From contig JAUXVD010000008.1 in NCBI GenBank assembly GCA_030684575.1, positions 744,001 to 808,000 of the forward strand: 64,000 bases of DNA. Direction: 5' to 3'. Made by a program: the position numbers and the translations under genes. The stretch's first letter is position 1. The number at the start of each line of letters is the position of its first letter. Shown here piece after piece: positions 1 through 64,000 of this stretch. This DNA comes from Nitrospirota bacterium. Lineage in GTDB: Bacteria; Nitrospirota; Nitrospiria; Nitrospirales; Nitrospiraceae. The notes under the pieces are model-generated. The model searched no databases, had not been told where the DNA came from, and saw only the letters and a list, made by a program, of their open reading frames with translations.

Positions 1-1022
1 GGAGAGAGGGTAATCCCGCGAATGCCTGCGGTATGGGCTTTGAGCGTTCTGAAACAGCGGCCGTTCGAGAGGTCCCAGAAGCGAATCGTAGCGTCATCGC
101 CGGCGCTGATGAGTACTTTACTATCCGGGGTTACAGCGAGCGTGCGCACCCAGCCGGTATGGCCTTTCAAGGTCCGTTGTTCCGTCACGTTGGGCATGTC
201 GAACAATTTGATCGTCTGGTCACGGCTCCCGGTAATCAGGAGTTTGGCATCGGGGGTAAAGGTCATGGCGCCGATCCAATAGTCCATCGGTTTCTGAAAT
301 CCACCGTCGTCTTCGACGAAGTATCCACGCGTTTCGCTGGTGTCGTCGTCGTCCTGTTTCCAGTGCCCGTTATGGAGGATTTTCTCTTCTCCGCTCGGCA
401 GCACTTCCCACAGTTTGATCTTGCCGATGTCCGTTCCACTGGCGAGGTGCATCCCATCCGGTGAAAAGGCGACGCAGACTGACCAATGGTGGTCGTACTG
501 GTCCTTGCCGAGGAGCGTCATGAGCTCGGTGCCGGTGGTCACTTCCCAGATCTTGATGTCTTTATTGTGGCTGCCGCGCGCGAGCATGAGGCCGTCCGGG
601 GAGAGAGACAGGCTGACGACATTATGGTCATAGCGAGTAAAGAGCAGCTTCTTGGACTCACCGGAGTGCGGGTTCCAGAGGCGAATGGTCCGGTCCTCGC
701 TGGCAGTGGCCAACGTCTGGCCATCTGGCGTAAACACGACGGACCGGATGTCCGCTGTATGTCCTCTGAGGGAGCGCAGGAGGCGTCCGGTTTCAATATC
801 CCAAATGCGGACGAGCCGGTCGACCCCTCCGCTGGCAAGGGTCAATCCGTCCGGCGAGAAGGCGACCGACCACACGCCATGCGAATGGCCGCGATACGTC
901 GTGAGCTCCCGTGTCCCTGCTTTCCAGTACTCAAGGAAATCGACTGGTGCAGCGCCTGCTCGTGACAATGGTGTGAGCGGGGATGGCGAAGGGGCAAGTG
1001 GGGGCGCAATCTGATCAGCCAT
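1..1022 (-). CDS. WD40-repeat protein (partial, C-terminus outside window)
   Basis: The reverse-strand frame is open from an ATG at 1022-1020 to the window edge (340 codons, no stop seen). After a Pro-rich N-terminus of about 25 residues the translation shows regular WD40 blades with strand ends such as VRIWDIETG, IRLWNPHSG, IKIWEVTTG, IKLWEVLPSG and IRFWDLSNG, many followed by SPDG turns. About six blades are visible, so one or more should follow beyond the edge. No signal peptide is evident, which suggests a cytoplasmic beta-propeller scaffold. AAGGATT upstream of the ATG can serve as a ribosome site. It is divergent from the respiratory accessory cluster that begins at 1238. WD40 proteins have no single function, so its partner is unknown. 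Confidence 0.85.
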   Translation of the reverse strand, partial: MADQIAPPLAPSPSPLTPLSRAGAAPVDFLEYWKAGTRELTTYRGHSHGVWSVAFSPDGLTLASGGVDRLVRIWDIETGRLLRSLRGHTADIRSVVFTPDGQTLATASEDRTIRLWNPHSGESKKLLFTRYDHNVVSLSLSPDGLMLARGSHNKDIKIWEVTTGTELMTLLGKDQYDHHWSVCVAFSPDGMHLASGTDIGKIKLWEVLPSGEEKILHNGHWKQDDDDTSETRGYFVEDDGGFQKPMDYWIGAMTFTPDAKLLITGSRDQTIKLFDMPNVTEQRTLKGHTGWVRTLAVTPDSKVLISAGDDATIRFWDLSNGRCFRTLKAHTAGIRGITLS

Positions 1023-1237
1023 GTTTCATAATCCTTACGGTCAGAACAAGATGAAGCGGCCCACGACGACCGGCTTGATTGCAAATCGGCGATTCGGGCC
1101 CGTATAATTCGCGTCGGCTTGAGGTGATCGTAAGAGAAGCTCCGCTATCAAGTCAAGCCGTGATGAAAGCCGATTCGCATCCCTCAACGGGGTGTGCCGT
1201 CGAACCCAGTCCGGATGTGGACGACCAAGGACTATCT

Positions 1238-2236
1238 ATGGAACTTCGTTTTCAGCCTGCATTGTTGCAAGAGGTGATCGACTCATTCGTCGAAAAGACG
1301 GAACGGGAAGGCGACCCCACCTACTATAAGGAGTTCCACGAACTCGCCGATCCGATCTATGAGAAGTTTACGCTCGATGATCGTGAAAGTGAATTCAAGA
1401 AGCTCTATCAGTATATGTTCGGCACCTGGGGATTCTCCGACATCATCCGCGATGCCTTCAACGAGTACCCTCTTCTGAAAGAGCGCGTCGGTATCGTGCT
1501 CGTCAAAGGGGTGCTCAAGGAAGATCAGGAAGGTGTCGACATTCTTCGGAAGTGGGGATCCGTCGAACATGAGATGGCTCGGGAGTTCGAAGAGAAAGGA
1601 TTGAAAGGCGTTGGGATTAAGCTGATTCCGCGCCGATTCTACGATCCTGCACTCACGCGGTATTGCCGCCATGAATTGTTGCATATCTCGGACATGCTGG
1701 ATCCGGTCTTTGGGTACGATCCTGATACCAAGGTCGGGCAAAATCCCGGTGAAGAAACCCTCATCCTCCATCGCTATCGCATTTTGTGGAGTCTGACTGT
1801 GGACAGCCGGCTGACGGTCGCCGGCAAAGAGCCGATGCTCAGGAAGGAAGATCGGTTCAAAGAGTTTCGGTCCTGGTATCGTAAAATTCCCGCGCCACAA
1901 TTGAAGTCGGTATTCGAGGGGTTGTGGCAGACCAGTTTCTTCACCCACTCGGAACTGATCGAAATGGCCTCGGACACCTTGCGGGTGATGGACCGTGCCG
2001 TGGATGTCGAGGGGGGCGAGGTTCCAGAAACCGAAAATAAAGTCATGTTGATGCCGGGATTTCCCTGTCCCCTCTGCCGGTTCCCGACCTATTCGTGGGT
2101 CGAGGATATGGGCAACAAGATCGAGCCCTATGTGCTCGATTTTATCCGCGAGAATCACCCGGGCTGGGACATTGAATTCGGGGCGTGTGATCGTTGCGTC
2201 GAAGTTTACAAGTTGCGCGCCGACGGCGTCATGTAG
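1238..2236 (+). CDS. conserved protein with paired CxxC motifs, unknown function
   Basis: This encodes 332 residues from ATG 1238, which has AAGGA 7 bases upstream. The frame is open 53 codons further 5' (TTG at 1079, ATG at 1162), but that leader looks non-coding. The C-terminal third carries CPLCRFPTYSW and, about 40 residues later, ACDRC, a likely zinc-ribbon or metal site. The rest is soluble and mixed helical with many acidic and aromatic residues. I do not recognise a named family. The stop lies 6 bases before the ferredoxin gene at 2243, so the two are probably translated together. Placement beside a TorD-type chaperone and NxrC-like genes suggests a role in assembly or maturation of a periplasmic molybdoenzyme, which is inference only. 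Confidence 0.75.
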   Translation: MELRFQPALLQEVIDSFVEKTEREGDPTYYKEFHELADPIYEKFTLDDRESEFKKLYQYMFGTWGFSDIIRDAFNEYPLLKERVGIVLVKGVLKEDQEGVDILRKWGSVEHEMAREFEEKGLKGVGIKLIPRRFYDPALTRYCRHELLHISDMLDPVFGYDPDTKVGQNPGEETLILHRYRILWSLTVDSRLTVAGKEPMLRKEDRFKEFRSWYRKIPAPQLKSVFEGLWQTSFFTHSELIEMASDTLRVMDRAVDVEGGEVPETENKVMLMPGFPCPLCRFPTYSWVEDMGNKIEPYVLDFIRENHPGWDIEFGACDRCVEVYKLRADGVM

Positions 2237-2242
2237 CGGTGA

Positions 2243-2851
2243 ATGACTGTGGCTACCGATTCGTCATACGGACGTCGCGACTTTCTCAAGGATTCCGTCG
2301 TGTCCGTCGCCAAGGCGGCACAGGAATTTGCCAAGCATCAAGCGGCGGTGCCGGAGCAGTTGGCTCCACCACCGGTACGGACGGATTGGTTGCGTCCTCC
2401 GGGTGCCGTGGACGAGACATTGTTTCTAGAGCGATGTACGCAGTGCGGCGATTGTGCCAAGGTCTGCCCGTACGGATCGATCACATTTCATTCGCAGAAC
2501 GGGACACCGGTTATTTTTGCGGATCAGACGCCCTGCTATCTCTGCGAGGATGTGCCCTGCATTACTGCCTGTGCGACTGATGCGTTGCTCCCAGTCGAAG
2601 GACGCGAGCAGATTCGAATGGGCCGCGCAGTGGTCTCGTATCGAGTCTGTACGGCAGGGCAGGGCTGTCATGCCTGTGCGTCGAAATGTCCCACGGATGC
2701 CTTATCGATGGATTTTGACATGCAGCGGCTTGTGGTGACGGCTGAGCGTTGTGTTGGATGTGGATTGTGTGAACAAGTCTGTCGGACAGTGAATGATCAT
2801 GTGGCCATTCGGATCACGCCGTATCGATTGTTGTCACAGGCGCATTCGTAG
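2243..2851 (+). CDS. NapG/NapF-like ferredoxin with four [4Fe-4S] motifs and a Tat-type N-terminus
   Basis: The 202-residue protein carries GRRDFLK near residue 10, a good twin-arginine motif, although the hydrophobic stretch after it is weak. Four cysteine clusters follow: CTQCGDCAKVC, CYLCEDVPCITAC, CTAGQGCHACASKC and CVGCGLCEQVC. This arrangement matches the NapG/NapF/MauM group of electron-transfer ferredoxins, which pass electrons to or from molybdoenzymes. It starts 6 bases after the preceding gene and comes before a TorD-like chaperone gene. A role in electron transfer to an NXR-type enzyme, or in its maturation, is inferred from these neighbours. Confidence 0.88.
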   Translation: MTVATDSSYGRRDFLKDSVVSVAKAAQEFAKHQAAVPEQLAPPPVRTDWLRPPGAVDETLFLERCTQCGDCAKVCPYGSITFHSQNGTPVIFADQTPCYLCEDVPCITACATDALLPVEGREQIRMGRAVVSYRVCTAGQGCHACASKCPTDALSMDFDMQRLVVTAERCVGCGLCEQVCRTVNDHVAIRITPYRLLSQAHS

Positions 2852-2971
2852 TTCACAGTACTGTGTCTGAATGCAAGCGGGAAAATTGAAGTAATAATGA
2901 ATGTATTACGAGGGAGAATAATTTGAGAAATCATCGGCTTAGATTATCCCTTGCACAGGGTGAGATCGCGC

Positions 2972-3000
2972 TTGACAACCCCTGGGCCTTTACCTATCAT
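2972..3000 (+). promoter_or_regulatory. sigma70-type promoter upstream of the TorD-like gene
   Basis: TTGACA (2972-2977) and TATCAT (2995-3000) are separated by 17 bases, close to the sigma70 consensus. It lies in the gap between the ferredoxin gene and the TorD-like gene and points at the latter, so the chaperone probably has its own transcription start. Confidence 0.6.
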
Positions 3001-3082
3001 ACGCGAGCCTGTGCCAAAAGTTTGACCTCAAGTGCTCGGAAAGTTGGTGTGGGTAACAGGGTCAACCGAGGAGCTGATTCTC

Positions 3083-4054
3083 ATGACGAGTAAACAGCCG
3101 GTGCAAATGAATTCTCCAGTCGTAGCCGCGATTATTCCGACTACGCCGGCCATTAAAGACTCGCCTGCAGTCGAACGCGCCCTCAATCGCAGTAAGCTCT
3201 ATCTCCTCGTGTCCTGGAGTTTGCTCTATCCCGAGGACGACGAGTTTCTTGATTACGTACAATGTGGGGAGTTTGTTGAGGATGGTCGTGCGGCTATCGA
3301 TGCCTTAGATGCTGCGCTCGACGGTATTGGCGGGGAGCGTGCCAAGCAAAAGCTGGTGCTGTTGCGCAAGCAGTTCGATCAGGTCGGGAAAGTTGTCGCG
3401 TCAGAATGCGCGAACTGGCAACTCCTCGATTTGCAGGCCGAGCATCGTCGAGTCTTCAGTAATGTCATCACTCTTGATTGTCCTCCCTACGAAACGCTCT
3501 TCGGAAACGACCACGTGTTCGCGCAATCCCAGGTTATGGGAGATATCGCAGGATTCTATCGTGCGTTCGGGGTGGAGCTGTCCAAAGATATTCATGAGCG
3601 ACTCGATCATTTGAGCGTCGAGTTTGAGTTCATGCATTTTCTCGCCTACAAAGAATCCTACTCCCGCTGCCACGATGGAGCAGACAAGACGCAGATCGTT
3701 CTGGATGCGCAGAAAAAATTCGTAAAGAATCATATCGGTCGATGGGTCCCGTTGTTTTGCCTGATGTTGGGGAAGAAGGCTGATTCAGGTTTGTATAAAC
3801 ACGTATCAGACTTAATGGCGGAATGGATGGATTTTGAGGCCGCGTTCCTAGGGGTCATCCCGCAGCCCTATTCGGAAACCGATTATCGTCCGGCAACGTT
3901 TAATGCGCCGGAAGGCCAGACCTACGAGTGCGGTGCGCAAGATCAAGGAAATGAGTTGAGCCTGTTGCTGAATGAAGTGGGCGCCGAGTCGTTCTTGGAT
4001 AAAAAGGATCAGGGCAAAGACAAGGAGGAGGGGGGGCCGACTGGAACCGCCTAA
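3083..4054 (+). CDS. TorD/NarJ-type molybdoenzyme chaperone
   Basis: This encodes 323 residues from ATG 3083, which is chosen because GAGGAG lies 9 bases upstream. An in-frame start at 3032 lacks such a site. The core (about residues 90-240) is all-helical with PYETLFG and a TorD-type DHLSVEFEFMHFL motif, as in the Nitrate_red_del/TorD family that binds Tat signal peptides and helps insert the molybdenum cofactor. It is longer than the usual 180-230 residues, with a hydrophilic N-terminal extension and a Lys/Glu/Asp-rich C-terminus. Family knowledge and the adjacent NxrC-like and Tat genes point to maturation of an exported DMSO-reductase-family enzyme such as NXR. Confidence 0.85.
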   Translation: MTSKQPVQMNSPVVAAIIPTTPAIKDSPAVERALNRSKLYLLVSWSLLYPEDDEFLDYVQCGEFVEDGRAAIDALDAALDGIGGERAKQKLVLLRKQFDQVGKVVASECANWQLLDLQAEHRRVFSNVITLDCPPYETLFGNDHVFAQSQVMGDIAGFYRAFGVELSKDIHERLDHLSVEFEFMHFLAYKESYSRCHDGADKTQIVLDAQKKFVKNHIGRWVPLFCLMLGKKADSGLYKHVSDLMAEWMDFEAAFLGVIPQPYSETDYRPATFNAPEGQTYECGAQDQGNELSLLLNEVGAESFLDKKDQGKDKEEGGPTGTA

Positions 4055-4152
4055 TCATTTGTCTGTATTTATGAGGGTCTCTATTTTTTGTTTGTCGGCA
4101 GTTATCTTGGGCCACCGTTCTTAATCTTTTAATCGAGAGGAGGAGTAGTCCT

Positions 4153-5106
4153 ATGAGAGTAGTGCAGACACACAGTAAGCGTGTGGTGTTTGGCATTCTT
4201 CTCTCTGCGTTGATCGTCGGCGTGATGCTGACGATCGGGCAGGTGCCGTTGGCTGTCAGCCAACCGGTCACGATTCCGGCGAAGGCCATCAAGGGAGCGA
4301 TTCCCATGGATGGCGCCAACCCGGTTTGGGAGAGTGTGCCAGGAGTGATTATTCCGTTGAGCGGACAGCTGATCACCACACCGATGCACCCGAATATTTC
4401 GGTGAAGTCGGTGTTCGTGAAAGCCATGACCAACGGTAAAGAAGTCGGTATGCGTTTGGAGTGGAGCGACCAGACCAAGAACGATACGACGATTGGTCCC
4501 CAGGATTTCCGGGACCAGGTGGCGCTTATGTTCCCGGTCAATACGGCTGGAGCACCACCGTTCCAATGTATGGGCCAGTCGGGCGGCACCACCAACATTT
4601 GGCGGTGGAACGCAGAATGGCAGAAGGATCTCGGTAAGGACAGCGCGGGTATGTGGGATGTAGACGACCAATACCCTGGCATTTTCTGGGATTACTATTT
4701 TGAAGAGCCGGCTGGCGGCGTGACCTATCCTGACCGGATCGGTCGCAGCCTTGGGCCCTTCAATCCTGGTATCTGGTCGGGCAACATCATGTCCGATCCG
4801 ACATTGCGCGTGAGCTCGGTCGAGGATCTGAACGCCAATGGCTTCAGCACCCTGACCACACAAGCGCATCAAGATGTCATCGGGAACGGCGTGTGGGAGC
4901 CAGCAGGTTCCGTCAAGGGCGGTGGATATACTGGCCCGACCTGGCGCGTGGTGGTGAAGCGCTCGTTGGAAACCGGTGATGCCAACGATACCCAGTTTAA
5001 GGCGGGAATGTCTGTGCCTATCGCCTTCGCGGTGTGGGACGGCAACAACGTCGAGCGTAACGGTATGAAGGCGCTCTCCACCTGGTTTACCCTGAAGCTT
5101 CAGTAG
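4153..5106 (+). CDS. NxrC-like heme-b subunit (ethylbenzene dehydrogenase gamma family), copy 1
   Basis: This 317-residue protein has a signal peptide (hydrophobic residues about 11-31, cleavage near AVSQ). The mature part resembles the gamma subunit of type II DMSO reductases (EB_dh family), which binds heme b in the periplasm and links the FeS beta subunit to the electron acceptor. Visible family features are LSGQLITTP, LEWSDQTKND, the Met-containing CMGQ followed by NIWRWNAEWQKD, and WRVVVKRSL near the C-terminus. The ribosome site GAGAGGAGGAG is strong. A paralogue is encoded at 10882. Assignment as NxrC rests on family resemblance, because no alpha or beta subunit is in view. Confidence 0.85.
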   Translation: MRVVQTHSKRVVFGILLSALIVGVMLTIGQVPLAVSQPVTIPAKAIKGAIPMDGANPVWESVPGVIIPLSGQLITTPMHPNISVKSVFVKAMTNGKEVGMRLEWSDQTKNDTTIGPQDFRDQVALMFPVNTAGAPPFQCMGQSGGTTNIWRWNAEWQKDLGKDSAGMWDVDDQYPGIFWDYYFEEPAGGVTYPDRIGRSLGPFNPGIWSGNIMSDPTLRVSSVEDLNANGFSTLTTQAHQDVIGNGVWEPAGSVKGGGYTGPTWRVVVKRSLETGDANDTQFKAGMSVPIAFAVWDGNNVERNGMKALSTWFTLKLQ

Positions 5107-5167
5107 GGAAAACCGGTCTCTGGAGAGACCATCTCTTACCGCGAGGGTAGGAGTCGGAGCCAACAAG

Positions 5168-5210
5168 AAAACCCCAGTCCGGCGTGAAGCTGGGCTGGGG
5201 TTTCTCTTTT
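5168..5210 (+). terminator. intrinsic terminator after NxrC-like copy 1
   Basis: AACCCCAG(T)CC(G)GC pairs with GC(T)GG(G)CTGGGGTT around a GTGAA loop and is followed by TCTCTTTTG. It sits about 60 bases after the stop of the preceding gene. Confidence 0.75.
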
Positions 5211-5286
5211 GTCATGGCAGGCAGGACGAGTGTTGAGGGCAAGTCGTTGCGACCGTTCTCTAGGCGAGGGGCAGCACTTCTGAGGG

Positions 5287-5316
5287 TTGCATTTGGCCGA
5301 TACCGGAGTGTATAAA
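5287..5316 (+). promoter_or_regulatory. possible promoter for the radical SAM gene
   Basis: TTGCAT (5287-5292) and TATAAA (5311-5316) are 18 bases apart, after the terminator at 5168 and before the start at 5378. The match is fair and the assignment is tentative. Confidence 0.4.
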
Positions 5317-5377
5317 ACGGTATTCGATTTTATCGAGAAAACGTCTTATTTTTCATTCAAGTTGGTGGTGATTTCGC

Positions 5378-7162
5378 ATGAAGGTTTCACTGCTCTTTCC
5401 TCCAACGTGGCATCCCTCACAGCCCTATCTGAGTCTTCCTTCATTGACGGGATTTCTCGTTCAGGGTGGCGTTTCGAACGTTTCTCAACGCGATCTTGGG
5501 ATCGAACTCTTAGACGGAGTGGTGACGCACGCCTACGGAGTGGAGCTGTATCAGGAGTTACTCGATAAACGGCGAGCGCTTGAAGAGAACCGAACCGGTG
5601 AAACTGGACCCGGAAGTGCCGAGCATTTGGCCAGAGTGGTGGAGTCGCTGGACCGCTTTCCCTATCTCATCGATCGAATTGAACCGGCCAAAGAGACCCT
5701 TCGCGGGGAGGGATTTTACGATATTGAATCTTACAAAGAGAGCCTCTTTCTCATCGACAAATGGCTGGAGGTGATCTCCACGGTCTACTTCCCGACCAGG
5801 CTGACGGTCGTGGACAATCAGTTCGGCAACTGCTCCATTTATTCGTCCAAAGACCTGATGAAGATCATCAGGGATGAGACGCAGAACCCCTACATCAAGC
5901 TGTTCCGTGAACGATTCCTTCAATCGATTATCCATGATCAGCCGGACTTAATCGGTGTCTCGATTACGGCGACCTCTCAGATTATTCCTGGTCTGACACT
6001 CTGTCGTTTGATCAAGGAGGCGGCTCCCAATATTCATCTGACCATTGGCGGCAGTATCTTCACCAGATTGGTCGATAACTTACGGCGCTGCCCGAGCCTC
6101 TTCGATCTGACCGACGATATCATCGTGTTCGAGGGCGAAACCGCGCTGCTCGAACTCGTCCATCAGTTGGACGGAAAGAAGGACTATAGCAAGGTCCCCA
6201 ATCTCATCTACCGCCAGAACGGGAAGATCACGGTCAACCAACCGTTCTACTCGGAAAATATCAACCAGTTGCCGGCGCCCAATTATGACGGCTTTCCTCT
6301 GGGACTGTATCTGTCGCCGGAGCCGGTGTTGCCGGTCCAGTTTTCGCGGGGCTGCTACTACAAGGATTGCGCGTTCTGCGCCCTCACGCTGGATCACCAG
6401 AACTTCAGGCAAAAAGAACCGGGACGAACCGTTGAGGAATTGGAATGGCTGAAACAGCGGTATGGCGCACAACGGTTCTTCTTTACCGACGAGTGTTTCG
6501 CCCTCTCGCCGACCAAACGCTTGTGCCAGCAAATCATCGACAAGAAGTTGGACATTAAATGGACCTGCGAGATGCGTTTCGAAAAGCATCTGACACGCGA
6601 ACTCCTTGCGTCGATGCGGGATGCAGGTTGTCTGAAGATCGTATTCGGATTGGAGTCGTTCAACCAGCGGGTGATGGACTTCATGAAGAAAGGGATCAAG
6701 CAGGAATGGGTGCGGCGCATCGCCGACGATTGCGTTGACTTGGGGATCGCGGTGCATTGTTACATCATCGTGGGGTTCCCGACTGAGAAGGAAGAGGAAG
6801 CCAGGGAGACGATGAATTTCATCGTCGAGAACAAGCGGCTCAACGAATCGTATGGGTTCTCCTGCCAGCCCTGTCTCTTCGATTTGGAAAAAGAAGCCCC
6901 GATCATGAGCGATCCTGGCAGTTACGGTATCCGGCGCATCATGCGTCCGTCGGCAGAAGACCTCAGTCTTGGATTTTTCTATGAAGTGTCTGAAGGTATG
7001 ACGCCGGATGAATCGGAACGGCTCTACCAGCATGTCTACGAAAAGGTCAGCGAAGTGGTCTGTGAGTTGCCCTTCAACTACTCGATGGCCGATGGATTGC
7101 TGTACATTGCCAGGGCCAAGGCTCAGGAAGTGGGCGTGCCGCAGCCGACAGGGTCAGAGTAA
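5378..7162 (+). CDS. B12-binding-domain radical SAM protein
   Basis: The 594-residue protein starts with MKVSLLFPPTWHPSQPYLSL, typical of cobalamin-binding radical SAM enzymes. An N-terminal Rossmann-like B12-binding region (to about residue 290) contains GVSITATSQIIPGL and LTIGGSIFTRL. The radical SAM domain follows, with the cluster motif C326-YYKD-C331-AF-C334. The CX4CX2C spacing is seen in some B12-dependent subfamilies. Later segments IVFGLESFNQRVMDFMKKG and HCYIIVGFPTEKEEEARET are standard radical SAM strands. The substrate cannot be deduced. It sits alone between two promoter-like sites inside the NXR accessory cluster, so a role in cofactor, lipid or hopanoid-type modification is possible but unproven. 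Confidence 0.88.
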   Translation: MKVSLLFPPTWHPSQPYLSLPSLTGFLVQGGVSNVSQRDLGIELLDGVVTHAYGVELYQELLDKRRALEENRTGETGPGSAEHLARVVESLDRFPYLIDRIEPAKETLRGEGFYDIESYKESLFLIDKWLEVISTVYFPTRLTVVDNQFGNCSIYSSKDLMKIIRDETQNPYIKLFRERFLQSIIHDQPDLIGVSITATSQIIPGLTLCRLIKEAAPNIHLTIGGSIFTRLVDNLRRCPSLFDLTDDIIVFEGETALLELVHQLDGKKDYSKVPNLIYRQNGKITVNQPFYSENINQLPAPNYDGFPLGLYLSPEPVLPVQFSRGCYYKDCAFCALTLDHQNFRQKEPGRTVEELEWLKQRYGAQRFFFTDECFALSPTKRLCQQIIDKKLDIKWTCEMRFEKHLTRELLASMRDAGCLKIVFGLESFNQRVMDFMKKGIKQEWVRRIADDCVDLGIAVHCYIIVGFPTEKEEEARETMNFIVENKRLNESYGFSCQPCLFDLEKEAPIMSDPGSYGIRRIMRPSAEDLSLGFFYEVSEGMTPDESERLYQHVYEKVSEVVCELPFNYSMADGLLYIARAKAQEVGVPQPTGSE

Positions 7163-7179
7163 ACGTGTGCTGTACGGCG

Positions 7180-7209
7180 TTGACCCTGTCGTTTCTTGAT
7201 CGGTATAAT
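7180..7209 (+). promoter_or_regulatory. sigma70-type promoter for the membrane protein/TPR/TatA/NHL run
   Basis: TTGACC (7180-7185) and a perfect TATAAT (7204-7209) are 18 bases apart, ending about 26 bases before the GTG start at 7236. The following genes to 10789 are all forward with short gaps and could form one transcript. Confidence 0.65.
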
Positions 7210-7235
7210 TTACCTTTTCCTCAGGGGTGCATGGC

Positions 7236-8357
7236 GTGACGGCTACGAATCCTACCATCGAACGGATGACCGGGAAAATCGGCGATCAATCCCTGTTATT
7301 CCAGTATACGATCAAGCTTGTCCTCATTGTGTCCTTCTCGGAGTTGATTCTCTATCGGCTGGTGTCCCGGCTGGGGATGCATCTCAGTAAGTTAGCGCAG
7401 ACACATGAGTGGATCATTCCGACCTTCACGGCATTGACAGAAGTCGGGCAGTGGTTGCTCAATGTCGTGGCCATTCTGCTGTTTCTCGCTTTGGCGGTGG
7501 GGGTGATCAATCGAATGACCGGCCGCGGGTTTGTCGGATCAAATAGAATCGTCATTCCCTGCGTGGTACTGTTGCTGCTCCTCACGGTGGGCTTCTTGTT
7601 AGTTCCTCCTGCCTTTCTGGGATCGGCCATCTATAATTCTGTCGCATTGATCGCTTTGATTTGCCTCATGGTGGAATACCTTTCCACCCACACCGAATGG
7701 TCGCATCGTGCGATGGGCGTGACCTATCTCCTGGGAATCGGGGGTTGGTTGTATTATCAGATCGTGTCGACGACCTATAGTTTTATCGGAACCGTGGCGG
7801 CTCCGCCATTCGTGTACGAGGCCCATCGCGGCGGCGAAGCCTTGATGGTCCTCTCTAGTATCCTCGTGTTCTGGGCCTACGGCCGGGGCGTGTCATTTCG
7901 GACGCGCAATCAGCGGCAACGCCGCCGCGCCATCTGGTTTTGGGCGACCTCCGTGTCAGTATTTACGGTGATGCTGTTCTTAGATTATCTGCTTCATCGG
8001 TATGATGCTGGGATGGCCAGTAACATTCGTAAGGCGGCAGACGGCATCGGATGGATTTTTCAGTTCGGCATGGGCTACACATTTTTCCTCCCGTTTGCGT
8101 TTTACCTAACAGGTCTGTTGTGCTGGTCGTACACCGTCATTAAGTTGCTGACCATGGGACGGCTTGCCGGTTACGGGATCGGACTGATGTTTATTGCCGG
8201 GTATGCGCTTCTCTATTCGAACTTGACGCTGATGGTGGTGCTCGGTGTGATGCTGTTGACGATGGACCGGTATCGGCGTGACGCAACGGATTCGGCGCCG
8301 GTGGCGGACGCTCCCATGATCAGCACGCCGGACTCATTGGCAGGCGGACATATCTAA
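7236..8357 (+). CDS. polytopic membrane protein, unknown function
   Basis: This encodes 373 residues from GTG 7236, chosen because AGGGG lies 8 bases upstream. GTG 7227 is in frame but has no such site. About nine hydrophobic segments are visible, for example LLNVVAILLFLALAVGVI, VIPCVVLLLLLTVGFLLV and GYGIGLMFIAGYALLYSN, so it is an inner-membrane protein. The loops contain no Cys, CxxCH or obvious paired-His quinone or heme motif. I do not recognise the family. It is followed 26 bases later by a TPR gene and then by tatA, so it may belong to the export or assembly side of the cluster, which is inference only. Confidence 0.75.
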   Translation: MTATNPTIERMTGKIGDQSLLFQYTIKLVLIVSFSELILYRLVSRLGMHLSKLAQTHEWIIPTFTALTEVGQWLLNVVAILLFLALAVGVINRMTGRGFVGSNRIVIPCVVLLLLLTVGFLLVPPAFLGSAIYNSVALIALICLMVEYLSTHTEWSHRAMGVTYLLGIGGWLYYQIVSTTYSFIGTVAAPPFVYEAHRGGEALMVLSSILVFWAYGRGVSFRTRNQRQRRRAIWFWATSVSVFTVMLFLDYLLHRYDAGMASNIRKAADGIGWIFQFGMGYTFFLPFAFYLTGLLCWSYTVIKLLTMGRLAGYGIGLMFIAGYALLYSNLTLMVVLGVMLLTMDRYRRDATDSAPVADAPMISTPDSLAGGHI

Positions 8358-8383
8358 CGAACCTTTTTACTATAGGGAATCGT

Positions 8384-9193
8384 ATGAACGAACCAACCTC
8401 TTCTGTTTCTGAGCCAAGCCAAGCCGTTATCGATCCGGGTGATCAGCCATTGAACCCCGACGAAGAAATTCTGGAGATCGAAAAGCTCCTGGCCACCGAG
8501 CCGGACGATTTTCAGGCCCGCTGCCGATTGGGCGAGCTCTATTTCAGCAAAGGCCGGATGGACGATGCGCTTGTCGAGGTCAAGAAATCGATTGAGATGG
8601 CGGAGGGTCTCCGTGCAGAAATGAATCGGTCGCTTGCGATGTATTATTCGAATTTGGGTACGATCTACGCGACGAAGGCCATGACGGACGAAGCCGAAGT
8701 CGAGTTCAAACATGCACTCGACGTGTTTCCTCACGATGTCCTGGCGCTTTTCAATCTTGGCCGGGTCTATGCCGACAAAAAGAAGTTCATGGAAGCCAAG
8801 GATTTCTACGAGCGTCTTGTCGAAATCACGCCGGACGATCCCATGGCTTGGTACAATCTTGCCGGAGTCTATGTCGAACTCGATAATCCCCAGGTGTCGG
8901 ACTACAACACCATCGACATGGCCATCCAATGTTATATCCGTACGCTCGAACTGGATCCGAAGCACCTGGAAGGCAGTTTCAAGTTGATGGAGCTGGCAAT
9001 GAATCACAAGAAGACCGATCTGGCCATCAAGGTGATGGAAGATGCGGTCGAACAGAATCCCGAAGAGCCGCTGGCCTACTACAACTTGATCAGCGTCTAT
9101 GACAAGGCCAAGATGTTTGAACAGGCCGAGCAGGCGCGGAATCGGTTGAAGGAGCGGTTTTCCAAGCGAGCCAAAGAGACCAGCGCATCCTGA
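8384..9193 (+). CDS. TPR-repeat protein
   Basis: The 269 residues contain about six tetratricopeptide repeats, seen as [53 protein letters not shown] and later copies, after an acidic leader of about 35 residues. There is no signal peptide, so it is likely cytoplasmic. TPRs mediate protein-protein contacts, and the partner is unknown. It lies 26 bases after the membrane protein and 28 bases before tatA. A smaller TPR protein is encoded at 60838. Confidence 0.85.
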
Positions 9194-9221
9194 TTTACCC
9201 ATTCGTACGGAGGAACACACC

Positions 9222-9509
9222 ATGTTTGGGAGTCTTGGTTTTACAGAATTAATCCTGATCCTCTTCATCGTGCTGATCATTTTCGGCGCCGGTAAATTGC
9301 CGCAGCTGGGAGAAGGGATCGGCAAGGCGATCAAGGGCTTCAAGAAGTCCGTACATGAGGCAGACCTCATCGAAGCCGAAGCGCAAGCCGCGCAGCAGCA
9401 GACGGCTGCGGCTCCGGCTCCGCAGCAAACGATTGCTGCGCCTCCGGTGCAAGCCGCCGCGCCAGTGGTACAGCAAACCGAAACGGTTCAATCAGTTTCA
9501 CGCGGCTAA
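9222..9509 (+). CDS. tatA: Sec-independent translocase subunit TatA/TatE
   Basis: The 95-residue protein starts [19 protein letters not shown], the standard TatA transmembrane helix, followed by [20 protein letters not shown], the hinge and amphipathic helix. The C-terminal tail is Ala/Gln/Pro-rich. TatA oligomers form the pore of the twin-arginine pathway, which exports folded cofactor-containing proteins. Its place among a TorD-like chaperone, a ferredoxin with a Tat motif and NxrC-like proteins fits a dedicated TatA for exporting a molybdoenzyme. TatB and TatC are not in the window. A ribosome site GGAGG precedes the ATG. Confidence 0.93.
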
Positions 9510-9535
9510 TCAGCCGGGATTAAGGTTACAGGTCT

Positions 9536-10789
9536 ATGGAAACCGAACTGCAGCTCGCGACCGGTTATATCGAAACCTTCGCAGGTAACGGCAAGGCCCG
9601 GAGCACCGGCGATGGAAAGCGGGCGGTCAAATCGGGGATTCCATTGCCTCACCACGCGGCATTGGACAAGGACGAGACCTGGTTCTATTTTGCCGAGTCC
9701 GGATCCGATCGCATCAGACGGGTCAGTCTCAAGGAAGGCACGTTGCATAATTTTGCCGGGATCGGCGAAACCTGCTACAGCGGAGACGAAGGCCTCTGCG
9801 GAGAAGCCGGGCTCTACTTGCCGCTCGACGTCGCGTTTGATTCCCACAACGACCTCTTTATCTGCGATTCCGGCAGCAACCGCATTCGAAAAATCGACCG
9901 CGAGACCGGTATCATCACGACGATCATCGGCACCGGGCAGCATGGGTTCAACGGAGATGGTCCGGCCCTGGAGACCAATCTCACCTGGCCTGCCGCCATC
10001 GCCTTCGATCCTGACGATGTGATGTATATCGCCGATACTCAGGCGCACCGCATCCGCCGCTACGATCCCAAGACCGGCATGGTCACGACCGTCGCCGGAG
10101 CCTGGACAGCCGAGGACGAAGCCCGCGAGCAGCCGCTCGTGGCGCGGAATCTTGTTGTACTGTCCGGCGATGCGATCGGCATCGATTTCAGCGACGACCA
10201 TGGCTGGCTCATGCCGGTCTGTTCGGACGGACTGGACATGTCGATGTATCTCGACGACGGGAAGCCCGCGCTCGAGGCCCGCATCTACGATGTCGTCGGG
10301 CTGACGGTGAACGGAAAAGGCAATATCATTTTCGTCGACAAGGGCAGTAACCGCGTCCGCAGCATCGATCACAAGACTGGAATTATCTCGACCGTGGCCG
10401 GTGTCTGCCGGTACGGCTATGACGGTGACGACAAACCGGCCGTCAGGGCGATGCTCCATGCGCCGGAAGCCGTGGTGGTGGACCATCAAGACAATCTCTA
10501 CATCTCCGATACGATGAATCATCGCGTGCGGAAGGTCGACGTTGCGACCGGCATGATTACCACAGTTGCGGGCAACGGGGACAGCGGCTACGAAGACAAG
10601 AATATGGGTGGCTGCGGCGCCGCACGTTTTGTGGCGAAAGAATCGTCCGGGACCGTGAAGCATGGAGACGGACTCCTCGGAATCGAGGCCGTCGTCAACT
10701 CTCCCGTCGGACTGTCGCTGGACTCCCAGGGCTATCTCTACATTTGCGAACGGGGCGAAAATAAAATTCGCCGCGTGAAACTCTGGTAG
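9536..10789 (+). CDS. NHL-repeat beta-propeller protein
   Basis: The 417 residues are built of repeating NHL-type units: DLFICDSGSNRIRKIDRETG, VMYIADTQAHRIRRYD, IIFVDKGSNRVRSIDHKTG, LYISDTMNHRVRKVDVATG and LYICERGENKIRRV. Each is followed by IITTIIGTG- or TVAGN-type turns with GDGP segments. This predicts a six- or seven-bladed propeller. No signal peptide is seen, so it is probably cytoplasmic, although such proteins are often extracytoplasmic elsewhere. It lies 26 bases after tatA. The function is unknown and a scaffold or ligand-binding role is only an inference. Confidence 0.85.
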   Translation: METELQLATGYIETFAGNGKARSTGDGKRAVKSGIPLPHHAALDKDETWFYFAESGSDRIRRVSLKEGTLHNFAGIGETCYSGDEGLCGEAGLYLPLDVAFDSHNDLFICDSGSNRIRKIDRETGIITTIIGTGQHGFNGDGPALETNLTWPAAIAFDPDDVMYIADTQAHRIRRYDPKTGMVTTVAGAWTAEDEAREQPLVARNLVVLSGDAIGIDFSDDHGWLMPVCSDGLDMSMYLDDGKPALEARIYDVVGLTVNGKGNIIFVDKGSNRVRSIDHKTGIISTVAGVCRYGYDGDDKPAVRAMLHAPEAVVVDHQDNLYISDTMNHRVRKVDVATGMITTVAGNGDSGYEDKNMGGCGAARFVAKESSGTVKHGDGLLGIEAVVNSPVGLSLDSQGYLYICERGENKIRRVKLW

Positions 10790-10881
10790 AAATTCCGGGG
10801 CCGCCGGTTTGGCCTCGCCTGGGTGTTGTGGTATTCTGAACCGGTAAGAATGTGCTCGCGCCAGTCACCCGAGGACCTTGC

Positions 10882-11712
10882 ATGGTGCGTACGACGACGA
10901 AGATGGCTTCCCGCCCGTTGCTGCTGCTGTTCCTCTTCATCCTGGTGACCGCCGGCCTCTTAGTGGGATTCGACGTGCCTCTCGTTAGTTCCGAGGGCAT
11001 GATGATTCGTGCCCGCCTCGTTGAGGGAGAGCTGCCGGCGGGCCCCGAGGATGCCGCCTGGGCCAAGGTCGCGCCCATGACCCTTCCCTTGAGCGGTCAG
11101 GTCATTACCAGGCCGGTCTGGCCTGAACCGACCGCCCGGGCCCTCACTGTGCGATCGCTCCACAACGGCACCGAAATCGCCTTTCTGCTGGAATGGCAGG
11201 ACAACACCAAAAATGACCGCCTGACGCCGGGGACCTTTCGCGACGGTGTTGCGATCGGGCTGCCCCTCGGCGATGCGCCCGCATTTTTCTGCATGGGCCA
11301 ACTCGATCACTACATCAACATCTGGCATTGGAAGGCCGATTGGCAGAGCGATATCGATCGCCGGGCAGCCAAGGCGTCTGAAAAAGCGAAAGATGGCGTA
11401 CGGACCTTTGAAGTCATTCCGCGCCGGGTCTCTTCCGTCGAGGACCTCATCGGCGGAGGCTTTAGCACGCTGACGACCAAGGAAAAGCAGGGGCGAGTTC
11501 AAGGGAAGGCGATCTGGAAAGATGGGGTCTGGCATGTCGTCATGCGCAGACCGTTAGTGAGTGAAGAGCAGGAGAACGAAGCCAAGCTGATTCCCGGACG
11601 AGTGCAAACCGTGTCATTTGCTGTATGGAACGGGGAGAACAAAGAACGGAACGGGCAAAAAGCAGTGGCGCCCTGGTTTCAGCTGGTGATCGACCCGACG
11701 GCGAAGCTTTAA
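10882..11712 (+). CDS. NxrC-like heme-b subunit, copy 2
   Basis: This encodes 276 residues from ATG 10882, with GAGGA 6 bases upstream. GTG 10852 is in frame but has no ribosome site. A signal peptide covers about residues 1-35. It is paralogous to the protein at 4153: LSGQVITRP, LEWQDNTKND, FCMGQLDHYINIWHWKADWQ, SSVEDLIGGGFSTLTT and WNGENKERNGQKAV all align with that copy. The central part is about 30 residues shorter. The aligned C-terminal motif reads WHVVMRRPL, with Arg where copy 1 has Lys. Like copy 1 it should be an exported heme-b electron-transfer subunit of a type II DMSO reductase family enzyme. Its TAA stop begins the repeat at 11710. Confidence 0.83.
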   Translation: MVRTTTKMASRPLLLLFLFILVTAGLLVGFDVPLVSSEGMMIRARLVEGELPAGPEDAAWAKVAPMTLPLSGQVITRPVWPEPTARALTVRSLHNGTEIAFLLEWQDNTKNDRLTPGTFRDGVAIGLPLGDAPAFFCMGQLDHYINIWHWKADWQSDIDRRAAKASEKAKDGVRTFEVIPRRVSSVEDLIGGGFSTLTTKEKQGRVQGKAIWKDGVWHVVMRRPLVSEEQENEAKLIPGRVQTVSFAVWNGENKERNGQKAVAPWFQLVIDPTAKL

Positions 11713-11884
11713 CAGGCTGCTGAAAATGGAGGCGGGGTAGCTGGGACAATCCCCGTGCTCGCGCAACGCGCGGCTTAAGAAAGCCCTCGTTGGACGCGCG
11801 CTGTAGGGATCATCCCATCCACCCCTTCGTGAAGGATCGTTTTTCTGTGGTCTTGCTGACGGACTGGTTGAGCAGCCTGCCAGG
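11710..11884. repeat. composite repeat: family A arms with a nested family B core
   Basis: The TAA stop of the preceding gene starts AACAGGCTGCTGAAAAT, and the element closes with TTGAGCAGCCTG near 11881, giving complementary family A-type ends. Between them, 11755-11808 is a family B core (GTGCTCGCGCAACGCGCGG, then CTCGTTGGACGCGCGC). The rest of the gap before the PDZ gene holds no gene I can support. Confidence 0.6.
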
Positions 11885-11930
11885 TGTTTTGTTAAGATAA
11901 CGGTACCTGTGCGGATGAAAGGCATGAACG

Positions 11931-12416
11931 TTGGAGGTTACTCGAATCGGTGCCGTCAGTGCTTACACAGAGGCCCTTCGGAGCGGAAGGGCCTTTTTTT
12001 TATGTGTCGGCCTGTGCCTGGGAGTCTTGGGCCTTGTTGGGCAGCCAGCGGTACATGCGGCGGACCCGGAGCCGATGACGATAGATGAAGCCGCGAAACT
12101 AGGTGAAGAGTTCGGCGTGATCGTCGGCGATGTGGACGAAGCCATCAAAAAAGAATTGAAACTCGAACGGGCGCAGGGCGTCGCGGTGTTCGAAGTGATC
12201 GGGAACTCGCGCGCCGACTATGCCGGCATCAAGGTCCGATCCATCATCAAGGAAGTCGACAAGGCTGAGATTAGGAACATGCTAGATTTCGGGAGAGCGA
12301 TCAAGCACGGCATGAAGGAATGCAACTTCACCGTCGGCACCTATGAGCCTGCCGATCCAGGCGATCCGGTCGGGTGGGGTGTGAATTTTCATTTCGTCGG
12401 ATGCAGGCGGGATTGA
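11931..12416 (+). CDS. secreted PDZ-domain protein
   Basis: This encodes 161 residues from TTG 11931 (AAAGG 8 bases upstream). The N-terminus holds a signal peptide with the core FFLCVGLCLGVLGLVG and a VHA-AD cleavage site. The mature part contains a PDZ fold: GVAVFEVIGNSRADYAGIKV, then IIKEVDKAEIRNMLDFGRAI. PDZ domains bind C-terminal peptides, and there is no protease domain here. The unusual point is that a strong terminator hairpin (11971-12001) lies inside the signal-peptide codons, so the true start or its regulation is uncertain. The only later in-frame ATG (12075) would remove the signal peptide. The next gene, a multiheme cytochrome, begins 3 bases after the stop. Confidence 0.7.
   Translation: MEVTRIGAVSAYTEALRSGRAFFLCVGLCLGVLGLVGQPAVHAADPEPMTIDEAAKLGEEFGVIVGDVDEAIKKELKLERAQGVAVFEVIGNSRADYAGIKVRSIIKEVDKAEIRNMLDFGRAIKHGMKECNFTVGTYEPADPGDPVGWGVNFHFVGCRRD
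11971..12001 (+). terminator. intrinsic terminator or attenuator inside the PDZ gene leader
   Basis: AGGCCCTTC (11971-11979) pairs perfectly with GAAGGGCCT (11986-11994) around a 6-base loop and is followed by eight T. It would end transcription arriving from the NxrC-like gene, yet it lies within the predicted PDZ reading frame. Confidence 0.7.
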
Positions 12417-12418
12417 GG

Positions 12419-13726
12419 ATGTCACGATTGAGACGGCATACAGCACGAATCGCCGCAGGCGTCTTTCTCATGCTCATCGTGGGCCTCATTGCGCTGTCTC
12501 ATGGCCGCGCTATGGCGCAGAAGGCTGAGGCTCCGGCTCAGGCCGACTGGGTGGCGGAGATTGAAAAGATTTTCATTCGATCGGAAGACTGCAAGCAATG
12601 CCACGATCGGCATTATGAAGAATGGAAAGGCGTGCGCGAACAGACGCCGGATCTGAAGACCTTCGGCCGGGTCGATGCCGCGCTCTTACATGGTACGTCG
12701 CTAGAGTCGCCGGTGTTCCGCACGGTGTTGGGCGTCTGGCTGCAGACCAATCCGACGGCCGACGAGCGCCGCCGCTGTCTCGCCTGCCATGTGCCGTCGA
12801 CCACGGTATTCCCGCAACATGTCGAGAAGATTGTGGCGCAAGTGTTGGCCGGTAAGCCGCAAGTGGAAGGGATCGGCTGCGCCTCCTGCCATCTGATCAA
12901 GAGCGTGGAGCACACACCGAACTCACCGCCGTCGTTCAAGATCGAGCCGGGCAAGATGATCTATGGCCCCTATGCCAACCCGGAGGAAAATCTCGTCCAT
13001 CCCGCGACGCAATCCGATCTGTTCCGCGGTGCGAACTACTGCGCCTCCTGCCATTTCGATAAGGTCAAGGATGAGACGCAGAAAGATCTGGCCGGAGAGA
13101 TCTTGCAGGGCACGGTATGCCAGGACTGTCACATGGAGCCCTCGACCGGCAGCTCCACCTCGAGGCGCGGATCGATGACTCGCGCTATCGGTCGGCACTG
13201 GTTTCGTGGTGTGGTGGTCCCTGGCACCCTCCTCAGAAATCGAAATCTGCAGGCCGAATGGATGCCCCGCGTGGATCTTGAGACCACCAAGTCGGTCTCC
13301 GCCGTGGAGGGCACGGCGCTGGTGAGAATCGGCAGCCTGCCGCATAGCTTCCCTGACGGCGATCCGGTGCTCAAGCAGTTCTATCTGGTTCTGACCGCCA
13401 AGGATGCGCAGGGCAAGGTGCTGCAAGAAGAGACGAAGCAATTCGGTTTGCCCTACGACAAAATTCTTCGTGGCCCGATTCCCGATCCCTTCATCAAGGG
13501 GGGCCATACGAGAAAGGTTCCCTTCTCCCTGGCGATTCCCTCCGGCACGACCGCCGCCTCGATTGAAGCGGTGCTGAACTATGCGTTGATCCCGACGCCG
13601 GAACCGAGTCTGAAAGAAAAGTATCTGGCCAGCTTGGCAACCGACAAAGAGCGGGAGAGCGCGAAGAAGATTTTTCAAGAATATACGCAGCCCAGGCTGC
13701 TCACCTATCGGGCCAAAACACTCTAG
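12419..13726 (+). CDS. pentaheme cytochrome c, paralogue 1
   Basis: This encodes 435 residues from ATG 12419, just after the PDZ gene stop. An N-terminal signal peptide (to about residue 38, AMAQKAE) is followed by five CXXCH motifs: CKQCH with HYEEWKG after it, CLACH, CASCHLIK, CASCHFDK and CQDCHME. This order is shared with the proteins encoded at 13953 and 62269, so the three form a paralogous family of periplasmic pentaheme cytochromes with a C-terminal beta-rich domain (VDLETTKSVSA, LPHSFPDGDPV). They resemble cytochrome c554-type electron carriers. Its redox partner is unknown. The TAG stop is the first codon of a family A repeat. Confidence 0.88.
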   Translation: MSRLRRHTARIAAGVFLMLIVGLIALSHGRAMAQKAEAPAQADWVAEIEKIFIRSEDCKQCHDRHYEEWKGVREQTPDLKTFGRVDAALLHGTSLESPVFRTVLGVWLQTNPTADERRRCLACHVPSTTVFPQHVEKIVAQVLAGKPQVEGIGCASCHLIKSVEHTPNSPPSFKIEPGKMIYGPYANPEENLVHPATQSDLFRGANYCASCHFDKVKDETQKDLAGEILQGTVCQDCHMEPSTGSSTSRRGSMTRAIGRHWFRGVVVPGTLLRNRNLQAEWMPRVDLETTKSVSAVEGTALVRIGSLPHSFPDGDPVLKQFYLVLTAKDAQGKVLQEETKQFGLPYDKILRGPIPDPFIKGGHTRKVPFSLAIPSGTTAASIEAVLNYALIPTPEPSLKEKYLASLATDKERESAKKIFQEYTQPRLLTYRAKTL

Positions 13727-13853
13727 CAGGATGCTCAAAATGGCCCCCAGCTTCGTTCTTGGCTCATCGAAATCCTCAACGTGCCCCTGAGGGTACGCCT
13801 CCGGTTTCGACTCGCCTACGGCCTTGCTGGACGGCCATTTTGAGTATCCTGCG
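13724..13853. repeat. family A palindromic element, copy at 13.7 kb
   Basis: It begins with the TAG stop of the cytochrome gene (TAGCAGGATGCTCAAAATGG) and ends CCATTTTGAGTATCCTGC, complementary with few mismatches. The interior carries TCCTCAACGTGCCCCTGAGG and CTTGCTGGACGG, shared with the copies at 47791 and 60064. Confidence 0.75.
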
Positions 13854-13952
13854 AATCATTCTTGGGCCATGACTATCCGCAAGATCACAGTGGACGTTGA
13901 GCGACAACGGATTTTATCTAAAGCCTCCTAGGGCGTCCAATCGAGGGGCAAC

Positions 13953-15188
13953 ATGATGGTGCGACAGTCGATCGGTGCGAAGCTAGGAATCGGTATAGTG
14001 CTCGTAGCGGCCTTCGTCCTTTCGTATGGACTCAACGAAGGTCTCTATGCGCAGGATGCCTCCAAGCCCACGCTTGAAAAGGCCTTCCCGAGCGCCAGTA
14101 AGTGTAAGCGCTGCCACGAGCGCGTGTTTGAAGAATGGGAAACCTCCCCGCTGTCGAAGTCCATTCATTCCCCGGCATTTCGCGCCTCGCTCGACGCCTT
14201 TCTCCAGTCTCCAGGAGGCAAAGACAAAGGGCTCTGTTTCCGCTGTCATGCGCCCCATGTGCGCGAATTCCCCGAGCAAGCCCAACTCTTCGTCGATCAA
14301 GCCAAGTCCGGGGACCCCTCGTTGGACGGCGTGGCCTGCGCGCAATGTCACTTGATCAAGCAGGTCGATCGGACCAAACAGCCGCCGGAGCCCAAGTACG
14401 AACTCGGCAGCAAAACGCTCTATGGGCCCTATAAGGACTTCGTCCAGAACCTCGCCCACCAGTCGATGGAACTGGGGCTCTTTCAGAAATCAGATCTCTG
14501 CCTCAATTGCCATCAATCGGTCCCCTCGGCGGCCAATTTAGGCAAGAGCAACGATCTGCTCGGCAGCTGGGACCAAAGCAAGGCCGTGAAGTCCGGTAAA
14601 GAATGCCAGACCTGTCACATGCCGGAGCAGGTCGGCGAGTCGGCGAACGGAGAGAAGAAGCGCAAAACGGCGAACCATACCTTTCCCGGTCGCATTGGCA
14701 AGCTCCGCCAGGAAGCGGCCAAGCTGGATGTGCAGACCAAGATCGAAGGCGACAAGACCACCGTCACGGTGAAGGTGCAGAGCCTCGTGCCGCACAGTCT
14801 GCCGACCACCCATCCTGCCTGGGCGACGGTGGCGCTCGATCTGGATATCAAAGGGAAGAATCTGAAGACCGTCTATACCGACAAGCGAGTCTATGGGCGG
14901 GTCTATCAGGACGCCAAGGGTCAGAAGACGATCTTCGATTTCGAGGCGGTCAAAGTTCTGGACGATACCGTCTTGAAGCCGGAAGAGCTGCGCGTCGAGA
15001 CGTTCACCTTCCCCACACCGAAAGACACGAGGACGTTCGATGTGATCGTAAGCCTCAACTACGCGCCGCTCACCGGTCCTGCCCAGTTCCTGCAGCGCGT
15101 CGAAGCCGAATCCTCCAAGGGATCGCAAGACCCCGTCTTCCAGGCGATCGAGATCGTCAAGTTCGCAGAGAATATCTCAACTAAATAG
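13953..15188 (+). CDS. pentaheme cytochrome c, paralogue 2
   Basis: This encodes 411 residues from ATG 13953, with CGAGGGG upstream. The signal peptide runs to about residue 34 (LYAQDAS). Five CXXCH motifs follow: CKRCH with VFEEWETS after it, CFRCHAPH, CAQCHLIK, CLNCHQS and CQTCHMPE. The spacing matches paralogue 1, including YGPYKDFVQNLAHQS, which corresponds to YGPYANPEENLVHPA. The C-terminal domain contains LVPHSLPTTHPAWATV, equivalent to LPHSFPDGDP in paralogue 1. It is a periplasmic electron carrier by family resemblance. The last 66 bases of the gene are repeated exactly at 15866, beyond the YefM-YoeB module. Confidence 0.88.
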   Translation: MMVRQSIGAKLGIGIVLVAAFVLSYGLNEGLYAQDASKPTLEKAFPSASKCKRCHERVFEEWETSPLSKSIHSPAFRASLDAFLQSPGGKDKGLCFRCHAPHVREFPEQAQLFVDQAKSGDPSLDGVACAQCHLIKQVDRTKQPPEPKYELGSKTLYGPYKDFVQNLAHQSMELGLFQKSDLCLNCHQSVPSAANLGKSNDLLGSWDQSKAVKSGKECQTCHMPEQVGESANGEKKRKTANHTFPGRIGKLRQEAAKLDVQTKIEGDKTTVTVKVQSLVPHSLPTTHPAWATVALDLDIKGKNLKTVYTDKRVYGRVYQDAKGQKTIFDFEAVKVLDDTVLKPEELRVETFTFPTPKDTRTFDVIVSLNYAPLTGPAQFLQRVEAESSKGSQDPVFQAIEIVKFAENISTK

Positions 15189-15221
15189 GCGAGAGGCTTG
15201 CGGCGAGGGGCAAGAGGCCGA
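15123..15221. repeat. 99-bp direct repeat, copy 1 (end of cytochrome gene)
   Basis: It covers the last 66 bases of the pentaheme gene and 33 bases beyond the stop. It is identical base for base to 15866-15964. The pair brackets the YefM-YoeB module at a spacing of 743 bases. Confidence 0.9.
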
Positions 15222-15289
15222 AGGCCGGAAATATTTTCCTCGCCCTTGTCTCTAGCCTCGTGCCGCTGGCCTGACTTAGGAGGTGTGGG

Positions 15290-15553
15290 CTAGTCGTAGT
15301 GGGTCCACATGCGTAGGACTTTGACGACCTTCTCTTGTTCGAGGACTTGATAGACGAGTCTATGCTGGATGTTAATTCTCCGAGAATAGGCACCAGCTAA
15401 ATCGCCGATCAGCTTCTCGTATGGCGGAGGGGTTTGAAATGGATTCTTTCGCAATAGGTCGAGCAAGCGTTCCGTCTTATCCCGTAAGCCTGCCGCTGCA
15501 TTTTTCTTTGAGTCCTTTTGCGCCTGTTTGGTAAATGCCAACTCCCACTTCAC
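15290..15553 (-). CDS. yoeB: YoeB/Txe-family toxin (mRNA interferase)
   Basis: This encodes 87 residues from GTG 15553. That start gives the family N-terminus (M)KWELAFTKQAQKDSKK and overlaps the antitoxin stop as GTGA. An ATG 7 codons upstream (15574) is also in frame. The YoeB core is complete: PYEKLIGDLAGAYSRRIN, the catalytic HRLVYQV strand and the C-terminal THYD. YoeB toxins cleave mRNA at the ribosome and are neutralised by YefM. The pair forms a normal antitoxin-first operon. It is bounded by an exact 99-bp direct repeat, which suggests recent insertion. Confidence 0.88.
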   Translation of the reverse strand: MKWELAFTKQAQKDSKKNAAAGLRDKTERLLDLLRKNPFQTPPPYEKLIGDLAGAYSRRINIQHRLVYQVLEQEKVVKVLRMWTHYD

Positions 15554-15792
15554 CAGGGGAGCTCTTTCGCGCATTTCCCAACGGGGGTAGCGAGACCTTT
15601 ACGGATGGATTGTCTCATCTTGGGGATGGAAAGCAGATAGACCGTTTCCTGGATGGCTCGCCAATCATCTTCAGATACAAGCACCGCGCTCGAGCGTTTT
15701 CCCGCAATCATGATTGGTTCATGCGATGAAGCCGTTTCATCAATAAGACGGTACAGTTTTGATCGTGCCGCACTCGCTTTCAGCGTTGTCAT
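15550..15792 (-). CDS. yefM: YefM/Phd-family antitoxin
   Basis: The 80 residues start MTTLKASAARSKLYRLIDET, the DNA-binding and dimerisation part of the Phd/YefM fold, followed by HEPIMIAGKRSSAVLVSEDDW and a C-terminal toxin-binding tail. AAGGAG lies 8 bases before the ATG. It precedes the yoeB gene with a 4-base overlap at the GTG start. An inverted repeat at 15830-15855, directly upstream, is the expected autoregulatory operator. The protein appears intact. Confidence 0.9.
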   Translation of the reverse strand: MTTLKASAARSKLYRLIDETASSHEPIMIAGKRSSAVLVSEDDWRAIQETVYLLSIPKMRQSIRKGLATPVGKCAKELPW

Positions 15793-15829
15793 GTGGCCTG
15801 CTCCTTATCTAGCCGGTAGTTCATGTTAG

Positions 15830-15861
15830 TAACGGTACGCGATCACGTACCGTTATGTCAA
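15830..15861 (-). promoter_or_regulatory. yefM promoter and operator
   Basis: On the reverse strand TTGACA (15861-15856) is followed directly by a perfect 10-bp inverted repeat, TAACGGTACG and CGTACCGTTA with a 6-base spacer (15830-15855), ending 37 bases before the yefM ATG. Placement over the core promoter fits autorepression by YefM-YoeB. Confidence 0.7.
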
Positions 15862-15865
15862 GGTT

Positions 15866-15964
15866 TCGCAAGACCCCGTCTTCCAGGCGATCGAGATCGT
15901 CAAGTTCGCAGAGAATATCTCAACTAAATAGGCGAGAGGCTTGCGGCGAGGGGCAAGAGGCCGA
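15866..15964. repeat. 99-bp direct repeat, copy 2
   Basis: This is an exact copy of 15123-15221, carrying the last 22 codons, including the stop, of the pentaheme gene without the rest of it. It starts 4 bases beyond the yefM promoter -35 box. Confidence 0.9.
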
Positions 15965-16010
15965 TGCACCACGAAGTGTGTTTGGATACCTGTGAGCGCT
16001 TCAACCGCGG

Positions 16011-16265
16011 CTAATCGGAGACGATGCTGGAGCCCGGCGACTTCATCTTAAAGATCTGCACGGCGTTGTACATGCCCTTGGCCGGGTGGTTGAGGATGAG
16101 GCGGGAATTGGTAATGTGGGTGTCGAGCAACTCGTATTGTCCACCGCTGAAATAGATGTCGCAGTCGTCGATCGCGCAGTTCTTGTAGACATGGTTGTCG
16201 AGCGACAGCTTCGCCTTACTGAACGTCTGCCCGTCGATCAAGATATAACTCGGTTCCATTCCCAT
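16011..16265 (-). CDS. small hypothetical protein
   Basis: This encodes 84 residues from ATG 16265, which has GGAGG 5 bases upstream (GTG 16277 is also in frame). The sequence has beta-strand character with spaced Cys and aromatic residues (VYKNCAIDDCDIYFSGGQYE, LLDTHITNSRLIL), resembling one turn-rich segment of a right-handed beta helix. There is no signal peptide or membrane segment. I do not recognise a named family. It lies alone after the YefM-YoeB block. Confidence 0.6.
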   Translation of the reverse strand: MGMEPSYILIDGQTFSKAKLSLDNHVYKNCAIDDCDIYFSGGQYELLDTHITNSRLILNHPAKGMYNAVQIFKMKSPGSSIVSD

Positions 16266-16345
16266 ACGGCCCTCCACCTGCGCGGACTATAACAAGTCTC
16301 TTTTTGAACCGCAAACAGACAGGGGGCGGGATGAAGGCCGATGAT

Positions 16346-16408
16346 CCTCTGTGCTCGCAGAACGCGCACGATCGGAATGTGCTCGTTCGACGCGCGCAGT
16401 GGAAGATC
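16346..16408. repeat. family B element, copy at 16.3 kb
   Basis: GTGCTCGCAGAACGCGCACG and then GTGCTCGTTCGACGCGCGCA form the core, flanked by GATCCTCT and GGAAGATC. It is nearly identical, in reverse orientation, to 45370-45422. It is followed by CATCCCTAAAGAG and AAGCTTGGAGGGA, which also follow the copy at 20206. Confidence 0.65.
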
Positions 16409-16454
16409 GATCAGCCTTCATCCCTAAAGAGAGAAGGAGCAAGCTTGGAGGGAA

Positions 16455-16625
16455 CCTTTGGAAGCTTGGGCTGCGCCGGGCGGAAACCTTCTGTAATTCC
16501 CGCAGTCACGCTCTTGCGACCGTGGCCTTGGTCAGTTCCAGCTTTCCTTCCCGGCTCAACCAGGAGGATTTCTCGCTCATCCGGTCACGTCCGCGAAAGC
16601 CGAAGGCATCCCTGTAGGGAGGGTA
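16455..16625. repeat. family D sequence, copy at 16.5 kb
   Basis: Segments GGCGGAAACCTTCTGTAATT, TTGGTCAGTTCCAGCTTTCC and GGTCACGTCCGCGAAAGCCG are shared with 23560-23775, and the last also with 22672-22710. There is no coding potential I can support. With the family B element and the promoter at 16761 it fills the gap 16266-16849. Confidence 0.5.
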
Positions 16626-16760
16626 TGTATCAGGGGAAAACGGAACAAAGAGGGAATGCCTCACCGGTAGCACTCCTTGCGTTTTATCGTTCTCGCCCCA
16701 CGTCTTCTATGGCTCCGCGCCTCGTTCAGCCCACGGGACTCAGCACTTCTCGCGTACAGC

Positions 16761-16789
16761 TTGTCAGGGCGTGGGCAAATCGGTATCCT
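16761..16789 (+). promoter_or_regulatory. promoter block shared by two TA operons, copy 1
   Basis: TTGTCA (16761-16766) and TATCCT (16784-16789) are 17 bases apart. The surrounding 16736-16791 is nearly the same as 21796-21851, which lies before the MntA/HEPN operon. Here it drives the addiction-module antitoxin at 16850. Confidence 0.65.
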
Positions 16790-16849
16790 TCAAGAACGAC
16801 GAGGTCTAGAATGGCGGGCGGATATCTGGACTGAAGGAGGAATGCAGCC

Positions 16850-17080
16850 ATGAAAGCTGATGTGAAGAAGATCCTGGACGAGGCCATGCAGTTGGAGCCA
16901 GCGACCCGAGCGTTTATCGCCGAAGCGCTCCTGGAAGGACTCGACTTTGAGCAAGACTTCGATGTTTCCCAATCATGGCGGGCAGAGATTCAGCGTCGCT
17001 GCGATGACATCGATCGTGGGAATGTTAAATTGGTTGATTCCGATACCGTCATGGCCGAGCTACGGAAGAAACAGGCCTGA
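16850..17080 (+). CDS. addiction-module antitoxin (TIGR02574-like)
   Basis: The 76 residues start MKADVKKILDEAMQLEPATR, followed by AFIAEALLEGLDFEQDFDVS and SWRAEIQRRCDDIDRGNVKL. This is the pattern of the short acidic addiction-module component proteins that pair with ParE/RelE-type toxins. AAGGAGG precedes the ATG. The TGA stop overlaps the ATG of the downstream toxin, but that toxin is frameshifted, so the antitoxin is left without an intact partner here. Confidence 0.85.
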   Translation: MKADVKKILDEAMQLEPATRAFIAEALLEGLDFEQDFDVSQSWRAEIQRRCDDIDRGNVKLVDSDTVMAELRKKQA

Positions 17081-17372
17081 TGCACATCCGGTGGCATCCG
17101 GAAGCTCAATCAGAGCAGCCGAGGCCGCAAGATTTTACAGGGAACGACAGGCAGGTCTTGAGCAGCGGTTCCTCGATATTCTCGACGATGCCCTCCACAG
17201 AATTCGCCGGCGCCCCCAGCTGTATCCGAAGGTTGTGGGTGAGGTTCATCAGTGCAAACTCCCCCGCTTTCCCTATGGGATTATCTATCGAACCAAGCTA
17301 GACGCGATTGAGATCCTCGCGATCATGCATTTGCGGCGAGAGCCAGGATACTGGAAGTCGCGATCACGATAA
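17080..17372 (+). pseudogene. ParE/RelE-family toxin disrupted by a frameshift
   Basis: The ATG at 17080 overlaps the antitoxin stop and begins MHIRWHPEAQSE, the usual start of ParE-type toxins. The rest of the toxin (AEAARFYRERQAGLEQRFLD, IRRRPQLYPKVVGEVHQCKL, YGIIYRTKLDAIEILAIMH) continues in another frame to the stop at 17372. One base appears to be missing near 17113-17118. With that base restored the product would be about 97 residues and complete. Either the toxin has been inactivated or this is a sequencing error. Confidence 0.8.
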
Positions 17373-17404
17373 GCCTACGCCAGGGCTCCCTGTTCATCTG
17401 GTGT

Positions 17405-17545
17405 GTTTAGTTTTTCTGGTTCACTAACGAATATAACCAGATAGACGAGCCCAACCCAACCGTCTTCGCTCTCCCACGTATCGCCTTCCCCGCTCGTCTC
17501 GCCCTTCTCGCAGGCGCTATAGACCAAACCAACCAGATAGACCTT
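17405..17545. repeat. family C repeat, copy at 17.4 kb
   Basis: TTTTTCTGGTTCACTAACGA and ATAACCAGATAGACG are complementary around a short loop. After a spacer comes CGCAGGCGCTATAGACCAAA, shared with 23310-23330. The rest of the gap to 17795 holds no gene I can support. Confidence 0.5.
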
Positions 17546-17795
17546 CCTGTACGCTTCCCGTCAGGCACTGGTGCGACGCTGGCAACAATGTACACGTTGC
17601 CTGTCAGTGTTAGGCGATCACGAGGGGCAGCTCGGCCCAATTGGTCGTGTAGGCGGGAGAGCCGTCGACGCCAGCCATGTCATGGCACGATAAAAATGAA
17701 ACTGAACGTACCATCTATGGGGCTATGATCTCGTAGTCTCGTATGGTGACTTAAGGATGTACATCTCGTAGTGCATTGAATATGCTGTATTTATA

Positions 17796-17816
17796 TGTCA
17801 AGACATTGTCTTGACA
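17796..17816. promoter_or_regulatory. operator-like perfect inverted repeat upstream of tacA
   Basis: TGTCAAGACA (17796-17805), one T, then TGTCTTGACA (17807-17816) make a perfect 10-bp inverted repeat 46 bases before the tacA start. The position fits autoregulation by a ribbon-helix-helix antitoxin. Confidence 0.6.
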
Positions 17817-17861
17817 TCGATTAATCATGAAGATACGATCAGGAGCAATGGGAGGGGCGAC

Positions 17862-18164
17862 ATGTCAGCACGTGCAGTTCGTACTGAAAAACTGGACCTT
17901 CGACTGAGCTCCGCAGCCAAGCGGAGATTGGAAGCGGCTGCATCCGTGGCCAGTCGTTCGCTGAGTGCATTTGTCCTTGAAAGCGCGTTGTCTCATGCCG
18001 AGCAAACGCTGGCAGATCGCCATACATTCGTGCTGAGCAAAGCGAAATGGTCTGAGTTTCAGCAGGCCCTTGATGCGCCAACTCGGTCTCTCCCTCGTCT
18101 CCAGCGTGTGTTGACTGAACCTGGCTTCTTTGACGCTGTTCCTGCCCCGACAAAAGAGCGGTGA
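17862..18164 (+). CDS. tacA: TacA-type (DUF1778) ribbon-helix-helix antitoxin
   Basis: This encodes 100 residues from ATG 17862, with GGGAGGGG just upstream. A TTG at 17811 is in frame but lies inside the operator. The N-terminal RTEKLDLRLSSAAKRRLEAA and SLSAFVLESALSHAEQTL are typical of DUF1778 antitoxins, and FVLSKAKWSEFQQALDAPTR is the usual toxin-binding C-terminal segment. It overlaps the acetyltransferase toxin gene by 4 bases (GTGA). Both genes look intact, so this is one of the functional-looking modules of the region. Confidence 0.9.
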   Translation: MSARAVRTEKLDLRLSSAAKRRLEAAASVASRSLSAFVLESALSHAEQTLADRHTFVLSKAKWSEFQQALDAPTRSLPRLQRVLTEPGFFDAVPAPTKER

Positions 18165-18655
18165 TTCCCAGGATCGAAAAGCTTCAGCCGCGTCACGCCG
18201 TTGACTCGTTCGACTGTGGCAACCAAGACCTCAATCGTTTTCTGCAACAGTACGCGCTCCAGAATCAAAGCAGCGGCGCCTCAAGCACCTATGTCGGTTT
18301 GGCTGATCAAGCGGTGATCGGCTATTACTCGTTGGCTGTGGGATCGGTGGAGTATGGACAGGCACCGGAACGAGTCACAAAAGGGCTAGCCCATCATCCC
18401 ATTCCAGTCATGCTGCTCGCACGACTAGCGGTAGACCAGCAATGGCAAAACAAGGGGGTTGGAGCAGGACTGCTGAAAGACGCCATGCTGCGGACGCTGC
18501 AAGCCGCAGACATTGTGGGAATTCGCGCCCTACTGGTCCATGCCAAAGATACGCATGCAACAGGGTTCTACCAGCACTTTGACTTCATCTCTTCACCCAG
18601 CGATCCTCTCCATCTGCTGATTTTGCTCAAAGATATGAGAAAGATCGTGGCCTAA
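18161..18655 (+). CDS. tacT: TacT-type GNAT acetyltransferase toxin
   Basis: The 164-residue protein starts at GTG 18161. It is a GNAT fold with ARLAVDQQWQNKGVGAGLL, the acetyl-CoA-binding loop (Q-N-K-G-V-G), and a C-terminal GFYQHFDFI containing the conserved Tyr. The N-terminal LQPRHAVDSFDCGNQDLNRF is characteristic of TacT/AtaT-type toxins, which acetylate aminoacyl-tRNA and stop translation. The start codon overlaps the stop of tacA. The reading frame is intact throughout. Confidence 0.9.
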   Translation: MIPRIEKLQPRHAVDSFDCGNQDLNRFLQQYALQNQSSGASSTYVGLADQAVIGYYSLAVGSVEYGQAPERVTKGLAHHPIPVMLLARLAVDQQWQNKGVGAGLLKDAMLRTLQAADIVGIRALLVHAKDTHATGFYQHFDFISSPSDPLHLLILLKDMRKIVA

Positions 18656-18680
18656 CACCCAGCCACCCTGCCTCCCGTTT

Positions 18681-18733
18681 CAGCATCTTGCTACGCAGAC
18701 ACCGGCTCAAGACAGTCGGGCGCCTCATGCCGC
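18681..18733 (-). repeat. duplicated 3' end of the SRAP gene with family A end
   Basis: This stretch aligns without gaps, at an offset of 750 bases, to 19431-19483, with about 45 of 53 positions identical. On the reverse strand it reads HEAPDCLEPVSA-stop, matching HEAPDCLEPLPA-stop at the end of the SRAP protein. Only the tail is present. It lies just beyond the XRE antitoxin gene. Confidence 0.7.
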
Positions 18734-18751
18734 CATCCCTGTAGCCACGAG

Positions 18752-19066
18752 TCAGGCGACGGCTTTCAGCCCACGCTCCTGTACCAGGTGGAGCAACTTG
18801 AGGGCGGTGCCCGTGGGCCGTTTCTGACCGATCTCCCATTTCTGCACCGTCGACAGGCTTGTGTTCAGCAGCGCGGCAAAGACCGCCTGGCTGACTCGTG
18901 AGGTCTCACGGATCTGCTTGATTTGCGCCGGCGCCAACGGTGCGATGGGTGGCAGGCACAGGCGGTCGAATTCGCGCAGCGTGACCTGATCCATCACGCC
19001 AGCTTTGTGTAATCCCTTGGCCGTACCGTGAACGGCGTCAAGAATGGCTGATTTGGTTTTTCGCAT
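18752..19066 (-). CDS. XRE-family antitoxin (HigA/NadS-like)
   Basis: This encodes 104 residues from ATG 19066, with GGAGGTGG upstream. The N-terminal MRKTKSAILDAVHGTAKGLH and the C-terminal helix-turn-helix (IRETSRVSQAVFAALLNTSL, STVQKWEIGQKRPTG) are the pattern of XRE antitoxins encoded after a RelE-type toxin. The toxin gene upstream survives only as a 5'-truncated, frameshifted remnant (19038-19240). This antitoxin is therefore an orphan, or a regulator whose toxin has decayed. Confidence 0.85.
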   Translation of the reverse strand: MRKTKSAILDAVHGTAKGLHKAGVMDQVTLREFDRLCLPPIAPLAPAQIKQIRETSRVSQAVFAALLNTSLSTVQKWEIGQKRPTGTALKLLHLVQERGLKAVA

Positions 19067-19240
19067 CGCAATCCACCTCCATCAATTCCCCGGCGTCTTG
19101 TGCCTGGCCGAGCGCCGACACCGTCAATGCCAGTAGGTGTGCGGCTAGCTTCTTCAACGCGGCTTCTTCGTCCTTATCGATGTTGCTGCGCTCATTTTTG
19201 GGAAACCGTACACGAGATAGACATGACGGTCGAATCTTAA
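19038..19240 (-). pseudogene. RelE-type toxin remnant
   Basis: Reverse-strand translation gives FDRHVYLVYGFPK, then after a one-base shift at the run near 19200 NERSNIDKDEEAALKKLAAH and LLAL, ending at 19038 and overlapping the antitoxin start. These are the C-terminal strand and tail of RelE/HigB-type toxins. The N-terminal half is missing. Upstream lies unrelated sequence and a family A element. Confidence 0.7.
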
Positions 19241-19315
19241 CAGGTTGCCGAAGAACTAGGTATATGCGTAACCCACGGTTGAACCATCCCGAATGGTATC
19301 GAGGTGTCACTACCC

Positions 19316-19443
19316 ACAGGATGCTCAAAAAGACCGTCCAGCAAGGCCGCAGTGAGCGAAGAGGCGAGGCATACGCGTGTCGGTATGTTGAGCCTCTTCG
19401 TGAAGCGAGAACGCCGCTGGCGGTCTTTTTCAGCATCCTGCTA
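19316..19443. repeat. family A palindromic element, copy at 19.3 kb
   Basis: CAGGATGCTCAAAAAGACCG at the left and CGGTCTTTTTCAGCATCCTG at the right are complementary apart from one mismatch. The interior differs from other copies but keeps CCAGCAAGGCCGCAG. The closing CTA (19441-19443) is the stop codon of the SRAP gene read on the other strand. Confidence 0.75.
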
Positions 19444-20115
19444 CGCCGGAAGCGGTTCAAGGCAGTCCGGCGCCTCATGCCGCGGGTTGTTCACGAGCGT
19501 ACTGACGGCGTAGGCATGGAGCTCTTCACTCGGGTAGGGACGCAGTAGCGCTTGCAGCGATGCGGCCTGTTGGACGGTGGGGTCGAGCCATTGGTCGTAG
19601 GCTGTGGGGGCCAGAATCACCGGCATCCGGTTGTGAATCGGGCGCAGCAACTCGTTTGGATCCGTGGTGAGGATCGTACAGGATTCGATGGCCGTGCCCT
19701 CCGGAGGTTGCCACTGTTCCCACAAGCCGGCAAAGGCAAGGGGCCGGTGACTCGTCAAGCCGATCCACATCGGCTGCTTCACCTTTCCTTGAACCTGCCA
19801 TTCGTAGAACCCCGTTGCAATCACTAGACAGCGCCGGGCCTTGAAGGCCGCGCGGAACGAAGGCTTCTCCGCCACGGTCTCCGACTTGGCGTTGATGCAT
19901 TGATGTCCGACCTTCGGGTCCTTGGCCCAGGAGGGAATCAGGCCCCAGCGCAACTGTACTAACTGGCGGGTGGTTGTCCCTGGCTCGATCCTGATCGCAG
20001 CCACTGGTTGGGAAGGAGCGATGTTGTAGCGGGGCGTGAATAGGGGAGGGACCGAAATGCCAAACTCCTGGGCGATCACTGCGGGCGAAGCTGTTTGGGT
20101 AAAGCGTCCGCACAT
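19441..20115 (-). CDS. yedK: SRAP-domain protein (YedK/HMCES family, abasic-site shield)
   Basis: This encodes 224 residues from ATG 20115, giving the required N-terminus MCGRFTQT, in which Cys2 becomes the catalytic residue after Met removal. Longer in-frame starts exist (20163, 20187) but would bury the Cys. The SRAP active-site residues are present: PRYNIAPSQ (Asn), GFYEWQ (Glu) and IHNRMPVIL (His). These proteins crosslink abasic sites in single-stranded DNA and protect them. No clear ribosome site precedes the ATG. Its last codons are duplicated at 18681-18733. Confidence 0.88.
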   Translation of the reverse strand: MCGRFTQTASPAVIAQEFGISVPPLFTPRYNIAPSQPVAAIRIEPGTTTRQLVQLRWGLIPSWAKDPKVGHQCINAKSETVAEKPSFRAAFKARRCLVIATGFYEWQVQGKVKQPMWIGLTSHRPLAFAGLWEQWQPPEGTAIESCTILTTDPNELLRPIHNRMPVILAPTAYDQWLDPTVQQAASLQALLRPYPSEELHAYAVSTLVNNPRHEAPDCLEPLPA

Positions 20116-20205
20116 AGGAAGAGAGGGTAACACATGGTTACGAGGAGAGGGAACGACACCCATGCTGATCCCTTGCTCCCGGAACAAAGAGCGGGGTGGA
20201 GCCTG

Positions 20206-20274
20206 ATGATCTTCTGTGCTCGCGCAACGCGCGGCCGCGGACGGCCCTCGTTGGACGCGCGCAGTAGAAGATCA
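20206..20274. repeat. family B element, copy at 20.2 kb
   Basis: GATGATCTTCTGTGCTCGCG and CAACGCGCGG on the left face CTCGTTGGACGCGCGCAGTA and GAAGATCA on the right. The outer GATCTTCT and AGAAGATC arms are perfectly complementary. It is followed by CATCCCTAAGAGACAACAAG. Confidence 0.7.
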
Positions 20275-20334
20275 GTCAGGCCCCATCCCTAAGAGACAAC
20301 AAGCAAGCTTGGAGGAGGGGATGGGGCAGGGACA

Positions 20335-20415
20335 GGCGAGAGGTCTCCTGTGCTCGTGCAACGCGCGGTCTCTGAAGACCCTCGTTGGACATGCGCAATG
20401 GGAGTCCCTCTCGCC
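20335..20415. repeat. family B element, copy at 20.35 kb
   Basis: GGCGAGAGGTCTCCTGTGCT, CGTGCAACGCGCGG and CTCGTTGGACATGCGCAATG repeat the preceding copy, with outer arms GGCGAGAGG and CCTCTCGCC. This makes two tandem family B elements within 200 bases upstream of higB. Confidence 0.65.
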
Positions 20416-20456
20416 CGCCAGCAAGGGAGAGGGATGAGCGGTGCTTGTTCGGATAG

Positions 20457-20470
20457 TAGCATATATGCTA
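20457..20470. promoter_or_regulatory. operator-like palindrome upstream of higB
   Basis: TAGCATATATGCTA is a perfect 14-bp palindrome ending 19 bases before the higB ATG, at the place expected for HigA autoregulation. A similar TATGC/GCATA site precedes the toxin at 36778. Confidence 0.55.
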
Positions 20471-20489
20471 TGTTCTCAATAGAGGGAAC

Positions 20490-20891
20490 ATGGCAGATCC
20501 ATCAAGCAAACTGCCGTCAAGTCGTCTGGTCTATGACGGCGCGGTGTTCCGGATTGAATTTTACGTCGCTCCGGGCGGGGCTGTGCCGGCAGAAGTCTGG
20601 CTCGAACAGCTTCCTCTTGGAGGGCAGCAGAAGTTTGCGGCCTTGTTTGCGCGCATGGGAGACACGGGGAAGATTTGGAATGAACGCAAGTTCAAACATT
20701 TGACTGAAACGGACCAGATCTTTGAATTCAAGGTTGAGGCCGATCGAATCTTGTGCTTTTTCTTTATCGGCCGGCGACTGATCTTGACGCATGGGTTCAG
20801 AAAGGCCGGGGAGAAGACGCCCAAACGAGAAATCGATCGAGCCGAAGCCTACAAGGAAGATGTTGAAGGGAGAGCGACGCATGAAAGCTAA
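20490..20891 (+). CDS. higB: HigB-type toxin (phage-derived Gp49-like, RelE superfamily)
   Basis: The 133 residues contain FRIEFYVAPGGAVPAEVWLE, FAALFARMGDTGKIWNERKF, IFEFKVEADRILCFFFIGRR and LILTHGFRKAGEKTPKREID. The last is the diagnostic hot segment of Gp49-like/HigB toxins, which cleave mRNA on ribosomes. The final 11 bases overlap the downstream higA gene. The toxin-first order is typical for higBA. The reading frame is intact. Confidence 0.87.
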   Translation: MADPSSKLPSSRLVYDGAVFRIEFYVAPGGAVPAEVWLEQLPLGGQQKFAALFARMGDTGKIWNERKFKHLTETDQIFEFKVEADRILCFFFIGRRLILTHGFRKAGEKTPKREIDRAEAYKEDVEGRATHES

Positions 20892-21198
20892 AGTGGCGCA
20901 AGCGAGCAAGGGGTGGCTAGATAGGAAACTGGCGAGTCCAAAATTCCGCAAAGGATTTGAAGAGGAAGTGCAGAAGTTGGCCATCGGGGAGCAGCTCTCC
21001 CGACTGCGCCAAGAGGCGGGACTCACTCAGGCACAAGTGGCGCAGCGAGCAAAGACTACGGCCTCAGCCATCAGCCGTTACGAAAATGCGGCGTACGATC
21101 GCTACGAACTCCGTACGCTTCAGAGGATCGTCCAAGCCTGCGGAGGGCGACTCGATATTATTATGGAGCCAGGGCCGAACACTCACCGGGCTGCGTAA
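20881..21198 (+). CDS. higA: HigA-type XRE antitoxin
   Basis: This encodes 105 residues from ATG 20881, inside the end of higB. The helix-turn-helix is clear: IGEQLSRLRQEAGLTQAQVA followed by KTTASAISRYENAAYDRYEL, then LQRIVQACGGRLDIIMEP. It partners the HigB-type toxin before it and should repress the operon at 20457-20470. Its TAA stop is directly followed by the 5'-truncated BrnT remnant in the same frame. Confidence 0.88.
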   Translation: MKAKVAQASKGWLDRKLASPKFRKGFEEEVQKLAIGEQLSRLRQEAGLTQAQVAQRAKTTASAISRYENAAYDRYELRTLQRIVQACGGRLDIIMEPGPNTHRAA

Positions 21199-21453
21199 CA
21201 GAATGCTGAAAAGCAAGGCGGGGAAGAGGCGGCCACCATTTTTGTTGATCCGAATGCCTTGGACGGGGACGATCCACAACATTCCGTGCATGAACGCCGC
21301 CGCCAACGCATAGGACGATCGCTGTCAGGGCGAATCCTCTTCGTGGTGTACACGATACGAAGGAGAGACCATGAAAAAGAAACGATCCGAATCATCAGCG
21401 CAAGGCAGGCGAGTCGCAAAGAACGTCAAGCATATGCCGGACTCGCAGATTGA
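21199..21453 (+). pseudogene. brnT: BrnT toxin lacking its N-terminus
   Basis: The frame directly after the higA stop reads EKQGGEEAATIFVDP, then SVHERRRQRIGRSLSGRILF and VVYT, then IRIISARQASRKERQAYAG, the BrnT fold from its conserved KHG-x-FEEA region to the C-terminus. The first 15-20 residues (usually FEWDPxKAxxNxxKHG) are absent, replaced by the end of higA and AACAGAATGCTGAAAA, which resembles a family A left end. No start codon with a ribosome site is available, so it is probably inactive. Confidence 0.75.
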
Positions 21454-21664
21454 TTTTTCTGACATTCCTGAAGCCACGGACGCAGAACTCACGCGCATGC
21501 GTCGGGTTGGCAGACCGGTCAGTGGTGTCGCCAAGCAGTTGATCGCCATTCGCCTCTCGCCGAAGCTGTTAAGCCAGCTTCGGAAGATGGCCGCCAAGCA
21601 AGGAAAGCCCTACCAGTCATTGATTCATGAGCTTCTAGAAAAAGCCGCCGCCAAAGCCGCGTAA
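21371..21664 (+). CDS. brnA: BrnA-type antitoxin
   Basis: This encodes 97 residues from ATG 21371, with GAAGGAG 6 bases upstream. A later ATG at 21435 gives MPDSQIDFSDIPE. The C-terminal half is a ribbon-helix-helix domain: QLIAIRLSPKLLSQLRKMAA and YQSLIHELLEKAA, as in BrnA. BrnA binds BrnT and represses the operon. It overlaps the truncated brnT by 83 bases if the first start is used, which is more than usual. The antitoxin looks intact although its toxin is not. Confidence 0.82.
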   Translation: MKKKRSESSAQGRRVAKNVKHMPDSQIDFSDIPEATDAELTRMRRVGRPVSGVAKQLIAIRLSPKLLSQLRKMAAKQGKPYQSLIHELLEKAAAKAA

Positions 21665-21687
21665 CGGTCCTTCCAGTCTCTCTCGTC

Positions 21688-21745
21688 TATCTGGTTTTTC
21701 TGGTGCGTCTGATGGGGTTTCCGGTCCGGCCAACCAGACAAACCT
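21688..21745. repeat. family C repeat, copy at 21.7 kb
   Basis: TCTATCTGGTTTTTCTGGTG and CCAACCAGACAAACC are complementary arms around a GC-rich loop. Confidence 0.5.
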
Positions 21746-21820
21746 TCCCCCGTCTCGCCATTCCCGCTCGTCCCGCCCTCCTCGCTCAGCACTCAGGACT
21801 CAGCACTTGGCGCGTACAGC

Positions 21821-21849
21821 TTGTCAGGACGTGGGTAAATCGGTATCCT
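21821..21849 (+). promoter_or_regulatory. promoter block shared by two TA operons, copy 2
   Basis: TTGTCA (21821-21826) and TATCCT (21844-21849) have a 17-base spacer, embedded in a block (21796-21851) that is nearly identical to 16736-16791. It precedes mntA by 33 bases. Confidence 0.65.
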
Positions 21850-21881
21850 TCAGGGACGAGGGCTGCTGAGGGGAATGCAGA

Positions 21882-22172
21882 ATGGGCATCGCAGATTTAC
21901 TCACACTCAAACGACCGGAAATCCTGCGCCTCGCGCAGGCACATGGAGCCCACAACGTGCGGGTCTTCGGGTCCGTGGCGAGGGGAGAGGCGCGCCCAGA
22001 CAGCGATGTCGACTTCCTCGTTGAAATGAAGAGCGACCGCAGCTTGCTCGATCTTATTGAGCTCAGCCAAGAGCTAGAAACCTTGCTGCAACGCAAAGTC
22101 GACGTCCTGACCGATCAGGGCCTCAGTCCCTACCTCGATCAGAAAATCCATGCTGAATCCGTTCGCCTATGA
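21882..22172 (+). CDS. mntA: MntA-type minimal nucleotidyltransferase antitoxin
   Basis: The 96 residues carry GSVARGEARPDSDVDF (residues 30-45), the complete minimal nucleotidyltransferase motif GS-x10-DxD. MntA proteins neutralise the partner HEPN RNase by adding AMP to it. LLDLIELSQELETLLQRKVD is the usual following helix. AGGGG precedes the ATG. The stop overlaps the HEPN gene start as ATGA. The antitoxin is intact, while the toxin is frameshifted. Confidence 0.9.
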   Translation: MGIADLLTLKRPEILRLAQAHGAHNVRVFGSVARGEARPDSDVDFLVEMKSDRSLLDLIELSQELETLLQRKVDVLTDQGLSPYLDQKIHAESVRL

Positions 22173-22515
22173 AGGACGATCGTATCTATCTGCTCCACAT
22201 TCGAGATGCTATCCGGCAGATCGTGCAATATACAGAGACCGGAAAGGACAGCTTCCTGGCGGACCGGAAAACCCAAGACGCCGTAGTCCGCAATCTGGAA
22301 ATCATTTTGGTGAAGCAACCAAGCGAGTGTCTCCCGGCCTCAAATCCGCCCACCCAGGAGTGGCGTGGAAACCCATTGCCGGCATGAGGGATAAGCTGAT
22401 CCACGATTATTTCGGCGTCAATGTGCAGCTAGTATGGGATGTCGTCGACCGCGACCTGCCGGTGTTATACGAGAAAGTGATAGAGCTACTGACGACGCTA
22501 CCTCCCACACCATAA
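22169..22515 (+). pseudogene. HEPN (DUF86) toxin disrupted by a frameshift
   Basis: Translation from ATG 22169 reads MKDDRIYLLHIRDAIRQIVQ, then TQDAVVRNLEII. The frame is then lost at the T run 22305-22308. The family sequence continues in another frame: GEATKRVSPGLKSAHPGVAW, GMRDKLIHDYFGVN and DLPVLYEKVIELL, to the stop at 22515. The catalytic R-x4-H motif (RDKLIH) is in the second part. Restoring the frame gives about 114 residues, the normal length. The cause could be mutation, slippage at TTTT or a sequencing error. Confidence 0.8.
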
Positions 22516-22671
22516 CGCAACGATTTGCTGGCTGCCTTTTGCCTGCGGCAGGCCGAATCTCTGGCGACAGGCACCTCGCACTCAGGACCCAGCATTCCCT
22601 CCCCCCGTACCGTTCACGCCCGCGTCTTCCATCGCCCCACGTCCTGCCATTCCCGCTCGTCGCGCCTCCGG

Positions 22672-22710
22672 TCACGTCCGCGAAAACCAAAGCATCCCTG
22701 TAGAGGGAGA
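22672..22710. repeat. family D segment, copy at 22.7 kb
   Basis: GGTCACGTCCGCGAAAACCA and AAGCATCCCTGTAGAGGGAG match 16581-16625 closely. The gap 22516-22836 holds this and otherwise no gene I can support. Confidence 0.5.
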
Positions 22711-22836
22711 TTGGTCGGAGGAACATGGAGAGAGGAGGGGATTGGGGGATTGACGATATGTCAGATGCGACATATGATCTTTGGGAGATCGAAATGAAAA
22801 CGGTGACGAAGAGAAAAAGAAGTACGAAAAGGGGTC

Positions 22837-23178
22837 ATGAGAAAAGGGAGAAAGGCAAAACTGGAAGCCGCCGGATGGGTGGTCGGGTCCGTGAAGGAGT
22901 TTCTCGGGCTGTCAGAAGCGGAGGCGGTGCTCATCGACGTGAAGCTGGCGCTCAGTCGGAGTCTCCGGGAGCGACGGAATAAACAGGGTCTCTCGCAAGT
23001 CCAGCTCGCTGAACGGCTCCAATCCAGTCAATCGCGAGTGGCGAAGATGGAAGCCGGCGATCCGTCAGTGTCGATGGATCTCTTGGTCAGTGCCCTCATA
23101 CTCCTTGGGGCCAGTTCCACCGATCTTGCCAACGCCATTAAGGGCGGAGAAAAGAAAGCCGGCCCTCGCGCCGCATAG
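22837..23178 (+). CDS. XRE-family helix-turn-helix protein (orphan antitoxin-like)
   Basis: The 113 residues begin MRKGRKAKLEAAGWVVGSVK, then EFLGLSEAEAVLIDVKLALS and a helix-turn-helix (RNKQGLSQVQLAERLQSSQS, RVAKMEAGDPSVSMDLLVSA). This is the form of small XRE proteins commonly encoded after a RelE-like toxin. No toxin frame is recognisable upstream (22516-22836) or downstream. It may be the survivor of another decayed module or a stand-alone regulator. Confidence 0.8.
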   Translation: MRKGRKAKLEAAGWVVGSVKEFLGLSEAEAVLIDVKLALSRSLRERRNKQGLSQVQLAERLQSSQSRVAKMEAGDPSVSMDLLVSALILLGASSTDLANAIKGGEKKAGPRAA

Positions 23179-23204
23179 GGGAGTCCGCCTCGGTTTTCTT
23201 CATC

Positions 23205-23470
23205 TACTCCTTCTGGTTCTTCTGGTGAGGTTTTCGGTCAGGCCAGTCAGATAGACCAGTCCGCTCTTCCTGCATTTCCTGCCATTCCCGCTCGTCGAGC
23301 CCGTCTTGCAGGCGCGATAGACCAGACAGACCTTCCCCTGTCCGATCAACCAGACAAACCAGATAAACGAAACAAACCAGACCACCCTTCCCCCATCCCG
23401 CCTTTCCCGCTCGTTCCCCCTCCGTCCGACCAACCAGACAAACGAGACAGGCCAGATAAACCATCCCCCT
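23205..23470. repeat. long family C repeat tract
   Basis: Opposed motifs such as TCTGGTTCTTCTGG, CAGTCAGATAGACCAG, AACCAGACAAACCAGATAAA and CGAAACAAACCAGACC occur repeatedly. It is the largest family C tract in the window. Any open frames within it are compositional artefacts. Confidence 0.55.
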
Positions 23471-23559
23471 TCTCGCTTCTTCGGTCACGTCCGCGAAATC
23501 CAAAGGGGGGACCGGTGACCGAGTGCGCCCCGCTCCGTCGCCTCTCGTAGCATCCCATC

Positions 23560-23775
23560 CACGGCGGTCTGAGCGGAAGCCTTCTGGAATTCCCTTGGTC
23601 ACGGTTGGGTAACCGTGACGCGTCGGTCAGTTCGAGCGTTCCTTCTCCAGCCGCCGGGTGGGGACCCCGCCACTGCGGCGAAAGTACGCGGAGCGCACTC
23701 GGTCACCTGTGTAGGGTAAGTGGGTTTGGGATATCCTCCAGTCATGGTCGTGAAGCCAAAGGCATCCCTTTGGGG
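23560..23775. repeat. family D sequence, copy at 23.6 kb
   Basis: GCGGAAGCCTTCTGGAATTC, CGGTCAGTTCGAGCGTTCCT and GAAGCCAAAGGCATCCCT repeat elements of 16455-16625. It includes a perfect hairpin, GTCACGGTT with AACCGTGAC. From here to 24091 I see no gene. Confidence 0.45.
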
Positions 23776-24091
23776 GGCATGATTTATTGATAGGAAACGG
23801 GTATTCTGCGGCGGCAGGGAGTGGCGCCTGCTTGTCTAAAGCAGTCTCTGGCAGAGTAACCGGGCAACCTCGCGAGCTCTGGATGAGTGTATGAATGCAA
23901 GTCCCGACCCTCATTCCTTGTCCCGAACTGTTTTGGGTTGTCCTGGACGAAGCAAGATGGGAAGGCTTCGGGATCTGGCTGACTACACGGTCGCAGATCC
24001 TGGGCGGCTAGAAGTGTGTTTGGGGAAAGATTGCTACCCCCCTCAAGACTGTAAGATCGGAATGAAGTGAAGCAAAGCAACGAGGGTAATC

Positions 24092-24493
24092 ATGAAGTTG
24101 GAAAGTAAATCTCTTGTCCGTAAGAAACAGATAGGCGCAGAGCTTACATTTCTTGATGCAATCGGACTCGTTCGCAGTTTTTGCGACCAACGAAACTGGC
24201 GACAATTCCATAAGCCTAAGGACTTAGCTATTGGCGTTGTGACAGAAGGTGCAGAACTTCTTGATTTATTCAGGTTCAAAAGTGATCAGGAAGTGCAGTC
24301 TTTGCTGGACAGTAAGCACACCCGAGAAATGATCGCGGACGAAATGGCCGACGTTCAGTTTTTCCTATTGCGAATGAGTGAAGTGACGGGCATTGATTTG
24401 GGCGATGCTTTAAGGCGAAAAATCAGGAAGAACCGAAGCAAGTATCCGGTCAAGCGAGCGAGAGGGTCTAACTTGAAATATAATCAAAGTTGA
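24092..24493 (+). CDS. MazG-like nucleotide pyrophosphohydrolase
   Basis: The 133 residues have the all-alpha NTP pyrophosphatase signature: E52-GA-E55 in VVTEGAELLDLFRF and E84-MA-D87 in IADEMADVQFFLLRM, the four metal-binding acidic residues. LTFLDAIGLVRSFCDQRNW is the usual first helix. Such enzymes hydrolyse (d)NTPs to monophosphates, either cleaning the pool or acting in phage defence. The codons are richer in A/T than flanking genes, suggesting acquisition. The next gene, a nuclease-helicase-S24 fusion, starts 6 bases after its stop, so the two are very likely co-transcribed. Confidence 0.87.
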   Translation: MKLESKSLVRKKQIGAELTFLDAIGLVRSFCDQRNWRQFHKPKDLAIGVVTEGAELLDLFRFKSDQEVQSLLDSKHTREMIADEMADVQFFLLRMSEVTGIDLGDALRRKIRKNRSKYPVKRARGSNLKYNQS

Positions 24494-24499
24494 GCGTGC

Positions 24500-26893
24500 A
24501 TGAGACTCTATTCTGCTAGTTCTGTTGAATTTGTTAATGACGCGAATCGCAATCAGATCGCGGACAAACTTCGCCGATCGTTTTTTGAATCCTACCGATT
24601 TTATCCATCCGAGAATGAAGTGCGGTCCTGGAAAAACTCACTGCGTGCCATGTCAGGAGTAGTGACTACAGCTGGACTCAAAGACAACGGCGTTATGATC
24701 GAGTACCAGTTGCCACTGACCTCTAAAAGGCTAGACTTCTTAATTACAGGCCAGGATCAGACTGGGCGTGATCACGCGGTCATCGTTGAACTCAAACAGT
24801 GGGAAAACACCAAGCGCGCGGATGGTGAGACTCTTTTGACGTTTGTCGGTGGTGGAGAGCGACCGGTGCTGCATCCGTCCGTTCAGGTAGGTCATTACAA
24901 AATGTATTTGGGGGATACCCACACAGCGTTTCATGAAGGTGATGCTCCCGTACACCTCAGCGCTTGTTCATATCTGCATAACTACCAAGAAGCAGTTGGA
25001 GATCCTATATTCGACGCGTCGTTTGCAGATTGGCTGGATCAATACCCAGTTTTCACAATGGGCAAGACGGAAGGTTTGTGCGAGCATCTTTACTCCCACA
25101 CAGGAAAGGGGAAGGGCGCTGCGATACTGGATAAAATTGAGGCGGGAGGCTACGCACCGAGCAAGAAATTGATGGAACATGTAGCTGGGGTCATCGAAGG
25201 TGAGCCCTCATATGTTCTGCTAGACGAGCAGTTAGTCGTTTTCGAAAGAGTGCTAGCAAGATCGAGGCGAATGGAAGAGCAGGGCAAAGGTGTTCTTATC
25301 ATTAAGGGTGGACCTGGTACAGGAAAGTCTGTTGTTGCCATCAATCTAATGGCAAGGCTTTTGCGCGAGGGACGGAACGTCCATTATGCAACAGGCTCAA
25401 AAGCCTTTACGGAAACTCTGAGGAAAGTTATAGGGCGACGCGGTTCAGCACAGATCAAATATTTCAACAGTTACATGGGCCAAACAGAAGAGCTAATCGA
25501 CGTCATGATTGCGGATGAGTCCCATCGGATTAGGACGTCAAGCAATAATCGCTTCACGCCTAAAGCGAAGTCCTCAAAAGTTGCACAGATCGATGAACTT
25601 TTGAGCGTGGCCCGCCTATGCGTGTTTCTCATAGATGACGCGCAGGTGGTTCGGCCTAACGAAATCGGTTCCGTAGATTACATCAAACGTGCGGCTGCAG
25701 CACTAGGTATCGTCTGTGAAGAATACGAGCTTGAGGCCCAGTTTCGGTGCGGTGGTTCTGATGGATTTTTAAATTGGGTGGACAACACCCTAGAGGTTAG
25801 GCGAACGGCAAACATTATCTGGGAGGGCGCCGAAGGATTTCAGTTTAAGATTTTCGAAAGTCCTAACGCTCTAGAAGACGCTATTCGAGAAAAGGCCCGC
25901 AAGGGTAACTCTGCCAGGCTTGTTGCTGGCTTCTGTTGGAAATGGTCTGCTCCACGAGCTGATGGAACGTTGGAGGAGGACGTAGTCATTGGTGATTTCA
26001 AGCGCCCCTGGGATGCAAAGCCTGGGTCAAAGAAGCTTGCCAAGGGAATCCCACCAGCTGAGCTATGGGCATATGATCCTGGCGGGATCGATCAGGTTGG
26101 CTGTGTATACACTGCGCAAGGGTTTGAGTTCGACTATGTTGGGGTTATCATCGGCAAGGACTTGGTTTACCGATTTGATGATGGTCGGTGGCGGGGCGTC
26201 AAGGAAGAGTCTGCAGATGCGGTAGTGAAGCGCTCCAAGGAAGGGTTCATCGAACTTGTCAAAAGCACCTATCGTGTACTGCTTAGCCGAGGGATGAAGG
26301 GTTGCTACGTCCATTTCATGGATAAGGAGACCGAGAGATTCTTTAAAAGCCGAATGGACTTGAGTGCCGCTCTCGAAAAAGATGATACGCAAGAGAAGTG
26401 GCTGCCAACGATTGTCGAACACCCCGGGGATAAGGCGTATAGAGAATACCTACCTCTTCTGGCGCTTGAAGCGGCCGCGGGATACTTCGGTCGTGAAAGT
26501 GATACCCAGCCGGTGGGTTGGATAAAACTGTCAAAGAAGAAGCTGAATCAGCAGATGTTCGTGGCCAAGGTCATTGGAGACTCTATGTCACCAAAGATAC
26601 TAGATGGAACTTATTGCCTCTTTGAATATGCGCCGGAAGGCACAAGGAATGGGCAGATTGTATTGGCTGAACACAAGGGCTTTCATGACGAAGATACGAA
26701 GTCCAGCTACTCGGTTAAATTCTACTTCTCAGAAAAAGAAGTCGGCGAAGATAGTTGGTCACATCGACGAATTGTGCTTAAGCCAGCGAACAAGCTCTAT
26801 CGAGAGATCGAGATCCCTGAGGGGAGGGCTGACGAATTTAGAATAGTTGCTTTATACAAAGGGAGCATCACCTCTGATTTGGTTTCCACGTAA
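24500..26893 (+). CDS. nuclease-DUF2075 helicase-S24 peptidase fusion, putative defence protein
   Basis: The 797 residues hold three parts. Residues about 60-110 have a PD-(D/E)xK-like nuclease pattern, with D79 in RLDFLI and E97-L-K99 in VIVELKQ. Residues about 230-640 are a DUF2075/superfamily 1 helicase with P-loop GGPGTGKS (270-277), Walker B ADESH (D339, E340), LEAQFRCGGSDGF and VYTAQGFEFDYVGVI. Residues about 650-790 are a LexA/UmuD-like S24 peptidase with GDSMSP (Ser695) and SVKFY (Lys740). An Ala660-Gly661 bond lies 34 residues before Ser695, the same distance as in LexA, so self-cleavage is possible. It is coupled to the MazG-like gene. Codon use is more A/T-rich than its surroundings. 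Role in defence is inferred. Confidence 0.85.
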   Translation: MRLYSASSVEFVNDANRNQIADKLRRSFFESYRFYPSENEVRSWKNSLRAMSGVVTTAGLKDNGVMIEYQLPLTSKRLDFLITGQDQTGRDHAVIVELKQWENTKRADGETLLTFVGGGERPVLHPSVQVGHYKMYLGDTHTAFHEGDAPVHLSACSYLHNYQEAVGDPIFDASFADWLDQYPVFTMGKTEGLCEHLYSHTGKGKGAAILDKIEAGGYAPSKKLMEHVAGVIEGEPSYVLLDEQLVVFERVLARSRRMEEQGKGVLIIKGGPGTGKSVVAINLMARLLREGRNVHYATGSKAFTETLRKVIGRRGSAQIKYFNSYMGQTEELIDVMIADESHRIRTSSNNRFTPKAKSSKVAQIDELLSVARLCVFLIDDAQVVRPNEIGSVDYIKRAAAALGIVCEEYELEAQFRCGGSDGFLNWVDNTLEVRRTANIIWEGAEGFQFKIFESPNALEDAIREKARKGNSARLVAGFCWKWSAPRADGTLEEDVVIGDFKRPWDAKPGSKKLAKGIPPAELWAYDPGGIDQVGCVYTAQGFEFDYVGVIIGKDLVYRFDDGRWRGVKEESADAVVKRSKEGFIELVKSTYRVLLSRGMKGCYVHFMDKETERFFKSRMDLSAALEKDDTQEKWLPTIVEHPGDKAYREYLPLLALEAAAGYFGRESDTQPVGWIKLSKKKLNQQMFVAKVIGDSMSPKILDGTYCLFEYAPEGTRNGQIVLAEHKGFHDEDTKSSYSVKFYFSEKEVGEDSWSHRRIVLKPANKLYREIEIPEGRADEFRIVALYKGSITSDLVST

Positions 26894-27035
26894 GCTGATT
26901 GATGTAAAGACAGAAACGGTGTGGAAACGTGGAGAAGGTTACTGCCTCCCAAACTGAAAAGGGCCGTTTCATCAAGGCGGTTAACACCGAGGCTCATAAG
27001 TTAGTTGAGTGATTTCGATAGAAGGGGTCTTATTG

Positions 27036-28259
27036 ATGTCCGTGTTTGTCTGGTTAGACTACTCGGAGCGCGAACGTCGGAAGATGCTCGATGTCGTCGC
27101 TCTATTCAGAGAACACGACACCCGCGATGAGCTGGGCATCGGCTCAGTGCGCGATGCATTCGCCGACCTGCTTTTCCCTGGTACGAGCACAATCATGACC
27201 CGAGCGCGGTATTTTCTCCTCGTCCCTTGGATATATCAGCGTCAGGAAAAGTCGCGCACTAGCTCAGCGCAGATTGCCGCGCGGGCGCGGCGAGCGGAGA
27301 CAGGCCTAATTGAGATCATCGAGCGGTCGGATGACAACGAGGGGAACATCGGCAAGGTGGCTAAGACTGCACTGAAGCGCCTTCCGAGCAGCGTTTATTG
27401 GCAGGGGCTTAGTGTCTGGGGGATTCGCACCTTCAGCGGTGCGCAAGCGCAGTACAACCGTAGCCTTGATCGGTATTATACACAGCTCACGCGGCACGGC
27501 GGCCGTGCGACGGAGCGTGACGCTGAGCATGATGATCTCATGCCACCGAACTGGCACGCAGGGCTGATTCCGCCGCCGCCGGATTTTCCCACAGAGTGCT
27601 CATTGAGCCTGACGTGCCGCGAAGCCAATTATCTCGCTGAGCGCATCCGTTTGAGCCCGGCATCCTCTGGGTCGTTGCTGGCAGAACTCGTCGCGCAGCG
27701 GCGACGTAGTGCCGATGTGCCGTTCGCATGGGAGCACCCGTATTCCGCTGAGCTGCCATCGACATTGCGCGTGAAACTGGATCACGCGCAGAATTTTTCT
27801 GAGATCATGAACGGCGCACCGTTGCTCTACAACTTAGTTCTGGCTGAACAGGCCCATCGGGATGAGGGTGTCACAAAGTACCGTGAAAGTTTTGCAAAAT
27901 GGGCGCAATTGCTCTCAGAACGCTCACGCGTGCTGGCCGAATGGAATAGAGAGCGTTTCTGGCAAATGATTCATGCCGTCAATCCACGAATTACCAAACC
28001 TACCTATGACTTTATCAATACATGGTGGGGGCACGCCTTGGCTGGTGATGCTGCACGGCTCTGCGATGACCCATCTGTGCGCTCGTTTATTCGCGAGCGC
28101 GAGCGCCGACTAAAAAAGAAGCTGGCACGCATAGACAATCCCCGTGCACAGGAGCTTTGGACGGGTGATTCCGGCACTGCGCAGTTGGAATTTAGGTGGC
28201 TCATAAGTCAACGATTGCTCGGGGACATTTTCGACGGCCTGGAGGCACTTGATGCTTAG
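27036..28259 (+). CDS. DUF6361-family protein, first gene of a putative three-gene defence operon
   Basis: This encodes 407 residues from ATG 27036, with GAAGGGG 8 bases upstream (GTG 27009 is in frame). The N-terminus FVWLDYSERERRKMLDVV, GSVRDAFADLLFPGTSTIMT and RARYFLLVPWIYQ matches what I recall of DUF6361. There is no catalytic motif I can name. The protein is mixed helical with a basic region near residues 355-375 (RERERRLKKK). Its last 8 bases overlap the phospholipase-D-like gene, which in turn overlaps an SNF2 helicase. This gene-order coupling suggests one multi-protein machine. Function beyond that is unknown. Confidence 0.75.
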   Translation: MSVFVWLDYSERERRKMLDVVALFREHDTRDELGIGSVRDAFADLLFPGTSTIMTRARYFLLVPWIYQRQEKSRTSSAQIAARARRAETGLIEIIERSDDNEGNIGKVAKTALKRLPSSVYWQGLSVWGIRTFSGAQAQYNRSLDRYYTQLTRHGGRATERDAEHDDLMPPNWHAGLIPPPPDFPTECSLSLTCREANYLAERIRLSPASSGSLLAELVAQRRRSADVPFAWEHPYSAELPSTLRVKLDHAQNFSEIMNGAPLLYNLVLAEQAHRDEGVTKYRESFAKWAQLLSERSRVLAEWNRERFWQMIHAVNPRITKPTYDFINTWWGHALAGDAARLCDDPSVRSFIRERERRLKKKLARIDNPRAQELWTGDSGTAQLEFRWLISQRLLGDIFDGLEALDA

Positions 28260-30093
28260 GCCGGACGAGAGGCAACATTTGCTAGAGCTGCTTCGCCCGC
28301 CTGTTGACTGCAAACTGGATGTTGCCGTTGGGACTACGTTCTCACTCGATCTCATGAGTGCGCTGATGCTTCCCCTCTCATTCGCGTTCTTTGACTGGGA
28401 ACAGGCCGATGGTGAACTGGTAGCCGATCCACTGGCCTTGCTCGAAGCGTTAAGGCGCTACGGTGATCGTTTCACTGTTTTCTGTCAGAGTGGACAAATT
28501 CGTTTGCCGCCAAAGTATCAACCGCTTGTCACTTTCCTGGAGCCCTGTATTTACGACGTGCAGCTGGAAGACCCGGATGGTGTCTTTCACCCGAAGGTAT
28601 GGGCGATGCGTTTTGTTGCAGAGGATGGCGCGGTTCGTTATCGCGTCCTGTGTCTAAGCCGCAACCTGACTTTTGACCGTTGCTGGGACACAGTTGTTGC
28701 GCTCGACGGCGAACTTACAGATCGTTCGAACGCCATCGCTGCAAATCACCCTCTCGCCGATTTCATTGCGGCGCTACCTGGTCTCGCCGGTCACGCTCTC
28801 CCGCGTGGGCGTCGGCAGGGGGTAGCGAAAATCGCGGACGAGCTTCGACGCGTGCGGTTCAAGTGGCCGGATGGCTTTGATGAAAACGAATGCCGCTTCT
28901 GGGTAGCGGGATTGGAGGGGAAAGCGGTTACGCCTTTTGGCGAACGGCAAGACAAAGCCCTGATCGTCTCGCCTTTCCTCTCTAATCCCATTGTACGTGA
29001 CTTCCTGGACCACACCGAAGAAATGCATTTGGTTTCTCGTCCGGAGAGTATACAGGAGCTGCCACAAGAGACTTTGCAACGGTGCAAAAGTGTTAGCTTT
29101 CTCGCGCCGGAACTAACAGATGAATCTGATGATGGGTCGCCTCCGCTCGAACGGGATGAAGTGTTGGATGGCTTACATGCGAAGCTATTCGTCATAGATC
29201 GCGGCTGGAATGCCAGCGTATTCAGCGGTTCGTTCAACGCGACCGTTCATGCTTTGCAGCACAATGTCGAGTTTATGGTCGAACTCGTGGGCAAAAAGAG
29301 CCGATTCGGCGTGGACCAGTTTCTCCGACAAGTGAAGGGTGAAACAAATTTCGCTGACTTGTTGAAGGCGTACGATAGGAACGCGGCACCCGTGCCAGCC
29401 GATGCGACAGCGCAGAAGCTCGATGATCTGCTCCATGCTACGAAGCGAGCACTTGCTACCGCAGGTCCACGGCTGGTCGTCACGCCCGCGAGTGAAATTG
29501 ATTCTTTTGACATGAGTATGGAGTGGACGCGTGCGCCGCATTGGCCACATACAGCGGTCGAGATACGGGCGTGGCCGATCACGCAGCAAGCGGAGCGGGC
29601 TCAAACACTTAATAAATCAATGGTGTTTCCCCGGCTGTCATACGGGGGGCTAACGCCCCTCATCGCCTTCGCCATGACTGCGAAGCACGGCGAAGCAAAG
29701 CGCGAATCGATTTTTGTCATGAACCTTCCGCTCCAGGGTGCGCCAGAAGATCGCCAGGATCGGATTGTCCGCTCGCTGATCGAAAACCGCGATCAATTGC
29801 TTCGCTATATCCTTTTTCTCCTAGCCTCCGGCGATGAAATGGCGGCTGCTTCAGGTGATTTGCGCAAGTTGCTTACATCGCAGGAGGACGGTCCAGGCCG
29901 GGCGTCTGCGAATCCCTATTTGCTGGAAACGCTGCTCCGGGCTCTGCATCGTAGTCCGGCGCAGCTTGAACGCGTGTCGTCTCTATTGGCGGTGCTCCGA
30001 AAGCAACCAGGTAGCTCGGAATTGCTCAGCGACGACTTTCGGAAAATCTGGGAACCCATTTGGGATGCCGCCAGGCAGGTCATGGAAAAATGA
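28252..30093 (+). CDS. phospholipase D-like protein, second gene of the putative defence operon
   Basis: This encodes 613 residues from ATG 28252, with GGAGG 6 bases upstream, inside the end of the previous gene. Two HKD-like motifs are visible: H113-P-K115 in FHPKVWAMRF followed by LCLSRNLT, and H309-A-K311 in LHAKLFVID followed by FSGSFNAT. PLD-fold proteins in defence systems are commonly nucleases, and in others they are lipases. No signal peptide or membrane segment is seen, so a cytoplasmic nuclease is more likely. It ends ATGA with the helicase gene start. The first motif is degenerate, so the active site may need both halves or a dimer. Confidence 0.8.
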   Translation: MLRPDERQHLLELLRPPVDCKLDVAVGTTFSLDLMSALMLPLSFAFFDWEQADGELVADPLALLEALRRYGDRFTVFCQSGQIRLPPKYQPLVTFLEPCIYDVQLEDPDGVFHPKVWAMRFVAEDGAVRYRVLCLSRNLTFDRCWDTVVALDGELTDRSNAIAANHPLADFIAALPGLAGHALPRGRRQGVAKIADELRRVRFKWPDGFDENECRFWVAGLEGKAVTPFGERQDKALIVSPFLSNPIVRDFLDHTEEMHLVSRPESIQELPQETLQRCKSVSFLAPELTDESDDGSPPLERDEVLDGLHAKLFVIDRGWNASVFSGSFNATVHALQHNVEFMVELVGKKSRFGVDQFLRQVKGETNFADLLKAYDRNAAPVPADATAQKLDDLLHATKRALATAGPRLVVTPASEIDSFDMSMEWTRAPHWPHTAVEIRAWPITQQAERAQTLNKSMVFPRLSYGGLTPLIAFAMTAKHGEAKRESIFVMNLPLQGAPEDRQDRIVRSLIENRDQLLRYILFLLASGDEMAAASGDLRKLLTSQEDGPGRASANPYLLETLLRALHRSPAQLERVSSLLAVLRKQPGSSELLSDDFRKIWEPIWDAARQVMEK

Positions 30094-33000
30094 ACGCACG
30101 TCCCGATACAGCTTCCGCTCTTGCCGGCCTGAAGGACTTTCAGCGAGCGACAGTCGATTATATTTTTGACCGATTCTATGGACAGGACCCGACCCGCCGC
30201 TTTCTTGTCGCAGACGAAGTAGGATTGGGCAAGACCCTTGTCGCACGCGGTGTGATTGCGCGCACAATCGATCACCTTTGGAACGAGGTACCACGCATTG
30301 ATGTAATCTATATTTGTTCCAACGCCGACATTGCCCGCCAGAACATAGATCGGCTTAGAATTCCGGGCTGCGAGGATGCGGCACAGGCAACGCGCCTGAC
30401 CTTACTGCCGCTACAAATGCACGATCTCCGGCGCCATCGCGTCAATTTCGTAGCATTGACACCTGCCACTTCGTTTGAGCAAACCGGAGGCGGTGGGCGC
30501 ATGGATGAGCGGGTTCTGCTTTATTGGCTGTTGGATCGCGCATGGGGAATCCACGGGCCGCGTGCCTCGCTTTACGTGATGCAGGAATACGCGGGGACGG
30601 CTTCATTCGAACGAAGTATAGAAGCTTTTGACCCCACGAAACTCAATAAACAGATCGCAGATGAGTTTGTTTCCAGCTTAGCAACGCAAGTGCAGGAAGA
30701 GGTAACGGCAGGGAAGCCGGATATGCGTACGCGCTTCGAGGAGTTGCGCGGTATATTCAGCCGCAGCGACGCGAAAACGACGCAAGCCGAAACCAGGCAG
30801 CGGACGCGGTGGATTGGCGAGTTGAGGCGGTTGCTCGCTCGTGTCTGCCTCGCGACGTTGGAGCCGGATTTAATCATTCTGGACGAGTTTCAGCGTTTCA
30901 AACATCTGCTTGCAGAAGATTCGCCAGCGGGCGAGCTTGCGCGCGACTTATTTGAATCGCAGGCGGGTCAGGGTTCCCGCGTTTTGCTACTTTCGGCCAC
31001 GCCGTATCGCGGTCTGAGCCTCCATCATGAGACCGATGACGATCACTACGGTGACTTCCTCACCTTACTGCGGTTTCTGGAAAACAGCGATGCGTCAGGC
31101 TGCAAGGAGATATTGGCAGAGTACCGCGCGGCTCTGCCTGCTGTGATGACACCTGACGGCCTGGCGCGGTTGCGTAGCGCGAAAGAAGCGCTCCAGCTGC
31201 GGCTGCGGCGGGTGATGGCGCGTACCGAACGCCTTGCGTCGACTAGCCAACGTGGTGGAATGCTTCTGGATGCGCCGCCCGCCGATGCCGCGCTTCATGC
31301 GGTTGATGTTCGCGCGTTTCTAGGTGCACAGCGGGTTGCCGACGCGGTCGAACAGGGCGATGTCGTCGAGTATTGGAAGTCAGCGCCGTACCTGTTCAAC
31401 TTCATGGACAACTACGCTTTGAAGCAGGCTTTCAAGGACGCGCCCGAGAAAGACCAGATGGTGGGGCTTGTAAGGGAGTTCCCCGAGACGTTTCTTGATC
31501 TGGAACGCGTGCGCGCTTACCAGCCGGTGGAACCAGCAAATTCACGTCTTCGCGAGTTACTCTCCGAGACTGTGGATCGTGGAATGTGGCGGCTGCTTTG
31601 GATGCCGCCATCGCTTTGCTATTACAGTCTGGAGGGTCCGTTCGCTGCTCCGGAATTGGCCAGCGTGACCAAGCGGCTCGTCTTCTCCGCCTGGCACATG
31701 GTTCCGCGCGCCGTAGCGTCGCTCGTTTCATACGAAGCTGAACGCCGGATGATGCGAGCGCCTAGTCCGCTCTCGCGAGTCACGCAAGAAGATTGGAAGA
31801 AACAGCGAGGATTGCTGCGGTTTGGGATATCTGAAGGCCGCCTCATCGGTCTGCCATTGTTGCTGCTTGTTTATCCATGCCTTACTTTTGCTCGCTCTTG
31901 TGACCCGCGGGAGTTGGCGCGGGGCACACCTCTTACTGCCGCAGAGGTGCGCACACAGCTCGCTACGCGAGTACGTGGTTTGATTGAAAAGCTGGGCATC
32001 GTTCACGAGGCTGGTAGCAGCACCGACGATCGCTGGTATTGGCTTGCCCCGATGCTGCTTGATTACGAGCAGTTTCCAGTCGAGTCACAAGCCTGGTGGG
32101 ACCGTACGGAGCTGGCGCAAACATGGGCCGGTGTCGAAGTCGGCGACGAAGACGCTGGCTGGTCTAGTCATGTGGAGCGCGCGACGCAAACACTCATTTC
32201 TATCCGCACTGGCAAAGAACGGCTTGGTGTGCCGCCAGACGACCTTTTTGATGTACTGGCTCTCGCGGCTTCTGCCGCTCCGGCTACAGCCGCGTTACGC
32301 GCGTACGCACGGGCTAGCCGTAGCGACCCTGCGCTTTCTCTTCCGATGCGTGACATCGCCGCACGGTCGGGAAGAGCCTTTCTCACTCTTTTCAATCATG
32401 CGGAGGTCATCGAAGCAGTTCGTTCTGAATTTCCAGGCGAACCTTACTGGCAGCGTGTGCTGGACTACGCGCACGCGGGTGGGCTTCAAGCTGTCCTCGA
32501 TGAATACACGCATCTGCTCCGGGAGTCACTCAGCGTTACTGCGCTGTCGGCAGAGGAGACAACCCAGAAAATTGGTGCGGAACTTATCGGAGCGCTAACA
32601 ATTCGTGCTGCATCGCTACGTATCGATGAAGTCACGGCACCCCGGTATGCGCGCCAGGTAACGCTTAAGACCGAACCGCTGCGCATTCGCTTTGCCATGC
32701 GTTTTGGTGATGATCGCTCTGATGAAGAAGTGTCAATCGGCGTTGATGGCGCACTTGCGGGAACGCGTAAGGAGCGTGTGCGCGCGGCGTTCAACTCTCC
32801 ATTCTGGCCGTTTGTGCTGGTTTCCACTTCGGTCGGGCAGGAGGGTCTTGATTTTCATCATTACTGTCACGCCATTACGCACTGGAACTTGCCGTCAAAC
32901 CCTGTCGATCTCGAACAGCGTGAGGGTCGTATACATCGCTACAAAGGGCATGCGGTTCGCAAGAATATTGCGGCGGCATTTGCCTCCGAGGCTTTACGTC

Positions 33001-33314
33001 AAAGTGACTCGGATGTGTGGGAGTCCGTTTTTGCGCTCGGTCGTGCAGGCCGTTCGGTGCAGGAAAATGATCTCGTGCCTTATTGGCTTTTCCCCGGTGA
33101 GGCAAAAATAGAGCGACATGTTCCCGCGTTGCCGTTTAGTCGTGAAGTCGAGCGTTTATACGGGCTGCGCCGAGCGCTCGCGATCTACCGCATGGTTTTC
33201 GGCCAGAGCCGGCAGGAGGATTTGATTGCCTATCTGTTGTCCAAAATTCCCGAAGACGAGCGGGGAAAGATAGTGGCGGAGTTGCAAATAGATTTGAGCC
33301 CAGCGGCGTCTTGA
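30090..33314 (+). CDS. SNF2-like superfamily 2 helicase, third gene of the putative defence operon
   Basis: This encodes 1074 residues from ATG 30090, overlapping the previous stop by 4 bases. Residues 1-300 carry the DEAD/SNF2 N-terminal lobe: LKDFQRATVDYIFDR, Walker A DEVGLGKTLVARG (Lys48), DEFQ (Asp265 onward) and LLLSATPYRG. After a long central insertion (about residues 400-880) comes the second lobe with VSTSVGQEGLDFHHYCHAIT and motif VI QREGRIHRYKGH (near 943-954). It should be an ATP-driven DNA translocase. SNF2-type helicases with PLD nucleases occur in several anti-phage systems. Whether this combination has been catalogued cannot be judged here. Confidence 0.85.
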   Translation: MNARPDTASALAGLKDFQRATVDYIFDRFYGQDPTRRFLVADEVGLGKTLVARGVIARTIDHLWNEVPRIDVIYICSNADIARQNIDRLRIPGCEDAAQATRLTLLPLQMHDLRRHRVNFVALTPATSFEQTGGGGRMDERVLLYWLLDRAWGIHGPRASLYVMQEYAGTASFERSIEAFDPTKLNKQIADEFVSSLATQVQEEVTAGKPDMRTRFEELRGIFSRSDAKTTQAETRQRTRWIGELRRLLARVCLATLEPDLIILDEFQRFKHLLAEDSPAGELARDLFESQAGQGSRVLLLSATPYRGLSLHHETDDDHYGDFLTLLRFLENSDASGCKEILAEYRAALPAVMTPDGLARLRSAKEALQLRLRRVMARTERLASTSQRGGMLLDAPPADAALHAVDVRAFLGAQRVADAVEQGDVVEYWKSAPYLFNFMDNYALKQAFKDAPEKDQMVGLVREFPETFLDLERVRAYQPVEPANSRLRELLSETVDRGMWRLLWMPPSLCYYSLEGPFAAPELASVTKRLVFSAWHMVPRAVASLVSYEAERRMMRAPSPLSRVTQEDWKKQRGLLRFGISEGRLIGLPLLLLVYPCLTFARSCDPRELARGTPLTAAEVRTQLATRVRGLIEKLGIVHEAGSSTDDRWYWLAPMLLDYEQFPVESQAWWDRTELAQTWAGVEVGDEDAGWSSHVERATQTLISIRTGKERLGVPPDDLFDVLALAASAAPATAALRAYARASRSDPALSLPMRDIAARSGRAFLTLFNHAEVIEAVRSEFPGEPYWQRVLDYAHAGGLQAVLDEYTHLLRESLSVTALSAEETTQKIGAELIGALTIRAASLRIDEVTAPRYARQVTLKTEPLRIRFAMRFGDDRSDEEVSIGVDGALAGTRKERVRAAFNSPFWPFVLVSTSVGQEGLDFHHYCHAITHWNLPSNPVDLEQREGRIHRYKGHAVRKNIAAAFASEALRQSDSDVWESVFALGRAGRSVQENDLVPYWLFPGEAKIERHVPALPFSREVERLYGLRRALAIYRMVFGQSRQEDLIAYLLSKIPEDERGKIVAELQIDLSPAAS

Positions 33315-33473
33315 AAACCAACCGAAGGAGTCTGCTAGGTCAGTTCTTGACCTCCCACCTCGGAAAAACAAAGGGGATAGAAGTCTTTTCTCGCCGCCCG
33401 CCAGCACCGACGACCTCGACGTCGCTTTGGGCCCGGTTGGATGATGTGCGCGAGTGCGTGACGGGGCCGAGCG

Positions 33474-33535
33474 TATCTGGTTTGCTTGGTCTATCTGGTT
33501 CTTCCGGTTGATCCGGTTTCTCTGGTTCATCTATA
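33474..33535. repeat. family C repeat, copy at 33.5 kb
   Basis: It contains GTCTATCTGGTTCTTCCGGT and TGATCCGGTTTCTCTGGTTC. The gap 33315-33983 holds this, a degenerate family B core at 33793-33842 and no gene I can support. Confidence 0.5.
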
Positions 33536-33983
33536 CGGAGATTTAGGATCAGGCCTGAGTTTTGACTTATTGGAGTGCGGGAAATGCAACGAGGGTCTTT
33601 TCTGCTACTGAGACCACGATTCTTCTATTGTCTCCCTTGAAGGCGGGCTAGAGGGTCTCCCGCTGCGTGTCACTTTCTCACCCACCGCCCACTGGCATGC
33701 CGAGTCGTGCCACGAACCAGTGCGAGGGCCTTCTTACGGCCTTCACGGCAACATTGCATGTACTCACCTAGGGAGTCGCCGGACTGTCCTTCACTGCGCG
33801 CATCGGACGAGCACCGTTTCATCGTGCGCGATGAACGACGGGAACGCATGAAAGTCGGCTGCTGAGGTCGCTATTGCATACGGTTCGCGAGGAGGACAGA
33901 CTGAACTGATGGCTGAAATGCGAAGGGAGCGGAGCGGTCCTGTCCTATCGCACACGTAACGGGGTAAGAATGGGGAGGGAGCT

Positions 33984-34352
33984 ATGGTTAGACGATTTGG
34001 CTCAAAGGGATATCAGGGCAATGACGCCAGGGCACAACAAATGTGGCAAATCCTTGTCGCCGCGGCCAGTAATCGACAAATCCTTACCTATAAGGTGATG
34101 GCTGGGCTCATTGGCTATGCTGGACCCGGTGTCTTAGGCGATCCGCTTGCGCACATTGCCTACTGGTGTAAGAAGAACCACACGCCGCCACTTACGTCCA
34201 TCGTGGTGAATGAGAAGACAGGCCACCCTGGAAAGGGTATTCCGGTGAAGAAAGCGTCAACCTTTCGTGAGCAAGTCTATGCCTACCAGTGGTTCAAGCT
34301 TGTTCCACCAACCCGGGAAGAATTACGCGAAGCGCACGATGCGTATGTCTAG
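33984..34352 (+). CDS. small protein resembling an alkyltransferase-like (ATL/MGMT) domain without the active Cys
   Basis: The 122 residues start after GGGGAGGGAG. The segment ILTYKVMAGLIGYAGPGVLG, then PLAHIAYWCKKNHTPPLTSI and VVNEKTGHPGKG, has the layout of the MGMT DNA-binding domain (TYGDLA, ARAVGxAL, NPxPxxIPCHRV, GxxG). The PCHR site is replaced by residues reading TSIVV. This is a resemblance by eye, not a database match. ATL proteins bind alkylated DNA without repairing it. The gene lies 670 bases after the putative defence operon and could be independent of it. Confidence 0.6.
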   Translation: MVRRFGSKGYQGNDARAQQMWQILVAAASNRQILTYKVMAGLIGYAGPGVLGDPLAHIAYWCKKNHTPPLTSIVVNEKTGHPGKGIPVKKASTFREQVYAYQWFKLVPPTREELREAHDAYV

Positions 34353-34569
34353 GGACGCTCGTTGGGGTTGGTCGCCTAATTTTGACCACGTGTCTTTGTG
34401 TCTTCTCTTGGATAAGAGGGGGTAGCGGGAGTCTTTTCTCACCGCAATGACCACCCACCGGTTACGTACCAACGCTCAATCGGGCAATCTGGTGAGAAGT
34501 GCCGGGCCTATCGCCGTGCCAGGCGATCCTGCGCCAGAGGTTGAGCAGGCTGGCGAGGGAGGGCGCCTC

Positions 34570-34680
34570 CTGGTCTATCTGGTTCTTCTGGTTGATCCGG
34601 TTTCTCTGGTTCATCTAGTTCCAGGAGCGAAACAAACCAGACAAACAAAATAAACCAGAGAGACCAGACCGACCAACCTG
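34570..34680. repeat. family C hairpin, copy at 34.6 kb
   Basis: CTATCTGGTTCTTCTGGTTG and TTTCTCTGGTTCATC on the left face AAACAAACCAGACAAAC and AAACCAGAGAGACCAGACC on the right, around GTTCCAGGAGCG. It is the clearest stem-loop of this family. The gap 34353-34818 holds no gene I can support. Confidence 0.6.
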
Positions 34681-34818
34681 CCTCGCTAGTCCTGCTCGCG
34701 CTCTTCTCGTCATGCTGTTACTCCCGTCGCTTCATCCCTTCCGGACCGCCCGCAACGGCCTCTGCCTGACGTGTCTTTTCACGGTGATGAGGGTTGGTAG
34801 TGTTGTAGCGATCCTGCG

Positions 34819-36285
34819 ATGCGCGCTCGCCTTACCACGAACGTCCCTGTTAACATGAACATTCTTCACCAACCTGTAGCCAAGGACAATCCATCGATGT
34901 CGATGCCCTCACAGTCGAATGCCGTGCTTGTGGCGATCCGCACCCCTCGTGTGACCGTGGCGGAGCTGGACAGCTCTCTGCAAGAGCTCACCCGTCTTGT
35001 GACCACCCTCGGGCACCATGTCGTGGGCCAGGTGACGCAAAAACGGAGTTCCGATAAGTATGCGGCGGTCTTGGGTCAGGGGAAACTCGCCGAATTGGCA
35101 CAGTGGACCGGTGGCACAGGGACAGTCGCGGTGGCGTTTGAACGGCCGATGCACAAAGCGGCTTCGAAGCGCGAGGCGGCGGCTTCTGACGTCACGGAGG
35201 AATCAGACGAAGACGATTCGGATGATACCGGCGAGGCCGCACCGGGCCCTCGCGAACAGGCGCAGATCGTCATCGTGGACTGTGATCTGTCGCCGTCCCA
35301 GTTGAAAAATCTTGAAAGTGCCGCCGGCGTGCCGGTGCTGGACCGTACCGGCGTCATCATTGAGATTTTCAGTCGACATGCGCGGACCAGAGCGGCTCGG
35401 CTTCAAGTCGAGATCGCGCGGCTCAATTATCTTGCGCCACGTTTGCGTGAAACCGGTGGTGGCAGCGAGCGGCAAGGCGGGGGAGTCGGAGCCAAAGGGT
35501 CAGGAGAGACGAGCCTTGAGCTCGATAAGCGCAGAATCCGCGATCGCCTGAAAGAACTCAGGACGGAATTGGCGTCGATCGGGGACGAGCATCAGACGCG
35601 CCGCGCGAGACGGGAACATGAATTGACGGTCGCGCTCGTCGGGTACACCAATGCCGGTAAATCCTCGCTGATGCGCGCGATGACGGGCATCGATGTGCTG
35701 GTGGCCGACAAGCTGTTTGCCACGCTCGATACCACGATCCGGCCCCTGTATCCTGACACGCGTCCCAAAGTGCTCATGAGCGATACGGTGGGATTCATTA
35801 AAAAGCTTCCGCATGATCTGGTGGCGTCGTTCAAGTCGACGCTGGATGAAGCGGCCTGTGCCTCGCTGTTGCTCTTTGTCGTCGATGCCTCAGATCCCTC
35901 TTTTCGATCCCAACTCGAGGTCACGCGGACGGTGTTAGCCGAAGTGGGCGCCACGGACATTCCCAGCCTCGTGGTGTTGAATAAACAAGATCGTCTCGGA
36001 CCGGACGAGCTCGCGGCCCTGAAGGCGGAATATCCGGACGCCTTTTTTCTGTCCACGAGAAGCAAGGACGATCTGCAGGCGCTCCGTGCGCGCATTATGG
36101 GGTTCTTTGAGAGCGAGATGATCGACGAGGAATTACATATTCCGTTTACGGCTCAAGGGGTCGTGGCAGAGATCCGCGCCAAGATGCGGATCTTGTCCGA
36201 AGCCTATGATGCCGAGGGACTCACGATACGGGTGCGATCGACAGCAGAGAATCTGGCTGGTATCAAAAAGAAGCTCGCGCGATGA
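34819..36285 (+). CDS. hflX: GTPase HflX
   Basis: The 488-residue protein has the HflX N-terminal domain (VTVAELDSSLQELTRLVTTL, SSDKYAAVLGQGKLAELAQ), then LDRTGVIIEIFSRHARTRAA and RLQVEIARLNYLAPRL, then a G domain with G1 GYTNAGKSS, G3 DTVGFI and G4 NKQD. HflX binds the 50S subunit and rescues stalled ribosomes under stress. An acidic insertion (EESDEDDSDDTGEAAPG) lies near residue 140. The start is uncertain: ATG 34819 gives the longest form, and ATG 34855 and 34897 are also possible, none with a clear ribosome site. Confidence 0.9.
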   Translation: MRARLTTNVPVNMNILHQPVAKDNPSMSMPSQSNAVLVAIRTPRVTVAELDSSLQELTRLVTTLGHHVVGQVTQKRSSDKYAAVLGQGKLAELAQWTGGTGTVAVAFERPMHKAASKREAAASDVTEESDEDDSDDTGEAAPGPREQAQIVIVDCDLSPSQLKNLESAAGVPVLDRTGVIIEIFSRHARTRAARLQVEIARLNYLAPRLRETGGGSERQGGGVGAKGSGETSLELDKRRIRDRLKELRTELASIGDEHQTRRARREHELTVALVGYTNAGKSSLMRAMTGIDVLVADKLFATLDTTIRPLYPDTRPKVLMSDTVGFIKKLPHDLVASFKSTLDEAACASLLLFVVDASDPSFRSQLEVTRTVLAEVGATDIPSLVVLNKQDRLGPDELAALKAEYPDAFFLSTRSKDDLQALRARIMGFFESEMIDEELHIPFTAQGVVAEIRAKMRILSEAYDAEGLTIRVRSTAENLAGIKKKLAR

Positions 36286-36424
36286 GGCAGGGATTGCGCC
36301 ATCACCCGACTCTCCTCTGACTGTCCGTCCCATTCCCCTTGAAGGCCTTCATCGTGGAACCCCTTGATCAGGCGCAGGCCTGCAGGGCCGTGAGGCTTTC
36401 CCTGACGGAGCGATAACCGCTCTA

Positions 36425-36781
36425 CTATCCCGGACGCTTGACGAGCTTCTTGGGTAGACTGGAGCGGACGGTTCCATAGCGTCGCCCGCGAGGAGCTTGC
36501 CGCACGGTGACTTCGACATCCTGGCCCAATAAGGATAGGAAATGAACCAGGCGTTCGACCGAGAACCCGGCCATTTGGCCGGCGAGGAGCTTGGAGACCT
36601 TGGCTTGGTCAATGCCGAGTTGGGTTGCCGCTTCGGCCTGCTTCCAGCCTCGTCCCCTGATGGTCTCCTGAAGCGCCTGCAGTAAACTGCTTTTCAGGAT
36701 CAGCTCCGCAGACCGTTCTTCCGAAAACCCTAGATCCCGAAAAATATTTCCACTACCTTTTGTTACCGTGGCACGTTTCAT
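36425..36781 (-). CDS. XRE-family antitoxin (HigA-2-like)
   Basis: This encodes 118 residues from ATG 36781, which overlaps the toxin stop as ATGA (an upstream in-frame start at 36802 lies in the toxin gene). The helix-turn-helix is RGWKQAEAATQLGIDQAKVS followed by KLLAGQMAGFSVERLVHFLS. LGQDVEVTVRQAPRGR is typical of the HigA-2 (DUF4258/XRE) subgroup. It is the antitoxin of the RelE-type protein encoded just upstream. Both frames are intact. Confidence 0.87.
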   Translation of the reverse strand: MKRATVTKGSGNIFRDLGFSEERSAELILKSSLLQALQETIRGRGWKQAEAATQLGIDQAKVSKLLAGQMAGFSVERLVHFLSLLGQDVEVTVRQAPRGRRYGTVRSSLPKKLVKRPG

Positions 36782-37116
36782 AGGCCTTCCTCCCTTCTCC
36801 ACTTGAGCAGATCGGCATACCGAACCTGTCCGAGCTCTAGATCCGCCCTCGCCGTCTTCTGTGAGCGCTTCTCAAACACATGGAGCACGTACACGGCTTC
36901 TTCGAACTTGGCCACATAGAAGACTCGATAGGCCCCGTTTTCATCCCTGACCCGAATTTCCCGGACTCCAGATCCGACCGTCGGCATCGGCTTCCAATCA
37001 TCCGCTTCTTTTCCCTGCTGAACTTTGAATAGCTGAAAGCCAGCCGTTTCCTGTGCGCTGTCCGGAAGTTCGCGAATGTCCTCCCGTGACGTTCCGACAA
37101 AATGAATCGGCTTCAT
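36778..37116 (-). CDS. RelE-superfamily toxin (phage-derived Gp49-like)
   Basis: The 112 residues contain IHFVGTSREDIRELPDSAQE, AGFQLFKVQQGKEADDWKPM, EIRVRDENGAYRVFYVAKFE and YVLHVFEKRSQKTARADLEL, which together match Gp49-like/HigB-2 toxins. Members degrade mRNA in a ribosome-dependent way. It is transcribed before its XRE antitoxin with a 4-base overlap. An inverted repeat at 37150-37167 lies 34 bases upstream of the ATG. The protein appears complete. Confidence 0.88.
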   Translation of the reverse strand: MKPIHFVGTSREDIRELPDSAQETAGFQLFKVQQGKEADDWKPMPTVGSGVREIRVRDENGAYRVFYVAKFEEAVYVLHVFEKRSQKTARADLELGQVRYADLLKWRREEGL

Positions 37117-37149
37117 CCCTCACCTCTCCGCGGCCATCCAGGGAGATGT

Positions 37150-37167
37150 TATGCTACATTTGGCATA
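37150..37167. promoter_or_regulatory. operator-like inverted repeat upstream of the Gp49-like toxin
   Basis: TATGC and GCATA arms flank an 8-base centre, 34 bases before the toxin start. The half-sites resemble those of the palindrome at 20457-20470, which precedes the other Gp49-like pair. Confidence 0.4.
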
Positions 37168-37304
37168 TACACAAGAGACTCGCTGAGTTGAGACCGGCGG
37201 ACCGCGGCAGGCCATGTATACAACGAGAAGGTGCCGGGAGTCTTTTATCGCCGCTGCGTGGGACCTGGTTCGATGATCTGTGAGGGGGCGTGACGGGGTG
37301 GAGC

Positions 37305-37991
37305 CTATCGCCGGAGCATGGCGATCCAGCGCCAGAGGTTCAGCAGACTGGCAAGGGAGGCTGCCACGTAGGTAAACGCGGCTGCGGTGAGGATGCTGCG
37401 GGCCCCCTGCTCGTCTTCAGGCGTGAGGTAACTGCCTTGGCGGAGGACGGGAAGGGCTCGTCTGAAGCTGGCGTCCCACTCGACCGGCAGGGTGAAGAGG
37501 TGGACTAGCGTGGAGATCCCCATCGTCGCCAATCCGGCCAGCATGACGAGGAGGCCCGCGACCGGGGTTCGTGCTAATGCCGCCGCGATTGGAATGCCCA
37601 TCATCATGACCGCTCCGACCTTTTCCGCTCCCTGTGCGATCCGCACGAGCCTGGTGCGCTCCGCGAGCGGTTGGTACCCCATGTGGTCTTGCATGGCATG
37701 CCCGACTTCGTGGGCGGCGACGGTAATGGCCGTGAGAGATTTCCCACTGAAAATATCGGGCGTCAGGCGGACGGCTTTGCTGACAGGATCGTAGTGGTCC
37801 CCCAGCTCGGTCGGTTCCACCGTGATGTGCGGCATGTTGAACCGATTGAGCAGATGCCGGGCCAACTCTCCGCCCGTTCCCGGGTAGTCCGAGCGGGGCG
37901 CACTATGCCGGGCAAAGACCCGCCTGGTCCAGAACTGTGGACCCAATATGACAACCCCGATCAGGAGCAACAGTAAGACGAGGCGTATCAT
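37305..37991 (-). CDS. YugP-type membrane-anchored zinc metallopeptidase
   Basis: The 228 residues begin with a hydrophobic N-terminal anchor (LVLLLLLIGVVILGPQF). The zinc motif HEVGH is at about residue 98 in VAAHEVGHAMQDHMGY. Two further hydrophobic stretches (VGAVMMMGIPIAAALA, GLLVMLAGLATMGIST) and LPVEWDASFRRALPVL with the later metal ligand region complete the YugP/neutral zinc peptidase pattern. Its substrates are unknown; a role in membrane protein turnover is inferred from the topology. Compared with YugP-type proteins it looks full length. Confidence 0.87.
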   Translation of the reverse strand: MIRLVLLLLLIGVVILGPQFWTRRVFARHSAPRSDYPGTGGELARHLLNRFNMPHITVEPTELGDHYDPVSKAVRLTPDIFSGKSLTAITVAAHEVGHAMQDHMGYQPLAERTRLVRIAQGAEKVGAVMMMGIPIAAALARTPVAGLLVMLAGLATMGISTLVHLFTLPVEWDASFRRALPVLRQGSYLTPEDEQGARSILTAAAFTYVAASLASLLNLWRWIAMLRR

Positions 37992-38141
37992 CTATCCGGA
38001 TTCCCCTCCCTTTCTTGTCGGGTGAGGCACTCGGCCCAAGCCGGTGGCACAAGGTTGTTGGGATCGATCCCTTTCCCTCACAGGCTACCACAATGGACGT
38101 GCGGGAATAACGAACCGGGCCCTTCGCCCTGTCTCAGCGCC

Positions 38142-38213
38142 TCGTCCGCATCTGACGTCCGTCCCCACGAGGCTGCGGATGGGTCTATCCTGTCTATCTG
38201 GTTGATCTGGTTC
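38142..38213. repeat. TA-bounding direct repeat, copy 1
   Basis: CTCGTCCGCATCTGACG, CGAGGCTGCGGATGGG and CTATCCTGTCTATCTGGTTG make a direct repeat also found at 38888 and 39811. It includes a family C motif at its end. It lies directly before the DUF433 gene. Confidence 0.75.
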
Positions 38214-38268
38214 CATCGGTTTTCTTCTCCCTGCAAGTGCGCTATCATGCGCGTATGTGAGGTGGCCT

Positions 38269-38520
38269 ATGGATGAGCAACTCCTTCTTAAACGCATTAC
38301 GGTCGACCCGAAGATTTTCGGCGGGAAGCCCATTATCCGGGGCCGCCGCCTTGCCGTTGAACATGTGCTCGGCATGCTCGCGGCCGGGGACACGACGGAC
38401 ACGATTCTTCATGGCTATCCGTGGCTGGAGCGCGAGGACATTCAGGCCTGCCTGGCCTATGCGCATCGGATTGTCGGTCACGAGCGAATTGAACCGTTTC
38501 CGCTTGAAACTGCCTCGTGA
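38269..38520 (+). CDS. DUF433-family antitoxin
   Basis: This encodes 83 residues from ATG 38269, with GAGGTGG upstream (GTG 38257 is in frame). LLLKRITVDPKIFGGKPIIR followed by GRRLAVEHVLGMLAAGDTTD and LHGYPWLEREDIQACLAYAH is the full DUF433 pattern, a helix-turn-helix protein usually paired with a PIN-like DUF5615 toxin. The toxin gene overlaps it by 4 bases (GTGA). The pair stands between two copies of the same direct repeat. Confidence 0.9.
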   Translation: MDEQLLLKRITVDPKIFGGKPIIRGRRLAVEHVLGMLAAGDTTDTILHGYPWLEREDIQACLAYAHRIVGHERIEPFPLETAS

Positions 38521-38885
38521 AACTTCTCCTGGATACTTGCATCGCAGGTGGGGCAGTTGCCCCACTGATGGCCGCCGGTCACGATGTGGTCTGGGCAGGG
38601 GACTGGTCGGCCGATCCGGGGGATGATGAAATCTTGGCGCGGGCCTCTCGCGAAGGTCGCATTCTCATTACCCTCGACAAAGATTTCGGTGAGCTGGCTG
38701 TGGTGCGAGAGCAGGAGCATGCCGGAATTATCCGGCTGGTGATCTTGTCGGCTTCTCAACAAGCGGCCGCTTGCGTGATGGCCCTCAATCGCTATGGGAC
38801 AGAGCTCCAGTCGGGCGCGATTGTGACCGTTGAGCCAGGGCGTATCCGCATCCGTCCGGCAACCTCACACCCAGAATCTTCCTAA
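38517..38885 (+). CDS. DUF5615 PIN-like toxin
   Basis: This encodes 122 residues from GTG 38517. The PIN-like acidic residues are in LLLDTCIAGGAVAPLMAAGH (Asp6), DPGDDEILARASREGR and ILITLDKDFGELA (paired Asp). GIIRLVIL is the usual following strand. DUF5615 proteins are predicted RNases that work as toxins with DUF433 antitoxins. The frame is intact and the start is coupled to the antitoxin stop. The direct repeat at 38888 begins 2 bases after the stop. Confidence 0.88.
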   Translation: MKLLLDTCIAGGAVAPLMAAGHDVVWAGDWSADPGDDEILARASREGRILITLDKDFGELAVVREQEHAGIIRLVILSASQQAAACVMALNRYGTELQSGAIVTVEPGRIRIRPATSHPESS

Positions 38886-38887
38886 CA

Positions 38888-38985
38888 TCGCCCGCATCTG
38901 ACGATCCGTCTCCACGAGGCTGCGGATGGGGCTATCCTGTCTATCTGGTTTGTCTAGTTCAGGTAACGAAATCAATTAGACAGAC
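38888..38985. repeat. TA-bounding direct repeat, copy 2
   Basis: CGCCCGCATCTGACGATCCG, CGAGGCTGCGGATGGGGCTA and TCCTGTCTATCTGGTTTG match copy 1 at an offset of 746-747 bases. It extends into a family C hairpin with TCAATTAGACAGACC. It separates the DUF433/PIN pair from the HicBA pair. Confidence 0.75.
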
Positions 38986-39176
38986 CCAAAAGCCTAACCG
39001 GTCCTGCTTGCACGCGGGAGGGGGCTGACCTTTGAGAGTGCGGGGTTCTGAGTTTTGAGTGCTGAGGTTAGTGTGGGTGAATCAACGCCTCGCAGCGTTC
39101 CTGCGCGAAGCTGTTGCGGGCTGGACATTGGGTGTGTGCGGGACTACCATGTGCAACAGAAACTCTTTGGTGAGAA

Positions 39177-39389
39177 ATGGCCATGAGCGAATTGATTTTT
39201 GTGGTGGAAGAGGCTCCTGAGGGCGGGTACATCGCCCGCGCGCTCGGGCAGTCGATCTTCACGGAAGCGGATACGCTGGCTGAATTGCCGGAGAAAGTCC
39301 GTGAAGCGGTTCGTTGTCACTTTGAGGAGGGCCACGCGCCTAAGGTCGTCCGCCTTCACCACGTCCGCGAGGAAGTTATCGCCGTATGA
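39177..39389 (+). CDS. hicB: HicB-like antitoxin (DUF1902-type)
   Basis: The 70 residues MAMSELIFVVEEAPEGGYIA, RALGQSIFTEADTLAELPEK and VREAVRCHFEEGHAPKVVRL form the partial RNase-H-like fold of HicB/DUF1902 antitoxins. No separate DNA-binding domain is present. The stop overlaps the hicA start as ATGA. It is encoded before its toxin, the reverse of the classical hicAB order but common for this subgroup. Confidence 0.87.
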   Translation: MAMSELIFVVEEAPEGGYIARALGQSIFTEADTLAELPEKVREAVRCHFEEGHAPKVVRLHHVREEVIAV

Positions 39390-39628
39390 GGCTTCCCCGC
39401 GATCTGTCCGGAAGCGATCTCGCTCAGGCTCTTCGCAAGCTCGGCTACTCGATGACCCGCCAAGCAGGCAGTCACCTCCGACTCACCACCTACGAGCATG
39501 GAGAGCATCATCTCACGATTCCCCTGCATACGCCGCTTCGCATCGGCACCCTCTCGGCCATTCTCGCCGATGTGGCCATGCATTATAAGATAAGCCGTGA
39601 GCAGCTCCTAGAACGGCTGTTTGAGTAG
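39386..39628 (+). CDS. hicA: HicA-type toxin (mRNA interferase)
   Basis: The 80 residues are a double-stranded-RNA-binding-like fold: DLSGSDLAQALRKLGYSMTR, then QAGSHLRLTTYEHGEHHLTI with the catalytic His in GSHLRLT, and IGTLSAILADVAMHYKISRE. HicA cleaves mRNA independently of ribosomes. The length is normal and the gene is intact. The pair lies between direct-repeat copies 2 and 3. Confidence 0.9.
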   Translation: MRLPRDLSGSDLAQALRKLGYSMTRQAGSHLRLTTYEHGEHHLTIPLHTPLRIGTLSAILADVAMHYKISREQLLERLFE

Positions 39629-39810
39629 GAACGGACTGCCGTCTGAGTCTTTCTTTCGGTGAATTCTCAGCCTCGTGGGGCTTTCTCTAGACCGAGCGTT
39701 CTTCCCCATTCAAAAGATGTCACGATGAAATAGGTTGCCGGGCTACTCTTCGGACTGGCTCTGCTGGTTGGCCCTCTCCTCTTTCGTCGCCGGTCGCACT
39801 TGTCGACGCC

Positions 39811-39910
39811 TCGTCCGCATCTGACGATCCGTCTCCATAGGCGGCAGACAGGTCTATCTCGTCTATCTGGCTTTTCTGGTTCGTCTAGTTCAGGTAACGA
39901 AATCAACCAG
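39811..39910. repeat. TA-bounding direct repeat, copy 3
   Basis: TCGTCCGCATCTGACGATCC, GTCTCCATAGGCGGCAGACA and GTCTATCTGGCTTTTCTGGT match copies 1 and 2 and end in a family C hairpin (TCAACCAGACAGATC). With the other copies it frames both TA pairs. No gene is seen in 39629-39963. Confidence 0.7.
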
Positions 39911-39963
39911 ACAGATCAAACAGCCTGGCTGATCCACGAATGCATACGTTCATGCAGGTGAGG

Positions 39964-40467
39964 TTAGGGCATCTTGCAGATCGAGTCGAGCGCGGCCAAT
40001 CTGGTCCGAAGATAATTTCTGATGTTGTTCCACTGCACATCGCCGCTGACCATGCCGATCGGTGTTTGTGCATTGTGGAAGCGGTCTCTTGCGGTCGGTC
40101 CGCCGATTTGAAGAAGCACGGCCTTGGTCTCTGTGGCCCATTTCCCTGATTCTTTCCCCCATCTCGCCGTCAACTGTTCTTTCTGATCTCGGAAGGTTCC
40201 GGCCCGTCTGCTCTGCCAGTACTCCTTATCAATGCGCTCTCTCAGTGCATAGCCCTGTTTCAGCTGCGTGGTGCATCTCGCGCCTGGTCGAGCTGCGGCT
40301 GCTTGCGCCTCGGTGGTTCCTGCGGGAGGTCGCGCGCCATTGTTCTCAACTGCTCCATGATCTTGGCGTGCGGTCAGCTCTGCAGTGGTGGGTGTTTTGG
40401 GTGACGCGCTGCAGGCACTGAGAAGGAGACAGAGCGCAACCCCAAGCAGTCTGTTCGACGTTGACAT
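39964..40467 (-). CDS. predicted lipoprotein, unknown function
   Basis: This encodes 167 residues from ATG 40467 (ATG 40488 is 7 codons upstream). A lipoprotein signal is clear: LLGVALCLLLSACSAS, with the lipobox LSAC and Cys near residue 19. The mature part has a low-complexity Thr/Ala/Pro-rich linker (TTAELTARQDHGAVE and AQAAAARPGARC), then a helical Lys/Arg-rich region with two further Cys residues (ARCTTQ and DSICKMP) that could pair. I do not recognise a family. Confidence 0.7.
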   Translation of the reverse strand: MSTSNRLLGVALCLLLSACSASPKTPTTAELTARQDHGAVENNGARPPAGTTEAQAAAARPGARCTTQLKQGYALRERIDKEYWQSRRAGTFRDQKEQLTARWGKESGKWATETKAVLLQIGGPTARDRFHNAQTPIGMVSGDVQWNNIRNYLRTRLAALDSICKMP

Positions 40468-40939
40468 GTGGTCACCGTGCGGATTCACTTCAGAAGGATA
40501 GCGAGTTCGACCAGCTCACGCAAGCGCCGATAGAGTCGCGTTCTCTTCTGTTGAGACCGGAGCATACTCATCGTAGGGGGGAAGCAACGGGGGCGGAATA
40601 GGGGCTGCGTGAGCGTCCATTGCGCATGTCGAGTTGCCACAGTTCTCTTCTCCGCCATTCATCCTTCATGCATGCGGCGGCCTGGATGCGCCTCAACCTG
40701 CCGTAATGACAATACATGGCTATTCCTGTGGGGGCATGGTAGAGTGCAGGTGTCTCATCGCGGCGGGCCTCGCATGACACATCAAATTACACGGCCCATT
40801 TCGGATGTTGTTGTTCCCGAGAATCTGATCGGAAGTCTGACCTAGGTCGCCTTGTTCGTTGCGTCTTCGGCCCTCTCCTTCCCCTCGTGAAGCTGTTCTC
40901 GTGTTCCCTACAATATCAATTTTCAGAAGGAGGACCCCC

Positions 40940-41248
40940 ATGGGTTCAAAACTTTATGTTGGCGGATTGCCCTATGCGGCAACTGAATCGCAGCTCACCA
41001 CCTTGTTCGCGGCACACGGGACTGTCGAGTCCGCGCGTGTGATCACCGACAAGTTTACCGGACAGTCGCGAGGCTTCGGCTTCGTCGAAATGGCCACGCA
41101 GGATGAAGGTCAGGCGGCGATTTCTGCCTTGAACGGCACCCAGATGGACGGACGTCCGTTGACGGTGAACGAAGCCAAGCCACAAGAACCCCGCACCGGT
41201 GGCGGCGGACGTGGCGGCAACGATTTCGGCGGTCGCAGCCGGTTCTAA
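40940..41248 (+). CDS. RRM-domain RNA-binding protein
   Basis: This encodes 102 residues from ATG 40940, with AAGGAGG 6 bases upstream. A single RNA recognition motif has RNP2 KLYVGGLPYA and RNP1 SRGFGFVEM, followed by AISALNGTQMDGRPLTVNEA. The C-terminus is Gly/Arg-rich (TGGGGRGGNDFGGRSRF). These glycine-rich RRM proteins are common in cyanobacteria, Nitrospira and other environmental bacteria, often linked to cold or stress. The gap before it (40468-40939) holds no gene I can support. Confidence 0.93.
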   Translation: MGSKLYVGGLPYAATESQLTTLFAAHGTVESARVITDKFTGQSRGFGFVEMATQDEGQAAISALNGTQMDGRPLTVNEAKPQEPRTGGGGRGGNDFGGRSRF

Positions 41249-41267
41249 GCATTCCGCGATGTACCGA

Positions 41268-41293
41268 GCGGGGCGTCTCATCAGAGGCGCCCC
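41268..41293 (+). terminator. hairpin after the RRM gene
   Basis: GGGGCG(T)CTC and GAG(G)CGCCCC pair around ATCA, directly after the RRM stop region. There is no T run, so it could act as a weak terminator or stabilise the 3' end. Confidence 0.4.
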
Positions 41294-41317
41294 ACCTTCA
41301 CCCAGAGGATTACACCC

Positions 41318-42181
41318 ATGTCACAGTCACAGCAGCCAGCATTGCCGCGTACACAGGCCACTCCGAATTATCCGACCACGGTCCTGTTTGGTCTCGTCGC
41401 ATGTGGCGCGATGATCGGAGTTCCAGCCTTTGCCTATACGTATGGATTCACCTGGCTGGACTGGACCATGTTCGCCGTGCTGTATGTCGTGACCGGTTTG
41501 GGGATTACCGTTGGCTATCACCGCCTGCTGGCGCACCGCAGCTTCGATTGCGTCCCTTTGGTGAAGGCAGGATTGCTCATCGCCGGGGGATGGGCGCTCG
41601 AAAACTCGGCGCTGAAGTGGGCCGCGGACCATATCCGCCACCATGCGAATTGCGATCAAGAGGCCGATCCCTACAACGCTCAGCGGGGATTCTGGTACAG
41701 CCATTGCGGATGGCTGTTCATGAAGGATACCAATGCGGATGATAAATACGCGTCACGTTTGCGGCAAGACTCTCTCGTGATGTGGCAGCATCGCTACTAC
41801 CTGCCCATCGTCCTCTCAGGCTTGGCGCTCCCGTTCGTGGTGGGGTTTCTGTACAACGGCTGGGTCGGGGGGCTGGGGTGTTTCCTGCTAGCCGGCGTCG
41901 GACGAACCTTTGCCGTACTCAATTCGACGTTTTGTATTAACTCGGTCTGCCATCTCTGGGGACGCCAACCACATGGTCAGGCTGATTCCAGCCGTGATAG
42001 CTGGCTGGTCTCGCTCCTGACTTTTGGCGAAGGCTACCATAACTATCACCATAGCTATCAAAGCGATTACCGCAATGGCCCACGCTGGTACAACTTCGAC
42101 CCGTCGAAATGGCTGATCTTCACGCTTTCCCTCTTCGGCCTGACGCACTCGTTACGGACGGCATCCAGCGACAACAAGTAA
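41318..42181 (+). CDS. acyl-CoA/acyl-lipid delta-9 desaturase
   Basis: The 287 residues have the three histidine boxes of membrane fatty-acid desaturases: HRLLAHRSF (near residue 69), HIRHHANCD (near 107) and GEGYHNYHHSYQSDY (near 240). Hydrophobic segments are VLFGLVACGAMIGVPAFAYT, TMFAVLYVVTGLGITV and IVLSGLALPFVVGFLY. It should introduce a double bond into fatty acids at the membrane using a di-iron centre, oxygen and an electron donor. It follows the RRM gene by 69 bases, and a functional link such as cold adaptation is only inference. Confidence 0.92.
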   Translation: MSQSQQPALPRTQATPNYPTTVLFGLVACGAMIGVPAFAYTYGFTWLDWTMFAVLYVVTGLGITVGYHRLLAHRSFDCVPLVKAGLLIAGGWALENSALKWAADHIRHHANCDQEADPYNAQRGFWYSHCGWLFMKDTNADDKYASRLRQDSLVMWQHRYYLPIVLSGLALPFVVGFLYNGWVGGLGCFLLAGVGRTFAVLNSTFCINSVCHLWGRQPHGQADSSRDSWLVSLLTFGEGYHNYHHSYQSDYRNGPRWYNFDPSKWLIFTLSLFGLTHSLRTASSDNK

Positions 42182-42199
42182 GGGCTGGCTTTCACGAGC

Positions 42200-42223
42200 G
42201 GAGGGGAAACATGTTCCCCGCGC
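42200..42223. terminator. possible terminator hairpin after the desaturase
   Basis: GCGGAGGGGAA and TTCCCCGCGC pair imperfectly around ACATG, about 20 bases after the desaturase stop. No T run follows. Confidence 0.3.
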
Positions 42224-42430
42224 TTGCGCCAGTAATGATGTCGTGAACAACGCAGGGCTGGGAGCAGCAACTGTGTTGAACATCAAGCCGGCTGATTAGC
42301 CGCAACCCGCCACGGCGTTTCACGCTTTCGCGTCGTATTGAGAATCGTGAGCCGCTGGCGCAGGAGGCAAAGGAATGAGGCCGGGCTGGATGGTCTCCCA
42401 CTGCGCGTCTCCTCCCGCCCGTTCTCTCTC

Positions 42431-42754
42431 TTATGGGGCGAAGAGTTCCGTGAGTAGAGCGAGGACCTGCGCTTTGGTGGCTGCGTCGATCTTGCCGACG
42501 CGTTTGACCAGGCGGGTTTTGTCCACAGTCCTGATCTGATCCAGCACGATCTGGCCAGATTTGCCTTTGAATCGAATCGGCACGCGGGTGGGGTAGGGAC
42601 GGCCCTTGGTGGTCATGGGGGCTACGATGACGGTGTCGATATGGTGATTCATTTCGTTCGGGGAAATGATGAGGCAGGGGCGAGTCTTGCGGATTTCACG
42701 GCCCTCGGTGGGGTCGAGGCGCACGAGAAAGACCTCGAAGCGGGCGACTACCAC
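42431..42754 (-). CDS. mazF: MazF/PemK-family toxin (endoribonuclease)
   Basis: This encodes 107 residues from GTG 42754, giving the family start (M)VVARFEVFLVRLDPTEG. ATG 42775 is also in frame, 7 codons earlier. The MazF motifs are complete: EIRKTRPCLIISPNEMN, TVIVAPMTTKGRPYPTRVPI and GQIVLDQIRTVDKTRLVKRV. It cleaves mRNA at short recognition sequences. The start lies inside the end of mazE with a 7-base overlap, so translation is coupled. The gene is intact. Confidence 0.9.
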   Translation of the reverse strand: MVVARFEVFLVRLDPTEGREIRKTRPCLIISPNEMNHHIDTVIVAPMTTKGRPYPTRVPIRFKGKSGQIVLDQIRTVDKTRLVKRVGKIDAATKAQVLALLTELFAP

Positions 42755-43002
42755 GTCCAGTTTTTCCGATCCCATTCAGACGTGGCTGCTGTTTCAGGAT
42801 CTATAGGCTGGTCATCTCCCTGGCGATGCATCTGCTCGAAGGCCTGGTCCCAGCCTGCCCGTGCTTTGGTCGCCGAGCGAACGAGCAATTGCCCTTGTTG
42901 CACAATGAGATCGACCGCTCCGTGCAACTGACATTGCTCAATGACGGATTTGGGAATCCTGATTCCCTTGGAGTTTCCGATTCGCACGACCTGTGCCTTC
43001 AT
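42748..43002 (-). CDS. mazE: MazE-type antitoxin (SpoVT/AbrB swapped-hairpin)
   Basis: The 84 residues start MKAQVVRIGNSKGIRIPKSV followed by IEQCQLHGAVDLIVQQGQLL, the AbrB-like DNA-binding fold of MazE/PemI. The acidic tail FEQMHRQGDDQPIDPETAAT and SEWDRKNWTW should wrap the toxin. It is encoded first in the reverse-strand operon, with an overlapping promoter-palindrome (43035-43066) 33 bases upstream. Confidence 0.9.
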   Translation of the reverse strand: MKAQVVRIGNSKGIRIPKSVIEQCQLHGAVDLIVQQGQLLVRSATKARAGWDQAFEQMHRQGDDQPIDPETAATSEWDRKNWTW

Positions 43003-43034
43003 GTCTTCCCCTCACGTTCAAAGTAATTCTCTCT

Positions 43035-43066
43035 TGTAATTACATTGTGCGTATATGAGTTGTCAA
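43035..43066 (-). promoter_or_regulatory. mazEF promoter with operator palindrome
   Basis: On the reverse strand TTGACA (43066-43061) is followed after 18 bases by TAATTA (43042-43037), which lies within the perfect palindrome TGTAATTACA (43035-43044). This fits autorepression by MazE. Confidence 0.6.
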
Positions 43067-43209
43067 CACAGGAGCTTGTCTGGGCTGCCCCCTCACATCC
43101 TGTTCACGCGCGCGCGTTTCCTCTACGGGAAGGGCACCCATGTTGGCCCCCCTGCCGCCGGCAAACGAGGCAACAGATGCTCCCTCCAAGCTCGCTTGTT
43201 TTTTCTTTA

Positions 43210-43307
43210 GGGATGGGGGCTGATTGAACTTCCACTGCGCGCGTCCAACGAGGGCCTTCGGAGGCCGCGCGTTGCGCGAGCACAGAAGTTCAATCAGCCC
43301 CCATCCC
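43210..43307. repeat. family B element with perfect 23-bp outer arms
   Basis: Bases 43210-43232 and 43285-43307 are perfect reverse complements (GGGATGGGGG ... and ... CCCCCATCCC). They enclose the family B core CTGCGCGCGTCCAACGAGG and CGCGTTGCGCGAGCAC. It fills most of the gap between mazE and the gene at 43400. Confidence 0.8.
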
Positions 43308-43399
43308 TCTCTCTGTTCCGGGAGCATAGGGCCAAGGTGGGTGTTCTTTCTTTCTGCCTCGCGTTGTTCTCCACTCGCTGCTTCTTCTATACTCCCTCT

Positions 43400-43627
43400 A
43401 TGCCGTCTCCATCCGATCTGTCCTTCACCGAGTCACTCACCAGTGAGCGGCGCCAAATCTTTTACGAACGCCATCGGTTTCTCGCGATGCTCATGATCCT
43501 CATTGTCCTCTTCTCTCCCTTCGCCGGGGTCTATGTGACGGGGTTGATTGGAGCAGGGATTGGTGTGCTGCTGTCCATCGCGGCCTACTATCTGACGCCC
43601 TATGTGTGGCTCAGGCTTGGCGGCTGA
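43400..43627 (+). CDS. small membrane protein, unknown
   Basis: This encodes 75 residues from ATG 43400 (an upstream in-frame start at 43337 lies close to the repeat). MPSPSDLSFTESLTSERRQI, then FYERHRFLAMLMILIVLFSP and VTGLIGAGIGVLLSIAAYYL predict two transmembrane helices with a short cytoplasmic N-terminus. I do not recognise a family. There is no clear ribosome site. Confidence 0.5.
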   Translation: MPSPSDLSFTESLTSERRQIFYERHRFLAMLMILIVLFSPFAGVYVTGLIGAGIGVLLSIAAYYLTPYVWLRLGG

Positions 43628-43647
43628 GGGCAGGCCTCTCGAGGAAT

Positions 43648-43720
43648 GTGCAGGATGCTGAAAACTGCCGCCAGCGACGTTTTCCCATCGTTCAGATCCT
43701 CAACGTACCCCAGATGACCG
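43648..43720. repeat. partial family A element at 43.65 kb
   Basis: CAGGATGCTGAAAACTGCCG and CAGATCCTCAACGTACCCC match the left half of the complete copies. The right half is absent or diverged. It overlaps the C-terminal codons of the small reverse gene at 43692. Confidence 0.55.
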
Positions 43721-43934
43721 GCGGTGTTTGCTCGGTGCGATGCCGGGCAGTGAGCATGCGGAAGGGGGCTCCCTCCTCAGGTGGGAGACCCCTTCCGTGG
43801 CTGGTCGCGCCAAAGAAAATGGGCGACTTAGGCCGCTCGCTTTTCTTTACTTTCTGCTCTTCGCCGGCGAAAGAAGGAGAGTTGAATATCATCGCGATTG
43901 CTACTGCCATGATCGCCACCAACATGCGCTTCAT
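43692..43934 (-). CDS. small secreted protein, tentative
   Basis: This encodes 80 residues from ATG 43934, with GAGG 9 bases upstream (ATG 43949 is also in frame). MKRMLVAIMAVAIAMIFNSP followed by SFAGEEQ is a good signal peptide. The mature part (EEQKVKKSERPKSPIFFGAT) is short and basic and ends in codons overlapping a family A remnant, so its C-terminus may be accidental. I do not recognise a family and the gene may not be real. Confidence 0.4.
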   Translation of the reverse strand: MKRMLVAIMAVAIAMIFNSPSFAGEEQKVKKSERPKSPIFFGATSHGRGLPPEEGAPFRMLTARHRTEQTPPVIWGTLRI

Positions 43935-43994
43935 CGTCTGAGACCTCATGAACGGGTGTAAGGCTTGTGTCGTTCATAGGTATTTGTCGAGAGC

Positions 43995-44148
43995 ATGCAG
44001 GAAGTTTGGTGCCGGACATTTCTCATTCTGTCGGGGCAGCCATTCCATCCCTCCGAGCTCGCTCATTTTCTTTTCAAGGATGGGGGCTGTGATCTTCCAT
44101 TGCGCGCGTCCATGCGGGGCCTTCTCAGACCTCGCGTTGCGCGAGCAC
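43995..44148. repeat. direct repeat flanking mscS, copy 1
   Basis: It contains TGCAGGAAGTTTGGTGCCGG, CATTTTCTTTTCAAGGATGG and CATTGCGCGCGTCC, ending with a family B core. The same order is found at 45150-45304, and the two copies bracket the mscS gene. It also fills the gap 43950-44300. Confidence 0.8.
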
Positions 44149-44300
44149 CGAAGATCATCGGGCCTCATCCCCTCCGCTTTCCAAACGTGCTCCGTCCAGG
44201 TATTCTGCCTCCACGGTTCACCCGCGAGGTTATCAGTTGGAGGCTGCGGCCTCACCGAATGTTCATGAGTCATTCATTGCCTTGATGAGGAGGTGCGGCG

Positions 44301-45101
44301 ATGTCGGGAGTCGATATTCTGATGGAATATGTCATTCGCTATGGGTTCCAAGTGCTGGGCGCCGCGATTGTATTTGCGGTAGGTATGCTGGTCGCCCGCT
44401 GGGTCGGCAGGCTGACGCAAGAGTGGCTCGAGCGTCAGGATATGGAGCCCCCGATCAGGATGTTGTTGGTTAAGGCCGTGCAGATCGTGGTTCTGCTCTT
44501 TGCGGTCATAGCGGCGTTGGGCCAGCTGGGCGTCCAGATTGCGCCGCTGCTCGCGGGGATCGGAGTGGCAGGACTCGGCGTCGGGTTGGCGCTGCAAGGC
44601 GTCTTGAGCAACGTCGTGGCCGGGCTCTCCATTATTTTCACCAAACCCTATCGGGTGGGGGAACATATCTCGATCTTGGGTGTGCAGGGGGATGTCGTCG
44701 CCATCGGGATCTTCTCGACCACACTGCTGCATCCCGATCGCTCGCGCGTCGTCATTCCCAATCGGAAGATCGTGGGGGAGATCTTGCACAATTTTGGTAC
44801 GATCCGCCAACTTCAGCTTCAAGTAGGCGTGGCCTATCGTACGAATGTGACCGAGGTGCTGGCGCTCGTGCGGGAGATTCTGGCGCAGAATCCCGGTGTG
44901 CTGACGGAGCCTGCCCCGTTGGTCGGGATCTCTGAACTGGGCGACTCCGCCATCACGATTTCCATCAAGCCCTGGACGTCGGTCGTCGACTTCGTGAGGG
45001 TGCAGGGGGAGTTGAACCACACCATCATCGAACGGTTCCGTGCGACGCACATTGAGATTCCCTTCCCGCAACAGGAGGTCCGTCTGCTTTCGACGGTGTA
45101 A
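44301..45101 (+). CDS. mscS: small-conductance mechanosensitive channel MscS
   Basis: The 266 residues have three N-terminal transmembrane segments (VLGAAIVFAVGMLVARWV, AVQIVVLLFAVIAALGQLGV) and the Gly/Ala-rich pore helix LLAGIGVAGLGVGLALQGVL. The beta domain follows with IIFTKPYRVGEHISILGVQG and VVIPNRKIVGEILHNFG. MscS opens under membrane tension to release solutes in osmotic downshock. The size fits the minimal MscS type. GGAGG precedes the ATG. The gene is flanked by 155-bp direct repeats, unusual for a housekeeping gene. Confidence 0.94.
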   Translation: MSGVDILMEYVIRYGFQVLGAAIVFAVGMLVARWVGRLTQEWLERQDMEPPIRMLLVKAVQIVVLLFAVIAALGQLGVQIAPLLAGIGVAGLGVGLALQGVLSNVVAGLSIIFTKPYRVGEHISILGVQGDVVAIGIFSTTLLHPDRSRVVIPNRKIVGEILHNFGTIRQLQLQVGVAYRTNVTEVLALVREILAQNPGVLTEPAPLVGISELGDSAITISIKPWTSVVDFVRVQGELNHTIIERFRATHIEIPFPQQEVRLLSTV

Positions 45102-45149
45102 TCGAGGGGGAGATGTCGCGAGGTTGGTCTCATCGGTACTCGTCGGGAG

Positions 45150-45304
45150 ATGCAGGAAGTTCTGTGCCGGGTATTTCACATTCTGTCGGGGGCGGTCATT
45201 CCATTCCTCCGAGCTCGCGCATTTTCTTTTCAAGGATGGGGGCTGTGATCTTCCATTGCGCGCGTCCAACGAGGGGAGTCCGCGACCGCGCGTTGCGCGA
45301 GCAC
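45150..45304. repeat. direct repeat flanking mscS, copy 2
   Basis: It contains TGCAGGAAGTTCTGTGCCGG, CATTTTCTTTTCAAGGATGG and CATTGCGCGCGTCCAACG, in the same orientation as copy 1, 1155 bases away. Confidence 0.8.
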
Positions 45305-45369
45305 AGGGCCAACGTAGTATTCTGTCCCATTCTTCATTCCCTCTAGTCGGGAGTAGGCAAACCGTTCTT

Positions 45370-45545
45370 TACTGCGCGCATCGGACGAGCACATTCAGAT
45401 TGTGCGCGTTCTGCGAGCAAGAAGGACGACCAGGCCGTCTAAGTATTATTCTTTTCACTCTATCTAGAAGGATGCCTGCTGTCGGTTCTACTGCGGCCGT
45501 CGAACGAGGCCCTTCTGAGAGCGCGCGTTCCGGGAGCAATGAACC
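45370..45545. repeat. two further family B cores
   Basis: 45370-45422 carries ACTGCGCGCATCGGACGAGC and TGTGCGCGTTCTGCGAGCA, nearly the reverse of 16346-16408. 45489-45540 carries CTGCGGCCGTCGAACGAGGC and GCGCGCGTTCCGGGAGCA. The gap 45305-45741 holds no gene I can support. Confidence 0.55.
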
Positions 45546-45741
45546 GATGTAGGCGTCCTTCCTCCTTTTTCGTTCTTGATCCCCCTTCCCTACATGTATA
45601 GAATGGCCCAACTTTTCAGGTAGTTAGCTGTACGGATCGATTCTGTAGTACTTCGAGGTTTCCCATCGAACACGTGATCGTGATGGATGGAAGCCAGAGG
45701 AAATGGGTGTCCCCCAACACCCCTAACAGGAGGAGACCACA

Positions 45742-47793
45742 GTGAGCGACTCATCCATCATTACTTTTGCGTTAGTGGCGGCAGTGACCGGCATTGCCTA
45801 CGGCCTCTATTTGGCTATGTGGGTATTCAAGCTGGACGCCGGCAATCCGAAGATGCAGGAAATCGCGAAGGCGATTCAGGAAGGCGCGAGCGCCTATTTG
45901 AATCGCCAATATCGGACCGTCGGCGTGGTCGCAGCTGTGCTCTTTGTCATGTTGTGGGGCGCAGGGGCGATCTCCGATAAATTTGGTCTGCTGACTGCGA
46001 TTGGATTTTTGATCGGCGCCGGCGCGTCGTCGCTGGCCGGTTATGTGGGTATGGTCATCGCGGTCCGGGCCAATGTGCGGACGGCGCAGGCGGCTCATAA
46101 GGGGATGAACGAGGCGCTGACGGTGGCGTTCCGCGGTGGCGCGGTGACGGGACTGTTGCTGATCGGCTTAGGCCTGTTGGCGATTACGCTCTTTTATGTG
46201 GTGGCCTCGCAGATTTCAGGGCAGGAGAAGGCGATTCATGCCTTGCTGAGCCTCGGGTTCGGCGGAAGTTTGATTTCGGTATTTGCCCGGGTGGGCGGCG
46301 GTATCTATACGAAGGCGGCAGACGTCGGCGCAGACCTGGTCGGGAAAGTCGAAGCGGGGATTCCGGAAGACGACCCGCGCAATCCGGCGGTCATCGCGGA
46401 CAACGTGGGCGACAATGTCGGCGACTGCGCTGGTATGGCCGCGGACCTCTTTGAGACCTACGCAGTGACGACGGTGGCGGCGATGGTCTTGGCCTATACG
46501 CTGTTCAAGGGAGTAAGCGCGCCGATTCTCTATCCGCTGGCGTTGGGCGGCGTGACGATTTTTGCGACGATTATCGGTATCTTCTTCGTGAAGGTGAGCC
46601 CGGGCGGCGGGATCATGCCGGCGCTCTATAAGGGCTTGTTTGTGGCGGGCGGCATTGCGGCGGTGGCGTTTTATCCTGTGACGACGACGATCATGGCGGA
46701 TGTGGGCGGTGTGAGCGGAATGAGTTACTATCTCGCCTCGTTGATCGGCTTGGCCGTGACGCTCGCTCTCGTCTTCATCACTGACTACTACACCTCCAAG
46801 AGTTATGCGCCGGTGAAGGCCATTGCCAAGGCGAGTGAAACGGGCCATGCGACCAACATCATCGCCGGATTGGCGGTGGGGATGGAGTCGACGGCCTTGC
46901 CGGTGGTGGTGATCGGCGGCGCGATTCTCACGAGCTACTGGATTTGCGGCGGCGCGGCCTCGGGCGGGTTGTACGGCGTGGCCACTGCGGCGGTGTCGAT
47001 GTTGTCGATGGCCGGGATTGTGGTGGCGATCGATGCGTTCGGCCCGATCACGGACAATGCGGGTGGCATCGCGGAAATGGCCCATCTCGGTAAAGAGGTC
47101 CGCGACATCACCGATCCATTGGATGCGGTCGGTAACACGACGAAAGCGGTGACCAAGGGTTATGCGATCGGATCGGCCGGTCTCGCGGCGGTGGTGCTGT
47201 TCGCCGAATATGCGCGCGAGGTGGCGAAGGGGAGTGGGGCGAGCACCTTCGACCTCTCCAATCCTTCCGTTCTGGTCGGGCTCTTTCTGGGCGGGATGCT
47301 GCCCTTTATCTTCGGGGCCCTTTGCATGAAAGCGGTGGGAGAGGCTGCCGGTCTGGTGGTGGAAGAAGTGCGGCGGCAGTTCCGGACGATCAAGGGCATT
47401 ATGGAAGGCACCGGCAAGCCTGAGTACGGGACCTGCGTGGACATCGTGACGCAGGCGGCGATCAAGAAGATGATGGTGCCGGGATTGATCCCGGTCGTCT
47501 CGCCGATTCTCGTCGGCATGATCCTGGGGCCGCAGGCCTTGGGCGGTATGCTCGTCGGCAGTATTGTGACCGGTCTGTTCGTCGCGATCTCGATGACGAG
47601 TGGCGGCGGCGCCTGGGACAATGCCAAAAAGTATATTGAAGAACAGGGCCTGAAGGGGACGGATACCCACAAGGCGGCAGTGACGGGCGATACGGTCGGC
47701 GATCCCTACAAGGACACAGCCGGCCCGGCGATCAATCCGATGATCAAGGTCATTAATATTGTGGCGTTGCTCATCGTCTCGCTGATCGTCTAG
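45742..47793 (+). CDS. hppA: membrane-bound proton-pumping pyrophosphatase
   Basis: This encodes 683 residues from GTG 45742, with GGAGGAGA upstream. It has about 16 hydrophobic segments and the catalytic signature [20 protein letters not shown] followed by [18 protein letters not shown]. The second Asp-rich site is near [20 protein letters not shown] (with V in place of I). The segment [16 protein letters not shown] has Lys and Thr at the positions that distinguish K+-independent H+-PPases from K+-dependent ones (Ala and Gly). It hydrolyses pyrophosphate and pumps protons, useful to an energy-limited chemolithotroph. Its TAG stop begins a family A element. Confidence 0.96.
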
Positions 47794-47918
47794 CAGGATG
47801 CTGAAAAAGTCCGCCAGCGTCGTTCTCAGCTCATCTAAATCCTCAACGTACCCCTGAGGGTACGCCTCCGGTTTCGATTCGCCTGCGGCCTTGCTGGACG
47901 GAATTTTTGAGCATCCTG
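47791..47918. repeat. family A palindromic element, copy at 47.8 kb
   Basis: It starts with the TAG stop of hppA (TAGCAGGATGCTGAAAAAGT) and ends AATTTTTGAGCATCCTGG. TCCTCAACGTACCCCTGAGG and CTTGCTGGACGG lie inside. Confidence 0.75.
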
Positions 47919-48122
47919 GGAGTGGTTGTCGGCACTCGTGAAGGGCGAGCATGGAAGCCATCAGCTCTCAGCTCCATGCTGATGGCTGAAAGCTCAAGAC
48001 CGACGCCACTTCACGTTTCTTTGCTCGGCTTGACGGCTGAAATGACCCTGGAGTAAGGTGATCGCAGGGATCACGTTGGTGCTGATCCACGAGAGTTTCC
48101 CAGAAACACGGGAGGTGCTCGG

Positions 48123-48320
48123 ATGGAGAAACAGGAACGCAAGCAGGAAGCCAAGCGTGAGCCGCAGGGGAAAGACGACGTTAAGGCTAATCCCAAGGTC
48201 GTCGAAGCCGGCAAGAAGATGAAAGAAGATATCGACAAGCTGGTCGATGAGATCGACGACGTGCTCGAAAAGAACGCGGAAGAATTCGTCAAGAACTACG
48301 TGCAAAAAGGGGGGGAGTAG
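48123..48320 (+). CDS. pup: prokaryotic ubiquitin-like protein Pup (C-terminal Glu form)
   Basis: The 65 residues are highly charged and predicted disordered (MEKQERKQEAKREPQGKDDV), then helical (KKMKEDIDKLVDEIDDVLEK), ending NAEEFVKNYVQKGGE. This is the Pup C-terminus, close to actinobacterial IDDVLEENAEDFVRAYVQKGGQ in form but with the final Glu encoded directly, so no Dop deamidation is needed before ligation by PafA. Pup tags proteins for the bacterial proteasome. PafA, Dop, Mpa and the proteasome subunits are not in the window. GGGAGG precedes the ATG and a terminator follows. Confidence 0.9.
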   Translation: MEKQERKQEAKREPQGKDDVKANPKVVEAGKKMKEDIDKLVDEIDDVLEKNAEEFVKNYVQKGGE

Positions 48321-48357
48321 CACCAGGATTCTGGCAGGCTGCTCCCTCTTTTTTTAT
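48313..48357 (+). terminator. intrinsic terminator overlapping the pup stop
   Basis: GGAGTAGC and GCTGCTCC pair around an inner CCAG-GATT-CTGG hairpin and are followed by CTCTTTTTTT. The pup TAG stop lies in the left arm. Confidence 0.75.
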
Positions 48358-48512
48358 TCCCCTGTAGTGCATTTCGATTCAGGCGTCCCTCTGTCCCTCA
48401 TCTGCGAACCTCACATCCCTGCGTTTGACAACCGAGAGCCGAGAGGCTAGTATCCCTTTAATTCTCAGATAGTTAGCCTATCTTTCGCCTCTGAATCGTG
48501 TAAGGGGTCCTC

Positions 48513-50210
48513 ATGAAGTCCAAGCTCTGGGTCTTCCGTGATATCAATCTGTTGCAGCAGGCCTCGTTGGTGCAGGCCCTCTCGATTTCTCCTGCGACCG
48601 CCTCCTTGTTCCTGGCTCGCGGTGTGACGACGCCAGATGAAGCAACGTCATGGATGTCGCTGCAATCACCGCACGATCCGTTTTTGATCCCCGATATGGA
48701 ACAGGCGGTCGAGCGGCTCCATCGCGCCGTCACGACTCAGGAGCTGATTTGTTTCTACGGCGACTACGATGTCGATGGCATTACGGCGACCAGCGTCTAC
48801 ATGTCGTTCTTTGGCGGATTGGGTGCCAAGGTTCGCGCCTATGTTCCGCATCGACTCCACGAAGGGTACGGACTCAACCTCAGTGCCGTGCAGCGCTTGC
48901 ATGACGAAGGGATCTCGCTCCTGGTGACGTCCGATTGCGGCACGACCTCACATAAAGAAATCGCGTTGGCGGCGCAGCTCGGTATGGACGTGGTGGTGAC
49001 CGACCATCACCAGAGCGATGAGCAGATGCCTCCGGCTGTGGCGGTGTTGAATCCTCATCGAGTCGGGGCCCTCTATCCGTTTCGCGGTCTCTGTTCTGCG
49101 GCGCTGGCCTACAAGGTGGCGCAGGCCTACCAGCTGCGCTACGGAGTCGCCGGCGTGCCGTTGGAATCGTTGCTCGATCTCGTGGCCTTGGCGACGGTCG
49201 CCGACGTGGTGCCTCTCCACGATGAGAATCGAAATTTTGTGCGCGAAGGGCTTGTGCAGTTGTCGCGTGGCGCGCGCTGCGGCGTGCGGGCGTTGAAGCA
49301 GGTGGCGGGGGTGACGCGGGAATGTACGGCGGAAACCATCGCCTTCAAGCTGGCGCCGCGTATCAATGCCGCCGGGCGATTGGACGATGCCATGCTGGGT
49401 GTGCGGTTGTTGACGACCGACAATCCGGCAGAGGCGCAACAGTTGGCCGACCGGCTTGAGCAATTGAATCGGGAGCGGCAGCGTATCGAAGTGGATATCA
49501 TGGCGGAGGCGCTGGACTCGCTGAAGGATCAAGAGCTGCCGCCGGCATTGATCGTGGCCTCTCGCCATTGGCATCTCGGGGTGGTCGGCATTGTCGCTGC
49601 GCGTTTGGTTGATCGGTTTCAGCGCCCGGCGATTGTGATGGCGATCAACGAGCAGGGCATTGCCAAGGGTTCGGCACGGACGACCGGCGGGTTCGATCTG
49701 TATCAAGGATTGGCTTCTTGCCGGGAGATGTTAGAGGCGTTCGGCGGACATCCCAGCGCGGCGGGCGTGACGATTCGTGAGTCCCGGATCGATGAGTTTC
49801 GTGCGAAGTTTTCCGATGTGGTGGCCGGGTGGAACCACGAGGGCGCCAAGGTTCCGACCTTGAACGTCGATGCCGAGGTGCGGTTGAACGATGTGAATCT
49901 GCAATTGCTCCAGGAGATCGGCTCCCTGCATCCGTTCGGGGCGGGTAATCCCGAGCCCACGTTTGCCGTGACCCGTCTTGAAGTGTTGGATGCGCGCACG
50001 GTCGGTGAAAAACATTTGAAGATGACGGTGCGGCAAGGCACCTCGATGCCGTTCGACAGCATTGCCTTCGGGATGAAGTCGTTGCTGGAGCGGGGCATTC
50101 CGTCTCGCACCCCGGTCGATCTGGCCTTCACGCCTGAACTGAACCACTGGAACGGTCGTGACCGGATTCAGCTCCGCATTCGCGATGTCCGGCCGAGTGT
50201 GATGGAGTGA
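48513..50210 (+). CDS. recJ: single-stranded-DNA exonuclease RecJ
   Basis: The 565 residues have the DHH phosphoesterase motifs: GDYDVDGITATS (Asp84, 86, 88), LLVTSDCGTTS (Asp141), VVTDHHQSDE (Asp164-His165-His166) and ATVADVVPL. The DHHA1 and OB-like parts follow, with GGHPSAAGVTI and LHPFGAGNPEP. RecJ degrades single strands 5' to 3' in recombination and mismatch repair. The length is typical. It is followed 7 bases later by the RelA/SpoT gene, so the two probably share a transcript. Confidence 0.95.
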   Translation: MKSKLWVFRDINLLQQASLVQALSISPATASLFLARGVTTPDEATSWMSLQSPHDPFLIPDMEQAVERLHRAVTTQELICFYGDYDVDGITATSVYMSFFGGLGAKVRAYVPHRLHEGYGLNLSAVQRLHDEGISLLVTSDCGTTSHKEIALAAQLGMDVVVTDHHQSDEQMPPAVAVLNPHRVGALYPFRGLCSAALAYKVAQAYQLRYGVAGVPLESLLDLVALATVADVVPLHDENRNFVREGLVQLSRGARCGVRALKQVAGVTRECTAETIAFKLAPRINAAGRLDDAMLGVRLLTTDNPAEAQQLADRLEQLNRERQRIEVDIMAEALDSLKDQELPPALIVASRHWHLGVVGIVAARLVDRFQRPAIVMAINEQGIAKGSARTTGGFDLYQGLASCREMLEAFGGHPSAAGVTIRESRIDEFRAKFSDVVAGWNHEGAKVPTLNVDAEVRLNDVNLQLLQEIGSLHPFGAGNPEPTFAVTRLEVLDARTVGEKHLKMTVRQGTSMPFDSIAFGMKSLLERGIPSRTPVDLAFTPELNHWNGRDRIQLRIRDVRPSVME

Positions 50211-50217
50211 GTGAACC

Positions 50218-52398
50218 ATGGTGTATGAAACCGTCACAGACCTCGACCAGCTGCTGGATCGGATCAGAAGTTATTCTGCCGATGCCGATCTCGGCCTAGT
50301 CCGCAAGGCCTACGAATTTTCTGCCAAAGCGCATGAAGGGCAACTCCGGCGGTCCGGAGAACCCTACCTGCAACATCCCGTCGCCGTCGCCGGTGTGCTC
50401 TCTTCCCTCAAGACGGATGTGGTCGCCATCGTCGCGGGACTCCTGCACGATACCCTCGAAGATACCGTTGCCACGGCCGACGAACTCGAGCGGGAGTTCG
50501 GGAAGGACGTGGTGCATCTGGTCGACGGGGTGACCAAGATCGGCAAGATTACGTTTCGGAGCTATGAGGAAAAACAGGCGGAAAATTTCCGCAAAATGCT
50601 GCTCTCGATGGCGGACGACATCCGGGTCGTCCTGATCAAGCTCGCCGACCGGCTCCACAATATGCGCACCTTGGAACATCTCAGCCCCGCCAAGCGGAAG
50701 GAGATTGCCCAGGAGACGTTGGAGATCTATGCGCCGCTGGCGAACCGCCTTGGGATCGGGTGGATCAAGAATGAACTGGAGGATCTCTGTCTCAAGCATC
50801 TCAAGCCTGAGGTGTACGAGGCGTTACGTGTTCGTGTGGCAAAACGGGACGAGGATCGGCAGCAATACATCGTGGAAGTCGGCCAACTCATGCAACAGGC
50901 GTTGCAAGAGAATGGATTAGGCGGACAGGTCTATGGCCGTCCCAAACACCTGTACGGCATCTACCAAAAGATGAGTAAGCAGTCGATTACGTTCGAAGAG
51001 GTCTACGACCTGACGGCGCTGCGGATCGTGACGGATCTCAAGATGAATTGTTATGCCGTACTCGGGGTAATTCACTCGCTCTGGCGGCCTGTGCCCGGGC
51101 GCTTCAAAGACTACATCGCGATTCCAAAATCCAATCTCTATCAGTCTTTGCATACGACGGTGGTCGGTCCGAAAGGGGAGCACGTCGAATTTCAGATCCG
51201 CACGGAGGACATGCATCGCCTTGCCGAACATGGCATCGCCGCGCATTGGAAATATAAGGAACAGGGGCAGGTCGCCGATCGCGACAGCAAGGCCTTCGGC
51301 TGGCTCCACCAGTTCGTCGAATGGCACGAAGACTTGTCCGATAACCGGCAGTTCATGGATTCGGTGAAACTCGATCTCTTCCACGATGTGGTCTATGTGT
51401 TCACGCCCAAAGGGATAGTGAAAGAATTGCCGAAAGGATCGACGCCTGTCGATTTTGCGTTCGCGATTCACACCGAGGTCGGAGACCATTGTGTCGGCGC
51501 CAAGGTGGACGGAAAGATCGTGCCCCTCAAGCATGAACTGGCTAGCGGAGATATGGTCGAAATCTTAACCTCATCGACGCAAACGCCGCACAAGGACTGG
51601 CTGAAGTTTGTCCGTACTTCGCGCGCGAAGACCAAGATCAAACATTGGATCAAGCTTGAAGAACAGAAGCGGAGCATTGAGATCGGCCGTCGCTTGCTGG
51701 AGTCGGAATTCCGCCGTCAGGGGATGGCCCCGGCGCAGATGTTCAAGTCGGCAGAGCTGTTGGACGTGGCTCGGCAGTCGGGATTCGAGAATACCGAGGA
51801 GTTGACCGCCGCCGTGGGCTTCGGCAGCCTGGCGATATCGCAGGTTATTGGTAAACTCACCGTCCAGCCAACTGGAACACCGGAACCGGTTCAGGAGCGT
51901 CCTGTTGCGCACAAGGCCGTGGGAGGAAAGAGCGACGACACTGGCGTGCAGGTCAAGGGGTCGCGCGATCTGCTCATGCAGTTATCGCGCTGTTGCCATC
52001 CCGTGCCAGGCGATCGCATCCTCGGCTACATCACTCGAGGACGCGGGCTGACGATCCATGCCGTCGACTGCCCCAACCTTGTGGCGCTAGACTACGATAA
52101 AGAGCGGTTGGTGGAAGTGGAGTGGGACTCGGCCACGCCGGGCACGCATTCGGTGAAAATGTCCATTGTGGCCGTTGATAAGACGGGTGTGCTGGCGAAT
52201 GTGTCCTCCGCGATCGCGGAATGTCATGCCAACATCAGCCGTGCTGAGATTGCGACCCGAGAGGATCAGAAGGCTGTGCTGGATTTCGTTGTGGAGGTCT
52301 CAGGCACCCAGCATCTCGATCAGGTGCTGAAAGCGGTTGAGCGGGTCGATGGGGTGATTACGGCCAGGCGCATGCGGGCCTGGCAGGAACGGTCATAA
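50218..52398 (+). CDS. rsh: bifunctional (p)ppGpp synthetase/hydrolase (RelA/SpoT homologue)
   Basis: The 726 residues contain an HD hydrolase domain (His53, HD at 77-78, ED at 81-82 in LLHDTLEDT; IKLADRLHNMRTLEHL). The synthetase domain follows with GRPKHLYGIYQKM, DLTALRIVTD and YQSLHTTVVGPKGEHVEFQI, then a TGS domain (VVYVFTPKGIVKELPKGSTP) and a C-terminal ACT domain (VAVDKTGVLANVSSAIAECH). It both makes and degrades the stringent-response alarmone. Both active sites look complete. It is the only such gene in the window and would also set the context in which the many TA modules respond. Confidence 0.95.
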   Translation: MVYETVTDLDQLLDRIRSYSADADLGLVRKAYEFSAKAHEGQLRRSGEPYLQHPVAVAGVLSSLKTDVVAIVAGLLHDTLEDTVATADELEREFGKDVVHLVDGVTKIGKITFRSYEEKQAENFRKMLLSMADDIRVVLIKLADRLHNMRTLEHLSPAKRKEIAQETLEIYAPLANRLGIGWIKNELEDLCLKHLKPEVYEALRVRVAKRDEDRQQYIVEVGQLMQQALQENGLGGQVYGRPKHLYGIYQKMSKQSITFEEVYDLTALRIVTDLKMNCYAVLGVIHSLWRPVPGRFKDYIAIPKSNLYQSLHTTVVGPKGEHVEFQIRTEDMHRLAEHGIAAHWKYKEQGQVADRDSKAFGWLHQFVEWHEDLSDNRQFMDSVKLDLFHDVVYVFTPKGIVKELPKGSTPVDFAFAIHTEVGDHCVGAKVDGKIVPLKHELASGDMVEILTSSTQTPHKDWLKFVRTSRAKTKIKHWIKLEEQKRSIEIGRRLLESEFRRQGMAPAQMFKSAELLDVARQSGFENTEELTAAVGFGSLAISQVIGKLTVQPTGTPEPVQERPVAHKAVGGKSDDTGVQVKGSRDLLMQLSRCCHPVPGDRILGYITRGRGLTIHAVDCPNLVALDYDKERLVEVEWDSATPGTHSVKMSIVAVDKTGVLANVSSAIAECHANISRAEIATREDQKAVLDFVVEVSGTQHLDQVLKAVERVDGVITARRMRAWQERS

Positions 52399-52419
52399 GC
52401 GTCTGTCTTGTTCGGATGT

Positions 52420-52500
52420 CTATTTGGTCTATCTGGTTTGTTGGGTTGCATGAGAATCAACCAGATAGACTAGACAGACTAGATGAACCAGATAGACCCG
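52420..52500. repeat. family C hairpin after the RelA/SpoT gene
   Basis: GGTCTATCTGGTTTGTTGGG and GAATCAACCAGATAGACTAG are complementary, and ATGAACCAGATAGACC follows. It separates two convergent genes and may end both transcripts. Confidence 0.6.
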
Positions 52501-52509
52501 CTTCGTCTG

Positions 52510-52977
52510 CTATGGAACCTTGAACTGAAGTTTCAATCCCCGTTCTAGTTTCAGCTTCTCTGCCCGGCCCCCGGCGAGTTCCAGCACATAGAGCGACTCG
52601 TCATTCGGACGATATTGTGGACAACTGTCGTCCGTTCTCGTGCAGATCGGGACATTCTGCTCGATGTAGACGATCTGTTTTTTTTCGTTCATCCAAATAA
52701 TATCGAGCGGGATCTTGGTGTTCTTCATCCAGAAGGTCCAGGGCTGTGCCTGTAAGAACGTGAAGAGCATGCCGCGATCGGCGCCGAGGTGTTCCCGGTA
52801 CATCAACCCTTCGGCGCGTTTTTGGGGCGTGTCGGCTAATTCCGCATGGATGATGATGCCCCCGGGGATGGTAATCGGGATGAGACCTGGCAGCACCGGA
52901 TCAGTCCCTGCCTCGGTTGAGCCGGAGAAGGGTAGGAAGAGGGTGAATAGCAGCGTCAGTAGCCGTAGTTGTTGCAT
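52510..52977 (-). CDS. secreted DUF192 protein
   Basis: The 155 residues have a signal peptide (LLTLLFTLFLPFSGSTEAG). The DUF192 core follows: ELADTPQKRAEGLMYREHLG, GMLFTFLQAQPWTFWMKNTK, IPLDIIWMNEKKQIVYIEQN and YVLELAGGRAEKLKLERG. The family is widespread and structurally known, but its biochemical role is not settled. Export is clear. There are two Cys residues (ICTRTDDSCPQ) that could form a disulfide. Confidence 0.88.
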   Translation of the reverse strand: MQQLRLLTLLFTLFLPFSGSTEAGTDPVLPGLIPITIPGGIIIHAELADTPQKRAEGLMYREHLGADRGMLFTFLQAQPWTFWMKNTKIPLDIIWMNEKKQIVYIEQNVPICTRTDDSCPQYRPNDESLYVLELAGGRAEKLKLERGLKLQFKVP

Positions 52978-53111
52978 TGGCGCATCCTATCGGCGAGGCA
53001 GGAGTGAGTCAAGCTGGTAGCACTCTCTGGGGGCCTCTGGCGGCTGAGGGCATCTTGCAATCGCGCGGGTGGCTATGGCATCCTCGGCCAGCTTATGCAA
53101 GGGAGGGGCGC

Positions 53112-53297
53112 ATGAAAGAGGTACGAAAAGTCCATTACGTCAAGGGTGTGTTTGTGTGTCCAACCTGCAGGCAGTCGTATGTGCAGGAAAAATGGATCGA
53201 AGCATGGCGTGTTCGCTGCCACAAGTGCGACTACCGTGGAGCCTTGACGGACGTCTCCGTCGAAGAGCGGATGGAAGAGGAAATCGTCCGGCGTTGA
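53112..53297 (+). CDS. small zinc-ribbon protein
   Basis: This encodes 61 residues from ATG 53112, with GGGAGGGG 2-9 bases upstream. VFVCPTCRQSYVQEKWIEAW and RVRCHKCDYRGALTDVSVEE carry two CxxC knuckles, a rubredoxin-like zinc ribbon. The C-terminus is acidic (EERMEEEIVRR). No specific role can be assigned. The TGA stop overlaps the likely TTG start of the flavodoxin-like gene. Confidence 0.75.
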   Translation: MKEVRKVHYVKGVFVCPTCRQSYVQEKWIEAWRVRCHKCDYRGALTDVSVEERMEEEIVRR

Positions 53298-53977
53298 TCT
53301 GGCGCCAATTCTGCGCGCTCTGTTCTGTTCGCTGTACGTCGACGCGTTCCGAGTTCCTCTCCGGTTCACGACTCTGCTTGCCTAGCACTCTATTCCTCTG
53401 TCTCCTTCTGTTGATACCAGGCATCGGATCCTGTGAGGCCTTCGCCGAAGAGCCGGCTTCTCGGGTGAAGGTGCTCGTCACCTACCATTCACATTCCGGC
53501 AATACCGAACGTATGGCTGAGGCGGTGGTTGAGGGTGCGAAGAGCGTTCCCGGCACGGAGGTGCTGCTCAAACGCGTGGGCCAGGTGACGGCGGATGAGC
53601 TGTTCTCTGCCGATGCGGTCGTGGTTGGCTCGCCGGTCTATTGGTCGAATATGTCGGGTGAGGTGAAGACCTTCTTCGATAATTGGCAGTTTAAATTCGG
53701 TGTGTTTCCTGAGTTTAAGATGAAGAACAAGGTCGGCGCAGCCTTTGCCACGGGTGGGCAGGTGTCCAGTGGGAAGGAAGTAACGATGCTGACGATCCTT
53801 GCCGCGATGTTGGGCAACCAGATGATTGTCGTCAGCGGAGGCGGGGCGTTCGGCGCCTCTGCCACCACGGAGGGCGACAGCCCTGGCATCGACAAGAATG
53901 AATTGGCCGACGCCAAGTCTTTGGGCCGGCGTGTGGCGGAAGTTACGGCGAGATTTAAGGCCGGTTCAGTCAAGTAA
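53294..53977 (+). CDS. flavodoxin-like/WrbA-type protein, probably exported
   Basis: This encodes 227 residues from TTG 53294, which overlaps the previous stop. A GTG at 53467 would give only the domain. The flavodoxin fold is clear: VKVLVTYHSHSGNTERMAEA (FMN phosphate loop), ADAVVVGSPVYWSNMSGEVK, FFDNWQ and VGAAFATGGQVSSGKEVTM. These are WrbA-like NAD(P)H:quinone reductase features. An N-terminal hydrophobic stretch (TLFLCLLLLIPGIGSC) before the domain could be a signal peptide or lipobox, unusual for this family. The start is the main uncertainty. Confidence 0.8.
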   Translation: MIWRQFCALCSVRCTSTRSEFLSGSRLCLPSTLFLCLLLLIPGIGSCEAFAEEPASRVKVLVTYHSHSGNTERMAEAVVEGAKSVPGTEVLLKRVGQVTADELFSADAVVVGSPVYWSNMSGEVKTFFDNWQFKFGVFPEFKMKNKVGAAFATGGQVSSGKEVTMLTILAAMLGNQMIVVSGGGAFGASATTEGDSPGIDKNELADAKSLGRRVAEVTARFKAGSVK

Positions 53978-54163
53978 GTCTCTCCCGTATGGCTCCCACT
54001 CCCTGTTTCGAGCGGCGAGCGGCCGGACGTACGAGGGAGCCAGATAAATTGCAGATCGAGTCGTCTTCCGTTTTCGCGCCTTGATGCCGCTCCTCTCTCC
54101 CCCTTATAGTGATGCACTATGCGGAAAAAGACCTCATCCCGTCGCGGGCAAGGGGATCGTCCC

Positions 54164-57100
54164 ATGTCTGAACAGGGGATTGACCTTCCGCGCCCTACCC
54201 CCGAATCGTTTGCGCTCCTGGCCGCCTTTCGGGCCATCTCGGCGAATGCTGTATACACGATGGCTCCGAAGGCCGCTGTCCACAAGGGATACGACTATTA
54301 TCAAGAGCAGCGGCTTCAACATTATGTCTGGAGCCAGGACCGCACAACGCTGACGGCGCAGGTGGAAGGGACGAGGCTCTATGAGGTCGTCTTCTCCATC
54401 GTCGACGGGTTCTTGTCTGCCTCCTGCGATTGCCCGGCCTGGGATCCCAGCTGGTTGTGCAAACATGTGTTGTGCGCCTACTTCACGACAAAGCATGTCC
54501 TCTCACCGCAGCTATTCAGATTGCCGGGTGGGCATCACAGCGAGCTGCTTGGGCTCCAGGCCGAATTGCTCGGCAACATCCCGGAGCCGGTCCGGACGGC
54601 CAAGCCGGTTTCCACCGGAATGGCCCGGAAGGAGTCGGCCTATGAGATTGTCATGGATACTAGCCATCAGCCTCCACAGCTTCTGATCCAGAAGAATGGC
54701 GTGCCGCTTTCCGGGGAATGGGGCTCTGACCTTCCCTCTGATCTGATTCCTCTCCTCAATGTGTCCCGGCACATGTCCGGGTTCGGGGAAGACCCCTTGC
54801 TCCACTATCTCAGAGTTCACGATAGTCCCTATCCGATCCTGTTGGTCGCCGGGGACGAATCCATCCCGCTTCAATGGAGTCAGTCGGTCAAGTGCCGGAG
54901 TAAGACGGAGATCGATCTTGCTGGCGCCCAGATTCGAGTCCGCGCCGTCTGTCTTGTCGACGAGGTCCCGCTTGAGCGGATCGTCCGTTTCAGGACGTTT
55001 GTGGCCGATGTGAATGGCGGGCGGCTTCTCTATTTGAAAGACGAGCAGGGCTGGGCGTTGTTCCGCTCTTTGCGGCAATGTTTCAAGGGGGATGAACCGT
55101 TTGTCGATCCCTATGCCGATTTCGAGGAGGGAGCCCGTGCGGTGCCGTCATCAGATCAGTCCGGGTATGGGCGATCGCAAGGAGCGGATGAGGATGCGGA
55201 ATTCACGCTGTCGCTGGAGGATTTTCAGCCCGCACAAATCGATGTGACGCACAAACAGATCAATCGGATCGTGCGCGATCTGCGACTGAAAGTGGAGGGC
55301 CAGGATCTGTCGATCCATCGGCCTGCGCTTCTGCCTGTGGACGATGCGCACTCGTATGCGTATGCCCTGATTCTGAAGCCTCCGTCAGGCACCGAAGGCC
55401 ATCCATCGACCTCATGGACGTTGCAGGCGCAATGTCGCCTCGGCGATTTCCGGTTTGCGCCGAGCCTCGCAACATTTGGGTGCCTGTCGGCGCTGGGGCA
55501 GGGCCTGACCCTGTCCGGTGCGTTACGCACATCCAAACGAAAAACCCTGATGTACGAGACCTACTTTAGCCTGCTTGCGGTGCGTGAGGCGAAGGCGCGA
55601 GACCAACGTATCAAAATGGCCCTTGGCCTGGACGGTTGGCCACGCGCCGTCAGCGACGAGGCGGCACAGTGGCTCAAGCAGCATCTCTCCGATTATGCCA
55701 GGACGGTCGTGCGGCTACAGGCTCACGCAGGGCGATGGGAGCTGCAGCCGGTGGACAAGGCTCGCGAGGCGCAGCTGTACAGGATCCCTTTCGAGGTATT
55801 TGGCCCGGAGGTCTTTCGAGGCATGCCGCGCTACGATGAGATGACGATCGACGGGCCGCAGTTGTTCCAGGGGTTGCCGGCCCTCCTGGAGAGACTGGCA
55901 ACCGATGGGGTCGAATTGCTATATCAGGACAAGCCCATCATGCCTGCTCAATGGGATTGCTCCGCCCAGGTCGAACATATCGAGCCTGAAGGGAGTGGCA
56001 TCGACTGGTTTGAAATCCGTCCTGAAATCCGATGCAACGGCGTGGTGCTGGACGAATCGGAATGGCGGGCGGCTTTCCTGCAGGGCGGGTTGATGGATGC
56101 CGAAGGCGGGTTGCGGGTGCTGGATCGCCAGACGATGGAACGGCTGCGTGCGATCCTCGCCCTGACCGGCGAGGCGGTGGAGGGTCAGGGCGCCTCGAAG
56201 ATTGTGCATGTGCCACGCCTGCAGATCCTCGACTGGCTGGCGTTGCGGGAGCAGGGAATTACGGTTTCGTTGCCTGCCGAAGACGAGGCCGTGCTGGCGC
56301 GTCTCATGGGATTTACGCAGATTGCCGCACGCCCTCTGCCAGAGGGCGTGCAAGCTACGCTTCGTCCCTATCAACGGGATGGGTATGCCTGGCTCGCCTT
56401 TCTCTACGAACACCGTTTCGGCGCCTGTTTGGCCGATGACATGGGGCTGGGCAAGACGCTTCAGGCGATCTGTCTCCTGGCCGCCATTCAGGACGGGCAT
56501 ATTAAGACGGCGGCGAGAGTGAAGGGGCCCCATCTGGTTGTCGTGCCGACGAGTCTGCTCTTCAACTGGGAGCAGGAGCTTGCGCGGTTTGCGCCAGGAC
56601 TAAAAGTCCATGTCTATAGCGGCAGTGAGCGGACGTTCGATGCCAAGGATGGCGAGGTTGTGATCACGACCTATGGGCTGATTCGCCGTGACATCGAACG
56701 ATTGGAGCGCATGGCGTTCCATGTCATCGTATTCGACGAGGCACAGGCCGTGAAGAATATTCAGGCCGACACGACGAGTGCCGCCCGCCGTCTTGCCGGA
56801 CGATTTAAAATCTCGCTGACCGGCACCCCGCTCGAAAACCATCTCGGCGAGTACTTTTCTGTAATCGATCTCTGCATGCCTGGATTGCTCGGCGAGTATA
56901 GTCGGTTCAAGGCCGGTCTCAAGCGTGTTCAGGGTGCGGCATTGGAGCAGTTGCTTCGCCGGACGAAGCCCTTCATTTTGCGGCGGACCAAGGCAGAGGT
57001 GCTCCACGACTTGCCGCCGAAGATCGAGAGCGAGGTGTTCCTCGACTTGACCGATCGGCAAAAGGCCTTGTACCAGCAGACGGTCGCTCAGGTCCGTACC

Positions 57101-57757
57101 ACGATCGACGAGGCCTACCGGACGAAGACGTCCGGCCAGGCACAGTTCATTGCGCTGACGGCGATCCTCAAGCTTCGGCAGGTCTGTCTCTCGCCTCGCT
57201 TGCTGACGAACCGGGACGATGAGTCCTCTCCAAAAATCAGTTTCTTGATAGAACGATTACAGGTATTGCTGGACGAAGGGCATAGTGCGCTGGTGTTTTC
57301 CCAGTTCACCAGCTTTCTCGATCTGGTGGAGGAATCCTGTGTCCGGCACGGGCTGCCGTATCACCGGTTGGATGGTTCGACGGTGGCAACCGCGCGCAAA
57401 ACTCGCGTGGCGGCGTTTCAAGGCGGCAAACAGCCTGGCGTGTTTCTCCTCAGTCTCAAGGCGGGGGGGCAGGGGCTGAACCTCACCAAGGCGAGTTATG
57501 TGTTTCATCTGGACCCCTGGTGGAATCCGGCGGTGGAAAACCAGGCGTCGGATCGCGCGCACCGTATCGGACAACAGCGGACGGTTTCGATCGTGCGGAT
57601 TCTCATGCGTCATAGCATCGAGGAAAAGATGATGGCGCTCAAGCAGCGGAAGCTCGATCTGTACGATGCGGTGATGCGTGGCGTGGTGCGTGGCTCAGGG
57701 CAAGGGGTCTTGAGTAAGTCCGATTTTGAATTTCTGCTCTCGCCGAATGCGTCCTGA
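54164..57757 (+). CDS. SWIM-zinc-finger SNF2-family helicase
   Basis: This encodes 1197 residues from ATG 54164, with AAGGGG about 8 bases upstream (ATG 54119 adds 15 residues). Near residue 90 is a SWIM finger, CDCPAWDPSWLCKH (CxC then CxH). The SNF2 ATPase occupies the C-terminal 450 residues: RPYQRDGYAWLAFLYEHRFG, DDMGLGKTLQA, VIVFDEAQAVKN (DEAQ), LSLTGTPLEN (written here as ISLTGTPLEN) and LKAGGQGLNLTKASYVFHLD followed by DRAHRIGQQRTV. Such proteins remodel nucleoprotein complexes, as RapA does for RNA polymerase. It is transcribed alone and looks like a core gene. Confidence 0.9.
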   Translation: MSEQGIDLPRPTPESFALLAAFRAISANAVYTMAPKAAVHKGYDYYQEQRLQHYVWSQDRTTLTAQVEGTRLYEVVFSIVDGFLSASCDCPAWDPSWLCKHVLCAYFTTKHVLSPQLFRLPGGHHSELLGLQAELLGNIPEPVRTAKPVSTGMARKESAYEIVMDTSHQPPQLLIQKNGVPLSGEWGSDLPSDLIPLLNVSRHMSGFGEDPLLHYLRVHDSPYPILLVAGDESIPLQWSQSVKCRSKTEIDLAGAQIRVRAVCLVDEVPLERIVRFRTFVADVNGGRLLYLKDEQGWALFRSLRQCFKGDEPFVDPYADFEEGARAVPSSDQSGYGRSQGADEDAEFTLSLEDFQPAQIDVTHKQINRIVRDLRLKVEGQDLSIHRPALLPVDDAHSYAYALILKPPSGTEGHPSTSWTLQAQCRLGDFRFAPSLATFGCLSALGQGLTLSGALRTSKRKTLMYETYFSLLAVREAKARDQRIKMALGLDGWPRAVSDEAAQWLKQHLSDYARTVVRLQAHAGRWELQPVDKAREAQLYRIPFEVFGPEVFRGMPRYDEMTIDGPQLFQGLPALLERLATDGVELLYQDKPIMPAQWDCSAQVEHIEPEGSGIDWFEIRPEIRCNGVVLDESEWRAAFLQGGLMDAEGGLRVLDRQTMERLRAILALTGEAVEGQGASKIVHVPRLQILDWLALREQGITVSLPAEDEAVLARLMGFTQIAARPLPEGVQATLRPYQRDGYAWLAFLYEHRFGACLADDMGLGKTLQAICLLAAIQDGHIKTAARVKGPHLVVVPTSLLFNWEQELARFAPGLKVHVYSGSERTFDAKDGEVVITTYGLIRRDIERLERMAFHVIVFDEAQAVKNIQADTTSAARRLAGRFKISLTGTPLENHLGEYFSVIDLCMPGLLGEYSRFKAGLKRVQGAALEQLLRRTKPFILRRTKAEVLHDLPPKIESEVFLDLTDRQKALYQQTVAQVRTTIDEAYRTKTSGQAQFIALTAILKLRQVCLSPRLLTNRDDESSPKISFLIERLQVLLDEGHSALVFSQFTSFLDLVEESCVRHGLPYHRLDGSTVATARKTRVAAFQGGKQPGVFLLSLKAGGQGLNLTKASYVFHLDPWWNPAVENQASDRAHRIGQQRTVSIVRILMRHSIEEKMMALKQRKLDLYDAVMRGVVRGSGQGVLSKSDFEFLLSPNAS

Positions 57758-57835
57758 GGACATGGACGCGTCACTGTGATTGCGAGTTGACGAGGTATCG
57801 TAGAGTCTTTGGGGGGGGCGGACGCTTGGTTCTGC

Positions 57836-58042
57836 CTAGTTCCGCACGGCGTTGGGGGAAGGCGTTTGGCAGACACTCGTCGCGATCTGCACATACTCAT
57901 GGATATTCTTTGAACAGCGACCACAACAGCCAGAATCTTTTAGACCAAACTTCGCTTTGAGCTGGCAGGGCATGATAATGCCGTTCCGTCCAGCTTCACG
58001 GACATCCGAATCGGTGATTCCCTTACAGAGGCAGAGGTACAT
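57836..58042 (-). CDS. bfd: bacterioferritin-associated ferredoxin (Bfd-like)
   Basis: The 68 residues start MYLCLCKGITDSDVREAGRN and contain CCGRCSKNIHEYV, which give the four cysteines (CxC and CxxC) of the [2Fe-2S] BFD domain. Bfd passes electrons to bacterioferritin to release iron. A Fur-box-like site lies 47 bases upstream on the same strand, so iron control is likely. No bacterioferritin gene is in the window. The length is normal. Confidence 0.9.
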   Translation of the reverse strand: MYLCLCKGITDSDVREAGRNGIIMPCQLKAKFGLKDSGCCGRCSKNIHEYVQIATSVCQTPSPNAVRN

Positions 58043-58088
58043 GGGTTGTACTCCTTATCGGCCAGTAAGATTCTTGCTCGTCAGTAAC

Positions 58089-58107
58089 GATTATGATAAC
58101 CGTTATC
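58089..58107. promoter_or_regulatory. Fur-box-like site upstream of bfd
   Basis: GATTATGATAACCGTTATC matches the 19-base Fur consensus (GATAATGATAATCATTATC) at 16 positions by my count and contains the perfect palindrome GATAAC-C-GTTATC. Confidence 0.6.
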
Positions 58108-58124
58108 AACTGAGTGAATAATAC

Positions 58125-58158
58125 GCCCCTCCTCTCTTTCTGTCAAGAGAGGAGGGGC
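58125..58158 (-). terminator. perfect 14-bp hairpin after pepF
   Basis: GCCCCTCCTCTCTT and AAGAGAGGAGGGGC are perfect arms around a 6-base loop, about 55 bases past the pepF stop on the reverse strand. A T run is lacking, so it may act with help or as a 3' barrier. Confidence 0.55.
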
Positions 58159-58213
58159 AGGTAGAGGGCTTGGTGCAGAAGTAGACGGCTAAGGCGTTGC
58201 GAAATCTATTGTT

Positions 58214-60037
58214 TTAGAGCGTCTGCTCCAGCTGATCGACCATCTCGCGGATTGTGTCGAACCCCGATTGCCAAAACTCTTCAGATGACATATCGACGCC
58301 GACTTTGGACAGGATGGCCTGCGGCGATTCCGATCCGCCCGTGCTCAACAGCTCGAGATATTTGGGGACAAATGAGGCCCCTTCTTTTTGATACATCCGA
58401 TAGAGAGCGAGCACGAGCAAGTTGCCGAAGCTGTACGCATAACAATAGAAGGGGCTGGCGAAGATGTGGGGAATGGTCAACCATTCCCATTGAAACTCCT
58501 CCGGGACCTTAATTCCCTTCCCAAACTGCTGCCGCACCTCGGCCAGATAGGTCTTGGCCAGATCCTTTACGGTCGCGCCCTGGGCGATCATGGCATGGGC
58601 CTGATTTTCAAATTGAACGAAATAGGCCTGCCGGAGGACCGTGGCGTAGATGTCGTCGAGTTGGTTGAGCAGGAGTCCCTGCCGCACCTTCTTGTCCCGT
58701 TCCTGGGTCATGAGGGCATCGGACAGGATGCGCTCTCCGAACACCGAGGCCGTTTCCGCCAGTGGAAGGGTGGAGTGGAAGGTAAACGTGGAATGGTGGG
58801 ACGCCAACATGCCGTGGACGGCATGCCCGAGTTCATGGGCCATCGTCGCGATATCGCGCGCCTCGCCGGTGAAGTTGAGCAGCACATAGGGGGTCATGCC
58901 CGGGACGACGCTGTAACAATAGGCGCCGCCGATTTTCCCGGGCCTCGCCCGTGCATCGATATGGCGCTCTTGCACCACCCGCTCCGCCAAGTCGGCTAAT
59001 TGCGGAGAGAACCCCCGGTACGCATCCAGTACCATCTTGATAGCATCCTGATAGCGATAGGATTTCTGTTCTGTGCGATGTGGCGCATAGATGTGATAGC
59101 GGCTCATCGGTGTGATCTTGCAGAGCCGAGCCTTAATACGGAAGTAGCGCTGAAAGATGCCCGCATTCTTGTGACAGACCTTCAGGAGCGACGCTACGGC
59201 TGCATCGGGAATGTCGTTGCCAAGATTGCGAGCGGCAATCGGGGCGGCGAATCGGCGAAGCTGGAGATTCTCCGCTTTCCAGTCGTTGACCAACGCTTTG
59301 TAGATTTCACCGAGGAGATCGTGTTGATCGGCATAGACGCGGTACAGCTCCCGGTAGGCGGCCTCACGCAGCCGGCCTTGCGAATGGCGGAGATAAGCCG
59401 TCAGGTTCTCGCGCGTCATTGTTTTCCGCTTGCCGTTGACGGTGAGCGTGAAGGTGAAGGCGTTCGTCACGACATCGTAGAGCGAATGGACGGCGCTGCG
59501 GCCTGTGATGTTCTTGATGTTGACGATCTTCTCTTCCGGCTCGGACAACGTGTGAGGCTGAAACCGGCGAATGGTTTCGAGGTGATACCGGACCGAACCG
59601 GTTCCCGCCATGAGGCGGCTCGCATTGTCTTTATCGACGCTTTGCCACCAGAGGTCGAAAAATACCAATCGGTTCTGAAGTGCGGTGAGTTGTTCTTCGA
59701 CTTTGGTCTTAAACGAACGAGCGGCGAGGTCTTTCGTATTTTCGGAAAACCAGAGATAGGCATAGGCGCTGAGCCGGGACGAGGCAGCCGCGATCTCTTC
59801 ACTCAGTGTCAGGAGTGGATGGAAGATGGAGGTGGCCATGGTCGGGCTGAGTTGGGTTCGAGCTGCTTCGAATTGTGCGACCTTGGTCTCGATCTCTGCC
59901 AACAGGGTGTCGAACTGCTGGACCGGCTCCTTGGCCAAGTGTGAGAGATCCCAGCGCTCGGAATGGGCGCGGCTCTGTTTTTTTAGAGGGGAGGTCTTAC
60001 GGGGCTTGGCAGTTTTTCGATTTATCTTCGCAGGCAT
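58214..60037 (-). CDS. pepF: oligoendopeptidase F (M3B metallopeptidase)
   Basis: This encodes 607 residues from ATG 60037, with GAAGGAG upstream. The N-terminus is Lys/Arg-rich. The zinc motif is in ATMAHELGHAVHGMLA (HELGH, near residue 410), followed by STLPLAETASVFGERILSDA with the third ligand Glu. Flanking features are YCYSVVPGMTPYVLLNFTGE and IFASPFYCYAYSFGNLLVLA. It cleaves peptides of about 7-17 residues in the cytoplasm. The length is typical for the family. A family A element lies 27 bases upstream of the start. Confidence 0.94.
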   Translation of the reverse strand: MPAKINRKTAKPRKTSPLKKQSRAHSERWDLSHLAKEPVQQFDTLLAEIETKVAQFEAARTQLSPTMATSIFHPLLTLSEEIAAASSRLSAYAYLWFSENTKDLAARSFKTKVEEQLTALQNRLVFFDLWWQSVDKDNASRLMAGTGSVRYHLETIRRFQPHTLSEPEEKIVNIKNITGRSAVHSLYDVVTNAFTFTLTVNGKRKTMTRENLTAYLRHSQGRLREAAYRELYRVYADQHDLLGEIYKALVNDWKAENLQLRRFAAPIAARNLGNDIPDAAVASLLKVCHKNAGIFQRYFRIKARLCKITPMSRYHIYAPHRTEQKSYRYQDAIKMVLDAYRGFSPQLADLAERVVQERHIDARARPGKIGGAYCYSVVPGMTPYVLLNFTGEARDIATMAHELGHAVHGMLASHHSTFTFHSTLPLAETASVFGERILSDALMTQERDKKVRQGLLLNQLDDIYATVLRQAYFVQFENQAHAMIAQGATVKDLAKTYLAEVRQQFGKGIKVPEEFQWEWLTIPHIFASPFYCYAYSFGNLLVLALYRMYQKEGASFVPKYLELLSTGGSESPQAILSKVGVDMSSEEFWQSGFDTIREMVDQLEQTL

Positions 60038-60063
60038 TAGTCGTATCTCCTTCGGCTCGTTTT

Positions 60064-60192
60064 AAGCAGGTTGCTGAAAAAGTCCTCCAGCTTCGTTCTC
60101 GGCTCATCGAAATCCTCAACGTACCCCGAGGGTACGCCTCCAGTTTCGACTCACCTGCGGCCTTGCTGGACGGCCTTTTTGAGCATCCTGCT
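60064..60192. repeat. family A palindromic element, copy at 60.1 kb
   Basis: It begins AAGCAGGTTGCTGAAAAAGT and ends CCTTTTTGAGCATCCTGCT. TCCTCAACGTACCCCGAGG and CTTGCTGGACGG lie inside. It sits upstream of pepF rather than after a stop codon. Confidence 0.75.
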
Positions 60193-60414
60193 GATTCTTC
60201 TGGCACTATTCCCCTGCGTAATTTGGTAACAGGGCATTAGGAAAAAAGTTAAGATTTCACGCAGTCTGGTAAGTCTTACCTGCGAGTGTGCCAGGCCAGG
60301 ATCATACCATTCCAGCTTGCGAGGGCGGTGGAATTTTCTCCGGCGTGAGAGGCGGGGGAATCTTCCCTCGCGATGGCATTCTCGGTATGATGCGGAAAGA
60401 AGACGGGAGATCTC

Positions 60415-60762
60415 ATGACCGACCAGGAACTCAATCGGGCTGTCCAGTATGTTACCGCCAGCACGTCCTATGGGCGCGACATGGTGGCGGATATTCTCAA
60501 AACTGGGTTTGGTGAGTTGACCGCGCTGGCGACGGAATCGTCGGAACGGTTCGAACGTGAGGTGCTGTTGGAATATGTGTGCCAATGGACCATCAAACGT
60601 ACGGCGCAGCCGGAACCGCTAGTCAGGGAGATCCTTGGCTGTGCCAGCCGCTGGCTGGATGAAGTGTATGAGGAAATTGCCAAGCGCCAACCGGAAGCCC
60701 TCGGCCTGATATCCGACAATGATGATGACGATGATGATGATGATGACGCAGAGCCGGTCTAG
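60415..60762 (+). CDS. hypothetical protein with a poly-Asp C-terminus
   Basis: The 115 residues include a helical body (TASTSYGRDMVADILKTGFG, ELTALATESSERFEREVLLE, YVCQWTIKRTAQPEPLVREI) and an unbroken run of ten Asp near the end. That run is encoded by GAT/GAC triplets (60719-60749) and followed by AEPV. The repeat is prone to slippage, so its length may vary between strains. I do not recognise the family. There are two Cys residues but no known motif. GGGAGA precedes the ATG. Its TAG stop reads into AGCAGGGTGACG, a weak trace of a family A left end. Confidence 0.7.
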   Translation: MTDQELNRAVQYVTASTSYGRDMVADILKTGFGELTALATESSERFEREVLLEYVCQWTIKRTAQPEPLVREILGCASRWLDEVYEEIAKRQPEALGLISDNDDDDDDDDDAEPV

Positions 60763-60837
60763 CAGGGTGACGAGCCAGTCATCCCGATTCGGCTCCAATC
60801 CTGGGCATGTGTAAGGCGAATCAGTGAAATGTCAATG

Positions 60838-61155
60838 TTAGGCAGGCAGCGAGCTTGAGAGCAGTTCGAGATTTTTCGTCACCATCATGTCGCCGTTTTT
60901 CGTGGACACATCGATGGCGGTTGCGCAAACGGTTCGGCATTCCTCGATGCGGCCGAGCTTATGGAGCGATTGGGCCAGGGCATAGTAGGCGGCTGAGTAG
61001 GTGGGCTTCACGATGACGCATTGTTGCAGGGCCTTGGCTGCTTCTTCGAAGTTCTCATCTTCCATGTAGGCTTTCCCGAGGCCAAACCAAGCCACCTCGT
61101 CGTTCGGATCAATGGCCAAGACTTTTTTGAGCGGTTCGATGCGGCGATTTGCCAT
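60838..61155 (-). CDS. small TPR protein
   Basis: This encodes 105 residues from ATG 61155, with GGAGGA 4-9 bases upstream. Two TPR units are visible: DEVAWFGLGKAYMEDENFEE with AAKALQQCVIVKPT after it, and SAAYYALAQSLHKLGRIEEC with CATAIDVSTKNG after it. The small size suggests an adaptor that binds a partner. No signal peptide is seen. The partner is unknown. Confidence 0.83.
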   Translation of the reverse strand: MANRRIEPLKKVLAIDPNDEVAWFGLGKAYMEDENFEEAAKALQQCVIVKPTYSAAYYALAQSLHKLGRIEECRTVCATAIDVSTKNGDMMVTKNLELLSSSLPA

Positions 61156-61237
61156 GTCTTCCTCCAAGTATGCGTGACGATAGCAGCGGCGAGCGCTCGT
61201 TGTCTATGCGCTTTCCTGCATGCTACGATTCGCGTAT

Positions 61238-61318
61238 GTGATGAGTGATGCGTGAAGGGTGATGAGCCAGGATGTTCCCGGCTCTTCCGGATCACTGATC
61301 ACTCATCACCGATCACTG
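61238..61318. repeat. inverted GTGATGAGTGAT repeats upstream of the deacetylase gene
   Basis: GTGATGAGTGATGCGTGAAG faces GATCACTCATCACCGATCAC across GGATGTTCCCGGCTC, giving a potential hairpin just before the gene at 61328. Confidence 0.5.
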
Positions 61319-61327
61319 GATTAGACC

Positions 61328-62272
61328 ATGGGCAACACCGGACTCGTCTACGATCCACGCTATCTCGGCCATGATATGGGCGCAGGACATCCTGAGTCGC
61401 CCAATCGGCTACGCGCTATCATGCAGCAGTTGGAACAGAGCGGAATGGTGGCTCGGCTGACCAGGATTGAACCGCGAGCAGCTGAAGACGAATGGATTAC
61501 GCAGATCCATGAACCGTCGTATCTTGCGATGCTCAAGTCTCACGCACCGACCAATGGGCGGGTCTCGCTCGATCCTGATACCTCCATGTCCCCCGGTTCG
61601 TTGACGGCCGCCTATCTGGCAGTCGGTGGGGCCTTGGCTGCTGTCGATGCGATCATGAGCCAGCAAGTGGACCATGTCTTCTGTGCGGTGAGGCCGCCCG
61701 GGCATCATGCCGAGGCTGGGCGCGCGATGGGCTTCTGTCTCTTCAATAATGTGGCGATTGCCGCACGCTATGTACAGAAGCGCTATGGACTTCAACGAGT
61801 GCTGATTGTCGATTGGGATGTGCATCATGGGAATGGCACGCAGCATAGCTTCGAGGCCGATCCCTCCGTGCTGTTCTTCAGCACACATCAGTATCCGCAC
61901 TATCCTGGCACGGGCCGCGCGACGGAGCGAGGTAAGGGAGCAGGAGAAGGGTTCACGATCAATGTGCCGATGGAAGCTGGGGAGGGCGATGAGGAGTATC
62001 GTGCCGTCTTTCAGAAATCATTGGTGCCGGTGGCCGATGCCTTCAAACCTGAATTCGTGATCATCTCCGCCGGCTTCGATGCGCATCGCGACGATCCTCT
62101 TGCGAGCATGGGGCTGACCGAAGAGGGCTATGCGGATCTCACCGGCATCGTGGCCGGCATTGCCATGCGCTATGCTCACGGGCGCATCCTCTCGTCGCTC
62201 GAAGGCGGGTATCATCTGACCTCCTTGGCTGCGTCGGTCGAGCGTCACATCCAGGCCTTGTTGGCCGCATGA
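61328..62272 (+). CDS. histone deacetylase/AcuC superfamily deacetylase
   Basis: The 314 residues have the full arginase-like deacetylase core: [36 protein letters not shown] (catalytic His126-His127), [12 protein letters not shown] (zinc ligands Asp164 and His166), and [20 protein letters not shown] with [12 protein letters not shown] (third ligand). In bacteria these enzymes act on acetyl-lysine, acetoin-pathway enzymes or acetylpolyamines. It is coupled to the pentaheme cytochrome gene by an ATGA overlap, an unusual pairing. Confidence 0.93.
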
Positions 62273-63555
62273 AGACTCCACTCAAAATTCTGTTCGGTTG
62301 TATTCTGGCGAGTGCACTTGTCTATGTATATTACACCGAGGTCAAGCCGGTCGTGATTTTCGGGCTGCGCGACGAATATGCCCATGCGATTCCGCTTCAA
62401 AAAATTCCAGAGGGGCTGACGAGTCTGAAGGCCGAGTCCTGCGGTCAATGTCACCGCGAGATCTATGACGAGTGGAAGACGAGTATTCATGCCCATGCGT
62501 ATGAAGATCCGTTCTTTCAGGCTTACTGGAAAAAGGACAAAAATATCTGGGTCTGCTTGAACTGCCATACCCCGTTGGAAAATCAGCAGCCGACGTTGGT
62601 GAAAGAGATTCCGCGGGGGCGGGTGGAGAAGGCGGTTCAGGAACCTAACCCCCACTACGATCCTGAGTATCAGAAGGAATCGGTCACCTGCGCGGCCTGC
62701 CATGTACGGGACGGCGTCATCTACGGCCCGTTCGAAGATTCCGTCGCGCCGCATCCGACCAAGTTCGATCAGAACTTTCGCACCGCGCAGGTCTGCCAGC
62801 GTTGTCATAACGTGGTGTCCGGCCCGGCGCAATTCTACAAGGTCGGCCCTTGCGGGACCTACGCGGAATACGAAGGTAAGTTCTTCATGCAGGAGCGGGG
62901 CTTCATTTGCCAGAGTTGCCACATGCCCGAGATCGATCGTCCGGTGGCGACGAATGGTCCGATCCGGCGTGGACGCCAGCATCTCTGGCGCGGCGGGCAC
63001 GATCCCGATATGGTGAAGCGGGCGGTGGGAATCCAGGTACGGGCCGATACTGTTTCACCCAAACCGGGCGACCGCGTCGGATTTACGCTGACCTTGATCA
63101 ATGCCGGAGCCGGGCATAAAATTCCGACAGGCGATCCCGATCGGTACTTCACAGTGGAGTTTTCCGTGGAAGATCAGCAGGGGAAGGTGCTCGATCACCA
63201 AATATCGACGATGGGCCGTTGGATTCTCTGGCAGCCGGCTATCGTGGAGCTGTATGATAACCGGCTGTTGCCGTTGGCCAGCCGGGAATACCAGTTCCTG
63301 TATCAACTTCCGGCGCAGGCCGAGGGCTTGAAAGTAAAGACTCGGGTGCAGTACCACATCCTGACCGATGCGCAGCATGAGATGTTGCAGACTAAATATG
63401 GACTGACGGGGAACGACCCCTATCGATTCGTCGTGTATGAGCGGGAGTTTCCTCTGTCCGGTAGGCTCGCGGCGGTATTAAACGAGAGCAATCAGCTCTC
63501 GGCAACCAGCCGTCAGCCTGAGGGGTTAAGTTGTAAGGCCGGAGCTGCGGGCTGA
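62269..63555 (+). CDS. pentaheme cytochrome c, paralogue 3 (membrane-anchored)
   Basis: The 428 residues start [20 protein letters not shown], an N-terminal anchor or uncleaved signal. Five CXXCH motifs follow: CGQCH with IYDEWKTS after it, [23 protein letters not shown] and CQSCHMPE. The C-terminal domain has [20 protein letters not shown], equivalent to the PHSLP segments of the paralogues at 12419 and 13953. It is a periplasmic-side electron carrier. The start overlaps the deacetylase stop by 4 bases. Its sequence is more diverged than the other two are from each other. Confidence 0.88.
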
Positions 63556-63587
63556 TCGCTGGGAGCTCACACCACAAAAGGAACGAT

Positions 63588-64000
63588 ATGACACATCCGT
63601 TGTTGATCGATACTGAAACCCTCCAACAGAGCCTGGGGCAGCCCGGCCTGGTGATTATCGATGTGCGTGGGCGGGCGGCCTATGAGTTCGGCGGCCATAT
63701 TCCTGGCGCCGTGCATTCGACCTGGCATGAGTACAGCGATCCCCAGGCCGTGCCGAAGGGGTTGCTCAATCCCGATTGCCTGTTCATGGAGCGCAAGATT
63801 CGTGCGCTGGGCATCAGTCCGGACAGCGATGTGGTGATCTACTCAAACCCCTTCGATAACTGGGGCGACGAAGGCCGCATGTTCTGGATGTTGGAATATT
63901 TTGGACATACGCGTCTGCGCATTCTCGACGGCGGGTGGGTCAAGTGGGTACAGGAGAAACGTCCGTTCGAACATGGGTTGGTCACGCCCAAGCCGGGGAC
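63588..64000 (+). CDS. rhodanese/sulfurtransferase, 5' part
   Basis: The open frame from ATG 63588 (AAAGGAACGAT upstream) runs off the window after 137 codons. It reads LLIDTETLQQSLGQPGLVII and DVRGRAAYEFGGHIPGAVHS, then NWGDEGRMFWMLEYFGH and RILDGGWVKW, which is the first rhodanese domain of SseA-type thiosulfate/mercaptopyruvate sulfurtransferases. In two-domain members the catalytic Cys lies in the second domain, which is outside. The gene is downstream of the pentaheme gene by 32 bases. Confidence 0.85.
   Translation, partial: MTHPLLIDTETLQQSLGQPGLVIIDVRGRAAYEFGGHIPGAVHSTWHEYSDPQAVPKGLLNPDCLFMERKIRALGISPDSDVVIYSNPFDNWGDEGRMFWMLEYFGHTRLRILDGGWVKWVQEKRPFEHGLVTPKPG

Follow-up and report, generated by a model that had tools for sequence, protein, structure and literature searches.

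The window, that is the whole 64,000-nucleotide stretch of a Nitrospirota contig (JAUXVD010000008.1) that was analysed, carries on its plus strand an open reading frame with an ATG start (24500..26893) for a 797-aa nuclease-helicase that ends in a C-terminal S24 module. From N- to C-terminus, and all on the plus strand, the protein comprises a PD-(D/E)xK-like nuclease region (approximately residues 1-240; 24500..25219) with D79 and E97-x-K99, a Schlafen (SLFN) group 3 (DUF2075) helicase (residues 264-608; 25289..26323) with the Walker A motif GGPGTGKS, a partly disordered and fast evolving linker (residues 621-649; 26360..26446), and a LexA/CI-like, putatively self-cleaving S24 module (residues 650-797; 26447..26890). 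The module contains a putative scissile bond, Ala660-Gly661 (26477..26482), and the predicted catalytic residues Ser695 (in GDSMSP; 26582..26584) and Lys740 (in SVKFY; 26717..26719). Six nucleotides before the gene ends that of a 133-aa MazG-like NTP pyrophosphohydrolase (24092..24493, plus strand; Pfam PF12643, E 3.4e-10), and 115 nt downstream begins, on the same strand, a ZacABC defence system recognised by PADLOC (27009-33314). Genes for a SRAP (SOS-associated peptidase) protein (19441-20187, minus strand) and a HepT-like RNase (22150-22515, plus strand) lie a few kb upstream.

The initial annotation had described a 797-residue chain that joins a DUF2075 helicase to an S24 peptidase with Ser695 and Lys740, and both the reading frame and Pfam confirm this. 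The helicase matches SLFN-g3_helicase (PF09848, formerly DUF2075) over residues 264-608 (E 2e-88), its GGPGTGKS and DE-x-HR motifs are invariant in the alignment of S24-bearing relatives, and the best structural matches found by Foldseek are SLFN11, at the top, and RecD2. The PD-(D/E)xK-like nuclease proposed at the same time stands as a motif-level call, made from the motif and predicted secondary structure because no nuclease family in Pfam matches the protein: D79, E97, L98, and K99 are invariant in 13 of 13 aligned full-length S24-bearing relatives, and the predicted model places the motif residues on two strands (77-85 and 91-99). A Pfam match to the Schlafen core (AlbA_2-type) RNase was likewise absent, the N-terminus bearing the D...ExK motif instead. 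Membership of the Nhi/AbiO group was considered and rejected, as a full-length profile match was not obtained and only the P-loop part, residues 237-391, aligned (E 4e-13 and 9e-13). The window enzyme resembles Nhi, AbiO, and Gabija GajB, nuclease-helicases of phage defence, in having a superfamily 1 helicase, with profile matches that are partial, and we know of no S24 module in either Nhi or AbiO.

The S24 part of the protein is a LexA/CI-type domain with intact predicted catalytic residues. Pfam places Peptidase_S24 (PF00717) at residues 656-784 with a score above the gathering threshold (E 7e-10), and residues 649-790 match the phage repressor family phrog_4 in PHROGs. When residues 621-797 were modelled with AF2 from a 78-sequence alignment, the module was predicted with a mean pLDDT of 89 and a pTM of 0.83, and the best match among solved structures was LexA (Z 12.6, 2.8 Å over 120 residues, 24% identity), followed by lambda CI (Z 11.3), UmuD' (Z 10.3), and signal peptidases (Z at most 6.8); the LexA likeness first proposed from the sequence therefore holds up in the predicted structure. 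Model positions 30-172 superpose on LexA 75-198, a span that includes the LexA cleavage-site region with its Ala84-Gly85 bond. A profile of the module searched against the PDB returned chains of LexA, UmuD, and CI, together with two marginal unrelated entries (E 0.3 or worse). No HTH DNA-binding family was detected by Pfam in the 797-aa protein, whose N-terminal part is instead nuclease-like and SLFN-g3 helicase, and identity as a LexA/CI transcriptional repressor fails on this missing N-terminal domain. In comparison with an 84%-identical orthologue (L003), dN/dS was 0.086 for the S24 part, 0.071 for the nuclease, 0.056 for the helicase, and 0.44 for the linker (621-650), values that have to be read with synonymous sites close to saturation; the low value for the S24 part indicates strong constraint on the module. 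Linker residues 621-633 have pLDDT values below 50 in the full-length model, whose pTM of 0.47 is too weak to place the S24 domain against the enzyme body.

The presumed cleavage site and the catalytic dyad are conserved together. A first set comprised 89 modules, obtained with DNA patterns or already contained in the first phylum sample. All 89 have Ser and Lys, P1 was Ala in 84 and Cys in 4, and P1' was Gly in 67, Thr in 15, and Ser in 6. The search patterns included GRSMEP, which partly builds in the conservation of Ser, though not of Lys, and the count was therefore repeated on profile hits from whole genomes. Among 76 intact modules of this second set, Ser, Lys, P1 Ala/Cys, and P1' Gly/Thr/Ser were each found in 75, and P1' (n = 79) was Gly in 52, Thr in 21, and Ser in 3. 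The lone exception, a ResIII-type enzyme (L125:1-1980), has HK in place of AG, Cys in place of Ser, and Arg in place of Lys; this joint loss of scissile pair and dyad is what coupling predicts, though it is one event. Joint conservation of Ala-Gly, Ser, and Lys, as suggested at the outset, is thus borne out for the dyad and for its loss together with the scissile pair, but Gly at P1' is not strict. Similarly, Ala660-Gly661 does lie 34 residues before Ser695, as originally noted, and Gly85 and Ser119 of LexA are spaced by the same 34 residues, but the distance ranges from 34 to 59 among relatives in the pattern-based set and was dropped as a signature of the family. Residues P3-P1 are mostly AAA in both sets. 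A domain whose fold is retained to bind RecA filaments or some partner, with cleavage beside the point, would be in keeping with LexA, CI, and UmuD, which bind RecA filaments through their S24 domains (PDB 8gms, 8gmu, 8gmt). We consider this very improbable, since docking alone would not need the Lys, and yet 75 of 76 intact modules retain both Ser and Lys, with the scissile pair following them, the sole decayed module having lost all together.

Immediately upstream of the SLFN gene, a MazG homologue is found in nearly all S24-bearing loci with available upstream sequence, namely the window, L003-L007, L021, L022, L024, L028, L033, L040, L048, L050, L090, L094, and L097 (L005 and L021 are one locus, as are L006 and L022), and in several of these the MazG stop and the SLFN start overlap or touch. 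Elsewhere, the MazG homologues of L023 lie at distances of 1.7 kb upstream and 4.3 kb downstream rather than directly upstream, the frameshifted L019 has one downstream, and the L063 sequence is truncated. MazG is also upstream of the S24-less enzymes of L001, L104 (a Priestia plasmid), and L105 (an archaeal plasmid), though not of all S24-less relatives. The MazG-like protein and the SLFN-g3 nuclease-helicase form a conserved two-gene unit of bacteria and of an archaeal plasmid, with or without S24, and are a candidate defence system; the initial annotation had made no mention of the MazG-like partner. MazG has been predicted, though not validated, as a defence domain (PMC13092281), and no description of MazG with DUF2075 was found in a literature search with thin coverage of subscription papers and bioRxiv. 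Membership of the S24 enzyme in the ZacABC operon was rejected, as none of the other SLFN loci that were searched has a Zac homologue, and the 19.5 kb surrounding the 84%-identical orthologue has none either; a literature search that left most subscription papers and bioRxiv outside its coverage returned no paper on ZacABC. No cognate methyltransferase adjoins the S24 gene of the window, the immediate neighbours being the MazG-like gene and ZacABC.

The S24 module is a clean append and not part of the enzyme core. Relatives that lack S24 are complete enzymes except that they stop at about the position of residues 620-630 in the 797-aa protein. A tree of the SLFN cores has six changes between presence and absence of S24, of which well-supported branches force five or more, and L001 (without S24) and L004 (with S24) are sisters with support of 98/98; as the tree is unrooted, gain of the module is indistinguishable from loss. 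The Halomonas SLFN-S24 gene (L019:9995-12390) has a frameshift, real or a sequencing error, just 5' of the module.

The module is by no means confined to this enzyme. A scan of the genomes of 84,980 species yielded 169 relatives, the best 80 of which were taken, and the carriers were typed by clustering the attached parts and by Pfam and PADLOC scans of representatives. Among these best 80 of 169, the carriers besides SLFN enzymes were type I HsdR, several families of type III Res, type ISP, type IIG, and helicases like DruE of Druantia and like BrxH/PLD, spread over many phyla; the type ISP and type IIG carriers are single-chain enzymes. Additional helicase types carry the module within the phylum of the window itself. 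Several carriers lie in complete restriction-modification operons: HsdM-HsdS-DUF6119-HsdR-S24 in L037 (from a bin labelled archaeon), HsdS beside HsdR-S24 in L031, a type III methylase beside Res-S24 in L030, and a methylase that adjoins the S24 carrier in L058. Searched by profile, phylum samples contained the module in 17 of 396 Nitrospirota genomes, in 35 of 237 from the phylum that includes L028 (labelled Omnitrophota), in 27 of 297 from the phylum that includes L071 (labelled Acidobacteria), and in 5 of 398 from the phylum that includes L059 (labelled Rhodanobacteraceae), mostly within frames of 500-2000 codons. Enzyme types are mixed on the module tree, a quick tree without bootstrap on which the starred branches force at least three switches of SLFN and at least five of HsdR, and the module has therefore moved between unrelated enzymes. 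The initial annotation, which saw one design in one protein, was in this respect too narrow, as the module is a recurrent and swapped domain. We lean, by a little, towards regarding it as a single mobile LexA-type self-cleaving domain that has been attached to, inserted into, and exchanged among DNA restriction and helicase-nuclease defence enzymes of most classes, where it would act as a general SOS-linked post-translational switch that turns immunity off (or on).

In two type ISP-like proteins (L083:1661-6142 and L087:4926-9524), S24 lies mid-protein and is followed by approximately 200 more residues. There are also standalone S24 proteins of 257-274 aa in Acidobacteriota (L061, L070, L075, L078, L081, and L086), which share an unannotated N-terminus with a 'GVLL' motif. 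These were considered as trans-acting restriction regulators and set aside, several of them adjoining apparent housekeeping genes, which by eye we take to be a MutY-like gene and a PfkB-like sugar kinase.

The position of the module in one group of carriers bears on the direction of the switch. In five EcoEI-type HsdR proteins (L084, L085, L092, L095, and L099), it sits near the N-terminus, inside the nuclease domain, between an N-terminal helix (...ARIAIDDLLRQAGW) and a strand (RADYVLYDQRGRPLAVIEAK); this strand (RADYVLYD...VIEAK) bears the catalytic D...ExK. A plasmid HsdR (L126:3016-4149) provides the empty site, being 73% identical over both flanks, which are there joined by a short loop. 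With the module in this position, cleavage at Ala-Gly would split the HsdR nuclease domain in two. This is difficult to reconcile with the original proposal that cleavage activates the effector; in such a model, S24 would restrain the nuclease-helicase until a phage or damage signal led to self-cleavage and freed a DNA-degrading enzyme, possibly killing the cell. Such an arrangement has a precedent of sorts in Hachiman, a damage-activated nuclease-helicase defence system (PMC12278908), and the disordered linker that joins the module to the window enzyme suggests a geometry compatible with release. The core does not need the module, however, as S24-less relatives are otherwise complete enzymes, and restriction enzymes, which make up most of the carriers, have to act on foreign DNA as it arrives, before damage, so that an ON switch triggered by damage would come too late. 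Activation by cleavage thus finds no support in the carriers, and we regard it as unlikely.

We instead favour an OFF switch, because most carriers are restriction enzymes active without damage and because of the insertion in HsdR. For the SLFN enzyme, the argument is carried over from HsdR, since no inserted version of the module was found in the SLFN family. That so many unrelated restriction enzymes carry the module suggests an off-switch that is portable, built into the enzyme, and used upon damage to the cell's own DNA, and we give roughly even odds to S24 self-cleavage being a post-translational OFF switch (restriction alleviation) on nuclease-helicase and restriction enzymes. In the scheme that we infer, from the defence function and cleavage itself to RecA as trigger, degradation, and the choice of off over on, the gene pair provides a MazG-like pyrophosphohydrolase and a nuclease-helicase, the latter probably destroying invading DNA. 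Upon damage to the host's own DNA, RecA-ssDNA filaments would cause the module to cut its own chain at Ala660-Gly661, and the body of the enzyme, now ending in ...LEAAA, would present a ClpXP-type C-degron like that of LexA-family fragments and be removed; C-terminal fusions in general would be left with ...L-x-A-A-A. Host DNA that has just been repaired and is still unprotected would thereby be spared, so that restriction alleviation would be built into the enzyme itself, and the module, which has moved among many unrelated restriction enzymes, would serve this same end in them.

The elements of such a pathway are not unprecedented. That restriction has to be switched off after damage is well established. 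Alleviation of type I restriction through destruction of HsdR by ClpXP is known (PMC11109961), and the HsdR of EcoKI is destroyed by ClpXP when host DNA has unmodified sites, through a degron that escaped detection (PMC4231737). In the LexA-like protein IrvR, self-cleavage exposes a C-degron for ClpXP, and the case of LexA is cited as well (PMC7101444). Some observations fit the OFF switch less well. Thr or Ser occupies P1' in roughly a quarter to a third of the modules, which counts against it, and we know of no case of cleavage at Ala-Thr. AAA at P3-P1 may instead be a requirement of the fold or of the cleavage step and not a degron. To our knowledge, SLFN-type enzymes have no methylation-based self-protection, so a switch that responds to unmodified host DNA fits them less directly. 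Archaea lack RecA, and the L037 carrier then implies a RecA-free host unless its bin is contaminated; together with the ability of IrvR to cleave without RecA (PMC7101444), this means that the trigger may be something other than RecA. In Escherichia coli, the alleviation of EcoKI that plasmids induce is not itself an SOS function (PMC11109961).

RecA-independent self-cleavage of a LexA-like protein with a C-degron (PMC7101444) also invites the thought that slow cleavage, constitutive or at least independent of infection, might keep a dangerous nuclease at low levels, as IrvR does for a repressor, and the occurrence of the module in very divergent hosts would agree with this. We doubt it strongly, as a plain degron would suffice for permanent instability, and the fact that an entire cleavable domain is conserved points to a regulated event.

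Read as an OFF switch, the module would combine known parts in what may be a new way. With LexA, lambda CI, and UmuD it shares the fold, the Ser-Lys dyad, and an Ala-Gly/Cys-Gly pair upstream of the Ser; unlike them, it has no DNA-binding domain and is partnered with a nuclease-helicase or restriction subunit, allows Thr or Ser at P1', and conserves a YxSxK...WxH region after the catalytic Lys. The proposed outcome, proteolytic removal of the restriction subunit on damaged or unmodified host DNA, is that of ClpXP alleviation of EcoKI HsdR, an enzyme with no built-in cleavable domain known and a degron that was not identified (PMC4231737). With Hachiman (HamAB) the window enzyme would share a nuclease and a helicase responding to DNA damage, whereas Hachiman has two chains, no known S24 domain, and is activated by damage rather than switched off (PMC12278908). 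A search of full-text literature covering few subscription papers and preprints found no description of S24-fused restriction or helicase enzymes. This is a weak sign of novelty, as Pfam matches such fusions domain by domain and the architectures may exist unnoticed in databases; what that search did not find described is the combination of S24 with these enzymes and its spread over restriction enzyme classes.

It has long been asked how cells keep restriction enzymes away from DNA of their own that is repaired but unmethylated, and a cleavable LexA-type domain on the restriction subunit would, if the OFF switch is correct, be a direct and testable answer in many phyla. The sequence pattern LxAAAGxF ... 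GRSMEP ... TVKRYxSEK ... WRH provides a searchable marker for such restriction systems. LexA-type self-cleavage would then be placed on enzymes instead of repressors, the SOS response would be tied to immunity without transcription, and the module would represent a previously unrecognised layer of control in bacterial immunity.
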